NCBI RefSeq assembly: GCF_006716355.1
Contig: NZ_VFOW01000001.1
Location: 248,001 to 312,000, forward strand
Reading direction: 5' to 3'
DNA from: Stackebrandtia endophytica
Lineage (GTDB): Bacteria; Actinomycetota; Actinomycetes; Mycobacteriales; Micromonosporaceae
Length of the DNA: 64,000 bases
Shown here piece by piece: positions 1-64,000 of this stretch. Both the position numbers and the translations under genes were made by a program. Position 1 is the first letter of the stretch. The number at the start of each line of letters is the position of its first letter. The notes under the pieces were generated by a model, which saw only the letters and a program-made list of their open reading frames with translations, had not been told where the DNA came from and ran no database searches.

Positions 1-60
1 GCAGATAGAAACGTCAGACTGAAGCCACACGGCGACGCAAATCTCCCGGCTCGGGATACG

Positions 61-338
61 TTGTCGTTCCTTCAAACTGGCTTGTCATCTCCTCCGCATA
101 TGACAAGCCAGCAAACGGATATAAGCACCTTGCATTTACAGGGGGAATTCGTGTCGATTCAGTCCGCGTTGGGACCGATGAGGAGACCATCGCCGATGTG
201 GTCGGGCACGCCACGACATCGACGACACGACGCATCTACCGTGATGAGTTGCGACCGGTGATTTCAGGCGGCGCCAAAACCATGGGGAATTGGTTGGAGG
301 AGCAGACGCAGAGGAACGACGAAAAAAATCGTCCTTAG
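61..338 (+). pseudogene. Tyrosine recombinase (phage integrase) C-terminal remnant, frameshifted
   Basis: Two overlapping frames together read as the C-terminal end of an actinobacterial site-specific tyrosine recombinase. The first frame supplies EFVSIQSALG (about 145-174), the counterpart of the usual RHxFVSLLSDxG box. The next frame, from about 174, supplies TDEETIADVVGHATTSTTR then RIYRDELRPVI, with the GH box and the nucleophile tyrosine, and stops at 338. A frameshift is needed near 172-176. The conserved Arg-His before FVS is missing (Gln-Gly instead), and the frame upstream has a stop at position 6, so no functional enzyme is encoded. It points at the 3' end of the adjacent tRNA-Val, the usual arrangement of an integrase and its attachment site. 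The rest of the element would lie to the left of the window. Confidence 0.7.
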
Positions 339-357
339 GCCACCTTTTAGGTCCCCT

Positions 358-391
358 GCCCCTCATCGGTTCATCCGGTGGGGGCTTTTTT
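358..391 (+). terminator. Rho-independent terminator after the integrase remnant
   Basis: A GC-rich stem (GCCCC and CATCGG on the left arm, CCGGTG and GGGGC on the right, one bulged T) with a 5-nt loop is followed by six T residues at 386-391. It lies between the integrase remnant and the 3' end of the oppositely oriented tRNA gene. Confidence 0.8.
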
Positions 392-393
392 AC

Positions 394-468
394 TGGTGGT
401 CGATACTGGGATCGAACCAGTGACCTCTCCGGTGTGAACGGAGCGCTCTCCCGCTGAGCTAATCGACC
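394..468 (-). tRNA. tRNA-Val(CAC)
   Basis: A full cloverleaf can be drawn. The acceptor stem is GGTCGAT/ATCGACC, the D stem GCTC/GAGC, the anticodon stem CTCCG/CGGAG with loop TTCACAC (anticodon CAC, reads GUG), and the T stem ACTGG/CCAGT with loop TTCGATC. The discriminator is A and the CCA end is encoded (394-396). The body without CCA is 72 nt. Its 3' end faces the integrase remnant, so this gene is the likely attachment site of the decayed element. Confidence 0.97.
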
Positions 469-645
469 TTCAACGGGCAGAACTCTACCTGAGGTGAACA
501 GAGTTTCCAACGGGGGGTGGTGGTTTTGCGGGGAGGTGGGTGGTATCGAGGGATTGGGCTGGTCAGCGATGGTGGGGGCGATACGCGTTCGGGCCTGCTG
601 AGCGCCGCCAGGCGGTAGCGTCGGTCTTCGGGAGGGGGTTTGATC

Positions 646-1035
646 ATGGACGGTGCACACGAGGACGAGTTCTCCGCCAGTGAAGACGGGCGGATGGACA
701 GTGTTGACGATGACGAGATCACCGAGGCCGAACTGGAGGACGACATCTTGTTGGCCGACAGCTATCGGGCCGCCAACAGCTACGGAACCACTCCCGAGGA
801 GGCCCGCGAGGGCGAAAGTCTGGAGCGACAGTTGGCGCAGGAGGAACCCGATGTGCCACCTGATTCGGTTGACGACGAATGGCCGGACGGCCCGGGACCG
901 AGAGCGGGCCAATTGGTCGCCGAAGGTGAGGACATGGCCGATGAACTGGCCCCCGACGACGGCATGACCGGGGAGGAGACCGCGGTGCATAAAACCGAGG
1001 CCTCTGACGCCATCGACGAGCGACGGGAATTCTGA
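646..1035 (+). CDS. DUF5709 family acidic protein
   Basis: A 129-residue, very acidic, soluble protein resembling the actinobacterial DUF5709 family, which has no assigned function. Recognisable pieces are the centre TPEEAREGESLERQLAQEEPD and repeated Asp/Glu runs; no membrane segment or signal peptide is seen. The ATG at 646 is chosen because a GGAGGG ribosome binding site lies at 631-636. A TTG two codons upstream is in frame but badly spaced. It is a single gene with no obvious operon partner. The family call rests on motif memory. Confidence 0.75.
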   Translation: MDGAHEDEFSASEDGRMDSVDDDEITEAELEDDILLADSYRAANSYGTTPEEAREGESLERQLAQEEPDVPPDSVDDEWPDGPGPRAGQLVAEGEDMADELAPDDGMTGEETAVHKTEASDAIDERREF

Positions 1036-1376
1036 CGAACGACGGAAATCCTGATCCCCGACCGGTGAGAACCAATGCTCCATGTCGGACAATCGGATGA
1101 GATCCGTCGGGTCGGGCGGATCTATGAACCCACTGTTCCGCGCCGGGAATCGCTACGTGTCTACCGTAATGTGCACTCACGCCGTCCTCGGGATGCGACA
1201 CAGTGTCCGTCCATGATGATCACAGCCTTCCCGGGTCATTACCCAAACATCCACTATGCCCTGAGCTGCGAATACACCGAGCATCCGGGCCCGGAAAAGC
1301 CCGCAACCACATCCGATACATCGCTGGACTTCGATGCACCTTTTGTTGCGTCGAGCACGGCTGCGAGAATGCCCCG
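1036..1376. other. Intergenic region, nothing recognised
   Basis: These 341 bases between the DUF5709 gene and the SUKH gene hold only short frames rich in Arg, Pro and Ser that look like out-of-frame readings. I see no tRNA, repeat or strong hairpin. It presumably carries the promoter of the following gene. Confidence 0.5.
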
Positions 1377-1997
1377 GTGAATGATCCACCTGACTTGATA
1401 GAACGAGTTCGACGTTGGGTCGCGCAGTCCGGTCAGACGCCGGGACCGCCGACCACCGCGTCGACGATAGAGATAGCCGAGGCCGAACTCGGGTTCAAGC
1501 TGCCGCCATTGCTCGTGAGGCTCTACAGCGAAGTCGGGGACGGTCAGTTCGGTCCTGAGTACACGTTGATGCCGATGGTGGATGGGGCCGCCCAAACGAT
1601 CGTCGGTGACTATCACGGTGTCATGGCCAATCGGGATGACTCGGGGTTTGCCTGGCCCGCCGGTGTCATCCCGATCCTGGATTGGGGCTGTGGCATGTAT
1701 GCGGCGGTGGATTGCACCGTCGACTCCGCGCCGGTTCGTCTGTATGAGCCCAATGGACTGTCGAGCGGCAGTGGTTGGCACGAAGCCTGGTTCACCGATA
1801 CCGCCACCTTGGACGAGTGGCTGGAAGCCTGGTTGTCGGGTGCCGCGTGGTTCAGTGAGGACGCCGATCCCGATCAGGTTCACGAGCCCGCTCCGTGGGA
1901 CGAGGTCCGTGTGCGGCTCGCCGATCGCAAACCGCTACGGGAACCGGCCAAGAAGGACAAGCCGTCGCCGCACCGCAAGGGGAAGAAGCGTAAGTGA
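1377..1997 (+). CDS. SMI1/KNR4 (SUKH) family protein
   Basis: A 206-residue protein. Its N-terminal half matches the SMI1/KNR4 (SUKH) fold: an amphipathic start (DLIERVRRWVAQ), then IAEAELGFKLPPLLVRLYSEVGDG and later the IPILDWGCG strand region. SUKH proteins are commonly immunity proteins against contact-dependent or polymorphic toxins, or regulatory adaptors. No toxin gene is next to it, so the partner is unknown. The C-terminus ends in a Lys/Arg tail (KDKPSPHRKGKKRK) that could bind nucleic acid. GTG at 1377 is chosen because it begins the conserved domain; the frame is open further upstream but is low-complexity there. Confidence 0.75.
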   Translation: MNDPPDLIERVRRWVAQSGQTPGPPTTASTIEIAEAELGFKLPPLLVRLYSEVGDGQFGPEYTLMPMVDGAAQTIVGDYHGVMANRDDSGFAWPAGVIPILDWGCGMYAAVDCTVDSAPVRLYEPNGLSSGSGWHEAWFTDTATLDEWLEAWLSGAAWFSEDADPDQVHEPAPWDEVRVRLADRKPLREPAKKDKPSPHRKGKKRK

Positions 1998-1999
1998 GT

Positions 2000-2032
2000 C
2001 CGGTGCGCTGCCGTCCGATGGCAGCGCACCGG
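2000..2032. terminator. Bidirectional hairpin between SUKH and Mn-exporter genes
   Basis: A perfect 13-bp stem (CCGGTGCGCTGCC and its complement) with a 7-nt loop sits 2 bases after the SUKH stop and 8 bases before the stop of the convergent transporter gene. It has no T tract. It can serve both genes. Confidence 0.7.
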
Positions 2033-2040
2033 CTCTGACG

Positions 2041-2628
2041 TCACCAGGTTTGTTGGACGCCTTCGATGATCAACCAGATGCCGAAGACGGCGAACAGGAC
2101 GGCGGCGCCGTATTTGATGAGTTTCTCAGGCAGGTGTTTACCCAGCAACCGACCGACCAGGATCGCCAAGGCGTCGGCGACGACCATACCGATGGTGGAG
2201 CCCAGCCAGGTACCGAACCAACCGTATTGGGTTGCCAGAGTCACCGTTGCCAGCATGGTCTTGTCTCCCAGCTCGGCGAGGAAGAACGCTCCCGCGACGG
2301 TCCAGAACGCCGCCGCGGTGGATCGTTCGGCTTTGGTCTTCTCCTTTTCGGTCAGTGCGTCACCGCGCAGGGTCCAGGCGCCGAATCCCAGGAACGCGAC
2401 ACCGGCGATCAGTGAGATGGGGCCGGTGGGCAGGGCGACTCCGAGGCCGTAACCGATGCCGACGGACACGGCGTGGACGACGGCGGTGGCGGCGGTGATT
2501 CCGGCCAGTACCGGCAACAGCCGGTATCTGGTCGCGAAGGTCATCGCCATGAGCTGTGATTTGTCACCGAGTTCGGCGACGAAGATGACCGCGAAACTGA
2601 TTCCGAACGCGGCGAGCAAGCCCTCCAT
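2041..2628 (-). CDS. GDT1/UPF0016 family Mn2+ exporter
   Basis: A 195-residue integral membrane protein with six predicted helices and two copies of the family signature: AELGDKSQ in the first half and AELGDKT in the second. This is the UPF0016/GDT1/TMEM165 family, cation transporters whose bacterial members (MneA-type) export Mn2+. The two acidic motifs are expected to line the ion path. ATG at 2628 is chosen because GGAAGG precedes it closely; a longer frame to 2667 has no ribosome binding site and is a poor N-terminus. The 5' region carries a yybP-ykoY-type Mn riboswitch, which agrees with manganese efflux. Confidence 0.9.
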   Translation of the reverse strand: MEGLLAAFGISFAVIFVAELGDKSQLMAMTFATRYRLLPVLAGITAATAVVHAVSVGIGYGLGVALPTGPISLIAGVAFLGFGAWTLRGDALTEKEKTKAERSTAAAFWTVAGAFFLAELGDKTMLATVTLATQYGWFGTWLGSTIGMVVADALAILVGRLLGKHLPEKLIKYGAAVLFAVFGIWLIIEGVQQTW

Positions 2629-2699
2629 GGTTTCCTTCCAGTGAAAGCACCGGAACGAGAAACGCATGGGGCGACCTCGACCCGGCGCATTGCCAGGGC

Positions 2700-2795
2700 C
2701 GAAGGTCTCGTTCGCCTCGGTTGAGGCCGGGGTGGCCGGGTACGCATGGGCGCACCAGTATGTCGACTACCTCGTTGGGAACTACTCCCCTTCGC
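2700..2795 (-). promoter_or_regulatory. yybP-ykoY (Mn2+-sensing) riboswitch
   Basis: Read on the minus strand, the leader of the GDT1-family gene begins with the hallmark AGGGGAGTAG (2782-2791). It then has a GTCGACATACTGG segment (about 2756-2768) and ends with GAGACCTTCGGCC (about 2697-2709), the paired 3' hallmark of the yybP-ykoY aptamer. GC-rich arms between them can form the internal helices. This class binds Mn2+ and typically turns on Mn exporters of the UPF0016 and MntP types, matching the downstream gene. The 3' limit is approximate, and whether control is transcriptional or translational is not clear. Confidence 0.85.
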
Positions 2796-2852
2796 GTTAG
2801 TCACTCTACCGATGGGGCACGACGCGGGGAAGTCGATGTGGGCCACGACGCA

Positions 2853-2898
2853 ACGACGTCCCGGCGTTCAGACGGCCGTCTGAACGCCGGGACGTCGT
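2853..2898. terminator. 46-bp perfect palindrome, probable dps terminator
   Basis: Two 23-base arms (2853-2875 and 2876-2898) are exact reverse complements with no spacer. The element ends 7 bases before the dps stop codon and lies in the leader region of the divergent-looking neighbour. As RNA it would form a very stable hairpin. It lacks a T tract. Confidence 0.65.
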
Positions 2899-2905
2899 AC
2901 GTCGG

Positions 2906-3493
2906 TCAGGCGCGAACCAGTGGGGTCTCGACCAGGTGTTCGGCCAAGAACCAGGTTTGGAGCTCACCGGTGCGGATGACTTCGGATACCAACACGTCGT
3001 TGGTTCCGTCGTCGCCCATCTCATCGGCGCGTTTCGCCGCGTCGTGACAGGCGGTCAGGATGGTCTCGTGGGCCTCCAGCAGCCGGGAGATCATCACCGG
3101 TACCTCTTCGACGCCGTTGGGCGGTCGTGACACCACAGTGATCTCGGCGACGTGCCGGGGGTCGCCGATGGCGACTCCACCCAGGGTCTGGACCCGCTCG
3201 GCGATGGTGTCGATCAGGGCCAGTTGTTCGCCCGCGTGTTTGTCGAACAGCAGGTGCAGCTGGTAGAACGTCGGACCACGCATCTGCCAGTGGTGTTTCT
3301 TGTACAGCGAGTACAGGATCTGGGTGTCGGCGAGGATCTGATTCAGACGCTCGCACGAGTACATCCTGGTGTCGTACGACAATCCGACCGGGAACTGCCT
3401 GACCGTGCCGAATTCTTGAATCTCGACGCCGCGTTGGTGCAGCCAAGGTTGGCTGCCTTGGGGCGCTTCCTTCTTTTCTGCTTTGGTAGCCAT
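2906..3493 (-). CDS. dps: Dps family DNA-binding ferritin-like protein
   Basis: A 195-residue Dps/ferritin-like protein that would store iron as a dodecamer and protect DNA from peroxide. The ferroxidase-site helices are recognisable: YSLYKKHHWQMRGPTFYQLH followed by LLFDKHAGEQLALIDTIAERV, giving the usual His, Asp and Glu ligands, then TLGGVAIGDPRHVAE. A lysine-rich N-terminal tail (MATKAEKKEAP) is a typical Dps DNA-binding extension. It is longer than E. coli Dps because of this tail. It is a single gene ending at the long palindrome. Confidence 0.95.
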   Translation of the reverse strand: MATKAEKKEAPQGSQPWLHQRGVEIQEFGTVRQFPVGLSYDTRMYSCERLNQILADTQILYSLYKKHHWQMRGPTFYQLHLLFDKHAGEQLALIDTIAERVQTLGGVAIGDPRHVAEITVVSRPPNGVEEVPVMISRLLEAHETILTACHDAAKRADEMGDDGTNDVLVSEVIRTGELQTWFLAEHLVETPLVRA

Positions 3494-3649
3494 CTGCGTA
3501 TACCCCCAGTGTGCGCGACTCGGTTACCTAGACATGCCGGTCGCCTCTGGGGTCGATGCTAGCCACGATCACCTTGCCGATGATCCGAAACGGCGCAACC
3601 GGTGGTGGACGGGCCGACACGCCACACTTCGCGGGCACCCTCGCATTCT

Positions 3650-3665
3650 TAGAACAGATGTTCTA
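3650..3665. promoter_or_regulatory. LexA/SOS box
   Basis: The sequence TAGAACAGATGTTCTA is a palindrome of the form GAAC-N4-GTTC with matching flanks, the actinobacterial LexA box core. It ends 10 bases before the ATG at 3676, so LexA bound there would block transcription or initiation of the radical SAM gene. The M. tuberculosis homologue Rv2578c is, as I recall, also reported near a LexA site. Confidence 0.75.
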
Positions 3666-3675
3666 TTCTGGGCCG

Positions 3676-4680
3676 ATGCGATGGCGTCAACTACAGCTGA
3701 TCGACACCGAACCGAGCGCCCCACCGCTGATCGAGCGATCGGCGGTGGCACGTACGTTCGACACGCCGGAGTTCGCCGGTTTGACGTTCTACGAGATCCA
3801 GGCCAAGTCGATCATCAATCGGGTCCCGACCGGTTCGCGCATGCCGTTCCAGTACACGATCAATCCCTATCGGGGCTGCAGTCACGCGTGCCGCTACTGT
3901 TTCGCACGCAACACCCACCGCTACCTCGATCTGGATGCCGGCGCCGATTTCGATTCGAAGGTCATCGTGAAGGTCAACGCGCCGCAGCTGTTGGCGCGGG
4001 AGCTGCAGTCCCGCCGGTGGCGCGGCGGCAGCATCGCCATGGGAACCAATGTGGACTGTTATCAACGGGCGGAAGGTCGGTATCGGCTGATGCCTGGAAT
4101 CCTGTCGGCGTTGAGGGACGCAGCCAATCCGTTCTCCATCCTGACCAAGGGAACCCTCATCCTGAGGGATCTGCCGCTACTGGAACAGGCCGCCGATCGT
4201 GCTCGGGTCAGCACCGCGATGTCGGTGGGATTCGTCGATTCCGAACTGTGGCGGGAGGTGGAACCCGGCACGCCACGTCCGTCGGCCCGCCTGGAGGCGG
4301 TGGCGAGGTTGCGCGATGCCGGGATCGACTGCAACGTCCTAATCGCACCGATTCTGCCGTTCCTCGGCGATTCCGATCGGGCGCTTCGTGAGGTGGTCGC
4401 GGCGTGCTCGGAAGCCGGCGCCACCGGCGTCACACCGATCGTGTTGCACCTGCGGCCTGGGGCGCGCGAGTGGTACATGCAGTGGCTGATGCGGGCACAC
4501 CCCCGTCTGGTGCCGAAGTATCGGCAGCTGTACTCCGGTGGCGCCTACGCCGATCGGGACTACCAACGACGCATCAGTGGGAGGGTTCGTGAACTGGCCA
4601 CCGAATACGGCATCCGACGCGGTGCTCACCGAGGTCCGACGGAACCGGCCGCGGCGGCGGCACAGCCCACGCTGTTCTAA
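3676..4680 (+). CDS. Rv2578c-like radical SAM protein
   Basis: A 334-residue radical SAM enzyme of the Rv2578c family. The cluster motif C-X3-C-X2-C is at about residues 68, 72 and 75 (RGCSHACRYC), followed by the family text FARNTHRYLDLD and a GTNVDCYQ motif. The family often accompanies DNA-damage genes and is related to spore-photoproduct-lyase-like proteins by its N-terminal region, but its reaction is not established. ATG at 3676 is chosen because it begins the conserved MRWRQLQL start and follows the SOS box directly; an upstream frame to 3556 would place the SOS box inside the gene. It converges with the OsmC gene with only 8 bases between. Confidence 0.9.
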   Translation: MRWRQLQLIDTEPSAPPLIERSAVARTFDTPEFAGLTFYEIQAKSIINRVPTGSRMPFQYTINPYRGCSHACRYCFARNTHRYLDLDAGADFDSKVIVKVNAPQLLARELQSRRWRGGSIAMGTNVDCYQRAEGRYRLMPGILSALRDAANPFSILTKGTLILRDLPLLEQAADRARVSTAMSVGFVDSELWREVEPGTPRPSARLEAVARLRDAGIDCNVLIAPILPFLGDSDRALREVVAACSEAGATGVTPIVLHLRPGAREWYMQWLMRAHPRLVPKYRQLYSGGAYADRDYQRRISGRVRELATEYGIRRGAHRGPTEPAAAAAQPTLF

Positions 4681-4688
4681 AAGGCCCG

Positions 4689-5093
4689 CTACTCGTCGGT
4701 CCCGGTGACGATTCCGACCTCGGTGCCTCGGGACAGGGATCGGCTGACCGTGCATGCGCGAGTGTGGACGCGCTCCGCGACCGCCTCGAACACTTCGGCG
4801 GCCTTCGGATCATCGGCGGGAAGTTCGACGTCGTACGTGACCGTCACCGGCCCGAGCAGTGTCGGCTCCACCTTTTCGGCGTCGACCGTCATCGCCAGTC
4901 GGACCAATCGGTGCCCCCGCTTGGCGGTCAACGGTTCCACGGTCACGATGTTGCAGCCTCCCACGGCCACCAGCAACAACTCGACGGGGGTGAACCCGGC
5001 GCCGTCGCCGGTACCGACCACGATTTCGTCGCCTCGACCGTTCTTGGCGATGAATCCACCCGACTCGGTGCGTTCGACACGAACTGATGCCAT
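4689..5093 (-). CDS. OsmC family protein
   Basis: A 134-residue OsmC/Ohr-fold protein. It has the FTPVELLLVAVGGCN helix with the first redox cysteine and RACTVSRSL with the second, the pair used to reduce organic hydroperoxides in this family. The general OsmC branch also holds proteins of unknown substrate. ATG at 5093 follows GGGGACAG closely; the frame extends to 5138 without a better site. It reads away from the flavoprotein gene and ends against the radical SAM gene. Confidence 0.9.
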   Translation of the reverse strand: MASVRVERTESGGFIAKNGRGDEIVVGTGDGAGFTPVELLLVAVGGCNIVTVEPLTAKRGHRLVRLAMTVDAEKVEPTLLGPVTVTYDVELPADDPKAAEVFEAVAERVHTRACTVSRSLSRGTEVGIVTGTDE

Positions 5094-5267
5094 GACCTGT
5101 CCCCTTTTTCGACTGACCGCCGATGTCGCCTGCCACACCGGTTGGCCATGACGCTAATGGACCGACACCCGCAATGGGCCTCATCGCACGAGAGAGAGGC
5201 CTCACACCGGCTTCTGGAATGCCGCCCCCACGGTGACGGTTGTCGCGGATGGAGGTGGCGGTGAACC

Positions 5268-6359
5268 ATGATCGATTCCCCGCGTGAAGTGGACGTCGTC
5301 GTGATCGGTGCGGGTCAGGCCGGCCTGTCCAGTGCCTATTTCCTGCGTAAGGCCGGCTTGTCGCCCGGCGACGACTTCGTGGTCTTCGATCACTCCGATG
5401 GTCCCGGTGGCGCATGGCAATACCGTTGGCCCTCCTTGACGTTCGAAACCGTGCACGGCATTCACCAGCTGCCCGGCATGTCGGTGCCGACACCGCCGGC
5501 ATCGGCCTCGGTGGCGCCGGTGGTCGCGGAGTACTTCGGGGCTTATGAGGCTCAGTTCGATCTGGCGGTACGGCGACCGGTGAGCGTGACGTCGGTCGCG
5601 GACCGGCCCGACCGCCGGTTGACGGTTACCACGAGCGCGGGTACCTGGATCACTCGCGCGGTGATCAACGCGACCGGCACCTGGGACAAACCGTTTCTGC
5701 CCTACTATCCGGGCCAGGAGGTCTTCAGCGGCCGCCAATTGCACACTGTGGACTATGGCGGGAAGGCGTCGTTCGCGGGTGAACGGGTTCTCGTCGTCGG
5801 TGGCGGCGCCTCCGGTATTCAACTGTTGTTGGAGATCGCGACGGTGGCCGACACGTTCTGGGTCACCCGGCGCGAACCGGAGTTCGTGGATCGCCCGTTC
5901 GACATCGAATGGGGACGTGAGGTCATCGCCCGGGTCGAGGATCGGGTTCGACGGGGTCTGCCACCGGAAAGCGTCGTCAAGTCGACCGGGTATCGGTTGA
6001 CCCCCGAGATCGCCGCCGCACGGGAGGCCGGGGTACTACGGCGACGACCGATGTTCACCCGCATGGACGCCACCGGTGTCAGTTGGCCCGACGGCAGTCG
6101 GTTGGACGTCGACACGATCCTGTGGGCCACCGGCTTTCGAGCCGCCCTGGATCATCTGGCGCCGTTGCGGTTGCGGGGTCACGGCGGCGGGATCACCATG
6201 GACGGAACCCGGGTCGCCGCCGACCCGCGCATCCATCTGGTCGGTTACGGTCCGTCCGCCAGCACGATCGGAACCAACCGGGCCGGCCGTACGGCGGTCC
6301 GAGAACTCAAGCGATACCTCGATGCGAGTTCCCCACTCCCGCAACCGGTCACGGTTTGA
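5268..6359 (+). CDS. FAD-dependent NAD(P)-binding oxidoreductase (flavin monooxygenase-like)
   Basis: A 363-residue flavoprotein with two Rossmann folds. The FAD-binding VVVIGAGQAGLS is at residues 9-20 and a second glycine-rich VLVVGGGASGIQ at about 175, which should bind NAD(P)H. The linking ATGFR motif (ILWATGFRAAL, near 285) is typical of flavin-containing monooxygenases and related pyridine-nucleotide oxidoreductases. GGAGGTGGCGG precedes the ATG. The substrate cannot be told from the sequence. It converges with the following hydrolase gene, 15 bases apart. Confidence 0.85.
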   Translation: MIDSPREVDVVVIGAGQAGLSSAYFLRKAGLSPGDDFVVFDHSDGPGGAWQYRWPSLTFETVHGIHQLPGMSVPTPPASASVAPVVAEYFGAYEAQFDLAVRRPVSVTSVADRPDRRLTVTTSAGTWITRAVINATGTWDKPFLPYYPGQEVFSGRQLHTVDYGGKASFAGERVLVVGGGASGIQLLLEIATVADTFWVTRREPEFVDRPFDIEWGREVIARVEDRVRRGLPPESVVKSTGYRLTPEIAAAREAGVLRRRPMFTRMDATGVSWPDGSRLDVDTILWATGFRAALDHLAPLRLRGHGGGITMDGTRVAADPRIHLVGYGPSASTIGTNRAGRTAVRELKRYLDASSPLPQPVTV

Positions 6360-6374
6360 ACCGGTCGACATCCG

Positions 6375-7331
6375 TCACGGCAGAAGGTGGTGACGACGCA
6401 TCCAGGCGTCGACCTCGCTGAAGAAGAGCTTGCGCGCGCCCAGTTGCGACAACGCCAGGTCATGGCGCCCACCGTGGATCTGCACCACCTCGACGTCGTC
6501 ACCCAGACCCGGCGCCCACCGCACGATGTCCTCGACGTTCAAGACGGTGTCGGCGGTGTGGGCGGTCTCGTTCCATTCGGATTCGAACCACGATTCGGCC
6601 GCCGCCGTGACCAGAACGGGAGCGGAGATCTCCAGACCGGATCTCACCCGTTTCTGGGCTTGGTCGACGGCCCGCAGCCACCCAAGGCGAATCGGGGTCC
6701 CGGCCAGCGGTTTCCAGGCCAAGTCGAAATCCCATTCGCCGTGGTGGTCACGGTGAAGGCTCTGAACGTTTATGCCGGGGCCGCCACGCGGCAACACCTG
6801 CTTGGGCGCCAACAGGCCCGCGATGTCCAGTGGCACGGTCCCCAGGCGCTGCGCGGCCTCTCCGATGTTCAACGCGAAGAACGGACTGTTCAGGATCAGC
6901 CCGCTCAACCAGGGATGTTGACGCATTCGGTGTGCCCACAGCGATGTGCTCAGCCCACCGGTGGAGTGACCGTAGACCAGGATCGAGTCATGCCCGGCAG
7001 AGCGGATCAGTCGGGAGGCGAGATCCAGTTCCGCGAAGTACTCGGGTATGTATCGAACGAAATGAGGTGTCTGATGGGGCCGCATACTGCGCCCCGCCTT
7101 GCGAAGGTCCAACGCGTAGAACGCGTACCCCTGCTCGACGAAGAAGTCGGCGACGTGCGGATGGAAGAAGTAGTCGGAGAACCCGTGTACGTACAGTACC
7201 GCCGGCCCCGTCGACGGTGAGTCGTCACGGGTGACCAGGGTGGCCACGACCTCGCCCTCATTGTCGGCGGGCAACTCCAAGGTCCGCCGCCGATACGGTT
7301 CCCCCAGCAGATCAGCTTCCATGGTGATCAT
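6375..7331 (-). CDS. Alpha/beta hydrolase (serine aminopeptidase S33/monoglyceride-lipase type)
   Basis: A 318-residue alpha/beta hydrolase. The oxyanion-region HGFSD, the nucleophile elbow GHSTGG and the late GGRHDL with the catalytic histidine are all visible; the acid is probably the aspartate in DTVLNVEDI or just before it. It is closest to the lysophospholipase/monoglyceride-lipase group, so lipid or ester hydrolysis is likely, substrate unknown. No signal peptide is seen. ATG at 7331 follows TGGGGT; a second ATG at 7322 is possible. Its start is divergent from the methyltransferase start at 7440. Confidence 0.85.
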   Translation of the reverse strand: MITMEADLLGEPYRRRTLELPADNEGEVVATLVTRDDSPSTGPAVLYVHGFSDYFFHPHVADFFVEQGYAFYALDLRKAGRSMRPHQTPHFVRYIPEYFAELDLASRLIRSAGHDSILVYGHSTGGLSTSLWAHRMRQHPWLSGLILNSPFFALNIGEAAQRLGTVPLDIAGLLAPKQVLPRGGPGINVQSLHRDHHGEWDFDLAWKPLAGTPIRLGWLRAVDQAQKRVRSGLEISAPVLVTAAAESWFESEWNETAHTADTVLNVEDIVRWAPGLGDDVEVVQIHGGRHDLALSQLGARKLFFSEVDAWMRRHHLLP

Positions 7332-7439
7332 TAATACCCCAGTAACGCGCCAATATCGTTCGACCCGCCGTGATCTTGGGGACAGCTCGGCGACGAAACT
7401 CGGTGGGCGGCCAACCGCTATGACGCCTAATGTGCAGGT

Positions 7440-8243
7440 ATGGACCATGTGTCGAACCATCAACGGCTCAACCGGGCCATGTGGGATGAACGAGTCCCGA
7501 TCCACCTCGCGAGTCCGTATTACGATCTGAAGTCCTTTCGTGACAACCCCGACTCACTTCGTGACTTCGAGCCCGATCAACTGGGCGACGTCACCGGGAA
7601 GTCCCTGCTGCACTTGCAATGCCACATTGGACTCGACACCTTGTCGTGGGCGGGTCACGGTGCGCAGGTCACCGGGCTCGACTTCTCCCCCGCCGCGACG
7701 GCGGCCGCGCAGAATCTCGCCGATGAGATCGGGGTCGCCGCCGAGTTCGTGACCTCCGACGTTTACGAGGCCCCCGCAGCACTCGACGGCCGTCGCTTCG
7801 ACATCGTCTACACCGGGATCGGGGCACTGTGTTGGCTGCCGGACATCAATCGCTGGGCGCAGACCGTCGCCGAACTCCTCAACGACGACGGTGTCCTCTA
7901 CCTGGTGGAGTTTCATCCGGCCGGTGACATCCTGGACGACGCGACCGGCAGTCACATCGTCGGCGACTACTTCAACGATGAGGCGGCCGTATACGAATAC
8001 AACGGAACCTATGCCGACACGGCCTCCCGGACCCGGCACAACCTTCAGGTGATGTTCTCGCACACCCTCGGCTCGGTCCTCACCGCCGTCGCCGATGCGG
8101 GTCTACGTCTCGAACTGTTCACCGAGTATCCCTACACCCTGTTCCGACGGTTCGAGAATCTTCACGCCGACGAGTCAGGACGCTTCCACCCGACCACCGC
8201 GGCCAAGGCTCCGCTGATGTATTCGCTGCGGGCCAGGGCTTAG
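7440..8243 (+). CDS. Class I SAM-dependent methyltransferase
   Basis: A 267-residue methyltransferase with the SAM-binding motif LLHLQCHIGLDTLSWA (about 57-72) in place of the usual glycine-rich loop, then TGLDFSPAATAAA with the acidic residue that holds the SAM ribose. The N-terminus NHQRLNRAMWDERVPIH is characteristic of this actinobacterial group. The substrate is unknown. The stop codon TAG (8241-8243) lies exactly at the left end of a small inserted element; the stop would be the same without the insertion. Confidence 0.85.
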   Translation: MDHVSNHQRLNRAMWDERVPIHLASPYYDLKSFRDNPDSLRDFEPDQLGDVTGKSLLHLQCHIGLDTLSWAGHGAQVTGLDFSPAATAAAQNLADEIGVAAEFVTSDVYEAPAALDGRRFDIVYTGIGALCWLPDINRWAQTVAELLNDDGVLYLVEFHPAGDILDDATGSHIVGDYFNDEAAVYEYNGTYADTASRTRHNLQVMFSHTLGSVLTAVADAGLRLELFTEYPYTLFRRFENLHADESGRFHPTTAAKAPLMYSLRARA

Positions 8244-8408
8244 AAGCTGTCTTTAAACCTGCTGTTCTGTTGCGCGTCGCCCAGACGGGCGCCTCGCGGC
8301 GAAGGCGTGCGTCCCTGCATACAACACCGGTATGCGCCGGACGCCTCCGCCTTGCGAATGCACTCGCCTGGACACCGCTCACGACGAACGAGGTCCAAAG
8401 ACAGCTTC
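8243..8408. mobile_element. 166-bp MITE-like element with 12-bp terminal inverted repeats
   Basis: The ends GAAGCTGTCTTT (8243-8254) and AAAGACAGCTTC (8397-8408) are perfect inverted repeats. They are flanked on both sides by TTA (8240-8242 and 8409-8411), a 3-bp target duplication of the TNA type produced by some IS5-family (IS1031-like) transposases. Inside is a second imperfect palindrome around GCATAC/GTATGC. No transposase frame fits in 166 bp, so it would need a transposase from elsewhere. It sits between two convergent genes. Confidence 0.75.
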
Positions 8409-8427
8409 TTAGTCACCGGCACCCGCA

Positions 8428-9525
8428 TCACGTGGGCCGCAATGGTTGCATGAGATAGCTGAACGTCTCCGCGCCCGATTCCCCACTCAGACGGATTCGG
8501 CCGGAACGATCGTCGAGATCCATGAACCCGACGGGTGAGTCGACGGCGGCGACCCCGTCGGCCAGGTACCCGGCGTTGAACTCGATGCGCCGGGTATCCG
8601 ACACCTGAGCGGGGATAGTCTCGCGGGCGCCCATCGCCTCCCCACCACCGGACGAGACCTCGATACCGGAATCACGAAAGGCGATCACAATCCTGGTCTG
8701 GCGGCCGGCGACGAGCGAGATGCGGCGCAGTGCCTGGTTCAGGTCGGCGGTGGCGACCTCGGCCAATCGTCGAAACGGCCCCGCCAATATCGACGTCATG
8801 TCCGGTAGCTGTCCATCCAGGACACGACAGGTGAGGTGCCGTCGCCCCACGCGCAACCCGACCAGTCCGCCGGTGTCGGACAGGCCGAGCCCGACTTCGG
8901 TGCCGCTGGCGGCGATCGCGCGTCCGACCGTACTGAGCGACCGCGACGGGACACTGACCGTACGCGGCTGAGTATCGCCCCGCCAATCGAGGCGACGCAC
9001 CGCCATCCGGTAACGGTCGGTGGCGCGAAGTGTCAGGTGGTCCGGCGATAGGTCACATTGGATCCCGGTAAGCAGCGGAATGGTCTCATCCCGACTGGCG
9101 GCCGCGGCCACCGTGTTGACGGCGGGCACGAATTCGGTCGCCGACGCCGTTCCCGCCACCGCGGGCATCCGGGGAATCGGCGGATAGTCCTCCTCGAGCA
9201 TGGTGGGGAGACTGAAAAGGGCTCCCCCACAGGTGATCTCGGCCCGGCCGGGGCCGACGGTGAATCGAACCGGCTTGGGAGGCAGGGCTTTGACGATCTC
9301 GTGGAAAAGTCGTCCCGACACCACGGCGGTGCCGTCATGTGAGGCGGTGACCTCGGCGGTGGCGACTCCACAGGTGTCATGGTCGTAACCGGTGATGGTC
9401 AGTTGACCGCCGGAGACGCCCAATCGGACGCCCGCCAGGATCGGGATCATCGGATGGGTGGCGAATCCGTTTGCGGCCCAACCGATTGAAGGAACCAGCC
9501 GAGTTTGATCGATGGTGAATTCCAT
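8428..9525 (-). CDS. DNA polymerase III beta subunit (sliding clamp) paralogue
   Basis: A 365-residue DnaN-like clamp. Starts MEFTIDQTRLVPSIGWAANG, and has clamp features in order: the domain 1 GRLFHEIVKALP region, EDYPPIP, the domain 2 segment IQCDLSPDHLTLRATDRYRMAVRRLDW, and a C-terminal FSYLMQPLR resembling the usual YLLMPVRL end. It would form a ring on DNA for a polymerase. The standard dnaN lies beside dnaA and recF; none of these is here, so this is probably a second, divergent clamp. ATG at 9525 is chosen because AGGAG precedes it. Confidence 0.85.
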   Translation of the reverse strand: MEFTIDQTRLVPSIGWAANGFATHPMIPILAGVRLGVSGGQLTITGYDHDTCGVATAEVTASHDGTAVVSGRLFHEIVKALPPKPVRFTVGPGRAEITCGGALFSLPTMLEEDYPPIPRMPAVAGTASATEFVPAVNTVAAAASRDETIPLLTGIQCDLSPDHLTLRATDRYRMAVRRLDWRGDTQPRTVSVPSRSLSTVGRAIAASGTEVGLGLSDTGGLVGLRVGRRHLTCRVLDGQLPDMTSILAGPFRRLAEVATADLNQALRRISLVAGRQTRIVIAFRDSGIEVSSGGGEAMGARETIPAQVSDTRRIEFNAGYLADGVAAVDSPVGFMDLDDRSGRIRLSGESGAETFSYLMQPLRPT

Positions 9526-9983
9526 GCGACTCCTGCGGAGGCGTTCGAGTTCCACTCGCCACGGACGGTCCGGGGTGGGCAGGATAGGACGAACCTGTGA
9601 CATTGGGCGTTCGACCGCGTCCATTCGGATTCACATCACGCGCGTCCCGTTCCGCCGCTGACGGCGGTTGCCCGTCCGCCGAACGGGTCTGCTGCGACGC
9701 GAAACACCGGACACGCGATAAGCGCCGATTTCGGCCCCCGGGGACCTACCGTCTTCTATTCTGAAGTAGGTCGCTCCCCGCCACCGTGAACGAGATTTGG
9801 ATGCATAGTCGCTGGTTCTCACCTCATATTCCCCGTCCGTCCGTCTGCGGTCGACGTCCGCCCACGATGCCCGGCGGGCGCGCGAGACGGTCGTGCCATC
9901 GGTGTCGTGTTCTGAAATCCGGCCCCTGGCCGGACAGGCACGGTGTCGATACAGTCACCATCAGCGACCAAAAGGAGGGCGAC
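9526..9983. other. Divergent promoter region between the clamp and zinc-finger genes
   Basis: 458 bases without a convincing gene. The short frames are Arg/Pro/Ser-rich and lack ribosome binding sites. The region must carry promoters for both flanking genes. I see no large repeat or RNA gene. Confidence 0.5.
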
Positions 9984-11150
9984 ATGGGTGCTTACGATGA
10001 CCTCGACGCGGTACTGACCGCGTGTCCCTCCTGCGACGGCCTCGGGGTCCTGCTCAAACACTGCGCACGCTGCGTCTCCGGCTCCGACGGCGACTGCACC
10101 GAATGCGAGGGCATCGGTGGTTCGCCGTCACTGTGTCGATATTGCGACACCACGGGAATGGTCTGTGCGCAGGTGGTGATATCGGTGATCAACGTCGACC
10201 TGGCCACGGTCGCCTCGACACAGGTGGTGGCGGGCGCCCACCGGCCCCGGCGACTTCATGACGGACGCTGGGTCATCGACTGCAGTGCCATCGCGGCCGA
10301 CCTGGCCAGCCAGGTCTCGGCGCCCGGGCTGACCGACACCGCCACCTCCATCGACGAGATCATCCCGCTGCCCCCGGAGTACGACCCGAACCTGCCCGAT
10401 ACCGACCGGCACGAGCTGGAGGCCGCCGCCATAGCCCAGGCGGCCCATCAATCACGTTGGCGGGTACGTCGCGCGGCACCCATCGCCGACACCGACCCCA
10501 CCCTGTTGTCCTCGTCGATGGCACCGTCGGTGTCGTTGAGCTGCGGCTGTCCGACGTCGGCGTCCGCACGGCCGGACCCCACCCATACCTGTCCCCATCG
10601 CCCAGGCGCTCGCGACATCAGGAACGCGCCCCCCATCACCCTTCCGCACCCGTCGCCCCCGGCGGAGCCCACAGGGAGCACGGTGGAGACCAATTGGACG
10701 TTGGCCCATCTCACCCAGGTGGGGTTCGGGTTGGGACTGCTGTTGGACATCACCTGTCTGCCCGGCGACAACGCCGCGGTCTGTTGGTCGATCGGGTGGA
10801 GTACCGCCGACCGCACGACCGTGTCCCCGCCGCGGTCGGCGGCGACCACCGATTTCACACAGGCGGTCGCGCGGGCCGGTGCCCAATTGGCCGACGTGCC
10901 GGACCGGCTGTACTCGCATGGGGAGCTCATTCCGGTTCCACGTCAGGCGATCCCACCCGTTGTGGGTCTGTGGCGGGTCGAAACGGCGTTGGCGGCCCTG
11001 ACCGGTTTCCACTCCGGTTCCGGTGACAGTGCCGTGGTGTGTCGTGTCGGCGTGAACAGGTGTTCGATCTTCGTCACCGCCGGTCGTCACAGCGAACAAC
11101 TGGCATCGGGTATCGACTTCGAGTCGGCGATCACCAGCATCGGCCTGTGA
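9984..11150 (+). CDS. Hypothetical protein with DnaJ-like zinc-finger cysteines
   Basis: A 388-residue protein I do not recognise. The N-terminal 45 residues hold five cysteine pairs or singles spaced like a DnaJ-type zinc finger (CPSCDGLG, CARC, CTECEGIG, CRYC; the CxxCxGxG form). The middle is a proline- and threonine-rich linker containing a further Cys-rich patch near residue 195. The C-terminal 150 residues look globular. No membrane segment or signal is present. ATG at 9984 is chosen because AAAGGAGGG lies just before it; the frame stays open to 9786 but codes an Arg-rich unlikely leader. It ends 1 base before a strong hairpin. Confidence 0.8.
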   Translation: MGAYDDLDAVLTACPSCDGLGVLLKHCARCVSGSDGDCTECEGIGGSPSLCRYCDTTGMVCAQVVISVINVDLATVASTQVVAGAHRPRRLHDGRWVIDCSAIAADLASQVSAPGLTDTATSIDEIIPLPPEYDPNLPDTDRHELEAAAIAQAAHQSRWRVRRAAPIADTDPTLLSSSMAPSVSLSCGCPTSASARPDPTHTCPHRPGARDIRNAPPITLPHPSPPAEPTGSTVETNWTLAHLTQVGFGLGLLLDITCLPGDNAAVCWSIGWSTADRTTVSPPRSAATTDFTQAVARAGAQLADVPDRLYSHGELIPVPRQAIPPVVGLWRVETALAALTGFHSGSGDSAVVCRVGVNRCSIFVTAGRHSEQLASGIDFESAITSIGL

Positions 11151-11188
11151 TCGTCGCTTGGGCCGGAACCACCCGGCCCAAGCGACGA
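11151..11188. terminator. Bidirectional hairpin
   Basis: A 15-bp perfect stem (TCGTCGCTTGGGCCG and its complement) with an 8-nt loop starts directly after the stop at 11150 and ends 16 bases before the stop of the convergent MBL-fold gene. No T tract. Confidence 0.7.
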
Positions 11189-11203
11189 GGGCTCCTATCC
11201 GAT

Positions 11204-11821
11204 CTATTCGGGTGGAACGTTGGCGTGTTCGGCACCGATGGAGGTATCGGGGCCGTGCCCGGTGTGCACCACCGTCTCCGGAGGTAGCGCGAAGAGGATC
11301 CGTCGAATCGAGGCGACGATCAGGTCGCGTGAACTGAACGACCGGCCGGTGGCGCCGGGACCGCCCTCGAACAGGGTGTCACCGGTGAATACGATCCCCA
11401 GCTGCGGCTCGTAGAGGCAGACCGCGCCGGGGGCGTGCCCGGGAGTGTGAAGCACCCGCAGGGAGGCTCCCGCCACCGTGACGACCTCGCCGTCGGTCAG
11501 TGGCCGATCGGGTTCCCTGTCGGGGTGCGTCTGTTCCCACAGGGCGGTGTCGTCGGGGTGAAGCAGGATCGGTGCGTCGTCGAAGTTCCTGGACAGCTGC
11601 GGCGCGACGTTGACGTGATCGTTGTGCGCGTGTGTACACACGATCGCTACCAGTCGTCGATCGCCGACGGCTCGGCCGATGGCCTCGGCGTCGTGGGCGG
11701 CGTCGATCACGAGCACCTCGTCGTCGTCCCCGACCAACCAGACGTTGTTGTCGACGTCCCAGCTTCCACCATCCAGCGTGAACACACCGGAGGTGACGAC
11801 CTTCTCCACTCGAATCGTCAC
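11204..11821 (-). CDS. MBL-fold hydrolase (glyoxalase II-like), partner of MscR
   Basis: A 205-residue metallo-beta-lactamase-fold hydrolase. The metal motif HxHxDH is present ([13 protein letters not shown]), with further ligands in [15 protein letters not shown] and the closing [11 protein letters not shown]. It follows mscR with a 4-base ATGA overlap, so the two are translationally coupled. In mycobacteria and other mycothiol users the same pair occurs (Rv2259/Rv2260). The expected role is hydrolysis of the S-formyl-mycothiol produced by MscR, completing formaldehyde detoxification; that is inference from the pairing and fold. Confidence 0.85.
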
Positions 11822-12903
11822 AGGGTCACCACCGAACGCAACACATCGCCTCGCTGCATGGCCGCGAACGCCTCCTCCACGCCGGTCAACGGAATGGTCT
11901 CGGACACGAATGCGTCCAAATTCAACCGTCCGTTGAGATACAAATCGATGAGCATCGGGAAGTCCCTGGACGGCAGACAGTCTCCGTACCAGGAGGACTT
12001 CAGGGCACCACCGCGACCGAACACGTCCAGCAGCGGCAGATCCAACGTCATCTCCGGCGTCGGAACCCCAACCAGGACCACGGTTCCCGCCAGATCTCGC
12101 GCATAGAACGCCTGCCGGTATGTCTCCGGCCTGCCGACGGCGTCGATGACGACGTCGGCACCGAAGCCTTCGGTCAGCTCCCGAATCGCCGTCACGACGT
12201 CGCCCGTGGCGGCGTCGACGGTGTGGGTGGCACCCAGGTCGGTGGCCGTAGCGAGTTTGCGCCCGTCGAGGTCGACGGCGATGATCTTGGCCGCGCCGGC
12301 CAACCGGGCTCCGGCGATGGCCGCACTACCGACACCCCCACATCCGATCACGGCGACGCTGTCGCCCCGCCCGACGTTGCCGGTGTTGATGGCCGCGCCC
12401 AACCCCGCCATGACCCCACATCCCAGTAGCCCGGCGGCCGCCGCCGAGGCTCTCGGATCTACTTTGGTGCATTGCCCGGCGGCAACCAGGGTCTTCTCGG
12501 CGAACGCACCGATACCCAGCGCGGGCGTCAGCTCGGTACCATCGGCCAGCGACATGCGTTGTGTCGCATTGTGGGTGTCGAAGCAGTACCACGGTCGACC
12601 ACGGCGACAAGCTCGACACTGTCCGCATACGGCCCGCCAGTTCAGGATGACGAAATCGCCGGGCTGGACCTCGGTCACCCCCGCACCGACCTCGGAGACG
12701 ATCCCCGCCGCCTCGTGACCGAGCAGGAACGGGAACTCATCGTTGATGCCACCTTCCCGGTAATGGAGGTCGGTGTGGCAGACCCCGCAGGCCTGGATGT
12801 CGACCAGAGCCTCCCCGGGGCCGGGGTCGGGAACCCTTATCGTCTCGATCCGTACCGGCTCGTTCTTCGACGCCGCGATCACCGCTTGAACCTGGTGCGC
12901 CAT
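11818..12903 (-). CDS. mscR: S-(hydroxymethyl)mycothiol dehydrogenase
   Basis: A 361-residue zinc-dependent alcohol dehydrogenase of the mycothiol-dependent formaldehyde dehydrogenase type (MscR/AdhE2). The catalytic zinc ligands are visible in [14 protein letters not shown] and GHEAAG. The structural-zinc loop has [18 protein letters not shown] binding is in [11 protein letters not shown]. It oxidises S-hydroxymethyl-mycothiol with NAD+. ATG at 12903 follows GAGGAGG; the frame extends to 13008 without a ribosome binding site. It implies mycothiol as the low-molecular-weight thiol. The downstream MBL-fold gene overlaps by 4 bases. Confidence 0.93.
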
Positions 12904-13082
12904 CGGTCCTCCTCGCTGGGGCAGGCCAAAATCCGACTGTACTGCGCGGCGGGCGACAACGGAAGCCATCGACATGCGGGTGCCGGAGCACTCCGACGTC
13001 ACAGGCAATAGGGTGAGATCATCGATGATCGCGGTTGATGTGACCCGGCCGCGGTCGACACGGTTTCAGGAGGTCCGTCACC

Positions 13083-13556
13083 ATGACTCTGGCGCCCGGC
13101 GACCCGGTACCCGATTTCACCCTTCCCGACCAGACCGGAACACCCAGGACGCTCAGCCGACTGCTGCAGGACGGCCCGGTGGTCCTGTTCTTCTATCCGG
13201 CGGCGATGACCAAGGGGTGCACGGCGCAGAGCTGTCATTTCCGGGACCTGGCCGCCGAGTTCAAACAGGTCGGTGCCGTACGGGTCGGCATCAGTCGTGA
13301 CCCGGTCGACAAGCAGAAGCAGTTCTCGGACCGGTACGACTTCGACTACCCCCTACTGTCTGATGTGGATGGTGAAGTCGTCGGGAAACTGGGCGTCAAG
13401 CGCCGTTTCGCCCCGGGGCCGTTGAGCACACGCCGGATCAGTTTCGTCATCGGGCAGGATCAACGCGTCCTTGAGGTCATTCACAGCGAGGTCAACATGG
13501 ACACCCACGCCGATCAGGCGCTGGAGGTCCTCAAACGACTTCCAGCGGACGACTAA
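13083..13556 (+). CDS. bcp: Thioredoxin-dependent peroxiredoxin, BCP/PrxQ type
   Basis: A 157-residue BCP-type peroxiredoxin. The peroxidatic cysteine is in TKGCTAQSC (residue 46), with the resolving cysteine five positions on (51), the atypical two-cysteine form. PDFTLPDQTGTP is the conserved N-terminal strand. It reduces hydrogen peroxide and organic peroxides with thioredoxin. AGGAGGT precedes the ATG. Its last 204 bases are antisense to the C-terminal extension of the convergent YihY gene. Confidence 0.93.
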   Translation: MTLAPGDPVPDFTLPDQTGTPRTLSRLLQDGPVVLFFYPAAMTKGCTAQSCHFRDLAAEFKQVGAVRVGISRDPVDKQKQFSDRYDFDYPLLSDVDGEVVGKLGVKRRFAPGPLSTRRISFVIGQDQRVLEVIHSEVNMDTHADQALEVLKRLPADD

Positions 13557-14498
13557 GCGCCGAACGGCCCGCAACGGCAGCAGCGGTTCGGTGTGTGCAC
13601 CCCGCGCGATCGCACGCGCTCGCCGCAGTTCGGCGTCGAGCTGCGCACCCAGCAGAACCGCGATATTGGATATCCACAGCCACACCAGGAAGACGATGAC
13701 ACCACCGAGGGTTCCGTAGGTCTTGTTGTACGAGGCGAAGTTGGCCGCGTAGAACGCGAATCCGGCCGAGGCCACCGCCCACAATCCGACGGCGACCAAT
13801 CCGCCCACACTCGGCAGGCGCAGCCGACCGGTCACGTTGGGGGCCGCCCAGTACAGGATGGCCAGAATCAGGCTGACCAACACCGCCAGAACCGGCCACT
13901 TCGCCACGTCCCACACGGTGACCGCCACCTGATCGGCGCCGATCATCGAGCCCAGCCATCTGGCCATTCCACCGGTGAAGACCACGATGAGGCCGCATAC
14001 GGCCACCAGCAGGCCCACGATCACGGTGATCGCCAGCCTCACCGGCCATATCCGCCACACCGGGCGCCCCTCCGGAACTCGGTAGACCACATTGGATGCC
14101 CGCATGAACGCCCCGACGTAGCCCGACGCCGACCACAATGACACCAGGAGACCGACGATCGCCACGACCGATGCCGTGGCCGCCGATTCCTGCAGATTGC
14201 GGATGCCGTCGGTGAGGACCTGACCGACCGCGCCCGGCACCAGATCGGTGACCTGGTCGATGAGTTCGTCGGTGGTGTCGGTGCCGAGCATTCCCAGAAC
14301 CGAGACGATCACCAGAAGGCCGGGAAAGATCGACAGCACGGAATAGTAGGTCAGCGCCGCCGCCCAATCCAGCAGGTCGTTGGCGAAGAAGTTCGACACC
14401 GATCGACGTAGCAACCGGACGAGATCGGGTTTCTCCGGTCGCTCGTCGTCGGGCGTGGAGGGGTGGTGTACCGGGTCGGGCGGGAGGTCGGGGCGCAT
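13353..14498 (-). CDS. YihY/BrkB family inner membrane protein
   Basis: A 381-residue membrane protein of the YihY/virulence-factor BrkB family with six predicted helices. Family text includes FANDLLDWAAALTYYSVLSIFPG at the start and TYGTLGGVIVFLVWLWISN near residue 275. Function is not established; an RNase BN assignment was withdrawn for this family. ATG at 14498 is chosen because GAGG precedes it at good spacing; a GTG two codons earlier is in frame. It is the last gene of the Holin-X, DUF3618, YihY operon (10 bases after the DUF3618 stop). The last 68 codons run antisense into bcp, which is unusual; the conserved domain ends before that. Confidence 0.88.
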   Translation of the reverse strand: MRPDLPPDPVHHPSTPDDERPEKPDLVRLLRRSVSNFFANDLLDWAAALTYYSVLSIFPGLLVIVSVLGMLGTDTTDELIDQVTDLVPGAVGQVLTDGIRNLQESAATASVVAIVGLLVSLWSASGYVGAFMRASNVVYRVPEGRPVWRIWPVRLAITVIVGLLVAVCGLIVVFTGGMARWLGSMIGADQVAVTVWDVAKWPVLAVLVSLILAILYWAAPNVTGRLRLPSVGGLVAVGLWAVASAGFAFYAANFASYNKTYGTLGGVIVFLVWLWISNIAVLLGAQLDAELRRARAIARGAHTEPLLPLRAVRRLVVRWKSFEDLQRLIGVGVHVDLAVNDLKDALILPDDETDPACAQRPRGETALDAQFPDDFTIHIRQ

Positions 14499-14508
14499 CG
14501 TCACCTCG

Positions 14509-14985
14509 TCAGTCGCGGGGGTGATGGATTCTCAGGTTCCGAATCACCACCGCCGCCACACCCGCCACGGCAACGGCGATGGCGGCCGCCAACAACGGCC
14601 GACGGTGTCGGGAGGCCATGTCACCGGCCCGGCCACCCGCCGCGCGGACCCGGGCCGCCGCGCGCCTACCTCGAGCCAGTGGACTGACCCGATCGGCCAA
14701 CTGCTCGATGGTGGCGCCCAAGGCCGAACGGGTGGCGAGGATGTCGGCACGCAACGCCGCCGGATCCTCCGGAATGGGAGCCGCCGGATCCTTCGGGATG
14801 GGGTCGGAGGAGTCGGTGTCCAGTTCCGCCCAGTCCTGCTGGCGTCGACTACTGGTGGAACGCACCGAGTCGGCCTCCAGCCCCTCCTCCACCGAGTCGG
14901 TCAGCGGTGAAGCCGGTGTCGATTCAACGATGCGCGCCTCGGTCTCCTGCGCGCGTTCGGTCATGCGGTCACGTTCCAAAGTCAT
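14509..14985 (-). CDS. DUF3618 domain protein
   Basis: A 158-residue protein. The C-terminal half carries the DUF3618 signature (ALRADILATRSALGATIEQLADRV), a basic stretch and one transmembrane helix near the end (LLAAAIAVAVAGVAAVVI). The first 70 residues are acidic and disordered, with a short repeat of the IPKDPAAPIPEDPAA kind. The start ATG overlaps the Holin-X stop by 4 bases. These two families and YihY are commonly adjacent in actinobacteria and probably act together at the membrane; their role is unknown. Confidence 0.88.
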   Translation of the reverse strand: MTLERDRMTERAQETEARIVESTPASPLTDSVEEGLEADSVRSTSSRRQQDWAELDTDSSDPIPKDPAAPIPEDPAALRADILATRSALGATIEQLADRVSPLARGRRAAARVRAAGGRAGDMASRHRRPLLAAAIAVAVAGVAAVVIRNLRIHHPRD

Positions 14986-15401
14986 CGATTCAACGCCCTT
15001 CGGACCTCGGCGATATCGGCCTTGAGGCCGTCCATCGCCTCCTGCGGCAGCGGTTGTGAGGCACGTTTGACGTTGCTTCGCCCCACCAACGCGAGTATCA
15101 ACGCGATCAACAGCAGCCCGCCCGCCACGATGAGCGCGGCCGCCCACCCCGGCAACACCAGCGCCAAGGCCAACACCGCGGCCGTCACCAGACAGCCGAC
15201 GGCGAAGAAACCGAACAGCGCTGCGCCGGAGAACAAACCCGCCCCCGACGCCGCCCGCTTCGCCTTGAACCTCAGTTCGGCCCGCGCCAACGCCAGTTCG
15301 TCACGAATCAACCGGGACAACTGGTCGATGGCCCGCTGTACCAGCTCGGCTGTCGTAGGGCGGGGTGGTTCATGGGTGGCCTTGTCCAACACCTCGGTCA
15401 T
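14982..15401 (-). CDS. Actinobacterial Holin-X family protein
   Basis: A 139-residue protein with an N-terminal amphipathic region (ELVQRAIDQLSRLIRDELALARAEL) and two transmembrane helices around residues 60-110. That is the layout of the putative actinobacterial Holin-X (phage holin 3-6) family. Despite the name, chromosomal members are not known to be phage genes. ATG at 15401 follows GGGGAGG. It is the first gene of a three-gene operon with DUF3618 and YihY. Confidence 0.88.
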   Translation of the reverse strand: MTEVLDKATHEPPRPTTAELVQRAIDQLSRLIRDELALARAELRFKAKRAASGAGLFSGAALFGFFAVGCLVTAAVLALALVLPGWAAALIVAGGLLLIALILALVGRSNVKRASQPLPQEAMDGLKADIAEVRRALNR

Positions 15402-15518
15402 GCGAACCTCCCCTGAACACGGTGGGCTTACCCGCGGCTTCCGTTGATCAAACCTTCCACGATGGCGCGTCGATTCGTGGCCGATTCGATGGATTCGCCG
15501 ACTCACCCCTCCGGTTTC

Positions 15519-16436
15519 TCAGGTGTTGAGCTGTAGCGCGCGAATGGCGCGAAGCGTCACCACGCCCCGCCACTCCAACGGTGAGGCACCCGGTGGCGGT
15601 TCCCAGGTCAACGCCCATCCGCCATCGGCCTGTTGCCCGGTGGACAGGTCGGCCAGATGAGCGTCGAAGGCGTCGGCGGGGAAGAGGTCGTGTAGCGGGT
15701 CGGACGGGTCCGGAGCGATGTCCAGTGGCGTTACGCCGTAGCCGGGGCCGGGGTACAGATGGAAGTGATCGAGGTTCGCCAGGTCTCCGGTGAGGCGGGA
15801 GAGCTGTTCGGTCGCCCATTCCCGATCCGACGAGGCCGTCACGAACCGCAGGATGTTCGCCAGAGTGTGGCCACCGACCCCGGCGGTCGGTGTCCGGTCG
15901 ATGCGGTCACGGCAGAACGCCTCGGCGCGGTCGAGCCACTCGGCCCGACAACCGAGCCTGCGCAGCCGCACCACGATGCCGGCGGTCGGGTTCAGGTCGG
16001 GTGGGAACCGGCCGTCGCCCCAGTGTGCGGCATGTGGATGGTCGACGACGTCGGGCAGCACGATCGGAAGCCCACCGTCGGAGCTCACCAGGGGTGCGAG
16101 GTACTCGGCGAGGTCGTTCGCCAGGGCACCGAGCCGCTCGGTGACGACCGGGGCGACGCCTGCGGCGGTCATCGCGACCTGTTCGGCGACCTCGAGCCCG
16201 AAATCCACCGCGAGTGGTTGGCTGGCGGGCGTACGCGCATCGGGCTCCAACGCGTTGCCGAGGCCGAGGTCGGGGTTCTGATATGCCCGCAACGCATCCA
16301 GGACCGCCAACGCGATCCGCGGGGACGGTTCACCGAACCACAGGTCGGCGAGCCGACGCTCCAGCAGTCGGCCGTTCAGCGTGAGGAAGGTCCGGCCTCG
16401 TTGGATCATCGTGTGCGGATCGGTGTTCGGGTCCAT
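15519..16436 (-). CDS. Hypothetical protein with squalene-cyclase/prenyltransferase-like repeats
   Basis: A 305-residue soluble protein I cannot name. It is built of helical pairs of the terpenoid cyclase/prenyltransferase alpha-alpha toroid type: each begins with a stretch like ALAVLDALRAYQNPDLGLGNALEPD and later LSTGQQADGGWALTWEPPPG with QxxDGGW, a squalene-cyclase-like repeat. No DxDD or DDxxD catalytic motif is clear. Similar proteins are widespread in actinomycetes without known function. ATG at 16436 is preferred to a TTG at 16466, which lacks a good site. Confidence 0.7.
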   Translation of the reverse strand: MDPNTDPHTMIQRGRTFLTLNGRLLERRLADLWFGEPSPRIALAVLDALRAYQNPDLGLGNALEPDARTPASQPLAVDFGLEVAEQVAMTAAGVAPVVTERLGALANDLAEYLAPLVSSDGGLPIVLPDVVDHPHAAHWGDGRFPPDLNPTAGIVVRLRRLGCRAEWLDRAEAFCRDRIDRTPTAGVGGHTLANILRFVTASSDREWATEQLSRLTGDLANLDHFHLYPGPGYGVTPLDIAPDPSDPLHDLFPADAFDAHLADLSTGQQADGGWALTWEPPPGASPLEWRGVVTLRAIRALQLNT

Positions 16437-16490
16437 GAGCGCGAGCCTGCCATCCGGCTGTGACAACGGCGGCCGTTGACGCAGCTCGCC

Positions 16491-17999
16491 TCAGGCCCGG
16501 TTGAGTCGCTTCCGCCGGGACCGTTTCACCCGGTACATCGCCTGGTCGGCGTCGTGCAGCGCATCGGCCACCCCGACGAAACCGGGTTTCAACGGCGCCC
16601 AACCGATGCTGATGGACACCGGGATGTCGATCACCATGCGCTGCCAGTCGTCGCCGGTGACCGCCTCGTTGATGCGCGCCCCGATACCGTCGGCGTCGGC
16701 GACGGTCGCCTCGGGGAGCACCACGACGAACTCGTCGCCGCCGGACCTGGCCAGCAGGTCGCCGATGCGGATGCTGCGCGCCAGAATGCCGGCCACTCGC
16801 TGCAGCACCTGGTCTCCGGTGGCGTGGCCGTAGGTGTCGTTGATGGTCTTGAACCCGTCGAGGTCCAGCATTCCCACCATCGCGTCGGAGCCGCGCGCGA
16901 CGAGGTCACGGACGAACCGTTCCAACCGACGGCGGTTGGGAAGCCCGGTGAGCGGATCGGTCATGGCCGCATCGGCGTACCGCGCGGCGGTCTTACGCAG
17001 GTGCTCGTGGTCGAGCAGGGCGCCGACGCTGTCCAACAGCAGCGGGCGCAACCGATCCGATTGATCACTGATGTTGGCGATGACCTGCCGTTCGGCGGCC
17101 AATGCCTCGGCATACCGCCCCAACGACGACAGGGCCAGGGACCGTATCCGCAGTGGTTCGGCCGCACCGGCGACGTTGCCTTGCACGTCGGGGTGGTCGA
17201 GCACCTTCAACGCGTCTTCACCGTCTCCGGCGCTGATCAGATCGCACGCCTGCGCGAGCAGGCGCACCTCTCGAAACACCGGCAGGTCGACCGACCCGGA
17301 GAGCCGAATGCCGGAGGGGTGACCCAACGCGGTGAGGCGCCGTGCCGCGAAGTTCAACCACTCCCGGGACGGCGGGTCCAGCTCGGACTCATCGGGGATG
17401 TCGACCAGCAGGTCGCGCAATGCCGTCGCACAACCGTCGGCATCACCTCGGTGGTCCAAGGCGATCGCGCACCTGACGACCGCCTGCATCCGCCCGAGAT
17501 CCCACAGCGAAACGTTCGACACAGCCATCATCTGCGTGAACGCAGCTTCGGCCTCCTGGTGATAACCCATGATCGAGTACGTCAACGACAGGTTGCGCCA
17601 CGCGTTGGCGGCGGGCTCTCCGCGTTCGGTCATGGTCGACAGCGCCCGCTCGGCCTTGATGAGATGGGTTCCGCAGTTCTTCAGTGATCCACTCTGGTAT
17701 GCCGACCACGCTGCCAGCGCGTTGAAGTTCCCGACGAGACGAAGGTCGGGGCAGTTCTCCACCGCGTCGGAGGCACGGGCCAGCGCGGCACGGATTCCGG
17801 GACGGTCACGCAGGTTGATGTTGGCCGCCAGAACGAACTGGCGTGCCTGAGCCACCCGCATGGGATCGGTGCTGGCCTCGGCGATCCGCTCGGCGACGTC
17901 GATCACTCGGTGAGGCGGTTCCTCCAGCATGACGGCACGCAGGCGCACGAAATCGTCCTGCCACGTCGAAAACGACGTATCGTGCTGCGATGACGGCAT
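16491..17999 (-). CDS. TPR-containing diguanylate cyclase
   Basis: A 502-residue protein with an N-terminal helical region of about 330 residues in TPR-like repeats and a C-terminal GGDEF domain (DPLTGLPNRRRLERF near 340). The active-site loop is RSGGDEFVVVL at about residue 420, so it should make cyclic di-GMP from two GTP. It has no transmembrane segment. It lacks the RxxD inhibitory motif immediately before the loop (the text there is IGDLLARSGGDEF, with I-site RxxD altered). This architecture is common in actinomycetes. An AAGGTGGTGGA site lies before the ATG. Confidence 0.9.
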   Translation of the reverse strand: MPSSQHDTSFSTWQDDFVRLRAVMLEEPPHRVIDVAERIAEASTDPMRVAQARQFVLAANINLRDRPGIRAALARASDAVENCPDLRLVGNFNALAAWSAYQSGSLKNCGTHLIKAERALSTMTERGEPAANAWRNLSLTYSIMGYHQEAEAAFTQMMAVSNVSLWDLGRMQAVVRCAIALDHRGDADGCATALRDLLVDIPDESELDPPSREWLNFAARRLTALGHPSGIRLSGSVDLPVFREVRLLAQACDLISAGDGEDALKVLDHPDVQGNVAGAAEPLRIRSLALSSLGRYAEALAAERQVIANISDQSDRLRPLLLDSVGALLDHEHLRKTAARYADAAMTDPLTGLPNRRRLERFVRDLVARGSDAMVGMLDLDGFKTINDTYGHATGDQVLQRVAGILARSIRIGDLLARSGGDEFVVVLPEATVADADGIGARINEAVTGDDWQRMVIDIPVSISIGWAPLKPGFVGVADALHDADQAMYRVKRSRRKRLNRA

Positions 18000-18259
18000 T
18001 CCACCACCTTGCCAGTCAGTTGAAATTCGCTGTCACTGAGCCATGATGTGGTTACCCACCATAATCCGCCGAATCCCGAACAAACAACGTCACGGGAATC
18101 AGTTATGCACCTGAGACAATGTGCGAATGTGATCCTATCCACGCCGCGCCACGTCGTCACCCGGATATGCGGTGATGTTCACGCTGTTCAGAGCGAATAT
18201 CGCGCCTCGGCGTCACCTCTCAACGAGGGGGTCCGTCACCACGTGGGACGATCGGCGAC

Positions 18260-18880
18260 GTGACCGATGCCCCAATCCTGAGCCTCAACCTCTACATAGG
18301 GGGTCGATTGAGCATGGCCGTGGGCGCCCGTGTCATCAGCGCCAAGCCCGGGGGCCGACTATTGTGGATCGCGCCGCAATCCCCGATGTGGCGGCATCGG
18401 GCCCGCGACGGCAGACATTGGCGGGACGTACCGGTGACCGACGACTCGATGCGCGAAGCCGAACTGGTCACCGATATCTGGACGAACGCCTCACTCATTT
18501 GGCAACCAGCGTCCGCAAAACATGCGATATGGCAACGATTCGACGCCACCGGGCGTTTTCAGAACTGGTACGTGAATCTCGAAGAACGGCGCCATCAATT
18601 CGGTCAAATCAATGTTATTGACCATGAGCTCGACATTCTGGTCAATTCTGACCGTGACTGGCATTGGAAGGATGAGGAATCGTTCGCCGCGAAGATCGGC
18701 GACCCCGCCTATTGGACTCGGGAGGAGGCCGAACGCATCCGAGCGGAGGCGGCGACGGTGATCGGCCAGATCGAGTCGGGCACCGGGATCTTCGACGGTC
18801 GGTTGCGCCGGTTCCTTCCCGACCCCACCTGGCCACCGCCAGACCTGCCTCCGGTACCCGCGCGTCGACTACCGGGCTGA
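18260..18880 (+). CDS. DUF402 domain protein
   Basis: A 206-residue protein ending in the DUF402 region (FQNWYVNLE, IDHELDILVN, DRDWHWKDEESF). Family members include FomD-like and Ntdp nucleoside diphosphate/triphosphate phosphatases that use the conserved Asp and Glu of that region with divalent metal. The substrate here is unknown. The GTG at 18260 begins the alignable part; no strong ribosome binding site is visible. The promoter region of 260 bases upstream shows nothing else that I recognise. Confidence 0.78.
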   Translation: MTDAPILSLNLYIGGRLSMAVGARVISAKPGGRLLWIAPQSPMWRHRARDGRHWRDVPVTDDSMREAELVTDIWTNASLIWQPASAKHAIWQRFDATGRFQNWYVNLEERRHQFGQINVIDHELDILVNSDRDWHWKDEESFAAKIGDPAYWTREEAERIRAEAATVIGQIESGTGIFDGRLRRFLPDPTWPPPDLPPVPARRLPG

Positions 18881-18935
18881 TCCCCGCCCCGTCCAGGATT
18901 GGTATACAAGGGTTCGCGTCGGGAACGGAGTAGGC

Positions 18936-19931
18936 ATGCGGGTGCGGTCGTTGCGGTTCGGGGTCGTCGGAACCGGCCTGATCGGTGGTTCACTGTTGCG
19001 TCGACTGGTCGACACCGACATCGAGGTCCACGGTTGGGATCCCGACGGTGAGACTCTCGAGTTCGCTCAACGACACGCCCTACCGGTCACCGGGGATCTG
19101 GCCGAGGCGGTGGCCGACCGCGACATCGTCATACTCGCCACCCCACTGTCGGTGTTGCCACACATTCTGGAACGGATCACCGACCACATCGGTCCCGACA
19201 CCGTGATCACCGACGTCGGTTCGACCAAATCGGGGGTCGCGGCCGCCGCCGCGAAGAGTCCGTTGCGTGACCGATTCGTCCCGGGGCATCCGATGGCCGG
19301 GACCGAGCACTCCGGACTGTCGGCGGCCCGCGCCGGCCTGTTCGACGGCGCGACCTGGGTCCTGTGTCCCGATTCAGTGGCCCGCATCGGACACGTTCGC
19401 ACCCTCATCACGGTGATCACAACGGTGTTCAACGCTCGCGTGACGCTCATGTCACCGGACCGACACGATTCGACCGTCGCCCTGTCGTCTCACGTACCGC
19501 ATCTGCTGGCGGGTTCGTTGGCGGGAGCGGCACGCGCATCCGGTGACGAGGACGCGGTACTGGGCCTGGCTGCGGGTAGTTTCACCGATGGAACCAGGGT
19601 CGCGGGGACCGCCCCGGCCCGCACCGTCGACATGCTCACCGCCAACAGGGACGCCGTGTTGGCACAGCTGGCGCTGGTGCAGAACCACTTGAGCGACATG
19701 GCCCAGGCGCTCACCGCCGATGACGCCCGAGGCCTGACCGCGTTGTTCGCCCAGGCCAGACAGGTGCGAACCCGGCTCACGACGCGCGCGGACCGTCCCG
19801 CCACTCACCGATTCGACCCCGCCGATCCGGACGGTGAGTTCGCCTTCCTGATGGGCACCGGCGCCCAAGGCGTCGGTCTCACCGACTGCACCGTCACCGA
19901 CGACGCGATCGTGTACTCCAGCCTTGGATGA
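18936..19931 (+). CDS. tyrA: Prephenate dehydrogenase
   Basis: A 331-residue TyrA-type enzyme. It has the NAD(P)-binding FGVVGTGLIGGSLLRRL at the N-terminus (about 8-24), TDVGSTKSGV and GHPMAGTEHSG (about 100-125), which contains the conserved histidine and arginine-adjacent region of prephenate dehydrogenases. It converts prephenate to 4-hydroxyphenylpyruvate for tyrosine synthesis. There is no chorismate mutase or ACT domain. It follows the DUF402 gene after 55 bases and may be co-transcribed. Confidence 0.93.
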   Translation: MRVRSLRFGVVGTGLIGGSLLRRLVDTDIEVHGWDPDGETLEFAQRHALPVTGDLAEAVADRDIVILATPLSVLPHILERITDHIGPDTVITDVGSTKSGVAAAAAKSPLRDRFVPGHPMAGTEHSGLSAARAGLFDGATWVLCPDSVARIGHVRTLITVITTVFNARVTLMSPDRHDSTVALSSHVPHLLAGSLAGAARASGDEDAVLGLAAGSFTDGTRVAGTAPARTVDMLTANRDAVLAQLALVQNHLSDMAQALTADDARGLTALFAQARQVRTRLTTRADRPATHRFDPADPDGEFAFLMGTGAQGVGLTDCTVTDDAIVYSSLG

Positions 19932-20020
19932 AACAGGCCATCTCACCACGGTATCGAGCAAAACCGTCTGAGGTATTCGGCATGATGTGACCACGAGTGG
20001 GCGACCAGTGAGGAATCACC

Positions 20021-20773
20021 ATGGAGCACGTGACATCTGCCGACGGCACCCGGATCGCGATGGACCGCACGGGCAGCGGCCCACCGCTGGTCCTGGTCGG
20101 TGGCGCATTGTCCACACGGGACGCCGGTATACCGTTGACGGAGGAGGTGCAATCGGAGTACACGGTCTATCGGTATGACCGACGCGGCCGCGGCGACAGC
20201 GGCGACACGCCGCCCTACCGGGTCGAGCGCGAGATCGAGGACCTCGCGGCGGTCATCGAGGCCGCTGACGGGTCGGCGTTCGTGTACGGCAACTCCTCCG
20301 GTGCCGTGCTCGCGCTACGGGCCGCGGAGGCCGGTCTGCCCATCCGGAGACTCGGTCTGTTCGAGCCGCCGTTCGTCGGTGGAGACCCCGATGCCATACC
20401 GAAGATCTCACGGTTCCTCGACGAGGAGGACCGGGCGGGCGCGATCCGGTTCTTTCTGATCTCGATCGGGGTTCCCGCCGAGATGGTCGACGCCTCGGCG
20501 GACCCGGCCCTGGAGGCGTTGGCACACACCATCGTCTACGACCTGACCATCACCGGCGACAACGACGGACTGGTTCCGGTGGATCGGCTCGCCCGGATCG
20601 ACGCCCCCGCCTTGGTCATCAGCAGCACCGGCAGCGCCGAGCCCATGCGGGAAGCCGCCCAGGCCACCGCCGACCTGCTGCCGAACGGTGTGTACCGATC
20701 GTTGGCCGGCGGTTGGCATGGGGTTCCCGACGCCGATCTGGCGGATCTGATCAAGCAGTTCTTCGTCGAGTGA
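20021..20773 (+). CDS. Alpha/beta hydrolase
   Basis: A 250-residue alpha/beta hydrolase. The nucleophile elbow is GNSSG (serine about residue 92) instead of the common GxSxG with H; the catalytic histidine is in AGGWHGVPD near the end. YDRRGRGDSG is the usual strand after the oxyanion loop. The family includes esterases and haloperoxidase-like enzymes; the substrate is unknown. No signal peptide. It reads against the radical SAM gene, with the two ending at adjacent bases. Confidence 0.85.
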   Translation: MEHVTSADGTRIAMDRTGSGPPLVLVGGALSTRDAGIPLTEEVQSEYTVYRYDRRGRGDSGDTPPYRVEREIEDLAAVIEAADGSAFVYGNSSGAVLALRAAEAGLPIRRLGLFEPPFVGGDPDAIPKISRFLDEEDRAGAIRFFLISIGVPAEMVDASADPALEALAHTIVYDLTITGDNDGLVPVDRLARIDAPALVISSTGSAEPMREAAQATADLLPNGVYRSLAGGWHGVPDADLADLIKQFFVE

Positions 20774-22096
20774 TCAGGCCACCGTGGTGTCGGATTGCGC
20801 GGGCAGGCAGTCCATGAACGAACTGACCGAGAACACCGCGTTGCCGGCGCCGGGGGGACCGTAGCCGGGTGGGCTGGTGAGACCGTTGCGTTCCATGGTC
20901 GCCTGGTAGGACTCCAGCAGCCGGATGTGGTATTCCAGCGGCGCGCCGTTGGGGTTGGATTTGCCCAGCGGCGTGGTCGGCTCTGGGCACCAGGTGGTGA
21001 ACCGGGGCGTGATGCCACGGGACATGAAGTACTCCAGGCCCTCGGTCGTGGAGTCGATGGCCTCGCCGACATCGGTGAAGCCGTGCGGGGCGGCCATTTC
21101 GACACCGGCGACGAAGTTCGGGATCACGTTGCGCGCACCGAAGACCTCGGCGGACTCGAGGATGCGTTCGTGCCACAGCTCCCGGCCGACGTACCGTTCC
21201 TTGCCGGGGCAGTACAGCTCGAAGAGCCGTTTGTCCCACACCTCGTAGTTGGGGTGGTAGATGCGGATGCCGTAGTCGTAGAAGCGCTGCACGTCCTCAC
21301 GGGGCAGTGCCTGCGCCACGACCTTGCCGATCCAACGGCCCGGGAACCGTTCCTCGATGGCCTTGGCGTAACGGCCGTAGAAGTCGGCCTCCCCCAGTCC
21401 ATCCACTTTGGAGGTCACACTGCCGCCGGTGAGCGTGTAGGCATGGGAGGCGCCGGTGGTGTCGTAACGGTCGATGATCTCCATCGCCTCCAGCACCTCG
21501 TCGACCGGCTTGACCCCGGTGTAGGGCCGCCCGGCCGCCTTGTGCTGGCGCCAGTTGTGGTTGATGTCGCAGTACTGGCACTCCTCCTTGGCGCCGAAGT
21601 ACTGGCACACCCGAAACACCGTCAGGTAGATCAAGTAACCCCACTGAATCGTGGGAGCCACCTCCATCACCGACTTGCCGTTGGCCAGTTTGTGCCGGTA
21701 GTACTCCGGCATCGGCGGCAGACCCACGTCGGCGATGGGGCGCCCGTCCAGCGTCAGACGCAGCATCCCGTCGGCGTCGGCCTGCACCCGGTAAGGCGAC
21801 TGTGGGTTGACGCGAACCGACACCACGGTGCGTCGCAGCTGGTAGGGACCACCGGTCAGCACGATCTCCTCCGGCGGACGCCGCAGCGCCGCCGTACCGA
21901 GTTCGGGCAGGGTGCGGTGATCGAACGAGAAGATGAAGTACGACTTGGGCTTGACCTCGCCGTCTTCGTTGTCGGTCAGCGCTGAGTCGTCGAAGGCCAC
22001 CCCGCCGCGCAGCAGGTCCTCCTTGATCACGGCTTCCGGCGGAACCTTGGGAAACCGTGCCATGAGGTCTTCGATCAGATCTGTGCGAGTCTGCAT
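20774..22096 (-). CDS. Radical SAM protein, C-X8-C-X2-C motif
   Basis: A 440-residue radical SAM enzyme. The cluster ligands are C164, C173 and C176 in RVCQYFGAKEECQYCDI, a C-X8-C-X2-C spacing that differs from the standard C-X3-C-X2-C. Downstream are the TIM-barrel features LTGGSVTS and VAGVEMAAPHGF. The first 150 residues form a separate N-terminal region with no clear family. I do not know its reaction. It is divergent from the geosmin synthase gene, so a shared promoter region of 253 bases regulates both. ATG at 22096 is preferred over the GTG at 22102 because AGGAG is at the right distance from it. Confidence 0.85.
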   Translation of the reverse strand: MQTRTDLIEDLMARFPKVPPEAVIKEDLLRGGVAFDDSALTDNEDGEVKPKSYFIFSFDHRTLPELGTAALRRPPEEIVLTGGPYQLRRTVVSVRVNPQSPYRVQADADGMLRLTLDGRPIADVGLPPMPEYYRHKLANGKSVMEVAPTIQWGYLIYLTVFRVCQYFGAKEECQYCDINHNWRQHKAAGRPYTGVKPVDEVLEAMEIIDRYDTTGASHAYTLTGGSVTSKVDGLGEADFYGRYAKAIEERFPGRWIGKVVAQALPREDVQRFYDYGIRIYHPNYEVWDKRLFELYCPGKERYVGRELWHERILESAEVFGARNVIPNFVAGVEMAAPHGFTDVGEAIDSTTEGLEYFMSRGITPRFTTWCPEPTTPLGKSNPNGAPLEYHIRLLESYQATMERNGLTSPPGYGPPGAGNAVFSVSSFMDCLPAQSDTTVA

Positions 22097-22340
22097 GGGC
22101 ACTCCTGTCGAGCCGATCCGTCCACCTCATCACATCACTAGATCCGCTTGACGCGGGCCCGGCAGAGCCGGTCGTGTCACCGGTCACGCCGGAACACCCC
22201 TCGAGTGTCTCTCGGTCACGGTGTCACCCCAATGGCGGAATCCCACCGGCATGGCGACACGACGACACGACACTCACTGTCGATAGCCGTTGGTACGCAA
22301 TGAATAACGTAAGGTGACCCTCCGACGAGTCACGACGTGA

Positions 22341-24803
<2,463 letters not shown>

Positions 24804-24825
24804 GCTCCCCCGAACCATCATTTGT

Positions 24826-24852
24826 CTGGCCCGGGCGTCATGCCCGGGCCAG
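24826..24852. terminator. Hairpin between geoA and the NACHT gene
   Basis: An 11-bp stem CTGGCCCGGGC/GCCCGGGCCAG with a 5-nt loop, 22 bases after the geoA stop. It contains the stop codon of the convergent NACHT gene in its loop. No T tract, so it may work as a bidirectional attenuator/terminator. Confidence 0.65.
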
Positions 24853-27800
24853 CAGCAGTTGCTCCCCCGGGCTGAGCCGTCCGCCCACTCGCGCCTCGAT
24901 GGCGATCAGGGTGTGCAGCGCGCCCCGCAGTAGGTCGGTGGCCAGCCACAGGTCGGGGTCCTCGCTGTGGCGCGCCAGCAGGTCCGCCGTGGACACCGCG
25001 GCCGACAGATCGATGCGGGCGATGCGGCTGACCACCGGGTCGTAACCGGCTCGGCGCGCCAGGAACGGGGTGAGCAGGGCGCTCACGTCGTTGATGACCC
25101 GCAGCGCCAGCCCTCGTAGCGACTCGTGCTGTCCCTCTCTTATGCCGGGACAGTCGGTGAGGTACTCGGCCGCTCGCCGCAACACCGTGGTGATCTCCTG
25201 TGGTGCCACCGATGGAGAGTCGGGTTCGACCATCCGACTCAGGTGGGCGTCGAAGTCGGTCAGCGCGTGTCCGGCACGAGCGTTGTCGGTGTCGGCGATC
25301 CAGGGTGGAATCAACAACAGGTAGGCGCGTATCGCACTCAAGTCGCTGCGGCGCAGCGACTCCGGCAACAGGCGGTGTCGCGTGAACCGCCGCACCATGT
25401 CGGTTTCGGTGACTCGTGTCAGGGACCGATCGGGATCCAGGTCCGGGTCGATACCGGGGTTGTCGTTGAGGAACCTGTGTCTGGCCAGCACGTAGTTGAG
25501 GGCACCGGCCAGCGCCGGGTCGGTGTCGGCGCCCTCGTCCCAGGCGGTCGCGAACTCGTAGATGTGGGTGAAGTCGAGTGCTCGGTTGAATCTCTCGAGG
25601 AAGCTGTCGTCACTGGCGGCGGCGCGCTGGTAGGCCAGGGCCACGAACAGGTGAGCGCTGGTGGCGCGACGATCGTCGGCGATCATGTCACGCAGTTCGA
25701 TCTCGGAGGCGCGTTGCGGGTCGGGTGCGCCCGGCCGGCGGTACAGGACGGGTCGGTTCGCGGCTCCCGCCGCCCACACCGGTACTCGTGCGGTGTCCAC
25801 CGCCATGGTGACGGCGGGGTCGTCCAGCTCCTCAAGGGACAACATTCGATACGCGGTGCCGTCGTCGAAGAACGAGTTCACCCAGTCGATGAACGGTTCG
25901 ACGTCCCAGGACCAGATACCTTCGGCGGCCCGGTCCGGTCGCCCGACTCGGGTACTGTCCGGTGCCGGTCGACAACCCTGCGATTGCATGTCCGCCTGAA
26001 ATAGCCGCCACACCGCGTTGTTGACGGGGCGCGCGCAGACGACCAGGTTCTCTCCCAAATGGATGACCTCGTGCAGGTCGTGTGAGACCTTCACCGCGGC
26101 GACCATCGCGCGACCGCCGTCGTCGCTGGGTATTCGGTCCTGCAATAGTTCGGCGAGCCGGCTTCGCAGCGCGGGTTCGATCTCGCGGGGACTGTCCGCG
26201 CACTCGAAGGCCAACGACAAGGCGTGAATCGAACCGGAACGCAGGCACTCCTCGACGACGTCGGAGGCGTCGGCGACATCAGTCCACAGCAGAATCGTCT
26301 CGCGCCACCACGGGTCGTCCACCCGTTCCGCCAACAGGTCTACGCGATTGTGCTGTGACAGCTCGATCGACGCCATGTACTCCTGGAGGGTCAGGTGCGG
26401 GAACGCGTAGCTGCCGGGACGGCGGACGATCAACATGCCGCCTTCCTTCAGGTCATCCAGTACGTCCTGAGCCGTGACCTCGACCGGTACTCGGCGCAGC
26501 GCGTCGTCGAGGACCCGACGGGCGGTACCGGCATCGATGTCACGCACTCGTATGTCCATCATGGCCAATGCCAGCTTTCCGACCAGCATGAGGCGCTGCG
26601 AGGTCTTGAGGTCGACCACGGCCGGGTTGATGACACCCTTTTCCTCGCGCCGACGCACCAGGAGCATCTCGCACATCTCGCGATACAGCTCGGCCCGCGT
26701 CCCCGGCAACGCGCCCCGGTACTTGTGGACATTGGCGATCATGGTGAGCAGCAACGGATTCGACGCCAGGTCGTACAACGCGGGTCGACGTCTCAACCGG
26801 TCCAGCAGACCATCGGCGTTGCGGCGGGCCGCCGCGCGGGCCAGCTGCTCCGGATGATCCCCCTGGCGACGTTCGATCTCGTAGTACCAGCGGTGCACGA
26901 AGTCCGAGATCTGCTGCACCGTGAAGCTGCGGATGTGCAGCCTGGTGGTGTTGCGCAGCACGTTGTCGTCGAACCCGTGCGGTCGGGAGGTGATGACGAA
27001 GGTGTTCGCGCTGTATGACTTCATCTGGCGGCCCACCCAGTCGGCGACCTTACGCCGAGTCGGCGCATCGCCGACCTCGTCGAGTCCGTCGAACATCACC
27101 AGACATTTGCCGCGCTCCAGGCGACGCTGCAACCAGGTCGCCGGGATCTTGCCGGCCAGCCAGGGCACCGATACCGCCAGGTCGGCGACGTTGGCACGAC
27201 GGTCGACGTCCAGGATCGCCTCGACGTGGTCGCGCAGGTACAGCAGCACCGGCAGTTGGTGCCGCCGGATCACACCCCCGCCGCAGCGCTGATCCATCGC
27301 GTGGCGCAACAGAGAGGTCTTCCCGGATCCCGGGTAGCCGGAGATCGTGAAGACCCCAGTGTCGTCGCCGTCGAGGAAGTGATCCAGTGGGCGGCGTCGA
27401 CCCGGTTCCCAGCGGGTACGCAACTCTTCGGCTGCGGCACCGGTGGCTCGGGGGTCCAAACTGACGTCGACGTAGGTCGGGGCCAGCCGGGGCGCGAATG
27501 CCGGTTGGGTGATGACGCCCTGCAATTCCAGGTCACGCACATCGACCTGTGACCGCCTCAGATAGGCACGTCGATGCCCCAGCAGGACACCGCTGATCAA
27601 CAGATCCACCCGATCGGCGATGCGTTTGACCCAGCGGTCGCCGACCTCCCGCCCCACTCGGCCGAACAGGCTGACCACCGCCAGCAGCATCCAGTAGGCG
27701 ATGACCGCCAGGGCGCTGATCACGGGGTTGTCTTGAATCCAATCCCATGCTTGGGAGACGACGAGTCCGGGAGGAGCTAAAGCCAGAGTCGCCAAAACCG

Positions 27801-27858
27801 AGGTCACGATCGTCTCGCTCACCGAAGACGCCGGGCGGGACGATGGTGCTGGCGACAT
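24838..27858 (-). CDS. Membrane-anchored NACHT NTPase with FGE-like module
   Basis: A 1006-residue STAND NTPase. Two transmembrane helices are near the N-terminus (about 18-34 and 46-65). The NACHT core has Walker A GYPGSGKTS (174-182), Walker B LVMFDGLDE (253-261) and the sensor ITSRPHGFD about 290. Around 610-700 the text NNAVWRLFQADMQ, SWDVEPFIDWVN and AYRMLSLEELDD resembles a degraded formylglycine-generating-enzyme (sulfatase-modifying) fold. The C-terminal 300 residues are helical and unclassified. Bacterial NACHT proteins act in phage defence or signalling by oligomerising after sensing a trigger; the sensor and effector here are not identified. AAAGG precedes the ATG. It is divergent from the L,D-transpeptidase. 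Confidence 0.88.
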   Translation of the reverse strand: MSPAPSSRPASSVSETIVTSVLATLALAPPGLVVSQAWDWIQDNPVISALAVIAYWMLLAVVSLFGRVGREVGDRWVKRIADRVDLLISGVLLGHRRAYLRRSQVDVRDLELQGVITQPAFAPRLAPTYVDVSLDPRATGAAAEELRTRWEPGRRRPLDHFLDGDDTGVFTISGYPGSGKTSLLRHAMDQRCGGGVIRRHQLPVLLYLRDHVEAILDVDRRANVADLAVSVPWLAGKIPATWLQRRLERGKCLVMFDGLDEVGDAPTRRKVADWVGRQMKSYSANTFVITSRPHGFDDNVLRNTTRLHIRSFTVQQISDFVHRWYYEIERRQGDHPEQLARAAARRNADGLLDRLRRRPALYDLASNPLLLTMIANVHKYRGALPGTRAELYREMCEMLLVRRREEKGVINPAVVDLKTSQRLMLVGKLALAMMDIRVRDIDAGTARRVLDDALRRVPVEVTAQDVLDDLKEGGMLIVRRPGSYAFPHLTLQEYMASIELSQHNRVDLLAERVDDPWWRETILLWTDVADASDVVEECLRSGSIHALSLAFECADSPREIEPALRSRLAELLQDRIPSDDGGRAMVAAVKVSHDLHEVIHLGENLVVCARPVNNAVWRLFQADMQSQGCRPAPDSTRVGRPDRAAEGIWSWDVEPFIDWVNSFFDDGTAYRMLSLEELDDPAVTMAVDTARVPVWAAGAANRPVLYRRPGAPDPQRASEIELRDMIADDRRATSAHLFVALAYQRAAASDDSFLERFNRALDFTHIYEFATAWDEGADTDPALAGALNYVLARHRFLNDNPGIDPDLDPDRSLTRVTETDMVRRFTRHRLLPESLRRSDLSAIRAYLLLIPPWIADTDNARAGHALTDFDAHLSRMVEPDSPSVAPQEITTVLRRAAEYLTDCPGIREGQHESLRGLALRVINDVSALLTPFLARRAGYDPVVSRIARIDLSAAVSTADLLARHSEDPDLWLATDLLRGALHTLIAIEARVGGRLSPGEQLLLARA

Positions 27859-28121
27859 GGAGGCCCTTTCGCCGGTGAGCTCTGCTCGCTGTCACGATGG
27901 TACTCAACGGTTTCCACCGCCACACAAACAACTTTGACACCTCTATGCACCGTCTTCTGTGGAATTATTATCGGTGCTCCCTATCCGTCGCCGGAGCATC
28001 GGGGAGAATCGTGCCGACTTCCGGTATCGATCGATTCCCATGGGGCTCATGGGTTCAGCGCGGTCGATGGGATCGAGATTTCGGCTCCATTCCGTCCACA
28101 GTCTCGCCTAGGCTTTGCCGC

Positions 28122-29366
28122 ATGTGGAGTCGGCGAAAACTCGTCCTGGTGTCCGTCAGCGCCACCGCGCTGGTCACCGCGGGGTTGACCGCCTGCGGCA
28201 GCGGAGAAGACAACGCGACATTCGCACCCGCGGAAACCTCGCGGGCCACCGTCGCCCTCACGCCCGAAACCGGAGAGAAGAAGGCGCCGATCAGCACCGA
28301 AATCGGCATCACCGTCGCCGATGGCCAGGTCGCGGCGGTAGAGGTCACCAGTGACGCCGGCGATCCGGTCACCGGCGATCTGCGGCCCGACGGGTCGTCA
28401 TGGGTCCCCGCCGAGCCGCTGGAACCCGAGACCACCTACACAGCGACCGTGGAGGTCTTGGACGACAACCAGGTCCCGGCCACCGCCACCACGTCGTTCA
28501 CCACGATGGCTCAGCCGAAGGACCGGATGTCGGCCACGCTGTGGAACAAGTCGGGCTACGAATACGGCAACGCCATGCCCATCATGGTCGACTTCCCCGA
28601 CGACTTCGAGGTCCCGGAGAAGTATCGCGCAGAGGTGGAGAAACGCCTCTTCGTCGACAGTGACCCGCCGCAGCCGGGCGCGTGGCACTGGTTCAGCGGC
28701 AACCATCTCGAATACCGCCCACAGCAGTTCTGGGAGCCGGGTACGACCATCTCGGTGCGCGCCGCGCTGGACGGGGTACCGCTGGGTGAGGGCAAGTACG
28801 GCGAGAAGGACATCACCGAAACCGTGGCCATCGACTCCGTCACCCGGGTCGTCGAGATCGCCAACAAGGCCAAGGAGATGGTCGCCAAGGAGAACGGCAA
28901 GACGGTCAAGACCATGCCGATCAGCCTGGGTAAGTCCAGCACTCCGTCCTACTCGGGCACCATGACCATCATGGAGCAGTTGGAGCACACCATCTTCGAC
29001 ACCACCGCCGAGTGCGGCGGGCGCGTCCAGGGCGACAACTGTTACCGCACCCCGGTCGACTGGGCGCAGCGGTTGACGTGGAGCGGCCAGTTCATTCACT
29101 CCGCGCCGTGGTCGGTGGGTGACCAGGGCGTTCGTAACGTCTCGCACGGTTGCGTGAACGCCTCGCCGTCGGACTCGAAGTGGATCTTCGACTTCGCCAA
29201 GGTGGGTGACCCCGTCGTCATCACCGGTACCGAGGAGACACTGCCCTACGGCGACGGCTTCACCGCCTTCGACATGTCGTGGGAGGACTTCCTGCAGGGC
29301 AGCTACCTGCACAAGGCTCAAACCGGCGACGACTCCGGATCGGATGCCTCGGGCGAGTCGAACTGA
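28122..29366 (+). CDS. L,D-transpeptidase lipoprotein
   Basis: A 414-residue exported enzyme. It begins with a signal peptide and lipobox (TAGLTACGS), then an Ig-like domain (about 60-150), a second bacterial Ig-like region, and a C-terminal YkuD L,D-transpeptidase domain. The catalytic cysteine is in the SHGCVN motif, with HSAPWSVG before it supplying a conserved histidine. These enzymes make 3-3 cross-links in peptidoglycan, as M. tuberculosis LdtB does. ATG at 28122 is chosen because the signal peptide begins there. It is probably anchored on the outside of the membrane. A strong hairpin follows. Confidence 0.93.
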   Translation: MWSRRKLVLVSVSATALVTAGLTACGSGEDNATFAPAETSRATVALTPETGEKKAPISTEIGITVADGQVAAVEVTSDAGDPVTGDLRPDGSSWVPAEPLEPETTYTATVEVLDDNQVPATATTSFTTMAQPKDRMSATLWNKSGYEYGNAMPIMVDFPDDFEVPEKYRAEVEKRLFVDSDPPQPGAWHWFSGNHLEYRPQQFWEPGTTISVRAALDGVPLGEGKYGEKDITETVAIDSVTRVVEIANKAKEMVAKENGKTVKTMPISLGKSSTPSYSGTMTIMEQLEHTIFDTTAECGGRVQGDNCYRTPVDWAQRLTWSGQFIHSAPWSVGDQGVRNVSHGCVNASPSDSKWIFDFAKVGDPVVITGTEETLPYGDGFTAFDMSWEDFLQGSYLHKAQTGDDSGSDASGESN

Positions 29367-29371
29367 CCTCG

Positions 29372-29416
29372 GCGTCGCCGGGCCACGACCGCCTCACCGG
29401 TATGGCCCGGCGACGC
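29372..29416. terminator. Hairpin after the L,D-transpeptidase gene
   Basis: A 14-bp perfect stem (GCGTCGCCGGGCCA and its complement) with a 17-nt loop, beginning 5 bases after the stop. It serves the transpeptidase gene and, being symmetric, also the convergent DUF3800 gene (stop 29429). Confidence 0.75.
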
Positions 29417-29428
29417 TTCGCCCAACTA

Positions 29429-30430
29429 TCACCCGATCCACCGCCTAGCACCCCAGACGGATTCCGGATCGATGTACGGTCCCAGCAGATCGAGCAACTC
29501 GGCATCGCCGTCACCGACGGCATCGGCGTCGGCGATGGTGCGGATCGTGCCGGCCAGGATGTCGGCCAACTGCACCGGCGCGTTGACCGCCGACTCGACC
29601 AGTTCGACCCGGCGAAGGTGCCCCGATTCCGATGACTCCCCCACTACACGGGTCAGATCCGCCACCCGGTCCGGCGACAGCGTGTTCTGCCGGTCGTGGT
29701 GAATGACCACGTCATGATGATCGGCGCCCCAGTAGCGAACCGCCTGGACCAGGGCCGGAAGCAACGGATCCAGCGGAGACGTCCCGGATGTCGACGGCAG
29801 GTTCGACCGGAAGGTCTCGGCGACGGACCGACCACCGGCGAGTTTGACCGCGAGCCCGGCGGCCTCACCGGTCAACGCCTCCGCGACCGGGGACAGTGCA
29901 TCGAAGAACTCGGATACGACATCGGGCGTCTCGGGTCGTTCCTTCACCCTCATCAGTTCGTTGGCGGCGACCAGAAACCGCGGCCACATCGGGGAGCTCC
30001 GACCGTTGTCACGCAGCAGTCGCGCCATCGAGCGGGTCGCCTCGTCGCGTACGACGCGCCGTCCCAGCGGCCGCACCTCCTGATTGACCAGCAGGTCCAC
30101 CAGGCTTTCCAACAGATACCGGGTCTTGTCGATCAGAAACACCCGGCCGTGTCCGACCAGTGGACCCGTCGGCCCCAACAGCCAGACCAGGACACCACGA
30201 TGTTTACTGCGCATCAGGTGGTTGGCCTTGTACTCGGTCGCCGGTGAACGGATGCGACGCCGCAGCTCCCGGACGCATTCGGCGGCGGCGTCGACGGACA
30301 GATCGACACCGGCGTGCGCGAACGAGGTGGTTGACCCCTCGACGAGTTTCTCGCCCTCGTAACCCGATTCGTCGCAGGCGACCTCCACCCAGCCCGCAGC
30401 CGTCGCCGCCATACCGGATTGCGAAGTCAC
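29429..30430 (-). CDS. DUF3800-type protein (RNase H-like fold)
   Basis: A 333-residue soluble protein. The start VEVACDESGYEGEK contains the DESG acidic motif of the DUF3800 family, thought to have an RNase H-like nuclease fold; VFLIDKTRYLLESLVD and the acidic residues further on (VELVESAVNAPVQLADILAG) also fit. DUF3800 genes are often found in defence and mobile regions. The start is uncertain: GTG at 30430 is used, with an ATG at 30412 possible; neither has a strong ribosome binding site. It ends near the hairpin of the transpeptidase gene. Confidence 0.65.
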   Translation of the reverse strand: MTSQSGMAATAAGWVEVACDESGYEGEKLVEGSTTSFAHAGVDLSVDAAAECVRELRRRIRSPATEYKANHLMRSKHRGVLVWLLGPTGPLVGHGRVFLIDKTRYLLESLVDLLVNQEVRPLGRRVVRDEATRSMARLLRDNGRSSPMWPRFLVAANELMRVKERPETPDVVSEFFDALSPVAEALTGEAAGLAVKLAGGRSVAETFRSNLPSTSGTSPLDPLLPALVQAVRYWGADHHDVVIHHDRQNTLSPDRVADLTRVVGESSESGHLRRVELVESAVNAPVQLADILAGTIRTIADADAVGDGDAELLDLLGPYIDPESVWGARRWIG

Positions 30431-30505
30431 CTGCCCATGCTAAAGCCACCGTGTCGACGGCTCATTCGAATTATTTGGCCACCGACGCCACCGTGCGAAA
30501 ACGAA

Positions 30506-30534
30506 CCGGCCCCCGCACAGCAGGCGGGGGCCGG
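30506..30534. terminator. Terminator after yebC
   Basis: An 11-bp GC-rich stem (CCGGCCCCCGC/GCGGGGGCCGG) with a 7-nt loop, 17 bases after the yebC stop at 30552 on the minus strand. It closes the pdxT-yebC operon. Confidence 0.75.
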
Positions 30535-30551
30535 AGAGATCGACGTGACCG

Positions 30552-31307
30552 TTACGCGTCGATCTTCGCCATGACCTCATCGGATACGTCGAAGTTGGCC
30601 CACACGTTCTGAACGTCGTCGGAGTCCTCGAGAGCCTCGATCAGGCGCAGCACCTTTCGGGCGCCGTCCTCGTCCAGCGGGACTTCCACACTGGGCACGA
30701 AGCTGGCCTCGGCCGACTCGTAGTCGTTGCCGGCCTCCTGCAGCGCGGTGCGGACCGCCACCAGGTCGGTGGCCTCGCTGAGCACCTCGAAGGACTCACC
30801 CAGGTCGTTGACCTCTTCGGCGCCGGCGTCCAGGACGGCCATGAGGACGTCGTCCTCGGTGAGCTCATCGCTCTTGGGAACGATGACGACACCCTTACGA
30901 CTGAACATGTACGAGACACTGCCGGGGTCGGCCAGCTGGCCGCCGTTACGGGTCAAGGCGGTGCGGACTTCGGCGGCGGCCCGGTTGCGGTTGTCGGTCA
31001 GGCACTCGATGAGTACCGCGACACCACCGGGGGCGTAGCCCTCGTACATGATCGTCTGGTAGTCGACCCCGCCGCCGTCGGCTCCCGATCCACGCTTGAC
31101 AGCGCGGTCGATGTTGTCGTTGGGCACCGAGTTCTTCTTGGCCTTTTGAATGGCGTCGTAGAGAGTGGGGTTTCCTTCGGGGTCGCCACCACCGGTTTTA
31201 GCAGCGACTTCGACGTTCTTGATGAGCTTGGCGAAGAGTTTGCCGCGTTTCGCGTCGATGGCGGCCTTCTTGTGCTTAGTAGTTGCCCATTTGGAGTGGC
31301 CGCTCAT
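30552..31307 (-). CDS. yebC: YebC/PmpR family transcriptional regulator
   Basis: A 251-residue member of the highly conserved YebC/PmpR family: [22 protein letters not shown] at the start, [20 protein letters not shown] and the three-domain length are all standard. Family members act as DNA-binding regulators, and recent work links YebC to relief of ribosome stalling at proline runs. It is 46 bases downstream of pdxT in the same direction, as in M. tuberculosis (Rv2603c after Rv2604c). A terminator follows. Confidence 0.96.
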
Positions 31308-31353
31308 CAGTCCTCTTTCTTCTCGATGCCAGCTGTTGCGGTGACCGTGACGG

Positions 31354-31950
31354 TCACGCGTTACGCACCAGATCGACGAAGGCCCGGTGGACCCGCAAAT
31401 CCCCCGTCACCTCAGGATGGAAAGCGGTCGCCATCACGTTTCCGGCGCGCACCGCGACGATCTTACCGTCCGCCGGTCCCCCGGTTATCCGCCCGACCAC
31501 CTCGACCCCGTCTCCGACCCGCTCCGCCCACGGCGCACGGATGAACACGGTGCGAAACGGTCCGCCGTCGATTCCGTCGAGAACCACGTCCGTCTCGAAG
31601 GAGTCGACCTGGCGACCGAAGGCGTTCCGGCGGACGGTCATGTCGATCGCCGACAGGACCTCCTGGTCGTCGCGTCCGTCGAGCACCTCGGTGGCCAGCA
31701 TGATCATCCCCGCGCAGGAACCGTAGGCGGGCATTCCCGCCGCCAACCGTTCCCGCAGCGGGGCGAGCAGGTCGAAGGCCACCAACAGCTTGCTGATCGT
31801 GGTGGACTCGCCACCGGGCATCACCAACGCGTCGACCTGAGCGAGTTCGGCGGGACGGCGCACCGGCACCGCGGTCACCGACAGTCTCTCCAGGGCACCG
31901 ATGTGTTCGGCGACGTCACCCTGCAGCGACAAGACACCAATTCTGGGCAT
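31354..31950 (-). CDS. pdxT: Pyridoxal 5'-phosphate synthase glutaminase subunit
   Basis: A 198-residue class I glutamine amidotransferase-like subunit. PGGEST is at 45-50, the nucleophile C79 is in GSCAGM, and FHPEVT carries the catalytic histidine and glutamate near 178. It releases ammonia from glutamine and passes it to PdxS for PLP synthesis. GAAAGGGGG lies before the ATG at 31950; the frame extends upstream without a site. Normally it follows pdxS; here pdxS is 12 kb away at 43.8 kb. The promoter region is shared with the divergent GH64 gene and contains a TetR operator. Confidence 0.95.
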
Positions 31951-32044
31951 GACGCCCCCTTTCCGCGGCGAATGTATCCGGTGGTCACCCCCGAGACGGA
32001 GCGGTTCGTTCGACGGGCCGCACTGAAAACTACGGGACCATAGG

Positions 32045-32064
32045 CTTACTAACTTGTCAGTAAG
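32045..32064. promoter_or_regulatory. TetR operator O1 (GH64/pdxT intergenic region)
   Basis: An interrupted palindrome with half-sites CTTACTAAC and GTCAGTAAG separated by TT, 67 bases upstream of the GH64 ATG. It matches the sites before the GH3 gene and before tetR in both sequence and length. Assignment to the TetR protein of this cluster is inference. Confidence 0.8.
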
Positions 32065-32131
32065 TGTGTTAACGTGACGCACACCGCAATCACCAAACCG
32101 ATCACAAACATCGATACATTTGGAGATCTAT

Positions 32132-33340
32132 ATGGTTTCCCGACGCACCATCCTCGCCTCCGCGTCGCTGGGGGCCCTGACCACTCCGATGTGGCTTCCC
32201 GGCACCGCCACCTCCCGACCCACGATCACCGCCCCCGAGACCTGCGAACTCGCGCTGGAGAACCACGGCGGCGGCAACCTCAACGCCTACGTCACCGGAC
32301 GCGAGTTCGGCACCGACCGCATGGTGCTGCTTCGGGCCGACAGCAGTCTCTACTACCTGGAGGAACCCGGCGCCCCCAACACGCCGCTGCCGGTGGACTG
32401 CTCCATCCCGGTAGGCGACTCCACGGTTCTGACCCTGCCGCGCATGTACGGCGCCAGGATCTACTTCGTCCGAGACGACACGCTGAACTTCTTCGTCAAT
32501 CCCGGGCCGGCACTGGTCGAACCGGCCTTCGCCACCCCGGAGGACTCGAACTACGCCAAGATCTGGTCCTTCGCCGAGTTCACGTTCAACGACTTCCAGA
32601 TATTCGTCAACATCTCCTATGTGGATCTGGTGACCGCGCTGCCGATCGGGCTGACGCTGGTCGGCAATGAGACCCACACCGTGGCGAAACTGCCCGACGG
32701 AGCCGTCGACCGGATCGCCGACGAGCTGGTGGCACAGGCCGCCGCCGACGGGCAGCCGTGGGATCAACTCGTACTGCGCAACGACGCCGGCACCGTCCTG
32801 CGCGCGGTGTCCCCGCAATCGGTCATGGCGCCCTACTTCGACCGTCCCGACGAAATGCCGTTCCGCGACCATTGGACCGCCTACATAGATCAGGTGTGGG
32901 ACAAGTACCGCAGCACCGACCTCTCCGTCGACATCCAGGGCGGCGGCGGTGTGTTCACCGGTCGGGTCGACGGCGACGTCCTCACCTTCACCAACGGGCA
33001 CACCTTCGTCAAACCGGTCTCACGGGACATCTTCACCTGCAACCACGGCCCCTTCACCAACAACCCGGGCGATCCCGATGCCAAGAAGGGCATCCTGGCC
33101 CGGTTGGCGGCGGCCTTCAACCGAACGACCATTCTGGACGTGGCCGATCAACCGAACGGTGCCACCGCCGACGACTACTACCAACATGACGGCACGAACC
33201 ATTGGGCCAGGGCCGTTCATCAGCACTCCCCCATCGGTTACGCATTCCCCTACGACGACGTGCGCCCCGACGGTCAACCCGACGAATCGGGCGCCGCGCA
33301 CGATGAGAATCCACAGCGGTTGACCATCCACGCCGGATAG
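32132..33340 (+). CDS. GH64 endo-beta-1,3-glucanase, Tat-exported
   Basis: A 402-residue secreted glycoside hydrolase family 64 enzyme (laminaripentaose-producing type). The N-terminus MVSRRTILASASLGAL is a twin-arginine signal peptide. The family is recognised from WSFAEFTFND and ISYVDLVTALPIGL (the Glu and Asp expected to be catalytic), CNHGPFTNNPG and PIGYAFPYDDV. It cuts long beta-1,3-glucan chains such as fungal cell-wall glucan, laminarin or callose. ATG at 32132 is used because GGAG is 7 bases before it. It is controlled by the operator at 32045 and followed by a 15-bp terminator; its products should be taken up by the ABC importer downstream. Confidence 0.9.
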   Translation: MVSRRTILASASLGALTTPMWLPGTATSRPTITAPETCELALENHGGGNLNAYVTGREFGTDRMVLLRADSSLYYLEEPGAPNTPLPVDCSIPVGDSTVLTLPRMYGARIYFVRDDTLNFFVNPGPALVEPAFATPEDSNYAKIWSFAEFTFNDFQIFVNISYVDLVTALPIGLTLVGNETHTVAKLPDGAVDRIADELVAQAAADGQPWDQLVLRNDAGTVLRAVSPQSVMAPYFDRPDEMPFRDHWTAYIDQVWDKYRSTDLSVDIQGGGGVFTGRVDGDVLTFTNGHTFVKPVSRDIFTCNHGPFTNNPGDPDAKKGILARLAAAFNRTTILDVADQPNGATADDYYQHDGTNHWARAVHQHSPIGYAFPYDDVRPDGQPDESGAAHDENPQRLTIHAG

Positions 33341-33347
33341 TCGCCGA

Positions 33348-33386
33348 CGGATGGGCCGGACCAGGTTGACGGGTCCGGCCCATCCG
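33348..33386 (+). terminator. Terminator after the GH64 gene
   Basis: A perfect 15-bp stem (CGGATGGGCCGGACC and complement) with a 9-nt loop, 7 bases after the GH64 stop. It separates GH64 from the GH3-led operon, so the two are transcribed from different promoters. Confidence 0.8.
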
Positions 33387-33537
33387 TGCGTCGCCATTCG
33401 ACGACGGGGGGTTTCGCCATCGGGCCAATTCATGCCATGCTCACCCATACCCGTCGAAGTCCGACCGCCGCATTCCCCCGGGGCGCTTCGGTATCGCCCT
33501 CCCGTCTCAGTTCGAGACCCAATCGCAATCTTTCGCA

Positions 33538-33557
33538 CTTACTGACTTGTCAGTAAG
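33538..33557. promoter_or_regulatory. TetR operator O2 (before the GH3 gene)
   Basis: Half-sites CTTACTGAC and GTCAGTAAG are exact inverse complements separated by TT, the most symmetric of the three copies. It lies 52 bases upstream of the GH3 start codon (33610) and probably overlaps the promoter of the glucosidase/ABC operon. Confidence 0.85.
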
Positions 33558-33609
33558 CTTGCTACGATCAGCGCGATATGTGACCCGCCTTACTCCCCCA
33601 GGAGGCCAC

Positions 33610-36051
33610 GTGACAGCACCCGAAGCCGCCACGGTCGAGTCCACAATCAACCATCAACTCGCCGGACTGAGCCTGGCGGACAAGGTCCGGATACTCACCG
33701 GCTCCGGCCCGTGGACACTGCATCCCCTGCCCTCCATCAAATTGCGCCCCATCGCGATGGGCGACGGCCCCGCCGGAATCCGCGGCGTCACCGATCAACC
33801 CACCGAGACCGGCGCCTCCTTTCCGTCTCCCACCGCATTGGCGGCCACCTGGGACCTGAACCTGGCGACCCGATTGGGCGGCCTGTTCGCCGCCGAGGCC
33901 CGTCGCCACAACGTTGACGTGGTGTTGGCGCCGGTGGTGAACCTGCAACGCACCCCGGTGGGCGGACGGCACTTCGAGTGCTTCTCCGAAGACCCGTACC
34001 TGACCGGGGCCGTATCCGGGGCGTTGGTGACCGCGATCCAGGCGACCGGGGTCGCCGCGTGCGCCAAGCACTTCATCGCCAACGACTCCGAGACCGCGCG
34101 AACCGAGTACGTGGCGCACATCGACGAACGCGCGCTGCGCGAGGTGTACCTGGCACCGTTCGAAACACTGGTCACCGAATGTGGTGTGTGGACGGTCATG
34201 GCGGCCTACAACGGACTGCTGCTGGGCGGGGACGACTCCAGCGCGACCGAGCACCATGGACTGCTGACCGGACTGCTGAAGGAGGAGTGGGGTTTCGACG
34301 GGGCCGTCATCAGCGACTGGACCGCCGCGAACACCACCGCACGCACCGCCAACGCGGGTCTGGACGTGGTCATGCCGGGCCCGGGAGGGCCGTGGGAGCT
34401 GTCGCTGCACAAGGCGGTGCTTCAAGGCGAGGTCGCCGAGGAGGTCGTCGACGACAAGGTGCGCCGCATCCTTCGGCTGGCGCATCGGGTGGGCGCCGTC
34501 GGTGATCCCGCCCCCGTCGATTCCGTCGACACCCGCGCACTGCTTCGGGAGTTGGGTGCCCGCTCCACGGTGGTCCTCAAGGACGATCGCGAGCTGATCC
34601 CGCGTCGCGCGGCCGACGTCAAGCGGCTGGCGCTCATCGGTCCCAACGCGGTCGACACGTTCTTCCAGGGCGGTGGCAGCGCCCACGTCAATCCCGATCA
34701 CCTGGTGACGCCCCACCAGGGTCTACGGGCCGCGCTACCGGGCGACACCGTCATCACCGTCTGCCGAGGCGGGTACGCCCGTCCGCACGAACCCGATCTC
34801 GACCCGGCTCGGCTGGTCGAGACGGGTGCTCCGATGCTCGATCTGTTGGACGGCTCCGGCGAGGTCGTCGATTCCATACCGATCGGCGGAGGTTGGGCAC
34901 GCGGACTGGGCGCCGACGCCGCCTCGGCCCGACTGCGTGCCCGTATCCACCTGTCGGAGCCGGGACGCCACTGGTTGGGCGTGGGCACCGTCGGCACGTT
35001 CACCGTCCGCATCGACGGTCGGACCGTCGCCGACGGAGATGTACCGGCGGGGCACGACGTGGTCCTCGATTCCAGCGTCAACGCGCCGCCCTCGCACGGC
35101 GGGTACGTCGAGATCACCGAACCGCGAGACGTCCTGTTGGAGGCCGACCTCCAGATCATCGAGGCGTGGGGACACGGTCGATTCGCCCGTGCCGTGATGC
35201 GCCACCGCGAACCGGGCGCCGACATCGACCAGGAGATCGCCGAAGCCGTTGAGGCGGCCGTCGCGGCCGATGTCGCGGTCGTCATGGTCGGCACCAACAG
35301 CGAGATCGAATCCGAGGGATTCGATCGACCCGATCTCGATCTGCCGGGTCGACAGGATGAACTGATCAGGCAGGTCTGCCGTGCCAATCCGAACACCATC
35401 GTGGTCGTCAACGCCGGTGCCCCGGTCCTGTTGCCCTGGTTGGACGAGGTGTCCACGGTGATCTGGACCTGGTTCCCGGGGCAGGAATGCGGCGATGCGC
35501 TTGCCGATGTCCTCTTCGGTCGCACCGAGCCCTCCGGGCGACTTCCGTGGACGCTTCCGGCCTCGCACCAACAGGTGCCCATCCCCAACGCGATCCCCGT
35601 CGACGGAGTGGTCGACTACCGGGAGGGAATCCACATCGGATACCGCGGTTATCTGAAAGACGATCTGGTTCCGGCGGCGCCGTTCGGACACGGCATGGGC
35701 TGGACCCGGTGGAACTACGACGACATCGACATCCACACATCCGACACCGAGGTCACCGCGTCGGTGACGGTGTCCAACGTCGGCCCCCGGCACGGCCACG
35801 AAACCGTTCAGGCCTATCTGGAGTTTCACGGGGACGGCCCGGAACGTCCTGCCAGGTGGCTGGCGGGGTTCGCGGTCGTCGACGCCGCCCCTGGCGAGAC
35901 CACCACGGCCTCGATTCGCATTCCCGCGCGTGCCTTCCAGGTGTGGGACCCCGACTCGGCCGGATGGCAGACCCCATCGGGCACCTACGTCCTCCAGGTA
36001 GGACGTTCCGTTTCGGACATCCGGTTCACCCGAGACACCCCACATCCGTGA
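33610..36051 (+). CDS. GH3 beta-glucosidase, PA14-containing, cytoplasmic
   Basis: An 813-residue glycoside hydrolase family 3 enzyme. The N-terminal (beta/alpha)8 domain has KHFIANDSE and the nucleophile aspartate in VISDW (about 236). The (alpha/beta)6 domain has GFDRPDLDLPGRQ near 570 with the preceding Glu as likely acid/base. A PA14-like insert fills about 400-520 and a fibronectin-III-like domain ends the protein. No signal peptide, so it acts on imported beta-glucosides. GTG at 33610 is used because AGGAGG precedes it. It heads the operon with the ABC importer and tetR. Confidence 0.92.
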   Translation: MTAPEAATVESTINHQLAGLSLADKVRILTGSGPWTLHPLPSIKLRPIAMGDGPAGIRGVTDQPTETGASFPSPTALAATWDLNLATRLGGLFAAEARRHNVDVVLAPVVNLQRTPVGGRHFECFSEDPYLTGAVSGALVTAIQATGVAACAKHFIANDSETARTEYVAHIDERALREVYLAPFETLVTECGVWTVMAAYNGLLLGGDDSSATEHHGLLTGLLKEEWGFDGAVISDWTAANTTARTANAGLDVVMPGPGGPWELSLHKAVLQGEVAEEVVDDKVRRILRLAHRVGAVGDPAPVDSVDTRALLRELGARSTVVLKDDRELIPRRAADVKRLALIGPNAVDTFFQGGGSAHVNPDHLVTPHQGLRAALPGDTVITVCRGGYARPHEPDLDPARLVETGAPMLDLLDGSGEVVDSIPIGGGWARGLGADAASARLRARIHLSEPGRHWLGVGTVGTFTVRIDGRTVADGDVPAGHDVVLDSSVNAPPSHGGYVEITEPRDVLLEADLQIIEAWGHGRFARAVMRHREPGADIDQEIAEAVEAAVAADVAVVMVGTNSEIESEGFDRPDLDLPGRQDELIRQVCRANPNTIVVVNAGAPVLLPWLDEVSTVIWTWFPGQECGDALADVLFGRTEPSGRLPWTLPASHQQVPIPNAIPVDGVVDYREGIHIGYRGYLKDDLVPAAPFGHGMGWTRWNYDDIDIHTSDTEVTASVTVSNVGPRHGHETVQAYLEFHGDGPERPARWLAGFAVVDAAPGETTTASIRIPARAFQVWDPDSAGWQTPSGTYVLQVGRSVSDIRFTRDTPHP

Positions 36052-36088
36052 CCCGCTTACCCCTATGCCTCGGTAAGGAGACCCCCTC

Positions 36089-37732
36089 ATGAGACGACGC
36101 ACGATATTCAAGCTCCTGGGCGGAGCCGGTGCCGCAACCTTCCTCGCCTCCTGCGGCGACGGTGGCGGTGGCGCCGCCCGCGTGCTGACCGTGGGCCTGC
36201 CCAACGGCGCGCTCACCGAGAACCACAACCCGTTCATGCCCGACTCCGCCGCCAACAAACTCGGGTACCGGTGGCTGATATACGAACCGTTGGCGCAGGT
36301 CAACATGATCGCGCCCGACTCCGACCCGACACCGTGGCTGGCCACCGCGTGGACTTGGAACGAGGACTACACCAGCATCGAGCTGACGATCCGCAATGAC
36401 ATCACTTGGACCGACGGCAAACCGCTCACACCCGACGACGTCGCGTTCACGTTCAATCTGCTGCGCGACAACGACGCGCTGAACACCGAGGCACTGCCGT
36501 TCGTCGAGGCCACCGCCGCCGGCGACGTCGTGACCGTTGGCTTCGAGACCCCGCAGTTCATCAACCAGGGCAAGGTGCTGGCGAGTATGGTGCTGCCGCA
36601 GCACGTCTGGGCTGCCATGGACGACCCGTCGACCGACATCAACCTCGATCCGGTCGGTAGTGGGCCGTACGTGCTCAAAAGCTGGACCACCCAGGTCGTC
36701 ACCCTCGAACCCAACACCGAGTACTGGGGTGGGAAGCCCGAAATCCCCGAGATCCGGTTCACCTCGTACAACGACAACAACGCTCAGACCACCGCACTGG
36801 CCAACGGGGAATGCCAGTGGTCCTATGTATTCATCCCCGACTACCAGAAGATCTACATCGACAAGGATCCGCAGAACCATCACCTCTGGTTCCCCTCGGG
36901 ACTGGGCATCCACGGTCTGTGGATCAACCACGCCCGCCCGCCGTTCGACAACCTCGCGCTACGCCGGGCCATGAACATGGTGATCGACCGGGTCATGGTT
37001 CACGAGATCGGCGAGTCCGGTCTGTATCCGTTGGTGGACAATCTGACCGGAATTCCACGCCCCGCCGGTGACGCCTTCATCGCACCGGAGTATCGGGACG
37101 CCACCCACCAGGTCGATGTCGACGGGGCCCGGTCCATCCTGGAGGAGGCCGACTTCGACTGGGATGCCGACGGCAACCTGCTGACGCCCGACGGCGATCC
37201 GGTGACGATGGTGCTCTGCGATCCCGCCGGCTGGTCGGACTACCTGGCGTCGCTGGCCATCATCGCCGACAACCTCAAGGTGATCGGTATCCAGGCCACC
37301 GTGGACGCCCTCGAACCCGACGTCTGGTTCGACGCGATCGCGGTGGGCGACTTCGACGGCATGCTGCACTGGACGGCCACCGGGGTCACCCCGTACGAGA
37401 TCTTCGCCAACTGCATGGACCAGGCCTACTACAAGGAGCTCGGCGAGTCGGCATCCTGGAACTTCGGCCGGTTCGACAGCCCTGAGGCAACCGAGGCGCT
37501 GCGCGACTACGCCGCGACCGTCGACGACGAGGTCCGCGACAAGGCGATGGCCACTCTGCAGCGAATCATGGTCGAGGAGGTTCCCATGATTCCGCTGGTG
37601 GCGGGACCGATCGGTGCCCAGTACTCCACCAAGCACTGGGTGGGATGGCCCAGTGAGGACGATCCATATGCGATGCCGCAGCCGACGCAACCTAGCATGT
37701 CGCAGATCGTCATGCGGCTCAAACCTGCCTGA
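36089..37732 (+). CDS. ABC importer substrate-binding lipoprotein, family 5 (Opp/Dpp type)
   Basis: A 547-residue extracellular solute-binding protein of the Opp/Dpp family 5, a family that also includes oligosaccharide (cellobiose and laminaribiose) binders. The N-terminus [14 protein letters not shown] is a Tat-like signal ending in lipobox FLASC. It should bind the oligosaccharides released by GH64 and pass them to the permeases; the exact ligand is not readable from the sequence. AAGGAG precedes the ATG. A strong hairpin lies between it and the ATPase gene, likely to let it be made in excess. Confidence 0.88.
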
Positions 37733-37737
37733 TTCGT

Positions 37738-37767
37738 CGCCCGACCCGGTCGCGACCGGGTCGGGCG
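37738..37767 (+). terminator. Attenuator hairpin between binding protein and ATPase genes
   Basis: A perfect 30-base palindrome: arms CGCCCGACCCGGTCG and its complement with no loop spacer, 5 bases after the binding-protein stop. It probably stops part of the transcripts, as is common in importer operons where the binding protein is needed in excess. Confidence 0.65.
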
Positions 37768-37823
37768 GCGGAGCGTCCGCGTGGACCTCTTCGGTTCTCC
37801 CCTCTTCGACCGATGGATTGCCC

Positions 37824-38825
37824 ATGACAACCACTCACTCGTCCCGTTCCCTCGATGACCCGGTTCTGGCGGCACGCTCGTTGAGTAAGCGTTTTCGGCT
37901 CAGCCGGGGCCGCAACCAATACCTTCACGCCGTCGACGGCGTCGATCTCGACCTTCACCGGGGCACCGTGGTCGCGCTGGTCGGCGAGTCGGGCTCCGGA
38001 AAGTCCACCGTGGCGAGATTGATGGCGCAACTGCATCCAGCTACCGGCGGTTCAATCGAATTGGACGGTGAGTCTGTCAAAGTCAAGGGCGGCAGGCGAT
38101 TTCGGGCCTATGCCCGGCAGGTGCAACTGATACTGCAGGACCCGTTCGCCTCGCTCAACCCGATTCACACCGTTCGTTACGTGCTGACCCGGTCACTGCG
38201 CATCCATCATCCCGGCCTGCGGGGTGACGCCCTGGAGGAGCGGCTGGGGGAACTGTTGAGCAAGGTTCATCTGCAACCCGATCGGTTCCTGGAGAAATTC
38301 CCACACGAACTGTCGGGCGGGCAGCGGCAACGGGTGTCGATCGCCCGTGCGCTGGGAGCCCGTCCACGAGTCCTGTTGGCCGACGAGCCGGTATCCATGT
38401 TGGACGTGTCGATTCGGTTGGGGGTGTTGAACCTGCTGACCGAACTCAAGAACGAACTCAACCTGGCGATCCTCTACATCACCCACGACATCGCCTCGGC
38501 CCGCTACTTCGCCGACGAGACGATCGTCATGTACGCCGGGCAGATCGTCGAACGAGGAGACTCCGAATCGGTCACCCAACGACCCGCCCATCCGTACACA
38601 CGGCTGTTGATCGCATCGGCGCCCGATCCCGACGCACTCGGCGAAACCGCCGCCGTCGACAACGCCGGTGAGCCCCCCAGCCTCATCAATCCGGTCCCCG
38701 GCTGCCGATTCGCGCCACGCTGCCCGTCGGTGATGGAACGGTGCCGAACCGAGACCCCGCCGACGTTTCCGTTGAGCGGGAGCTCATCGGCCGCCTGCTG
38801 GCTGTACGAGGAGGGCACCCGGTGA
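37824..38825 (+). CDS. ABC importer ATPase (Opp/DppF type)
   Basis: A 333-residue ABC ATPase. Walker A is GESGSGKST (about 54-62), signature LSGGQRQRV, and Walker B VLLADEP followed by the usual DVS. The C-terminal oligopeptide-type extension has the cysteine-rich GCRFAPRCP box. It powers the import with its partner ATPase at 40816. ATG at 37824 is chosen at the start of the domain; the frame is open upstream. The stop overlaps the next GTG start by 4 bases. Confidence 0.92.
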
Positions 38826-39802
38826 GATACCTATTGCGACGGGGTGCCTTCTACCTGCTCACCGCGTGGGCCGCCATCACATTGAACTTCTTCATCCCCC
38901 GGATGTTGCCGGGTGACCCGGTGCGCTCCCTCATCAACCGATTCCAGGGACGCATCAGCGTCGAGGCCACCGAATCGCTCTACATCCTCTTCGGACTGGA
39001 CGAGGAACGTCCACTATGGCGCCAGTATCTGGACTACTGGGGCAACCTGTTCTCCGGAGACCTCGGCCTGTCCTTCGCCTACTTCCCCACCCCGGTTTCC
39101 GACATCATCGCTCAGAGTCTCCCGTGGACACTGGTCCTGGTCGGCCTGTCCACCATACTCAGCTTCCTGCTGGGCACCATGCTGGGCATCTGGGTGGGGT
39201 GGCGCCGGGGCACCTGGGCCGACGGACTGCTTCCGGTGACCAACTTCTTCGCCGCGATCCCCTACTTCTGGATCGGGCTGCTGGCCATCGCGTTGTTCGC
39301 CGTCGTCTGGCCGGTCTTTCCCGCCTCGGGCGGATACGACGGCGGCCTGATCCCGTCGGCAACCCCCGAATTCATCGGATCGGCCGTCTACCACGGCATC
39401 CTCCCCGCCGTCACGATCATCATCAGCTCGATGGCCGGATGGATTCTGGGCATGCGCAACATGATGGTCACGGTGTCCTCGGAGGACTACGTGACGGTCG
39501 CCCACGCGAAGGGTCTGCCCGAGCGCCAGGTGATGATCGGCTACGCCGCGCGCAACGCGATCCTGCCCAACATCTCCGGTTTCGCGTTGTCACTGGGCTT
39601 CATCGTCGGCGGCACCCTGGTCACGGAGATGGTGTTCACCTACCCGGGCATCGGATACATGCTCTATCAGGCCGTCGGCGCCAAGGACTATCCGCTGATG
39701 CAGGGATTCTTCCTGGTCATCACGTTGTCGGTACTGGTCGCCAACATGCTGGCCGACATCGCCTACGCCGTACTCGATCCCCGGACCCGCCAGGAGGCAT
39801 GA
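38822..39802 (+). CDS. ABC importer permease (DppB type)
   Basis: A 326-residue membrane permease with six predicted helices and the DppB-type N-terminus ([31 protein letters not shown]). The EAA-like loop is [19 protein letters not shown] at 38822 overlaps the upstream TGA in a GTGA. With the DppC-type permease it forms the translocation path. The next start is 3 bases after its stop. Confidence 0.92.
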
Positions 39803-39805
39803 GAC

Positions 39806-40819
39806 ATGGTCACCGCCGTAGAACCCCCGGCCGTATCCCCCGGAACGGGCACGGGCCGACGATCACGACGCGGTACCGGCCTGATGTTCCTGCGAAACCG
39901 CAAGACCGTCACCGGACTGATCATCCTGGCCTTCTTCATCGTGCTGGCGGCCATCGGGGACGTCATCGCGCCATACGATCCGTCCGCGACCTCACCCGTC
40001 GGCCTGCAACCGCCGTCGGCCGACCACCTACTGGGCACCACGTCGCTGGGACAGGACATCCTGTCGCAGATACTGGTCGGCACCCGCGGCGTCCTCGTGG
40101 TCGCGTTTCTGGCGGGTGTGTTGGCGACGGTCCTGTCGGTGCTGGTCGGTATCACCGCCGGATACCTCGGCGGCACCAGTGACGAGGTGCTGTCGTTGGT
40201 GTCCAACATCTTCCTGGTCATCCCGGCGCTGCCGTTGATCATCATCGTCACCGGTCTGCTGCCCAGCGCCGGCGGTCTCACCATCGCCCTGATCATCGCG
40301 CTGACGGGCTGGGCCTGGGGTTCACGGGTGCTGAGGGCTCAGACGCTGTCGCTGCGCCGCCGTGACTTCGTCGAGGCGGCCCGAGCCAACGGCGAATCCA
40401 CCTGGCGCATCATCCTCTTCGAGATCCTCCCCAACCTCACCGCCGTCATCGCCTCGGGTTTCATCGGCACCGTCATCTTCGCGATGCTGTCGGAGATCAC
40501 GTTGGCGTTCATCGGCGTCACCAGCATCAGCGATTGGAACTGGGGAACCATCCTGTTCTGGGCGCAGAGCAATCAGGCGCTGGCCATGGGCGCGTGGTGG
40601 TGGTTCGTGCCGGCCGGACTGTGCATCGCCGGAGTCGGCACCGCCCTGACCCTAATCAACTTCGGCATCGACGAATTCGTCAACCCTCGACTGCGCAGCA
40701 CCGGCCAGAACGCGAAAGTGCTGCGCGCCAAGAAGATACGTGCCCGCGTCGGATTCACGCCGGTGCTACGCGACACGGCGGCCACCGCTGAGCCGTCGTC
40801 GGGAAGGGAATCGGCATGA
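39806..40819 (+). CDS. ABC importer permease (DppC type)
   Basis: A 337-residue permease with six helices. A cytoplasmic N-terminal region precedes NRKTVTGLIILAFFIVLAAI. The EAA loop is RRDFVEAARANGESTWRII. It pairs with the DppB-type permease. Its end overlaps the next gene's ATG by 4 bases (ATGA), a sign of tight translational coupling. Confidence 0.92.
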   Translation: MVTAVEPPAVSPGTGTGRRSRRGTGLMFLRNRKTVTGLIILAFFIVLAAIGDVIAPYDPSATSPVGLQPPSADHLLGTTSLGQDILSQILVGTRGVLVVAFLAGVLATVLSVLVGITAGYLGGTSDEVLSLVSNIFLVIPALPLIIIVTGLLPSAGGLTIALIIALTGWAWGSRVLRAQTLSLRRRDFVEAARANGESTWRIILFEILPNLTAVIASGFIGTVIFAMLSEITLAFIGVTSISDWNWGTILFWAQSNQALAMGAWWWFVPAGLCIAGVGTALTLINFGIDEFVNPRLRSTGQNAKVLRAKKIRARVGFTPVLRDTAATAEPSSGRESA

Positions 40820-41868
40820 ACGTCCACAGTAATCAGCCGGTGTTGGAGATCCGGAACCTCAGCGTCGATTACGGCTACGACGACACCGCCATACGCGCAC
40901 TGCGCGGCGTCGATCTGACCCTGCATGCCGGCGAGGTACTGGGGCTTGCCGGTGAAAGCGGGTGCGGCAAGTCGACACTCGCCTATGCGGCTACCCGGTT
41001 GCTACCGCCCCCGGGGCTCATCACCGGAGGCGAGGTCGTCTTCACCAGCACTCGCGACGATCGCCGATTCGATCTGCTGCGCGCCGACGACCGACTGTTG
41101 CGGGCCAGCCGCTGGGAGGACACCGCGATCGTGTTTCAGGGCGCGATGAACTCGCTCAACCCGGTGTATCGGATCGGGCGGCAACTCACCGACGCGATCG
41201 CGGCTCACCGCCCGCGGCAGTCGGCGGCCGAGCGGACCGCGCGTGCCCACGAACTGCTGGAACTGGTGGGGATTCCGGGCGACCGATTGCGCAGTTACCC
41301 CCATCAATTGTCGGGTGGAATGCGGCAACGGGTCATGATCGCGATGGCGTTGGCCTTGGAGCCACAGATCGTCATCATGGACGAGCCGACGACCGCCCTC
41401 GATGTGGTGGTGCAGCGGCAGATCATCCAGCAGTTGATGCGATTGCGCACCGAACTGGGTTTCGCGGTCGTGTTCATCACCCACGACGTGTCGCTGTTGA
41501 TAGAGCTGGCCGACCGGATCGCGGTCATGTACGCCGGTCAGATCATCGAGGACGCCACCGCCGTGGAGATGTACCGCGCACCCCGCCACCCCTACACGGA
41601 CGGTCTGCTGCATTCGTTTCCGCCGCTGCACGGTCCGCGGCAGGAATTGGGCGGAATCCCCGGTTCGCCACCGGACTTGATGGCGCTTCCCTCCGGATGT
41701 GCGTTCGCGCCACGTTGTCGGTTCGCGTTCGACCGATGCCGGACCGATCAACCGGTGTTGACCAAAACGGCACTCGGTGATGAGGAGCCGCACCGACGGG
41801 TCGCATGTCTTCAGCACGATCGCGACGTCACCGCCATCCCCGATTCGTTGATGGTCAGACATTCGTGA
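40816..41868 (+). CDS. ABC importer ATPase (Opp/DppD type)
   Basis: A 350-residue ABC ATPase. Walker A is GESGCGKST, the signature LSGGMRQRV, and Walker B IVIMDEPTTALD. The C-terminal GCAFAPRC box is the oligopeptide-type extension. It is the second ATPase of the importer. The operon continues after 112 bases to tetR, whose start region holds operator O3. Confidence 0.92.
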   Translation: MNVHSNQPVLEIRNLSVDYGYDDTAIRALRGVDLTLHAGEVLGLAGESGCGKSTLAYAATRLLPPPGLITGGEVVFTSTRDDRRFDLLRADDRLLRASRWEDTAIVFQGAMNSLNPVYRIGRQLTDAIAAHRPRQSAAERTARAHELLELVGIPGDRLRSYPHQLSGGMRQRVMIAMALALEPQIVIMDEPTTALDVVVQRQIIQQLMRLRTELGFAVVFITHDVSLLIELADRIAVMYAGQIIEDATAVEMYRAPRHPYTDGLLHSFPPLHGPRQELGGIPGSPPDLMALPSGCAFAPRCRFAFDRCRTDQPVLTKTALGDEEPHRRVACLQHDRDVTAIPDSLMVRHS

Positions 41869-41932
41869 TGTCGGAACGGATGCGGCCCGACGCGGCGCGC
41901 ACCATCCGATGACTGTGCCCGAGACCACACAA

Positions 41933-41952
41933 CTTACTAACCATTTAGTAAG
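41933..41952. promoter_or_regulatory. TetR operator O3 (before tetR)
   Basis: Half-sites CTTACTAAC and TTTAGTAAG separated by CA, a one-mismatch version of the O1 and O2 palindrome. It ends 28 bases before the tetR ATG. Suggests autoregulation. Confidence 0.8.
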
Positions 41953-41980
41953 TAGTCGCAATCGAAGTAGGCTTAACGCT

Positions 41981-42646
41981 ATGACCGATGCCAACGGGAA
42001 CGCCACGTCCACCCGTCCCGCGAAGGAGAAAGGCCCACGACAGCTACGTTCCGAACAACGCCGTCAGGAGATTCTCCGCGCCGCCGCCGCCACGTTCGGA
42101 GCGCGCGGCTACCGCAACGGCTCCCTCGGCGAGATCGCGGACCAGGTTGGCATCACCCACGCCGGCATCCTGCACCACTTCGGTTCCAAGAACCAACTGC
42201 TGTTGGAGGTTCTGGACTACCGGGACCAGGTCGATGTCGAACAGTTGGAGGGACAGCACCCGCCCGAAGGCCTGCCACTGTTCAAACACCTGGTCGACAC
42301 CGCCCGGAACAACACCCGCCGCCCCGGCATCGTCCAGACCTACGCGGTCCTGTCCGCCGACTCCGTCACCGACGACCACCCGGCACAGGACTACTTCCGT
42401 GACCGGTTCACCGGTCTGCGCACCATGATCGGCCGATCGCTGGCCCAGGTCTGCGACCCCGACGACATGCCGTCGGATTCCGACATCGACACCGCCGCAT
42501 CGGCGATCATCGGAGTCATGGACGGACTTCAGGTCCAGTGGCTGCTCGACGAGGACGCCGTCGACCTGCCTGACGCCACCGCGTTCGCCATCGACGCGAT
42601 CCTGTCGGCGCTGATCGCCGGACGCACCGGAGAACGCCTTCGCTGA
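41981..42646 (+). CDS. TetR family repressor of the beta-glucan cluster
   Basis: A 221-residue TetR regulator. The N-terminal helix-turn-helix reads RQEILRAAAATFGARGYRNG followed by LGEIADQVGITHAGILHHF. The C-terminal ligand domain is of the TetR_C_33-like kind, ligand unknown; a sugar is plausible but TetR ligands are usually small hydrophobics. ATG at 41981 is chosen at the domain start; an in-frame ATG at 41909 lies upstream of the operator. Three copies of the same palindrome in this cluster strongly suggest it controls GH64, the GH3-importer operon and itself. A hairpin follows. Confidence 0.9.
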   Translation: MTDANGNATSTRPAKEKGPRQLRSEQRRQEILRAAAATFGARGYRNGSLGEIADQVGITHAGILHHFGSKNQLLLEVLDYRDQVDVEQLEGQHPPEGLPLFKHLVDTARNNTRRPGIVQTYAVLSADSVTDDHPAQDYFRDRFTGLRTMIGRSLAQVCDPDDMPSDSDIDTAASAIIGVMDGLQVQWLLDEDAVDLPDATAFAIDAILSALIAGRTGERLR

Positions 42647-42648
42647 TC

Positions 42649-42669
42649 GTCTGACCAATCCGGTCAGAC
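42649..42669 (+). terminator. Hairpin after tetR
   Basis: An 8-bp stem GTCTGACC/GGTCAGAC with a 5-nt loop starts 2 bases after the tetR stop and closes the beta-glucan cluster. No T tract. Confidence 0.55.
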
Positions 42670-42802
42670 CGATGGCGGCAAACCAGCCGTAACCTGCTCA
42701 ACCCGCCCGTCGTTCCGGTTCGGCCAGGCGGGTCGAATAACCATCGGACATCGACACCGGTTAACCTGCTCCAGCAGGAGAACACCATCCCGAGGAGAAG
42801 CC

Positions 42803-43210
42803 ATGGCCAAGCAACTCAACCCTATGCCGTCTTCGGCGAAAGCAGCCCGACGGACCATATGGGTACAGGTGCTGGTGCTATTGGGACTGGCCGGGTGGGT
42901 CTGGTTCGGACACGAGAACCGTCACGACTGGATCCCGCCGTTGATCGCCGACGACATCTACCGCACTGCGGTCGGAATGGCGGCCGCCGCGATCGGACTC
43001 CTCATCCTCTCCGCCCTCATGCGATACCAGTGGCGGCTGGTCTGGATTCTGATCCTGTTGGCCCAGGTCGCCTGGCTGGCCGGTGACGTGTGGATCGGCG
43101 TCGACGGCATCAGCTGGTGGATCGTCGCCGCCTTGGCCATCCCAGCGGTCATCGTCGTGTTCGCACTGTTCGGGCGGGTGACCCGCCGCTGGTTCCACCA
43201 CTGGTCCTGA
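42803..43210 (+). CDS. Small four-helix membrane protein, unknown function
   Basis: A 135-residue protein with four predicted transmembrane helices (about 20-38, 52-72, 78-96 and 103-124) and short basic ends. I do not recognise a family. GAGGAG precedes the ATG. It is 27 bases upstream of a similar gene (165 residues) in the same direction; the two share the helix layout and a WIxxxxLL style and may be distant paralogues. Confidence 0.7.
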   Translation: MAKQLNPMPSSAKAARRTIWVQVLVLLGLAGWVWFGHENRHDWIPPLIADDIYRTAVGMAAAAIGLLILSALMRYQWRLVWILILLAQVAWLAGDVWIGVDGISWWIVAALAIPAVIVVFALFGRVTRRWFHHWS

Positions 43211-43237
43211 CGCTTCCATCCCGACCACAAGGACGTT

Positions 43238-43735
43238 ATGAGTTTCCTTTCGCCGTCTCGTTTCGGTGATTCCGCATCGCCCGCCAACCCGGTTCGCATC
43301 CCACGGATTCTCATGTGGATCCAGGTGGTGGTACTGGTCGTCACCGGCGCCGGGACGCTGAACACGATTCGCGTCCTTCAAGGATTGAGCGACAAGGAAC
43401 TCGTCGAGCAGACCGAGGGAATGCTCACCAGCCAGGCCGACATCGACTACACGACCGGTTGGATCATCACGATCTGCCTGTTCCTGTTGGCGGCGAGCCT
43501 GGCGTGGTGCGCCTGGAAGTTGACCACACGAACCCGCCAGATCCGCCTCATGACGGTCACGACAGAGGGGCTGCTCGCCACCGTCGTCCTGGTGACGATG
43601 CCGTCGCTGTGCAACCTGTTCCTGATCGTGCTGCCGGCGATCGTGGTCATCGTGGTGCTGTTCCGGGATCCGGCCAAGAGCTGGTTCATCGACACCCGCC
43701 AGCCGCCCGCGGGCGGAGCCGGAACGACCGACTGA
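43238..43735 (+). CDS. Four-helix membrane protein, unknown function
   Basis: A 165-residue protein with four predicted helices (about 25-45, 70-92, 103-120 and 122-142) and a disordered Gly/Pro C-terminus. No family recognised. It follows the previous membrane protein by 27 bases and is probably in the same transcript. A symmetric hairpin lies after it, shared with the convergent pdxS. Confidence 0.7.
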   Translation: MSFLSPSRFGDSASPANPVRIPRILMWIQVVVLVVTGAGTLNTIRVLQGLSDKELVEQTEGMLTSQADIDYTTGWIITICLFLLAASLAWCAWKLTTRTRQIRLMTVTTEGLLATVVLVTMPSLCNLFLIVLPAIVVIVVLFRDPAKSWFIDTRQPPAGGAGTTD

Positions 43736-43755
43736 CATTCGTCCATAGAGTACGC

Positions 43756-43789
43756 CGAAGGGCCGTGGAGTTCCCTCCACGGCCCTTCG
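43756..43789. terminator. Bidirectional terminator between the membrane-protein pair and pdxS
   Basis: A perfect 14-bp stem (CGAAGGGCCGTGGA and complement) with a 6-nt loop, between the stop at 43735 and the pdxS stop at 43811. Confidence 0.8.
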
Positions 43790-43810
43790 TGATCGTCTGC
43801 TGAGAGGCGA

Positions 43811-44719
43811 TTACCAGCCGCGCTTGGCGAACTGCTGGTTCTCCGGAAGCGTGTCGACGTTCAAACCGACCATGGCCTCACCCAGACCGCGGGATTCGCG
43901 GGTGACGACCTCGGGGTCGTCGTAGAACGCCGTGGCCTTGACGATGGCCTGCGCCCGCTTGGCGGGGTCGCCGGACTTGAAGATGCCCGAGCCCACGAAC
44001 ACGCCCTCGGCGCCCAGCTGCATCATCATGGCCGCGTCGGCCGGAGTCGCAATGCCACCGGCGGTGAAGAGGACGACGGGCAGCTTGCCGGCCCGAGCCA
44101 CCTCGGACACCAGCTCGTAAGGCGCGCGCAGTTCCTTCGCGGCGGTGTACAGCTCGGCGTGGTCCAATGTGCCGAGTCGCTTGATGTCGGCGCGAATCTG
44201 CCGCATGTGGCGGGTCGCCTCGACGACGTTGCCGGTTCCGGCCTCGCCCTTGGAACGGATCATCGCCGCGCCCTCGCTGATGCGACGCAGCGCCTCACCG
44301 AGGTTGGTGGCGCCACAGACGAACGGTACGGTGAACGGCCATTTGTCGATGTGGTTGGCCTCGTCGGCCGGGGTGAGGACCTCCGACTCGTCGATGTAGT
44401 CCACGCCCAGTGCCTGAAGCACCTGGGCCTCGACGAAGTGCCCGATACGGGCCTTGGCCATCACCGGGATCGACACCGCCTCGATGATCCCGTCGATCAT
44501 GTCGGGGTCGCTCATGCGCGACACGCCGCCCTCGACGCGGATGTCGGCGGGCACTCGTTCCAAGGCCATGACCGCCACAGCGCCGGCGTCCTCGGCGATC
44601 TTGGCCTGCTCGGGCGTGACGACGTCCATGATGACGCCGCCCTTGAGCATGTCGGCCATGCCGCGTTTCACTCGACCGGTACCGGTCGAGTTCTCATTAG
44701 TCGCCTGGTCGTTAGTCAC
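43811..44719 (-). CDS. pdxS: Pyridoxal 5'-phosphate synthase lyase subunit
   Basis: A 302-residue PdxS, one of the most conserved bacterial proteins. Family text includes [40 protein letters not shown] and [13 protein letters not shown]; the active-site lysines are in the KARIGH and GVIMDV regions. With PdxT it makes PLP from ribose 5-phosphate, glyceraldehyde 3-phosphate and ammonia. GTG at 44719 follows GAAGGAG. pdxT is not next to it but 12 kb away, across the beta-glucan cluster. Confidence 0.97.
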
Positions 44720-44993
44720 GCTCGGCCGCTCCTTCGCGTACGTGAGGGATGATCAACGCCCTCAATCCTACGCAGGAGATCCACGCCACTCACCCGGCGG
44801 TGACGACTCGATTCGCTGGTCAGCCGGTGAGTTTCGCCACCCGTGCCCCACTCCCGTTCGATGGATCGACGACCCGGTTCGCCGGCGACCGGTGAGCACC
44901 ATGCCGTTGCCGACGTCACCGTCAGGGCGACTAGGCTGACGCCGATCACAAGTCGAGATCGGCGAAGTTCTTGCGCGGAAAGGGAAGCCGCCT

Positions 44994-47699
44994 GTGAAGA
45001 TCAGTTTTCTGATCCATTCGCTGTACAACGTGGGTGGCACCATCCGCACCACGCTCAGTACCGCGACCGCGCTGGCCGACCGGGGCCACGAGATCGAATT
45101 GGTCACCGTGTTCCGACGTCGCACCGTTCCGGTGTTCGCTTGGGATGAGCGGTTTCGGGTCATCGAACTGCTCGATACCCGGAAATCCGCCGAGCCCTTG
45201 AGTCCCGCCGACGCGAAACTGGCCGCAAAACCGGCTCGGGTGTTTCCTCGCAGCGAGGGGCGATACGCGCAGTACAACCGGCTCACCGACCGCCTCATCG
45301 CCGACTACCTTCGCGGCTGTGACGCCGATGTCATAGTCGGTACCCGTCCCGGGCTGAACGTGTTCCTGGCGAAATACGCGCCGAAGTCGGCGATTCGTGT
45401 CGCCCAGGAACATCTGTTCCTGTCCAAGCACGGTCGGCGGCTGACCCGGCGGCTCTACTCGGCCTATCGCCGATTGGACGCCGTCACCACGGTATCGGCG
45501 ACCGACGCACGGCACTACCGACAGCGTATGCCCCGCATCGCCGATCGCGTCGAACACATTCCCAACTCCGTACCCGCCACACCGCTTCCGCCCGCCGACG
45601 GCGAGCAACCGTTGATCGTGGCGGCGGGTCGGCTGGAATCGATCAAACGGTACGACCTGTTGTTGGCGGCGTTCGCGACCGTCATCGAGCGACACCCCGA
45701 CTGGCGGCTGCGGATCTACGGACACGGCAAACAGGCGGCCGAACTGCGTGAGCTCGTCGATCGTCTGGCGCTCAACGACACCGTCATGCTCATGGGCAGT
45801 CGACACCCGATCGACGCGGAATGGGTCAAGGGGTCCATCGCGGCGGTGACCTCGGATATGGAGTCGTTCGGGCTGACACTGGTCGAGGCGATGGACTGCG
45901 GTCTACCGGTGGTGTCGACGGCCTGCCCGTACGGGCCACCCGAGATCATCGACGACGGCCAACAGGGATTGCTGACTCCGCCCGGTGACGCCGACGCATT
46001 CGCCGAAGCCCTGTGCCGCCTGATCGAGAACCCTGCGCTGCGACACGACATGGCGACCGCCGGGCGTAAACGGGCCGCCGAGTTCAGCCCGGACAGTGTC
46101 GCCGACCAGTACGAGGACCTGTTCACTCGGTTGGTCGCCGCTCGACGGCGCCCGGTGGCACCACCGTCGACGCCGTCGGTGGAGGTCGTACGGCCGGCGT
46201 CGACGGTCGACTGCCGGTCAGTGACGTTCGAACAGCTGGAACTGACGTCGGTGCCGCCCGGTCGCCTGACCTGGTGGCGGGAGGACTCCGAGATCGCCGT
46301 GCCGGCACCGCCGGCCGGGGTGTTGTCCGACTGGTCCGAACTCGCCGAGGGTGACTGGCTGCTGCACCGTGACGGTCAGCCGGTGTCGGCGGGGTACATC
46401 GACAGCCGGGCACTGCTGCGAGCACCCGAGGAACCGCCGGGCACCGTCGTGGTGCCGTTCCCCGACAAGGGGATCTTCGGTGTCAGGGTATGGCGGCGCG
46501 ACCGGTTCGCCGAGGTGACGACGGTGCGCTGCGACGGCGAGGTCCTGACGGTCGGCGGGCAGCTGGTCGGGGCGTTCCCCGGTGACGGACTCCGCTGTCA
46601 CATCCGCCACCGAAAGCAACCCGAGGTGTCACACACCGTCGATGTCGACGTCGAGGCGTCGGCGTTCACCGCGGTCATTCCACTGGTGACGATCGCCGGT
46701 GACTCCCGGCCCGGTGACCTGTGGGATCTGTGGCTCGATGCGGGCGGCCGACAGACGCGAATCGCGAGGCTGCTCGACGACGTGGCGCACCGCAAGAGCA
46801 CGCAACGCCACCCGGTCACGATGGTCTCCCACCCGCGACCGACCTGGCTTCAGCCGTACTTCACCGTCAACAACGAACTGTCCATCAGGGTCAAGCCCGA
46901 CCCGGCGACGACGTCGTTAGCCGATGATGTCGCTATCCGTCGGCTTCAGTCGGTCCAGGAGGCTGTCGATCGCCGGGCGCAGCGGCTCACCGGGAGTGGC
47001 TCGAGTCCACTCCACAACCTCGACGGGAACACCCAACTCGTCGGTCACCCGAAGCGCCACATCACGGGACCACTGGTGTTCGCCGCGATGTGTCACGAAC
47101 AAGGCCGCGTCGTAACGGCCACGGGGAAACGCGGCGAGAAAGCGATTGGCGAACTCCTTGGCCCTACTGGCCTTGACACCTCGCAACGACATCGCGTACA
47201 GACCGATCCGGGTGCGCCCGTCGCGTCCGATCCACTCGACCAAGCCCTCCCCGACAACGGCGTCGGGACGGGGAATCAGGCGTTCGCCGTCGGACAGGGA
47301 GACGATGGCCTGGTTCGTCACCCGGCTCTCGAAGAACAGCCACTCCAGCACGGCCACCGAATCAGGTCGAGGGCCGACGCTGTCGAGTACTTCCACCAGG
47401 CGCTTCGCCTCAGCGTCATGCAACCGGGTGGTCAAGGCCGCCCGCCGACGACGCCACTCCATCCGCAACTCGAAGTCCTGAAAACGAGCGCTGAGAAACG
47501 GCACCGCGTTCATGGCCAAAGCCATGAAGCCCAGGCCCGCCACCAACGTGACAACTGTCCCGAACTCGCTCGAACCGACGAACACCGACACGGTGCCGGC
47601 TCCGGTCAGGATGACACCAAGGAGGGCTGCACCGACCCGCTGTCCGAAACTGATCGAATCGTCTTCTTCCTCGACGGGAGGATCACGGTGTACGGGTGA
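44994..47699 (+). CDS. GT4-family glycosyltransferase, long antisense-overlapping frame
   Basis: The first about 370 residues are a GT-B glycosyltransferase of family 4: FLIHSLYNVGGTIRT at the N-terminus, AAGRLESIKRYDLLLAA and SFGLTLVEAMDCGLPVV with the EX7E signature. Residues about 385-640 form a further domain of the kind found on teichoic-acid-type transferases in actinomycetes, so cell-surface glycan synthesis is likely. The frame then continues 260 codons to 47699 exactly opposite the next gene without a stop. That part looks like an antisense reading (rare-codon complements), so the true end is probably near 46915 and a stop may have been lost. The start follows a GGAAAGGGA site. Confidence 0.75.
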   Translation: MKISFLIHSLYNVGGTIRTTLSTATALADRGHEIELVTVFRRRTVPVFAWDERFRVIELLDTRKSAEPLSPADAKLAAKPARVFPRSEGRYAQYNRLTDRLIADYLRGCDADVIVGTRPGLNVFLAKYAPKSAIRVAQEHLFLSKHGRRLTRRLYSAYRRLDAVTTVSATDARHYRQRMPRIADRVEHIPNSVPATPLPPADGEQPLIVAAGRLESIKRYDLLLAAFATVIERHPDWRLRIYGHGKQAAELRELVDRLALNDTVMLMGSRHPIDAEWVKGSIAAVTSDMESFGLTLVEAMDCGLPVVSTACPYGPPEIIDDGQQGLLTPPGDADAFAEALCRLIENPALRHDMATAGRKRAAEFSPDSVADQYEDLFTRLVAARRRPVAPPSTPSVEVVRPASTVDCRSVTFEQLELTSVPPGRLTWWREDSEIAVPAPPAGVLSDWSELAEGDWLLHRDGQPVSAGYIDSRALLRAPEEPPGTVVVPFPDKGIFGVRVWRRDRFAEVTTVRCDGEVLTVGGQLVGAFPGDGLRCHIRHRKQPEVSHTVDVDVEASAFTAVIPLVTIAGDSRPGDLWDLWLDAGGRQTRIARLLDDVAHRKSTQRHPVTMVSHPRPTWLQPYFTVNNELSIRVKPDPATTSLADDVAIRRLQSVQEAVDRRAQRLTGSGSSPLHNLDGNTQLVGHPKRHITGPLVFAAMCHEQGRVVTATGKRGEKAIGELLGPTGLDTSQRHRVQTDPGAPVASDPLDQALPDNGVGTGNQAFAVGQGDDGLVRHPALEEQPLQHGHRIRSRADAVEYFHQALRLSVMQPGGQGRPPTTPLHPQLEVLKTSAEKRHRVHGQSHEAQARHQRDNCPELARTDEHRHGAGSGQDDTKEGCTDPLSETDRIVFFLDGRITVYG

Positions 47700-47705
47700 G
47701 GGCAT
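46917..47705 (-). CDS. Membrane protein with C-terminal nuclease-like domain, unknown
   Basis: A 262-residue protein I cannot name. Two hydrophobic segments (about 26-48 and 52-70) precede a charged coiled stretch (ELRMEWRRRRAALTTRLHDAEAKRLVEVL). The C-terminal 140 residues contain SDGERLIPRPDAVV, an alternating strand-helix pattern, and RYDAALFVTHRGEHQWSRDV, which could be an endonuclease-like fold. Codon use is normal for the genome, so this and not the opposite frame is the gene. ATG at 47705 is used; a GTG at 47714 is possible. The minus-strand order continues upstream with a LemA-like gene and pimA. Confidence 0.6.
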   Translation of the reverse strand: MPSPVHRDPPVEEEDDSISFGQRVGAALLGVILTGAGTVSVFVGSSEFGTVVTLVAGLGFMALAMNAVPFLSARFQDFELRMEWRRRRAALTTRLHDAEAKRLVEVLDSVGPRPDSVAVLEWLFFESRVTNQAIVSLSDGERLIPRPDAVVGEGLVEWIGRDGRTRIGLYAMSLRGVKASRAKEFANRFLAAFPRGRYDAALFVTHRGEHQWSRDVALRVTDELGVPVEVVEWTRATPGEPLRPAIDSLLDRLKPTDSDIIG

Positions 47706-47807
47706 GGAGGCCACCGTCGCAATTCACGGCCGCATGCTTAGCTGTGGCCTTAGTATCCTTGTACCGCAAGCATACTGGGATGACCCACGGCTACGAACGG
47801 TGCATTG

Positions 47808-48290
47808 TCAGATCGGATTGTCGATGTCGAAGTATCGGGGGCCCGGCAGGCGCTTGGTGAGGCCGAAGGCCCGTACCAGCCAGCGGTTGCGCAGGGCCCG
47901 AGCGTCACGCACCACGTCGGTGTGCACCTGTTTCGCCACCCCGACTCGCCGGTTGGCACGGTGAATCTCCTCCATCGCCGGGTCGTCGGCCGGCAATGGC
48001 AGTTCACGCAGAATCCGGGTCAGGTCGTTCTCGGCCGCCTCACGCTCTTCGGACAGCGAGTCGAGGCTGGCATGTCCGGCGACCCGCAGAGCTTCGGCAT
48101 AGCGCCCCAACCGCGAAGACTCGCTCTCAGCCAGTGACAACGCGGTCTTGGCGCGAACGTTCAGTTTGCCGATCAACGCGGTGGCGGCGTCGATGGCACG
48201 CGCGTGCAATCGCTCCACCCGAGCCGCGGTCCAGGTTACATAGGTGCCCAGGAGCGCCACTACCACCACAACACCGACCAGCCACCACAT
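47808..48290 (-). CDS. Single-pass membrane protein, LemA-like
   Basis: A 160-residue protein with one N-terminal transmembrane helix (WWLVGVVVVVALLGTYVTW) and a cytoplasmic or extracytoplasmic coiled helical body with ARVERLHARAIDAATALIGKL and a conserved-looking YFDIDNPI end. The layout is similar to LemA family proteins but the match is weak. It sits just downstream of pimA in the phosphatidylinositol-mannoside block, same strand, and may be co-transcribed. Confidence 0.65.
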   Translation of the reverse strand: MWWLVGVVVVVALLGTYVTWTAARVERLHARAIDAATALIGKLNVRAKTALSLAESESSRLGRYAEALRVAGHASLDSLSEEREAAENDLTRILRELPLPADDPAMEEIHRANRRVGVAKQVHTDVVRDARALRNRWLVRAFGLTKRLPGPRYFDIDNPI

Positions 48291-48367
48291 AGAGCCACAT
48301 CATATCGGCCTGCCCGTAACCGGTCACTCGGCACAACAGTGACTCTCAGCCTCGTCTCAGCTGCGGG

Positions 48368-49528
48368 CTATTCCACGGTGTCCTGCAACGATTCGGGCAG
48401 TTCCTCCTCGGTGACCGTTCCGCCGCTGGCCTCGATGGCCGCGGTGTAGACCTCCAGGACCCGCTCGGCGACGACCGGCCAGTCGTAGTCGGCGACCACT
48501 TCTGATGCCCGGTTTGCCAGTCCGCTCCGCAACGTCGGGTCGTCCAGCAGTTCACCGGCGTTGTCGGCCAGCGCCGCGGCATCACCCACCGGAAAGAGGC
48601 GGCCCGCGGTCCCGTTGTCCAGCACGCGACGAAATGCGTCGAGATCGCTGGCCAGCACCGGTGTTCCCGCCGCCATCGCCTCGGTCAGGATCATGCCGAA
48701 CGACTCTCCGCCGGTGTTGGGAGCCACGTAGATGTCGACGCTTCGCAGCATGCGGGCCTTCACCTCGTCGCTGGCCATCCCGAGGAACTCGATGCGTTCG
48801 GCGATATGCGGAGGAACCGACTCCAACACTTCGGTGGGGTCGCCGGGCCCCAGCACCAGCAACCGCAGTTCGGGGCGCTGCTCGGCGAGCTGGACGAAGG
48901 CGTCCTTGAGAATGCCGAACCCCTTGCGCGGTTCGCTGAAGCGGCCGACGAAGCCCAGTGCGTTGCCCGGTCCCGGCCAGCCGGGCAACGGCTCCGCCGA
49001 GACGAAGTTCGCGGCCATGACGCCGTTGGGGATTTCCACCGCGCCACCGCCGAGGTGCTCCACCTGCACCCGTCTGGCCAGGGCGCTGACGGCGATGCGG
49101 GCGGTGATGCGTTCCAACACCAGTTGTGCGGCGCCTTTGGAGGCCGCAAGGGTGCGGGAACGGGTCATCGCGGTGTGGAAGGTCGCCACGACCGGCCCGC
49201 GCGCGGACGCGCACGCCAACAGGGACAGGCTGGGGGTCATGGGCTCGTGGACGTGGAGGACGTCGAAGTCACCGGCTCGCAACCATTTGCGCACCCGGGC
49301 CGCCGAGATGGGGCCGAATGAGACGCGAGCGACGGATCCGTTGTAGGGCACCGGGATCGACCGGCCCGCGGGCACCACGTAGTCGGGGATCTCGTCGTCG
49401 CGTTCGGCGGGTGCCAGAACACTGACCTCGTGTCCCATCGAGGTCAGGGTCTCGGCGAGGTCACGGATGTGGCCTTGCACGCCGCCGGGCACGGCGAAGG
49501 AGTAGGGGCTGACGATGCCGATTCTCAC
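48368..49528 (-). CDS. pimA: Phosphatidylinositol alpha-mannosyltransferase
   Basis: A 386-residue GT4 enzyme matching PimA. It starts MRIGIVSPYSFAVPGGVQGHIRDLAETL, has VLHVHEPMTPS, GFVGRFSEPRKGF and ESFGMILTEAMAAGTPVLAS with the donor-binding glutamates. It transfers mannose from GDP-mannose to phosphatidylinositol at the inner membrane, the first step of PIM synthesis. Its 5' end overlaps the patA stop by 4 bases. The pgsA-patA-pimA order is the standard actinobacterial one (Rv2612c-Rv2610c). Confidence 0.95.
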   Translation of the reverse strand: MRIGIVSPYSFAVPGGVQGHIRDLAETLTSMGHEVSVLAPAERDDEIPDYVVPAGRSIPVPYNGSVARVSFGPISAARVRKWLRAGDFDVLHVHEPMTPSLSLLACASARGPVVATFHTAMTRSRTLAASKGAAQLVLERITARIAVSALARRVQVEHLGGGAVEIPNGVMAANFVSAEPLPGWPGPGNALGFVGRFSEPRKGFGILKDAFVQLAEQRPELRLLVLGPGDPTEVLESVPPHIAERIEFLGMASDEVKARMLRSVDIYVAPNTGGESFGMILTEAMAAGTPVLASDLDAFRRVLDNGTAGRLFPVGDAAALADNAGELLDDPTLRSGLANRASEVVADYDWPVVAERVLEVYTAAIEASGGTVTEEELPESLQDTVE

Positions 49529-50448
49529 GGTTCACCCATTCGTTTCGCGGGTCGGTCGGCCGACAGATCGGCCAGCCAGAGCTTTTGCAACATGTGCCAG
49601 TCCTGAGGGTGCTTGGCGATGCCTGCGGCGAACTGGTCGGCGACCCGCTGCATCGTCGTCGACAGTCGCTGCGCCAGTGGGCCGTCGGTGGGGATGTCGA
49701 TCGGACCGATGATCTCTCCCCCGCTACTCTTCGGGCCGTCGTTGTGAAGGACGACGGTATACAGTGGAGCTTTGGTGCGGATCGCCAGCAGTGCCGGGCC
49801 TGCCGGCATCCGCGTCGTCTCCCCGAAGAACTCCACCTCGATGCCACCGCTGGACAGATCACGATCGGCGACCAGCGGAACGACATGTCCCTTGGCCAGC
49901 GCCTCGCTCAATACGGTCTGGACCGGTCGATCACCGCCGACGTGCGGTTCGATGTGCATGCCGAGCTTTCGGCGATAGTCCAGGAACTGGTCGAACACCG
50001 CTTCGGGCTTGAGTCGTTCGGCCACCGTGGTGACCTCCCAGCCCTTCGCGCTCACCCACGCGCCGGCCCAGTCCCAATTGCCCGAATGCGGGATCGCGAC
50101 GATGGCTCCGCGACCGCTGTCACGAGCCTCGTCGAAAGCCTCCGTACCACCCAACCGGAAGCGGGATAGCAGCTCGTCGCGGGAGTATGACGGCAACCGG
50201 AACGCCTCCATCCAATAGCGACAGTAGGAACGCATCCCGTCGGCCACCAGCCGGTCGAGTTGTCGCTGCGGCATGTCGGGACCGACCACCCGGCGCAGAT
50301 TCCTTCGCAACTGCTGGACACCCTTGCCGTCTCGGGCGGTGGTGCGGTCGGCGATCAGGCGGAACAATCGCGCCGCGACCGCCTCGGGCAGCATTCGCAC
50401 CGCCCGCCATCCGGCGCGGTATCCCCATTCGACGATCTTGTCGCTCAC
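49525..50448 (-). CDS. patA: Phosphatidylinositol mannoside acyltransferase
   Basis: A 307-residue acyltransferase of the LpxL/HtrB-like family. It has the ECxxGxxD-type region with AIPHSGNWDWAGAW giving the HX4D catalytic pair (H and D). It adds a fatty acid to the mannose of PIM1/PIM2. GTG at 50448 overlaps the pgsA stop (GTGA); a longer frame to 50529 has no site. The gene is between pgsA and pimA in one overlapping operon. Confidence 0.93.
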   Translation of the reverse strand: MSDKIVEWGYRAGWRAVRMLPEAVAARLFRLIADRTTARDGKGVQQLRRNLRRVVGPDMPQRQLDRLVADGMRSYCRYWMEAFRLPSYSRDELLSRFRLGGTEAFDEARDSGRGAIVAIPHSGNWDWAGAWVSAKGWEVTTVAERLKPEAVFDQFLDYRRKLGMHIEPHVGGDRPVQTVLSEALAKGHVVPLVADRDLSSGGIEVEFFGETTRMPAGPALLAIRTKAPLYTVVLHNDGPKSSGGEIIGPIDIPTDGPLAQRLSTTMQRVADQFAAGIAKHPQDWHMLQKLWLADLSADRPAKRMGEP

Positions 50449-51071
50449 GACTCGGCTCCGTTCAGCTGCCGCTTGACGTAGATGAGCCGCTGTCCGATGG
50501 TGACCACGGAGGCCGCCGCCAATATCCACAGCACCACCGAAAGGCCGTACGGCACCGAGAACACGTAGAGCAGACCGCCGATGCCCAACAACACCAGGCG
50601 TTCGGCGCGCTCGGCGATCCCGACGTCACAGCGCACGCCCAGACTTTCCGCCCGCGCCTTGGTATAGGACACCACCTCTGCGGCGACCAGGCTGATCAGG
50701 GCCGCGACCATCGTGACGCGATCCCCGGTGATCGCCAGCCAGTACGCCAGCGATCCGAGGATCGCCCCATCGGCGATGCGGTCCATCGTCGAGTCCAACA
50801 GGGCGCCGAACCGGGTGTCGCCACCCTTGGCCCGGGCCATCGCACCATCCAACAGGTCGGTACACACCGCGACCGTGACGATCAACAACGCCCAACCCAA
50901 CTCGCCTCTCGGCACCAGCAGCACCGATCCGGCGACCACCGCGATGGTGCCCACGATGGTCACGGTGTTGGCGGACAACCCGAGCCGTACCAACCGACGC
51001 GCGACCGGGTCCAAGAACTTCGACACGGTGGCCCGGCCCGCCACGCTAAGAAACTTCGCCATCTCACCCAT
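50445..51071 (-). CDS. pgsA: Phosphatidylinositol phosphate synthase (CDP-alcohol phosphatidyltransferase)
   Basis: A 208-residue membrane enzyme with six helices and the complete family signature DGx2ARx8Gx3Dx3D: LLDGAMARAKGGDTRFGALL followed by DSTMDR. It joins CDP-diacylglycerol with inositol 1-phosphate, making the precursor for phosphatidylinositol and PIMs. Its identity as the inositol branch is supported by the neighbouring patA and pimA. ATG at 51071 or at 51062; the first is used. It is the first gene of the overlapping three-gene operon. Confidence 0.93.
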   Translation of the reverse strand: MGEMAKFLSVAGRATVSKFLDPVARRLVRLGLSANTVTIVGTIAVVAGSVLLVPRGELGWALLIVTVAVCTDLLDGAMARAKGGDTRFGALLDSTMDRIADGAILGSLAYWLAITGDRVTMVAALISLVAAEVVSYTKARAESLGVRCDVGIAERAERLVLLGIGGLLYVFSVPYGLSVVLWILAAASVVTIGQRLIYVKRQLNGAES

Positions 51072-51326
51072 CGTCCGGGCGACTGAGACAGAATGCCAAC
51101 CGCGGGCTTCGCCCGGGCCTCAGCCCGCCTGCGGGCCCCTACGATATCGGTACGGTCACCGACACCACGTGCACCGTCGTCACGACCCACACAGCCCGGT
51201 CACGCCTCGGAGATCCGCACCGAACAGCATGGGGTTCGGCGGCCGGAACCGGCATGACAGACTTGGCGTCGATCGGTTGAGCAGGCGCGTGTGAGCCAGA
51301 ACACGCCATCGCGGGAAAGGCCCACC

Positions 51327-53348
51327 ATGTCTCAGGAGAGCCGGGGCGGCTCGTCGCGCCCGAACGGGTCGACGCCGGTGACCGATCCGATGAACATTCG
51401 CAACATCGCGGTCGTGGGCGCCGCCGGATCCGGGAAGACGACGTTGATCGCGGGTTTGTCCGCCACCGCCGAGGGCACCTCGGTACCCCTCGACCCCGAC
51501 CGGCCCGGTTCGACGGAGTCGGCGGTCACGCGGGTTCGGTTTGGGAATGTCACCGTCAACCTGATCGACACTCCCGGACACCCCGACTTCATCGGTGCCC
51601 GGCGGGCCGGGTTGCGCGCCGCCGACGCCGTGCTGTTCGTCGTCGCCGCCGGACGAGGACTTGATCTGGCCGCACAGCAACTGTGGGAGGACTGTGTCCA
51701 CGATGATCTGCCGCGCGTCGTCGCGGTGACTCACCTAGATGATCCTCGCGCCGACGTCGATGAGACGATCGCGCTGTGCCGGCGCCTGTTCGACGACGCC
51801 GTGGTGTCGACCCACCTGCCGTTGCTGGATGACGATGGAGACGCGGTGGCCGGCCTCATCGGATTGGCCGACCAGAAGATCCTCGACTACTCATCCGGAC
51901 CACGGCCCGTCGTGGTCGAACCGGAAGCGGTGCATCTGGAGGGCATCGCCGAGGCCCGTGAATCCCTCGTCGCCGCGATCCTGTCCGACAGCGACGACGA
52001 GTCGTTGATGGACCGTTACATCGACGGCGACCACATCGGCTCGGGGGTTCTGATCGCCGAGCTCGATGCGGCGGTGGCCCGGGCGGGTCTGCACCCGGCC
52101 GTTCCGGTGGATGGCACGACCGGCGTGGGCCTGGACATCCTCCGGGATCTGATCGTCGACGCGTGCCCCTCCCCCGTCGAGCGTCCGATGCCGACGGTTA
52201 CCGAGCCGTCCGGTGACGCCTCCGAACCACTCGCCTGTGATCCGGCCGGGCCGGTCGTCGCCGAGGTCCTCACGACCACGATGGAGGTACCCGGGGTTTC
52301 ACTGCTGCGGGTCTATTCGGGGACGCTTCGCCCGGGTGAGACCGTGATCATCTGCGGTGCCGGAGCCACTCCATCGGTCTCCTGCACCGAACCCGATCAT
52401 GACGACGACCTGGTCGCCGGGGATATCCGCCCGATCACCGGTCTGGTGGCGGCCACCGGCGACACCGTCTCGACGCAGAGCCGACCACTGCGACTGGAGC
52501 ACCCGCCACCACCGGAACCACAGTTTCCGGTCGCGCTGGTCACCGATCAACTCGACGAGGACACCCTCGCAGCCGTGTTGACCCGGTTGACCGCCATCGA
52601 TCCGACGATGCGGTGGGAACACGTCGACGAGACCGGGCAACTGCTGCTGTGGTGCATGGGAGACCGACACGCCGAGGTGACGCTGGACCGGCTTCGCCTC
52701 CAGGGGATCGCGGTCGACACCGTACCGGTCGAGGTCGCGCTGCGCGCGACGTTCGGCAAGCCCGCCAACGGAACCGGGCGTGTCGTTCGCCAGACGGCCG
52801 GGCATGACGAGTTCGCTTGGTGCCGCATCGAGGTCGAGCCGTTGGGGGAGGGCGAGGGCGTCGAGTTCGTCAGTCTGGTCGACGACCAGGCCATTCCCGC
52901 TGGACTCGTCACGGCCGTCGAGGCCGGAGTCCGTGACCGGCTGGCTCACGGCCTGGCGGGGGGCCGCCCCGTCGTCGACGTCAAAATCACCCTATTGGAC
53001 GGCGAGGGCTCATCGGTCGGCTCCACCGAGTTCGCGGCGGCCGGAGCCCTCGCGGTCGAGGACGCGGCGTTGACCGGTGAACCCACGTTGCTCGAACCCA
53101 TCGACCACGTCACGGTGACCGTGGCCGATGGTTACGCACGGATAGTTCGGTCCGACCTGTCCCAGCGCCGCGGCCGTGTGGTCGGTACCGATACCGACGA
53201 ACACGATCGGGCCGTGATTCACGCCGAGGTACCGACCACCGAGCTGCGAAATTACGCGATCGAGCTTCGGGAGATGACCGCCGGTTCGGGTTGGTTCCGT
53301 CGACGCCTCATTCACCACCAGCCGATGCCCTCCCCTGTGGACGACTGA
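51327..53348 (+). CDS. Elongation factor G-like GTPase
   Basis: A 673-residue translational GTPase of the EF-G2/FusA2-like branch. The P-loop is GAAGSGKTTL and switch II is DTPGHPDF; the usual NKxD guanine motif is altered to THLD. Domains II-V can be recognised (QFPVALVTDQLDEDTLAAVL, TGQLLLWCMGDRHAE and the C-terminal GRVVGTDT). It is not the main EF-G because several core residues differ; mycobacterial homologues are EF-G-like proteins of unclear function. ATG at 51327 is used because GGGAAAGG precedes it. It is inserted between pgsA and the HIT gene on the opposite strand. Confidence 0.88.
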   Translation: MSQESRGGSSRPNGSTPVTDPMNIRNIAVVGAAGSGKTTLIAGLSATAEGTSVPLDPDRPGSTESAVTRVRFGNVTVNLIDTPGHPDFIGARRAGLRAADAVLFVVAAGRGLDLAAQQLWEDCVHDDLPRVVAVTHLDDPRADVDETIALCRRLFDDAVVSTHLPLLDDDGDAVAGLIGLADQKILDYSSGPRPVVVEPEAVHLEGIAEARESLVAAILSDSDDESLMDRYIDGDHIGSGVLIAELDAAVARAGLHPAVPVDGTTGVGLDILRDLIVDACPSPVERPMPTVTEPSGDASEPLACDPAGPVVAEVLTTTMEVPGVSLLRVYSGTLRPGETVIICGAGATPSVSCTEPDHDDDLVAGDIRPITGLVAATGDTVSTQSRPLRLEHPPPPEPQFPVALVTDQLDEDTLAAVLTRLTAIDPTMRWEHVDETGQLLLWCMGDRHAEVTLDRLRLQGIAVDTVPVEVALRATFGKPANGTGRVVRQTAGHDEFAWCRIEVEPLGEGEGVEFVSLVDDQAIPAGLVTAVEAGVRDRLAHGLAGGRPVVDVKITLLDGEGSSVGSTEFAAAGALAVEDAALTGEPTLLEPIDHVTVTVADGYARIVRSDLSQRRGRVVGTDTDEHDRAVIHAEVPTTELRNYAIELREMTAGSGWFRRRLIHHQPMPSPVDD

Positions 53349-53361
53349 CCTCGGCGGTCGT

Positions 53362-53601
53362 TCAGTTCGGGTTCGGCAACTCGGTGACGTGGGAGTCGAT
53401 GACACCGTCACCGTCGTGGTCGATGAGGACCTCGTCGATGATTCCGTCACCGTCGTGGTCGATGGCCTGCATGTTGGCCTTTCCGTCACCATCGGTGTCG
53501 ATCAGGTAGGTGGCGCCGCCGTCGGCGTGCCGGGTCACCTCGACGGTGTCGGGGTTGCCGTCCCCGTCGACGTCCATCTGGTACGTCTCTTTCTCGCTCA
53601 C
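53362..53601 (-). CDS. Small acidic protein with four calcium-binding-like repeats
   Basis: A 79-residue acidic protein containing four DxDGDG repeats: DVDGDGNPD, DTDGDGKAN, DHDGDGIID and DHDGDGVID. This is the pattern of EF-hand or thrombospondin type-3 loops that bind Ca2+. It lacks a signal peptide. It sits between the EF-G-like gene and a TetR gene. Function unknown. Confidence 0.8.
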   Translation of the reverse strand: MSEKETYQMDVDGDGNPDTVEVTRHADGGATYLIDTDGDGKANMQAIDHDGDGIIDEVLIDHDGDGVIDSHVTELPNPN

Positions 53602-53664
53602 GATGCGCCTTTCGGAGGGTGGATGGATATGCCGGGTTGACCTTACGGGCCAACCGAAGCGACT

Positions 53665-54381
53665 TCAACCACGCCCGGTGACTTCGGACCTGAGTCGATG
53701 CGCCTTCTGGCGGCAGGCCGCCGAACAGTACACCGCCGGACGACCTCGCCGCTGCGGCGGCAACCGACGGTCACAGGTCGAACAGCGCGATCGCTCCGAC
53801 CCGTGCGGCATTTCGTTACGGCTTTCATCACTGATCCGGATCGAATCGAGCACCAGATCAACCGCACGGTCCTGGTCGGGGTGCGACCGTCGCATCACGA
53901 CACACGCCGTCACCAACGCCCGCACCGTTTCCAGCCCGATGTCGTGTCGGATGCGGCCGGCGTCCCGCGCCACTCGGAACAGGTCCTTCAGAACGAGATT
54001 GAAACGTTCGCCGGCTGCCCGGTACACCGTGTGCGGCCAATCTCCCGACTCGAACACCCGGCACAGGTCACGTCGTTGAGGCGCGCTGTCGATCACCTCG
54101 GCCAAGAACCCGAACAGGGCGTCGGCACCGACTTCCCGGCGGTGCCGGTCAGCGGACTGAGTCAACTCCTCGATCCGTTGCGCCAGAACCGCTTCCATCA
54201 GACTGTCCTTCGTGGGGAAGTGTCGATACACCGTCCCGGCGCCGACCTGGGCGCGTTCGGCGATCTGACCCAGCGACACCGACGTCCCATGATCGGCGAA
54301 CGCCTGTGACGCCACCGCCAGAATGACCGCCCGATTGCGACGAGCGTCGGCGCGGCCGCCTCCGGCCGTCGACGAGGTCAT
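53665..54381 (-). CDS. TetR regulator fused to a C-terminal zinc-ribbon-like motif
   Basis: A 238-residue protein. The N-terminal helix-turn-helix (ARRNRAVILAVASQAFADHG, LGQIAERAQVGAGTVYRHF) and a central ligand domain are typical of TetR. After residue about 200 comes CSTCDRRLPPQRRGRPAVYC then SAACRQKAHRLR, a four-cysteine motif known from other actinobacterial DNA-binding proteins and unusual on a TetR. It is divergent from the NmrA gene and likely controls it. The start ATG is 95 bases from the NmrA ATG. Confidence 0.9.
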   Translation of the reverse strand: MTSSTAGGGRADARRNRAVILAVASQAFADHGTSVSLGQIAERAQVGAGTVYRHFPTKDSLMEAVLAQRIEELTQSADRHRREVGADALFGFLAEVIDSAPQRRDLCRVFESGDWPHTVYRAAGERFNLVLKDLFRVARDAGRIRHDIGLETVRALVTACVVMRRSHPDQDRAVDLVLDSIRISDESRNEMPHGSERSRCSTCDRRLPPQRRGRPAVYCSAACRQKAHRLRSEVTGRG

Positions 54382-54431
54382 CGTAACGAAATCCTCTCAT
54401 CGCCGCGAACCGACGATCTACGGTTTCAAAG

Positions 54432-54447
54432 CGGGTCGACCGACCCG
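54432..54447. promoter_or_regulatory. Candidate operator between TetR and NmrA genes
   Basis: A perfect inverted repeat CGGGTCG-AC-CGACCCG in the 94-base divergent intergenic region, 28 bases before the NmrA ATG. Suggested binding site of the TetR at 53665; not confirmed by other copies. Confidence 0.45.
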
Positions 54448-54475
54448 TATTCGACGACTCTACTCGAGGAACCCG

Positions 54476-55429
54476 ATGTCACCCCACACTCCACAGTCTA
54501 GACAGTTCAGACAGTCCAGACAGTCCAGCAAGGGACCGATCCTGGTGGTCGGCGCCACCGGTAGACAGGGAGGCGCGGCAGCGCGCCACCTGTCAGCCGA
54601 CGGCTGGTCGGTTCGACTTCTCGTCCGCGACCCACGACATCCCGCCGTACGCGATCTCGTCGCACGGGGAGCCGAACCGGTCATCGGTGATCTCGATCGA
54701 CCGGACACCCTCGAAGCGGCCCTGGCAGGCGCCTACGGAGTCTTCCTGATTCCCCCCGTCGTCTACCGAAGCCTGGGAACCGATGTCGAGCAGGAATACC
54801 GGCGCGGCCATGATGTCATCGAGGCCGCCGAACGCGCCGGGGTCGAGCACGTCGTCTTCAGCGGGCTGGCCACGGCCCCACCGCCCGGATTGCCACAAAG
54901 CGACGGAAAACACCGCATCGAACAGCGGCTCCGGACCGGCGCGATGACCTATACGATCCTCAGGCCCGTTCGATTCATGGAGAACTACCTGTTCGACAAC
55001 GCCCCCATGGACGGCATCCTCAATGGAGTGCATCGTCACCTCTTCCTCGCCGACAAACCGATGCAGATCATCGCCGTCGACGACATAGGTCGTTTCACGG
55101 CGCTGGCATTCGCGGATCCGGCGGAGTACGGCGGCCGCATCCTCGAGTTGGCCGGCGACGACCCCACACCTGATCAGGCGGCCGCGCTCATCGCCGCGGC
55201 CGTCGACATGCCGGTGAGGTACGAACGCATCTCCCACGACCAGGCCGAGGCGCTCGGACCCGAGATCGCGGCGACCTGGCGGTTGATCACCGACAACGGC
55301 GACAACGGTTGGCGCGCGGATCCAGACGAGCTGCGGACGCGGCTTCCCGGCATGCTGAGGTTGACCGATTGGTTGGCGGGCTCCGGCGCACAACGCATCC
55401 GCGACATGATCGACCACCGGCCCGAGTAG
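54476..55429 (+). CDS. NmrA-like NAD(P)-binding protein
   Basis: A 317-residue short-chain-dehydrogenase-like protein of the NmrA family. VVGATGRQGGAAARHL is the glycine-rich nucleotide motif, followed by RDPRHPAVRDLVARGAEPVIGDLD. Members sense NAD(P) or reduce quinones and azo dyes. ATG at 54476 follows GAGGAA. Its N-terminal coding bases hold four 9-base repeats (54495-54530) encoding SRQ/FRQ-type tripeptides, likely disordered. It is paired with the divergent TetR gene. Confidence 0.85.
   Translation: MSPHTPQSRQFRQSRQSSKGPILVVGATGRQGGAAARHLSADGWSVRLLVRDPRHPAVRDLVARGAEPVIGDLDRPDTLEAALAGAYGVFLIPPVVYRSLGTDVEQEYRRGHDVIEAAERAGVEHVVFSGLATAPPPGLPQSDGKHRIEQRLRTGAMTYTILRPVRFMENYLFDNAPMDGILNGVHRHLFLADKPMQIIAVDDIGRFTALAFADPAEYGGRILELAGDDPTPDQAAALIAAAVDMPVRYERISHDQAEALGPEIAATWRLITDNGDNGWRADPDELRTRLPGMLRLTDWLAGSGAQRIRDMIDHRPE
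54495..54530 (+). repeat. Four 9-base tandem repeats in the NmrA N-terminus
   Basis: Units AGTCTAGAC, AGTTCAGAC, AGTCCAGAC and AGTCCAGCA follow one another and encode a Ser/Arg/Gln-rich leader before the glycine-rich motif. Slippage here would change the leader length by three residues without shifting the frame. Confidence 0.7.
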
Positions 55430-55447
55430 CCGAACCGACCGGTTCGG
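55430..55447 (+). terminator. Hairpin after the NmrA gene
   Basis: A 7-bp stem CCGAACC/GGTTCGG with a GACC loop directly after the stop codon. Weak evidence because it has no T tract. Confidence 0.45.
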
Positions 55448-55557
55448 TGATGTCCCAGAGGATGCGTTGGTCGTGACCGCGCCGGTGTCGTGATGCGCGG
55501 CGACGGCGATTCAGGTCGACCTTCATCGTCAACCGTCGCGACGGCGGCCGGGTCCGC

Positions 55558-56106
55558 TCAGACCGACTGCCAAGCCATCGACAGCAGGTCACGGGTGTCC
55601 GGAAGGATCTGAGGCAGCGTCCTGGTGCGCGCGATGATCGGCATGAAGTTGCTGTCGCCACTCCACCTGGGCACCACATGCTGATGCAGGTGGCCCGCGA
55701 TCCCCGCCCCCGCGACGTTGCCCTGATTCATTCCGATGTTGAAGCCGTGTGCTCCCGACACCGACCTGATCACCCGCATCGAACGCTGCGTGAACGAGGC
55801 CAACTCGGCGACTTCCGCATCGTCCAGATCGGTGTAGTCGGGGACGTGTCGATACGGGCACACCATCAGGTGCCCGGCGTTGTACGGGTACAGGTTCAAG
55901 ACGCAGAAGACCAGGGCGCCTCGGGCGACGATGAGGCCCTCGTCGTCGGGCAGCTTGGGCATCTCGCAGAACGGACAACCCACCGGGTCGTCGTCGGCGC
56001 CGGTGGGTTTGCTCTCGCCCTGGATATAGGCCATCCGGTGTGGCGTCCACAGTCGTTCCAGACTGTCGGGAACGCCCGCACCGCGCTGCGTCTGACTCTC
56101 ACTCAC
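55558..56106 (-). CDS. HIT-family protein (Ap4A phosphorylase-like)
   Basis: A 182-residue HIT protein. The HIT triad is in GHLHQHVVPRW; CPFCEMPKL near residue 45 is a zinc-binding-type pair. Homologue of M. tuberculosis Rv2613c, an Ap4A phosphorylase, which agrees with its place next to thrS and pgsA. A strong terminator lies between thrS and this gene, so it may have its own promoter. The start is GTG/ATG at 56106 as the conserved region begins near residue 20. Confidence 0.9.
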   Translation of the reverse strand: MSESQTQRGAGVPDSLERLWTPHRMAYIQGESKPTGADDDPVGCPFCEMPKLPDDEGLIVARGALVFCVLNLYPYNAGHLMVCPYRHVPDYTDLDDAEVAELASFTQRSMRVIRSVSGAHGFNIGMNQGNVAGAGIAGHLHQHVVPRWSGDSNFMPIIARTRTLPQILPDTRDLLSMAWQSV

Positions 56107-56167
56107 GCGGTGATCCTATGCGGTGATGCCCGCCGACGGCCACAACAGGCGGCCGGACGGGGTGGAT

Positions 56168-56198
56168 GTCGGCCGGACCCAGCATGGGTCCGGCCGAC
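56168..56198. terminator. Terminator after thrS
   Basis: A perfect 14-bp stem (GTCGGCCGGACCCA and complement) with a 3-nt GCA loop, 5 bases past the thrS stop on the minus strand. Confidence 0.8.
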
Positions 56199-56203
56199 GG
56201 TGA

Positions 56204-58201
56204 TCACTCGGCCGACGGGCTGGCGTTGCTGCGCGACTCGACGAACTCGACGACGTGGTCGACGGCTTCGGCCAACGGCACGCCGTTGCGCTGCGAACCG
56301 TCCAGATACCGGAACGACACGGTGTCGGCGGCCTGGTCGTTGTCGCCGGCCAACACCATGAACGGGATCTTCTGCAACTGGGCGTTACGGACCTTCTTCT
56401 GCATCCGGTCGTCGGACGAGTCGACCTCGCTGCGGATTCCACGGGCACGTAGCTGCGCCGCGAAGCCCTCCAGATACTCGACGTTCTCGTCGCGGATCGG
56501 GATGCCGATGGCTTGGATGGGCGCCAACCAGGCGGGGAACGCACCGGCGTAGTGCTCGGTGAGCACACCGAAGAAGCGCTCGATCGAGCCGAACAGAGCC
56601 CGGTGAATCATGACCGGCTGCTGACGGGTGCCGTCGGCGGCGGAGTACTCCAGGCCGAACCGTTCCGGCATGTTGAAGTCCAGCTGGATGGTCGACATCT
56701 GCCAGGTACGGCCGATCGCGTCCTTGGCCTGCACGGAGATCTTCGGGCCGTAGAATGCGGCGCCTCCGGGATCGTCCACCAGGTCCAAACCAGACTCCGC
56801 GGCGGCCTGCCGAAGCGCCTCGGTGGCCTCCTCCCAGGACTCGTCGCTACCGACGAACTTTTCCGGGTCCTTTGTCGACAGTTCAAGGTAGAAGTCGTCA
56901 AGGCCGTAGTCTCGCAACAGTTCGAGCACGAACGACAGCAGACTCTTGAGCTCCTCACCCATCTGCTCCTTGGAACAGTAGATGTGAGCGTCGTCCTGCG
57001 TCATCCCCCGCACCCGGGTCAGCCCGTGAACCACACCGGACTTCTCGTACCGGTACACCGATCCGAACTCGAACATCCGCAGCGGCAGCTCACGATACGA
57101 ACGGCCCCGCGACCTGAAGATCAGGTTGTGCATCGGGCAGTTCATCGGCTTGACGTAGTACTCGGCGCCCTCCATCTCCATGGCGGGGAACATGCCGTCC
57201 TTGTACCAGTCGAGGTGACCGGAGGTCTCGAACAGGTTCGACTTGGTGACATGCGGAGTGTTGACGAACTCGTAGCCGGCGGCCTCGTGCTTCAGACGCG
57301 AATAGTTCTCCATCTCCCGACGGATGATGCCGCCCTTGGGATGGAAGACCGGCAGTCCCGAGCCCAGCTCGTCGGGAAAGCTGAACAGGTCCAGCTGCGC
57401 CCCGAGCTTGCGGTGGTCGCGTTTGGCGGCCTCCTCCAGCAGGCGCAGGTGTTCCTTCAGCGCGTCCTTCGACGGCCACGCGGTGCCGTACACCCGCTGC
57501 AACTGCGGGTTCTTCTCCGAACCCATCCAGTAGGCGGCGGCACTGCGAGTGAGCTTGAAGGCCGGAATGTGACGGGTACTGGGCAGATGCGGGCCACGGC
57601 ACAGGTCGCCCCACACCCGGTCGCCGCTCTTGGCGTCGAGGTTGTCGTAGATGGTGAGTTCACCACCGCCGACCTCCATGACCTCGGTGTCATCGACGTC
57701 GCCCTTGATGTCGACCAGCAGCAACTTGTAGGGCTCGTCGGCGAGTTCGGCCTTCGCCTGGTCCAGCGAGTCGTACTCGCGACGGTTGAAGCGTTGACCC
57801 GACTTGATGATCTCCTGCATCCGCTTCTCGAGCTTCTTCAGATCATCGGGCTGGAACGGGGTCTCGACATCGAAGTCGTAGTAGAACCCGTCGCGAATCG
57901 GCGGACCGATCCCCAGCTTGGCCTCCGGGTTGATGTCTTGAACCGCCTGCGCCAGCACGTGAGCGCACGAGTGACGCAGCACATTGAGTCCGTCGGGGCT
58001 GTCGATGGCGACGGGTTCAACCTCGACGGCCTGCGGGGGCGCCCAGGACAGGTCACGCAGACGGCCGTCCTCGGTGCGCACCACCACGATGGCGCGCGGG
58101 CCGGTAGTGGGTAGCCCCGCTTCGGCTATCGCATCGGCGCACGTCGTCCCCGCCGCCACGACGAGAGAGCCGATAGCGGGAGACTGGTGGAGTGCGGACA
58201 C
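56204..58201 (-). CDS. thrS: Threonyl-tRNA synthetase
   Basis: A 665-residue class II synthetase. The N-terminal TGS domain is followed by the editing domain ([18 protein letters not shown] and YIKGDVDD-type region), then the catalytic core with [10 protein letters not shown] (zinc-binding Cys), [17 protein letters not shown], and a C-terminal anticodon-binding domain with [12 protein letters not shown]. It charges tRNA-Thr with threonine and clears mischarged Ser. GTG at 58201 is used because GGAGG precedes it by the normal spacing. It heads the conserved Rv2614c-type gene order. Confidence 0.96.
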
Positions 58202-58435
58202 GATAGTCCTCCTTCATAAGCACGTGATGTATGGCCGCGCTGTCCGCGGCGGTGACCATCGTAGTCGGCGGGTGTGGCGAACCTCGAGCCTATTACCGTG
58301 GCGACGGAGGAGAAGTCTCGCTGGGAGACTTCGACCCGTCCCGTGGACGGCTGGTGGCAACGCTCAGCGGGCGACGAGGCGGCGAGGCGCGATGCCTTTA
58401 CCGATCCACCGAAGCCGTCACATGGGAATGCCGGA

Positions 58436-59227
58436 TCAGCGGCGATGCTGAAGACGGGTCCACCCGAACGGGGTGGCGCCACCTCGGGAGTCGGCCCGCT
58501 CCTGATCAAGCACCTCAGACCATCCCTGTGCGGCAGCGGTCCCCGCCTCCCCCACCGCACCCTTGGCAACCCGGAATCCCAGATCGTCCAGTGCGGCGTC
58601 GGGCATACTTCCGCGTCGCACCGACGCTCGAACGCTCCAGGGCTTATCGGCCCAACCGCCGCCCCTGAAACCCCGGTAGTCGGCGTAGCGGGCCGGGTCG
58701 GCGTAATCCCAGCACCACTCCCACACGTTTCCGAGCATGTCGAAGAGGCCGAAGTCGTTGGGCTGCTTACGTCCCACCGGTTGAACGCCGGAAACATCGT
58801 CGGTGGCGGTCCACGCGATCGCCTCCAGTGGACCGTAACCGGGGCCGCCGGTTCCGGCGCGGCACGCCCACTCCCACTCCGCCTCGGTCGGCAACCGGAT
58901 TCCGGCGGCGTCGACTCGCCAGGAGACCTCATTGCCGTCGATCTGGTAGGCCGGAGCCAGCCCCGCGAGTTCGGAGGCGGCGTTACACCAGGCCACCGCC
59001 TGGAACCAGCTGACCGAATGAACCGGCGCGTCCGCGGGTTCCCCCGCAGGAATCGACTCGCCGGTCACCGAGATGTACTGGGACCACGTCACCGGAGTCC
59101 GCACGATCGAGAATTCCCGCAGAGCGACATCACGAGACGAATCGGTGCGAGCATCCCGCATCGTGATCCGTCCGGCGGGAACCGGCACAAAGTCCAACGC
59201 CGCAAAGTCCAATGGAGAGGTCGACAT
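58436..59227 (-). CDS. SUMF1/EgtB-fold protein lacking FGE catalytic cysteines
   Basis: A 263-residue protein of the sulfatase-modifying-factor fold: TPVTWSQYISVTG, VSWFQAVAWCNAASEL, RLPTEAEWEWACRAG, DMLGNVWEWCWD and the closing GFRVAK. In true formylglycine-generating enzymes two cysteines lie after the GGSY stretch; here the text is GGGWADKPWSVRASVRRGS with none. Thus it should not generate formylglycine and may be a structural or EgtB/PvdO-like relative. It ends with a 40-residue disordered tail. ATG at 59227 is used. Confidence 0.8.
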   Translation of the reverse strand: MSTSPLDFAALDFVPVPAGRITMRDARTDSSRDVALREFSIVRTPVTWSQYISVTGESIPAGEPADAPVHSVSWFQAVAWCNAASELAGLAPAYQIDGNEVSWRVDAAGIRLPTEAEWEWACRAGTGGPGYGPLEAIAWTATDDVSGVQPVGRKQPNDFGLFDMLGNVWEWCWDYADPARYADYRGFRGGGWADKPWSVRASVRRGSMPDAALDDLGFRVAKGAVGEAGTAAAQGWSEVLDQERADSRGGATPFGWTRLQHRR

Positions 59228-59372
59228 CGGCACCACGGTAGTTCACCCGCTCACGGCCACCGACCGCACCATGGTGCTCCGGCCAGACGGCTCAGGCGAA
59301 CCGACCGATCGGCCATCCTCTCGGCGATGCCACACCGGCCGGGCCTCCAGGGACATCCGGCGTCAACCTAGG

Positions 59373-60587
59373 TCAGAAGACCTCAATGGACCGGGGAGCC
59401 ACCGGCCAGCCCATGGCCGTGGTGACCTCGGCCAGTGCGCCCTCGCGGTGCTCATGGACCCTACCGACGGCCGCATACTCGGTCAGTCGGCGACCGCCCA
59501 GGTACACACCGGACAGTTCCGCGACCGACAGCGACAGATCCGGTTCGTCACCGGTCTCCACGCAGGAGGCGGTCGATCGGTCACCGGTCAACCGGAACCG
59601 ACGGTTGTTGGCGGGAAGGATGTCGTCCGACACTTCCAAGACCACGTCGACGGCGCACGCGTACCGGCGCTGCGCCAGCGCGGCGGCGACGTCGACGATC
59701 CGCAGCCACAGGGCGTCATAGGACCGCACGCCCAGTGCGCGGGGGTTACCGACCAGTTGCCGCACCGGTTCGTCGACGGCCGCGTGCCAGGACACCAGCC
59801 GGGTCGCCAGGTCCATGGTCAGCACGTGTTGCCACAGCGCCCGGTAGGCGGACCCGGTGGCCGCCACCAGCTCCTCCACCTCGACGGTGTTGCCTCCGTC
59901 GTCGGAGCCGCGTTGCCGAGTGCCCCGCCAGAAGACGTAGCCCTCAAGGTCACCTTCGGGCGATCGGTAACCGATCAGTTGTCGAGGCATCCGGCCGTCG
60001 CGCCGCTCCGGCGGGTCGGCAAGCCGTTGCTTCCACAGTTGGTCGCTGCGGCCGGAGACTCCGGGTCGATCGAGCTGAAGGCGTTTCAGAATCGGTGGAA
60101 GCTCAGACGCGGCCTGTTCGACGCTCAGTTCACACAGGCGGCCCTCCACTGGTGCCTTCGTCAGCCGGATCTCGGCGAGTTTGGCCTCGAACCGGTGGCC
60201 GTAGACGCTGGCCTGGTATCCGAATCGCTCGTAGATCCCCGGCTGGGACGCCCACAGGACCGCGACCGGCTCGGGCACCTCGGCCAATTGACGGCGCATG
60301 ATTCGCGACAGGATGCCCATACGCCGATGGGTCGCGGCCACCGCGACACCGGTTACGTGGGCCGCTGGTGACACCGTGCCCGGCACCGACAGCGTCCGGG
60401 TGAAGGCTTGGGCGACGCCCACTATCGAACCGGCGTCCTCGGCGACCAGGGTGCGGTCCGGTTCGAACAACTCACGATCGAGTTCGGTCGTGTTGTCGGA
60501 CACCATCATGGCGGTGGTGAATCGGTTGATCACCGCCGTGAAGTCCTGGATCGTGGCGGTGCGAATCGCATAGTCGAATCCGGTCAT
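59373..60587 (-). CDS. eis: Eis-like GNAT acetyltransferase
   Basis: A 404-residue protein of the Eis family: N-terminal GNAT domain (VTGVAVAATHRRMGILSRIM with the acetyl-CoA loop), a second GNAT-like central domain and a C-terminal sterol-carrier-like domain ending in phenylalanine, the catalytic C-terminal carboxylate type of Eis. Eis acetylates amines of aminoglycosides or proteins; substrate here unknown. ATG at 60587 follows GAGGATC. A 53-codon gene lies upstream on the same strand, 62 bases away. Confidence 0.88.
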   Translation of the reverse strand: MTGFDYAIRTATIQDFTAVINRFTTAMMVSDNTTELDRELFEPDRTLVAEDAGSIVGVAQAFTRTLSVPGTVSPAAHVTGVAVAATHRRMGILSRIMRRQLAEVPEPVAVLWASQPGIYERFGYQASVYGHRFEAKLAEIRLTKAPVEGRLCELSVEQAASELPPILKRLQLDRPGVSGRSDQLWKQRLADPPERRDGRMPRQLIGYRSPEGDLEGYVFWRGTRQRGSDDGGNTVEVEELVAATGSAYRALWQHVLTMDLATRLVSWHAAVDEPVRQLVGNPRALGVRSYDALWLRIVDVAAALAQRRYACAVDVVLEVSDDILPANNRRFRLTGDRSTASCVETGDEPDLSLSVAELSGVYLGGRRLTEYAAVGRVHEHREGALAEVTTAMGWPVAPRSIEVF

Positions 60588-60649
60588 GAATCTGATCCTC
60601 ACATGCCGGACCGACACCGTCTTCGATGCCGGTCCGGTGGTCATTCAAA

Positions 60650-60811
60650 TCAGTCGGCTTGTTCAACCGGTCGGGCCACCCGAGTACGGCGGTGACGCCC
60701 CAGGTATCTACTGCGCCGGGTCAGTTGGCTCAGTGGTCCACGTTTGCGGGCGGGCACCGGGTGGTAGACGGTGGGCTCCGTGGTGACGTTCTGCGGGTCG
60801 GTCAAACTCAT
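60650..60811 (-). CDS. 53-residue basic protein, unknown
   Basis: A short gene with start ATG at 60811 preceded by GGGGAGAGGAA at ideal distance and stop TGA at 60650-60652. The protein MSLTDPQNVTTEPTVYHPVP continues into a strongly basic second half with PARKRGPLSQLTRRSRYLGR and ends VARPVEQAD. The reading frame uses GC-rich third positions like its neighbours. It is directly upstream of the Eis-like gene and might be co-transcribed. No family known. Confidence 0.6.
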   Translation of the reverse strand: MSLTDPQNVTTEPTVYHPVPARKRGPLSQLTRRSRYLGRHRRTRVARPVEQAD

Positions 60812-61083
60812 GGTGGTTCCTCTCCCCTATTCCCCTGTTGACGCTCGTCGCAGTACGAACGTCATCGAACTGTATGACCGTGGTGCCAATTTGGACAGGA
60901 CTCTGGGACCTCGATCACGTGCGGGAACAAAACCTCGCGATGACATTTTCCCTGGACATGGAACCACTGTGGTCATATGCCGAGACCAAGGCCACGATCT
61001 GAGCTCATCGACCGTGACCTGATCTTTATCAACTGTGCGCTAAATCGTTTGCTGCGACCGGACTCCGGCCGCAGGATGAAGTC
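60812..61083. other. Intergenic region before the GNAT gene
   Basis: 272 bases between the small basic gene and the GNAT gene. It is less GC-rich than the rest and must carry both promoters. No RNA gene or repeat was recognised. Confidence 0.45.
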
Positions 61084-61626
61084 ATGCGAGTTCGACCGGC
61101 TACTTCTGCAGATGCTCCCGCCATCACCGCGGTGCGGGTGGCGTCATGGCGTACCGGTTACGCCGGAGTGGTGCCCGACGAGGTGTTGGCGACGGTGCGG
61201 GAAACCCCGCGCCCCGAGATGTTCGACTACCTCGCCGAGCTACCGCATCAGCACATGTTCGTCGTCGCCGAAGCCCCGGATGGAACCATCAGCGGTTACT
61301 GTCACGGCGGGCCCTACCGCACCGATCGCGATGACGCCGCCGACCCGGATGCAGATCGTTGCGGTGAGATCTTCGCCATCTACGTCAGTCCGACTTACTG
61401 GGGGCGGGGCGTCGGACAGGCACTGTTGAGCCGGTCGCTGCCGTGGCTGTCCGAAAACGGGTTTACGCAGGTTCGATTGTGGGTATTGGCGGACAATCCG
61501 CGGGCTCGCCGGTTCTATGAGGCCGCGGGCTTCCACACCGATGGCGCCACCAGCGTGTATGAGGCGGGCGCGGCTCGCCTTCGACTCGTGCGATACCGGT
61601 ATCGGTTTGGAGCCGACACCGGCTGA
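61084..61626 (+). CDS. GNAT family N-acetyltransferase
   Basis: A 180-residue GNAT enzyme. The acetyl-CoA motif A is YWGRGVGQALLSRSLPWL (about 117-134), with VLADNPRARRFYEAAGF as motif B. It transfers an acetyl group to an amine; the substrate is unknown. The start MRVRPATSADAPAITAVRVASW is typical of the family. A region of decayed sequence with tandem repeats follows it. Confidence 0.9.
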   Translation: MRVRPATSADAPAITAVRVASWRTGYAGVVPDEVLATVRETPRPEMFDYLAELPHQHMFVVAEAPDGTISGYCHGGPYRTDRDDAADPDADRCGEIFAIYVSPTYWGRGVGQALLSRSLPWLSENGFTQVRLWVLADNPRARRFYEAAGFHTDGATSVYEAGAARLRLVRYRYRFGADTG

Positions 61627-61996
61627 TCCGAGGCCTGATCCGGCCGCTGATCCTGGCGTATGCCGTTGGTCGTAGTGCCGCTGATCCTGGTGTGCGCCAC
61701 CGATCGTCATGCCGTGTCGAACCAACCCGGTACCGAACCAACCCGGTATCGAACCAACCCGGTGCCGTAGCCGCCTGTCGCCCGAGACCCGTCAAGCCTG
61801 TGGCGCAGTGACGGGTTTCGGGGATGGTCATATCGTCCGGCAGTCCGCGGGTGTACAGGTGGTCGGCGATGTAGGTCTCGGTGATTCGGTCGGCGGCCTC
61901 GGCGGGCGCCCGACCAGTTCGGTGCGAGGATTCGAGCAGCGACCGGACCGCATCGACGATCTCGTTGCGAACGTCATAATCGACCACAATGGTCAC
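61463..61996 (-). pseudogene. Probably decayed short gene
   Basis: From GTG at 61996 about 60 codons look genuine: TIVVDYDVRNEIVDAVRSLL then ESSHRTGRAPAEAADRI and TYIADHLYTRGLPDD, with GC-rich third positions. After that the frame becomes Arg/Pro/Thr noise, passes through the 16-bp tandem repeats and runs antisense into the GNAT gene to 61463. A lost stop or a rearrangement at the repeats is likely. It follows the VWA gene by 65 bases on the same strand. Confidence 0.35.
61717..61764. repeat. Three 16-bp tandem repeats
   Basis: Units TCGAACCAACCCGGTA, CCGAACCAACCCGGTA and TCGAACCAACCCGGTG lie head to tail. Just upstream, GCCGCTGATCCTGG also occurs twice (about 61650 and 61677). They fall within the decayed frame after the GNAT gene. 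Confidence 0.85.
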
Positions 61997-62060
61997 ATTG
62001 AACCCGGTATCGCGTTCGGCGGTGGTCGCGCACCGGGGTCAACCCATCACCTGCTCAGGC

Positions 62061-64000
62061 TCACGTCGCTCGTCCTCGTCCGCCGGGTCGCCTCCAGAAG
62101 GAGTCGGCCCCCGATGAGGCACCGCGGTGTCGCGGACCCTGTGGCTTGCCCGTTCCATCGCCGCCCATGCCCGCCGGCGGCACGGTGTCACCACCGCCGG
62201 ACGTTGTGGTCCCCTCTGAACCGATCACTCGATCCAGGATCTCGACCAGCGCCGTCAGCTCGGCTTCAGCATGACGCCGAAGATCGGTCAGAGCACTCCC
62301 GGTCGGCGGGCGTGGGCTCTCGCACTCGGCCAGCGCGGTAGCCAACCGCCGCAACCGATCCCGCACGGCATCGGCATCGCCGAATTGCGCGGCGGCGATC
62401 CGGGAGGCGATCAGGTCCAGCCGGGTGCCCAAATCGCTCAGTTCCATACGGTGCTGCTGTTCGCTCCCGGTCGAACCATCGGAGGTGGCCCGTATCGCCT
62501 GCAATTCCTGCCGCAGAGCCTGGCCGACGTCTCGCGGTGGGATTCCGGCGGAGCGGACCGGTCGCTGGACTGCAGGGCGCCCCAGCATCCGGGGACCCAC
62601 GGCACCGCGGGGAGCACCGGGAGCAGTGGGGGCACCGGACCTCACGCCACCCGCCACCGGCGGTGGCGCACCGAATGCCGGTGGCGGACCCCCTGGCGCG
62701 GGAGGCGGACCACTCGGCGCCGACGGGGCGAATCCCATCGGGGCCATCGGAGGCGCGGATGTGGCGGCAACCTGAATCGGGCCACCGGAGAGAAGCTGCG
62801 GGACCTCCCACCCCTGTGGGTATTCCACCGGTTGCGTGATCCGGCGCATCGTTCCGTTCTCGTTCACGACTTCGGAGTCCACCGCCACGAACGCGGTGAA
62901 GCGAGACAGCACGTGCTGAGACAACGACAGTCGCACGATCTCGGATTCCAACGTCGACAATTGTCCATTGTCACTAGTCGAAGCGTAGGTGTCCTCCAGG
63001 TCGCGCAACCTGGTCCGAGCCCAACTGGCGCCGAGCGCGGTCGGATCGACCGTGTCCTGTGGGGACAGCTCGGTTGACCACGGTCGGCCCGCCGCGTCGG
63101 TGCCCGACAATCGCAGCCGGGGTGAGGCACCCCGATACCGTCCATAGGCAACGAACGGAACCCCGGAGAACACGTCGGTCACTCTCGCCGGCGCCATCGA
63201 GTCCGGCACCAATTCACCCGAGACAACCTCGATGGACACGTCACTGAGAACCGGCTCGACGATCCGACGGTGAATGTGTGCCGTGGCGACATCCAGCCGG
63301 TCCTCGGATTCGACCAGCTCCAAGCGGCCTCGCCCGGCCAGGCAAAGCCGGTGCAGGAAGCCCGCATTGACGGCACGGTCGATACCCACCACATGGATAC
63401 GGATACCGGCCAGTCTGCCGTCGAGTTCGGCAAGGATCATGTCCTCATTGCCGACCTGTCCATCGGTGACCAGGACGATGGTGCGCTCGCCCTCAGTCCC
63501 GGCCAACAGATCGGTGGCGGCGATCAACGGACGCGACATCTCGGTGCCGCCTCGGGCTTCGATCCGACTGATGAACTCGACGGCGCGGTACCGGTGGCGG
63601 TCCGTTCCGGTGGTCAGTCCATCGGTGTCCTCTCCCGGAGGGGCGACGATCTCATGGTCGAAGCACCTGACCGCGAAGGTGTCGTCGTCGGACAACGTGT
63701 CGACGATCCGGGCCGCGGCGCGACGGGCGGCGACCATCTTCCAGCCCTTCATGCTTCCCGAACGGTCCAACAGGATCACCACGTGGCGGGGGCGCCCGCC
63801 GGCCTGCTGTCGCGGTGGCAGGACCGTCACCTGATAGGTGCCGGTCTCGCCGTCGGCATCGGGTGCGGTGATCAACGAATCATCGACGGTGCCATGTCCA
63901 TATGCGAACCGCAGAATGAAGTCTCGATCAACCCGTTCACCGGGGTGGATGCGAATGGTGGTGCGTTCGCCGTCGGTTTCGGCCTCGGTGGTGTGGAGGC
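62061..64000 (-). CDS. VIT/VWA domain protein, 5' end beyond the window
   Basis: At least 645 residues, with the N-terminus cut off by the window edge; the frame is open to base 64000 and the residues there (RTTIRIHPGERVDRDFILRF) are the end of a VIT domain. The VWA domain has the MIDAS motif VILLDRSGSMKGW and VLVTDGQVGNED. A Gly/Pro/Ala-rich linker (APSGPPPAPGGPPPAFGAPP) and a helical C-terminus follow. VIT/VWA proteins of actinomycetes are of unknown function; the VWA domain should bind a protein partner through a divalent metal. Confidence 0.88.
   Translation of the reverse strand, partial: LHTTEAETDGERTTIRIHPGERVDRDFILRFAYGHGTVDDSLITAPDADGETGTYQVTVLPPRQQAGGRPRHVVILLDRSGSMKGWKMVAARRAAARIVDTLSDDDTFAVRCFDHEIVAPPGEDTDGLTTGTDRHRYRAVEFISRIEARGGTEMSRPLIAATDLLAGTEGERTIVLVTDGQVGNEDMILAELDGRLAGIRIHVVGIDRAVNAGFLHRLCLAGRGRLELVESEDRLDVATAHIHRRIVEPVLSDVSIEVVSGELVPDSMAPARVTDVFSGVPFVAYGRYRGASPRLRLSGTDAAGRPWSTELSPQDTVDPTALGASWARTRLRDLEDTYASTSDNGQLSTLESEIVRLSLSQHVLSRFTAFVAVDSEVVNENGTMRRITQPVEYPQGWEVPQLLSGGPIQVAATSAPPMAPMGFAPSAPSGPPPAPGGPPPAFGAPPPVAGGVRSGAPTAPGAPRGAVGPRMLGRPAVQRPVRSAGIPPRDVGQALRQELQAIRATSDGSTGSEQQHRMELSDLGTRLDLIASRIAAAQFGDADAVRDRLRRLATALAECESPRPPTGSALTDLRRHAEAELTALVEILDRVIGSEGTTTSGGGDTVPPAGMGGDGTGKPQGPRHRGASSGADSFWRRPGGRGRAT

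What the first reader, a model, noticed from the sequence alone, without database searches (positions are those of the whole stretch)
32045..42669. Self-contained beta-1,3-glucan degradation and uptake regulon
Sequence shows a Tat-exported GH64 glucanase, a cytoplasmic GH3 glucosidase, an Opp/Dpp-type ABC importer (binding protein, two ATPases, two permeases) and a TetR regulator in one block, with three copies of one palindrome before GH64, the GH3 operon and tetR. Family knowledge gives the enzymes; that laminari-oligosaccharides are the imported substrate and TetR the sensor is inference. An Opp-type importer for glucan oligomers under a TetR (not LacI) regulator would be unusual.
Basis: partly seen in the sequence, partly recalled or inferred. 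Interest (0 to 1): 0.75.

Follow-up and report, generated by a model that had tools for sequence, protein, structure and literature searches.

The report
TetR-controlled beta-1,3-glucan uptake regulon
An actinobacterium appears to keep its genes for cutting up, importing and digesting beta-1,3-glucan (a fungal and algal sugar polymer) under one TetR-type switch, whose likely DNA site also marks a far-away glucan-cutting enzyme and recurs in related bacteria.

Summary
In detail: GH64, GH3, an Opp-type binding protein, two ATPases, two permeases and tetR lie in one block, with near-identical 20-bp palindromes before GH64, GH3 and tetR. The only other site in the 5.66-Mb genome within one change of the 12 core bases lies 4 Mb along the contig, before its only PF00722 (GH16) match, a laminarinase homologue. 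In nine genomes, own included, 7 of 12 sites outside the tetR loci precede GH16 genes. Two Stackebrandtia hold the whole block and its sites. Among top-scoring TetR relatives, 23 of 30 have such a site within 350 bp; many sit by GH3 and/or Opp genes. So the substrate is very probably beta-1,3-glucan, and 'self-contained' is wrong. Two 'unusual' claims fade: a T. maritima laminaribiose-binding protein is of this family (PMC3850815), and TetR-type beta-glucoside regulators, BgrT, were predicted in 2016 (PMC4746261); the window's TetR groups with one from a probable Bifidobacterium genome. TetR's ligand, the imported sugar and GH3 preference remain inference; the GH3's best solved relative, BcpE2, cuts laminaribiose poorly (PMC9426481).

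The parts
32045..32064 (.). operator-like palindrome before GH64
   Evidence: kept in the two Stackebrandtia relatives L047 and L048 while flanks diverge
32132..33340 (+). GH64 beta-1,3-glucanase, 402 aa; N-terminus MVSRRTILASASLGALTTPM looks Tat-type (read by eye)
   Evidence: PF16483 6e-114; best PDB 7vtl 4e-174; E149 and D165 align with E120 and D136 of chain 3gd0
33538..33557 (.). operator-like palindrome before the GH3 gene
   Evidence: kept in L047 and L048
33610..36051 (+). GH3 beta-glucosidase, 813 aa, no signal peptide seen by eye; start codon uncertain
   Evidence: PF00933, PF01915, PF14310; NF052330 1058 bits, below its cut-off of 1300; best PDB 7pjj 4e-187
36089..37732 (+). Opp-type (SBP_bac_5) lipoprotein binding protein, 547 aa; LASC lipobox read by eye
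   Evidence: the 14 best PDB sequences include a named chitin-oligosaccharide binder (1zty), a named mannoside binder (4pfu) and tmCBP (4jsd); others bear generic peptide-transporter names
37824..38825 (+). OppF/DppF-like ATPase, 333 aa
38822..39802 (+). OppB-like permease, 326 aa
39806..40819 (+). OppC-like permease, 337 aa
40816..41868 (+). OppD/DppD-like ATPase, 350 aa
41933..41952 (.). operator-like palindrome before tetR
   Evidence: outer half-sites kept, middle varied in L047 and L048
41981..42646 (+). TetR-family regulator, 221 aa
   Evidence: PF00440, PF13977; in one clade with a TetR from a probable Bifidobacterium genome
42649..42669 (.). 8-bp inverted repeat GTCTGACC/GGTCAGAC after tetR, terminator-like
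   Evidence: read by eye, not folded

Best explanation
A TetR repressor of the BgrT branch binds the 20-bp palindrome CTTACT-N8-AGTAAG before GH64, before the GH3-SBP-OppF-B-C-D operon, before its own gene and before a GH16 laminarinase gene about 4 Mb along the contig. Without glucan it holds them low. When beta-1,3-glucan (fungal wall glucan, laminarin or callose) is present, basal secreted GH64 and GH16 release gluco-oligosaccharides; the lipid-anchored binding protein and the Opp-type ABC importer take them up; the cytoplasmic GH3 cuts them to glucose; an imported oligosaccharide or a product of it releases TetR. Shown by computation: genes, families, sites, their positions and conservation. 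Inferred: TetR binding, repression, the inducer, the imported chain length, and GH3 activity on laminari-oligosaccharides.
For: The fourth palindrome is 46 bases before the only PF00722 match of the genome, whose best solved relatives are beta-1,3-glucanases and laminarinases. Sites outside the tetR loci in nine genomes (own included) precede GH16 in 7 of 12 cases; G519 and G483 too have one PF00722 match each, both with the site. Eight-gene synteny with three sites in two Stackebrandtia; G480 has GH64-GH16-GH3-SBP-Opp-tetR in one run. In 30 loci of top-scoring TetR relatives, 23 have a site matching at least 10 of 12 core bases within 350 bp of tetR; the other such sites in those loci lie before GH3, GH64 or, in L140, what looks like a sugar importer. 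In 15 further loci 13 have such a site somewhere in the locus. At zero mismatches 11 of 16 genomes with TetR relatives hold 13 sites, against 1 for the reversed control. The binding protein's best solved relatives include sugar binders, tmCBP (laminaribiose and laminaripentaose complexes 4JSD, 4JSO) among them. Close relatives of the importer lie beside GH16, GH55 or GH30 genes.
Against: BcpE2, the best solved GH3 relative, has Km 6.6 mM and kcat/Km 1.33 for laminaribiose and prefers aryl and monolignol glucosides (PMC9426481, passages). Of the 12 sites outside the tetR loci, 5 do not precede GH16; of 13 PF00722 matches in six of these genomes, 5 have no listed site. Reversed control patterns are as common as the real one in several genomes. 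In 16 genomes of other families the 3 distal exact sites (G189, G210, G137) were not seen to precede beta-glucanases. Of TetR relatives, 7 of 30 have no site within 350 bp, and 2 of 15 none in the locus, with those of L176, L178 and L182 kilobases from tetR. GH30 neighbours match glucosylceramidase best where tested, so substrates may vary. Most of the 14 best solved relatives of the binding protein carry peptide-transporter names in the PDB. No binding or expression data exist. Both AlphaFold models were too poor to use.
Confidence: 0.82

Rival explanations
1. The system is for mixed beta-1,3/1,6-glucan of fungal walls, and the imported sugars include beta-1,6-linked oligomers.
For: Relatives of the importer or of the TetR lie beside GH30 genes in L033, L049, L083 and L086, and beside GH55 in L039. 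That some GH30 enzymes are beta-1,6-glucanases is recalled.
Against: None of the eight genes of the window's block is GH30; the best solved match of the tested GH30 is a glucosylceramidase, and its subfamily was not resolved.
Confidence: 0.2
2. The regulon answers a signal (hormone-like or aromatic), not a sugar: it is an antifungal lysis programme, and uptake is secondary.
For: The best NCBIfam match of TetR is the ScbR autoregulator-receptor family, 67.7 bits, far below the cut-off of 150. GH64 and GH16 enzymes attack fungal walls (family knowledge).
Against: The sites cover importer and cytoplasmic glucosidase, a nutrient pathway; the TetR groups with one from a probable Bifidobacterium beside GH3 genes.
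Confidence: 0.1
3. The GH3 and importer serve plant glycosides (heterosides) as BcpE2 does; the glucanases free access to them.
For: BcpE2 is promiscuous and prefers aryl glucosides (PMC9426481, passages).
Against: GH64 and GH16 genes carry the same site; importer relatives lie by GH16 and GH55.
Confidence: 0.08
4. The importer carries peptides or other ligands and only shares the operon.
For: NCBIfam names of the matched models are mostly peptide or nickel, and most of the best PDB matches carry peptide- or oligopeptide-transporter names.
Against: All ten NCBIfam matches of the binding protein are far below their cut-offs; entries known as sugar binders (1zty and 4pfu by name, 4jsd by PMC3850815) match at E 4e-38 or better, and the first match outside this set of 14 has 7e-23.
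Confidence: 0.04

Closest known systems
BgrT, TetR-family beta-glucoside/galactoside regulators of Bifidobacterium and other Actinobacteria (PMC4746261)
   Same: TetR family, 18-22 nt palindrome, beta-glucosidase genes beside it; window TetR is in one clade with a TetR of a probable Bifidobacterium genome that has GH3 genes and a similar site
   Different: the passages and section read name beta-glucoside and beta-galactoside hydrolases, cellodextrin phosphorylase and MFS or ABC transporters; secreted GH64/GH16 glucanases, Opp-type importers or distal glucanase operators are not in them
Thermotoga maritima tmCBP operon (PMC3850815)
   Same: binding protein of the same family that binds laminaribiose and laminaripentaose, in an operon with an ABC transporter and an endoglucanase, laminarin predicted as substrate (passages)
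   Different: no TetR control described in the passages read; protein match only E 4e-38
Importer loci with LacI or ROK in relatives (L031-L036, L049; L039)
   Same: same binding protein and OppF-B-C-D set, glucan-type GH neighbours
   Different: LacI (Pfam-tested in L035 and L049) or ROK (L039) gene beside them in place of TetR; GH1 after the importer where tested, L033
GusR/UidR of E. coli (PMC9881133)
   Same: repressor called TetR/lysR family there, controls a glycosidase operon and is released by a glycoside (passages)
   Different: ligand is a glucuronide; its sequence was not compared here

Membership tests
BgrT (PMC4746261) | TetR family | tested here: met
   PF00440 7e-14, PF13977 3e-08
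BgrT (PMC4746261) | on one branch with the bifidobacterial regulators | tested here: inconclusive
   clade of 26 rows, support 96/88, holds the window TetR and L175 from G752, taken as Bifidobacterium by an exact match to a recalled 16S primer. In favour, but that L175 is one of the paper's BgrT was not checked by accession, and the one outgroup has a very long branch
BgrT (PMC4746261) | 18-22 nt palindrome before tetR and target genes | tested here: met
   20-bp palindrome at four places. The paper's logos could not be compared
BgrT (PMC4746261) | co-located with beta-glucosidase and transporter genes | tested here: met
BgrT (PMC4746261) | beta-glucoside as effector | not testable with these tools
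   needs a binding assay; only presumed in the paper passages read
GH64 | Pfam family and catalytic E/D pair | tested here: met
   PF16483 6e-114; E149/D165 align to 3gd0. That these are the catalytic pair (Glu154/Asp170 of LPHase) is recalled
GH3 BetGlucosiCelf0468 (NF052330) | score over the curated cut-off of 1300 | tested here: not met
   1058 bits
ScbR autoregulator receptor (NF041196) | score over the cut-off of 150 | tested here: not met
   67.7 bits
Opp-type sugar-binding proteins | SBP_bac_5 domain and solved sugar binders among the nearest kin | tested here: met
   names of 1zty and 4pfu, and PMC3850815 for 4jsd
Opp-type sugar-binding proteins | binds beta-1,3-gluco-oligosaccharides | not testable with these tools
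   needs a binding assay; the model is too poor for pocket analysis

The most novel reading that the evidence does not exclude
The TetR protein itself binds an imported beta-1,3-gluco-oligosaccharide, and this TetR-plus-palindrome module is paired with one Opp-type glucan importer and GH3 across several actinobacterial families, in place of LacI or ROK in sister lineages, with distal recruitment of secreted GH16 enzymes and, in one species, of a small secreted metalloprotease-like protein.
Probability: 0.45. Interest if true: 0.62.

Novelty: new variant of a known kind. Interest (0 to 1): 0.47.

Why it matters
It ties secreted beta-1,3-glucanases, an oligosaccharide importer and an intracellular glucosidase of actinobacteria to one TetR switch with a specific DNA word that can be used to find fungal-wall and laminarin utilisation genes in other genomes. 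It gives the predicted BgrT group a concrete polysaccharide target, and a direct test of whether a TetR protein can sense an oligosaccharide.

Tried and rejected
Structure prediction of TetR and of the binding protein from shallow alignments (3 and 4 rows) gave mean pLDDT 54.9 and 48.4; both were dropped and no fold search was run. Counting sites as evidence was dropped for scans with mismatches, because the reversed control pattern is as common or more common in several genomes. A GH30 neighbour was compared with solved structures to see what kind it is; the best match was a glucosylceramidase, so left open. No paper describing this regulon was seen in the rows listed by six searches: 20 of 128 papers, 20 of 41, 20 of 90, 1 of 1, 12 of 103 and 8 of 40. 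The library holds open-licence papers only; the TetR review PMC3811609 is not held.

Labelling choices: in the OppB tree I labelled L031, L033-L036 and L049 as LacI. LacI was Pfam-tested only in L035 and L049, was read by eye in L031, L032 and L034, and was not cleanly called in L033 and L036. In the TetR tree a row was labelled as having a site if one lies anywhere in its locus. My ORF caller miscalled several genes, and long outputs were cut, so absence of a neighbour is weak evidence.
Full report
What is there. The window lies at 248001-312000 of a one-contig genome of 5,663,490 bases; its closest named relatives in the scan are Candidatus Stackebrandtia excrementipullorum and Stackebrandtia albiflava. 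Eight genes on the plus strand run from 32132 to 42646: GH64, GH3, an Opp-type binding protein, ATPase, permease, permease, ATPase, TetR. The coordinates of the finding run from the first palindrome to an 8-bp inverted repeat after tetR, read by eye. GH64 has an RR-type signal and the binding protein an RR and a lipobox; these are readings by eye, not predictor results.

The palindromes. Three 20-bp sites precede GH64, GH3 and tetR. None of 100 shuffles of the window reaches the observed number, but the pattern was taken from the sites. The independent test is the genome scan. With up to three mismatches to the longer pattern, the genome holds the three sites, one further site at 4372840 (two mismatches) and three weak ones, 5 forward matches against 5 for the reversed control. 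With the 12 core bases and up to one mismatch it holds four sites: the three and 4372840, against 7 for the control. That fourth site, about 4 Mb along the contig, lies 46 bases before a 416-aa secreted protein with GH16 and ricin-B lectin domains. PF00722 (GH16) matches once in this genome. The best solved relatives of this protein are beta-1,3-glucanases and laminarinases. PF16483 (GH64) also matches once.

Related genomes. One search scanned nine genomes (the own one and eight of its genus or family group) with up to one mismatch and listed 27 places. Fifteen lie in the tetR loci (in one of them, G495, the site is 3.7 kb from tetR). Of the other twelve, seven precede GH16 genes: one each in G000, G519, G480, G500 and G483 and two in G538. 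Two of these seven only just pass Pfam's cut-off, L148 at 22.6 and L152 at 23.5 bits against 22. Two more, in G480, precede small secreted proteins without a Pfam match. Three (in G480, G554 and G488) have inner bases that are not palindromic and look like chance; the context of the G480 one was partly cut from the output. G519 and G483, like the own genome, have one PF00722 match each, and each carries the site. In six of the genomes PF00722 matches 13 times: seven have the site, one lies inside the GH64 run of G480, and five have no listed site. The reversed control pattern gives as many or more matches in several of these genomes, so position, not number, carries the argument. In 16 genomes of other groups, chosen because they have TetR relatives, exact core matches number 13 (in 11 genomes) against 1 for the control; ten are at tetR loci, and the three others (G189, G210, G137) were not seen to precede beta-glucanases. 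The one in G189 lies before an ABC operon that looks CUT2-type by eye.

Conservation. L047 and L048 hold all eight genes in the same order, proteins 69-90% identical, with three sites. The outer half-sites stay while the flanks diverge; short conserved words directly after the GH64 and GH3 sites may be -10 boxes (inference). In G480 the run is GH64, GH16, GH3, binding protein, Opp genes, tetR. Close TetR relatives are not universal: 30 of 394 genomes of the class match at E 1e-40, 24 of 101 of the family group at 1e-35, not G554 of the same genus, and 218 of 396 of another order at the looser 1e-18. I took 30 loci of TetR relatives (44-88% identical), the better matches plus L037. In 23 of 30 a site with at least 10 of 12 core bases lies within 350 bp of tetR; three more have one elsewhere in the locus. 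Random 350-bp stretches of the same loci, known sites masked where listed, reach 10 or more in about 0.13%, and part of that is unmasked real sites. Of the 20 loci drawn from the class, 14 have the GH3 and/or the binding protein with Opp genes next to tetR, and two more have GH30, Pfam-tested in L083 and by sequence cluster in L082; for the other four no such neighbour was seen. In 15 further loci chosen by me, 13 have a site somewhere in the 15-18 kb; seven have GH3 plus importer and three the importer with a different GH3. The recognition-helix region is close to THAGILHHFGSK in most of the 30.

Importer. The 14 best solved sequences for the binding protein have E 3e-49 to 4e-38. They include a named chitin-oligosaccharide binder (1zty), a named mannoside binder (4pfu) and tmCBP (4jsd); others carry generic or peptide-transporter names, and that the 6lz and 5yqw entries are Vibrio chitin-oligosaccharide binders is recalled. 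The first match outside this set has 7e-23. Of tmCBP, passages of PMC3850815 say that it was crystallised with laminaribiose and laminaripentaose (4JSD, 4JSO) and lies in an operon predicted for laminarin. Among 101 genomes of the order, 19 have a binding protein at E 1e-60 or better; ten, the own one included, are the close group at 48% identity or more. The loci of the nine others were fetched (L031-L039). L037 has TetR and GH3 like the window. L031-L036 are of one genus and, with the Streptomyces locus L049, show LacI (Pfam-tested in L035, L049), GH1 (L033) and GH30 (L033, L049); L038 has GH16; L039 has ROK and a GH55-type match to 4pew at 1e-172, the GH55 label being recalled. In the OppB tree TetR-linked and LacI-linked importers form neighbouring groups, with 4 label changes in all against a shuffled mean of 11. 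I read this as regulator replacement, with the labelling limits told under Tried and rejected.

GH3. Its best solved relative is BcpE2 (7PJJ). Passages of PMC9426481 give laminaribiose Km 6.6 mM and kcat/Km 1.33 against 376 for salicin. This is the weakest link of the substrate claim: either this GH3 differs from BcpE2 or it is a generalist in the pathway.

The regulator. Its closest known kind is BgrT. PMC4746261 (passages, and the whole of the section on TetR factors) predicted TetR-family regulators of beta-glucoside and beta-galactoside genes in bifidobacteria and other Actinobacteria, with an 18-22 nt palindrome. In a tree of 47 rows the window TetR falls in a clade of 26 (support 96/88) with L175 from G752. 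G752 carries an exact match to a recalled Bifidobacterium 16S primer, and L175 has GH3 and GH30-like genes and a site CTTACTGACTCATCAGCAAG. So 'TetR, not LacI' has precedent. E. coli GusR, called TetR/lysR family in PMC9881133 (passages), is released by glucuronides. What appears new is the link of this kind of regulator to secreted beta-1,3-glucanases, near and distal, and to an Opp-type importer. The rows listed by the paper searches showed no description of it, within an open-licence library and capped lists only.

Verdict. A real, conserved regulon for beta-1,3-glucan use under a BgrT-like TetR: a new variant of a known kind. Shown: genes, families, sites, distal GH16 neighbours, conservation. 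Inferred: TetR binding, repression, ligand, imported oligomer, GH3 specificity.

Noticed in passing
L150:3125-3580 (G480, near base 3957129): An exact core palindrome precedes a 151-aa secreted protein with HEKAHTDGWGH, which fits the metzincin zinc motif HExxHxxGxxH (motif recalled); no Pfam match. It may be a secreted protease in the glucan regulon.
   Followed up: partly
L151:3140-3502 (G480, near base 2825886): A one-mismatch palindrome precedes a 120-aa secreted protein without a Pfam match.
   Followed up: partly
L137 (G488:C1:1428000-1447900) and L103: Only tetR (70% identical) with a one-mismatch site and an OppD C-terminal fragment were found; the cluster looks lost.
   Followed up: no
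L140:10202 (G495): TetR relative whose locus has the site before what looks by eye like a CUT1-type sugar importer, 3.7 kb from tetR.
   Followed up: no
L154:3057 (G189) and L155:3058 (G210): Exact palindromes far from tetR, one before an apparent CUT2-type sugar ABC operon, one before an acetyltransferase-like gene followed by a LacI-like gene (by eye).
   Followed up: no
L095-L099 (family f31): TetR relatives with altered sites such as CTTACTTAATATTTATTAAG (L098 has none reaching 10 of 12); the GH3 was seen beside it in L096 only, targets in the rest unknown.
   Followed up: no
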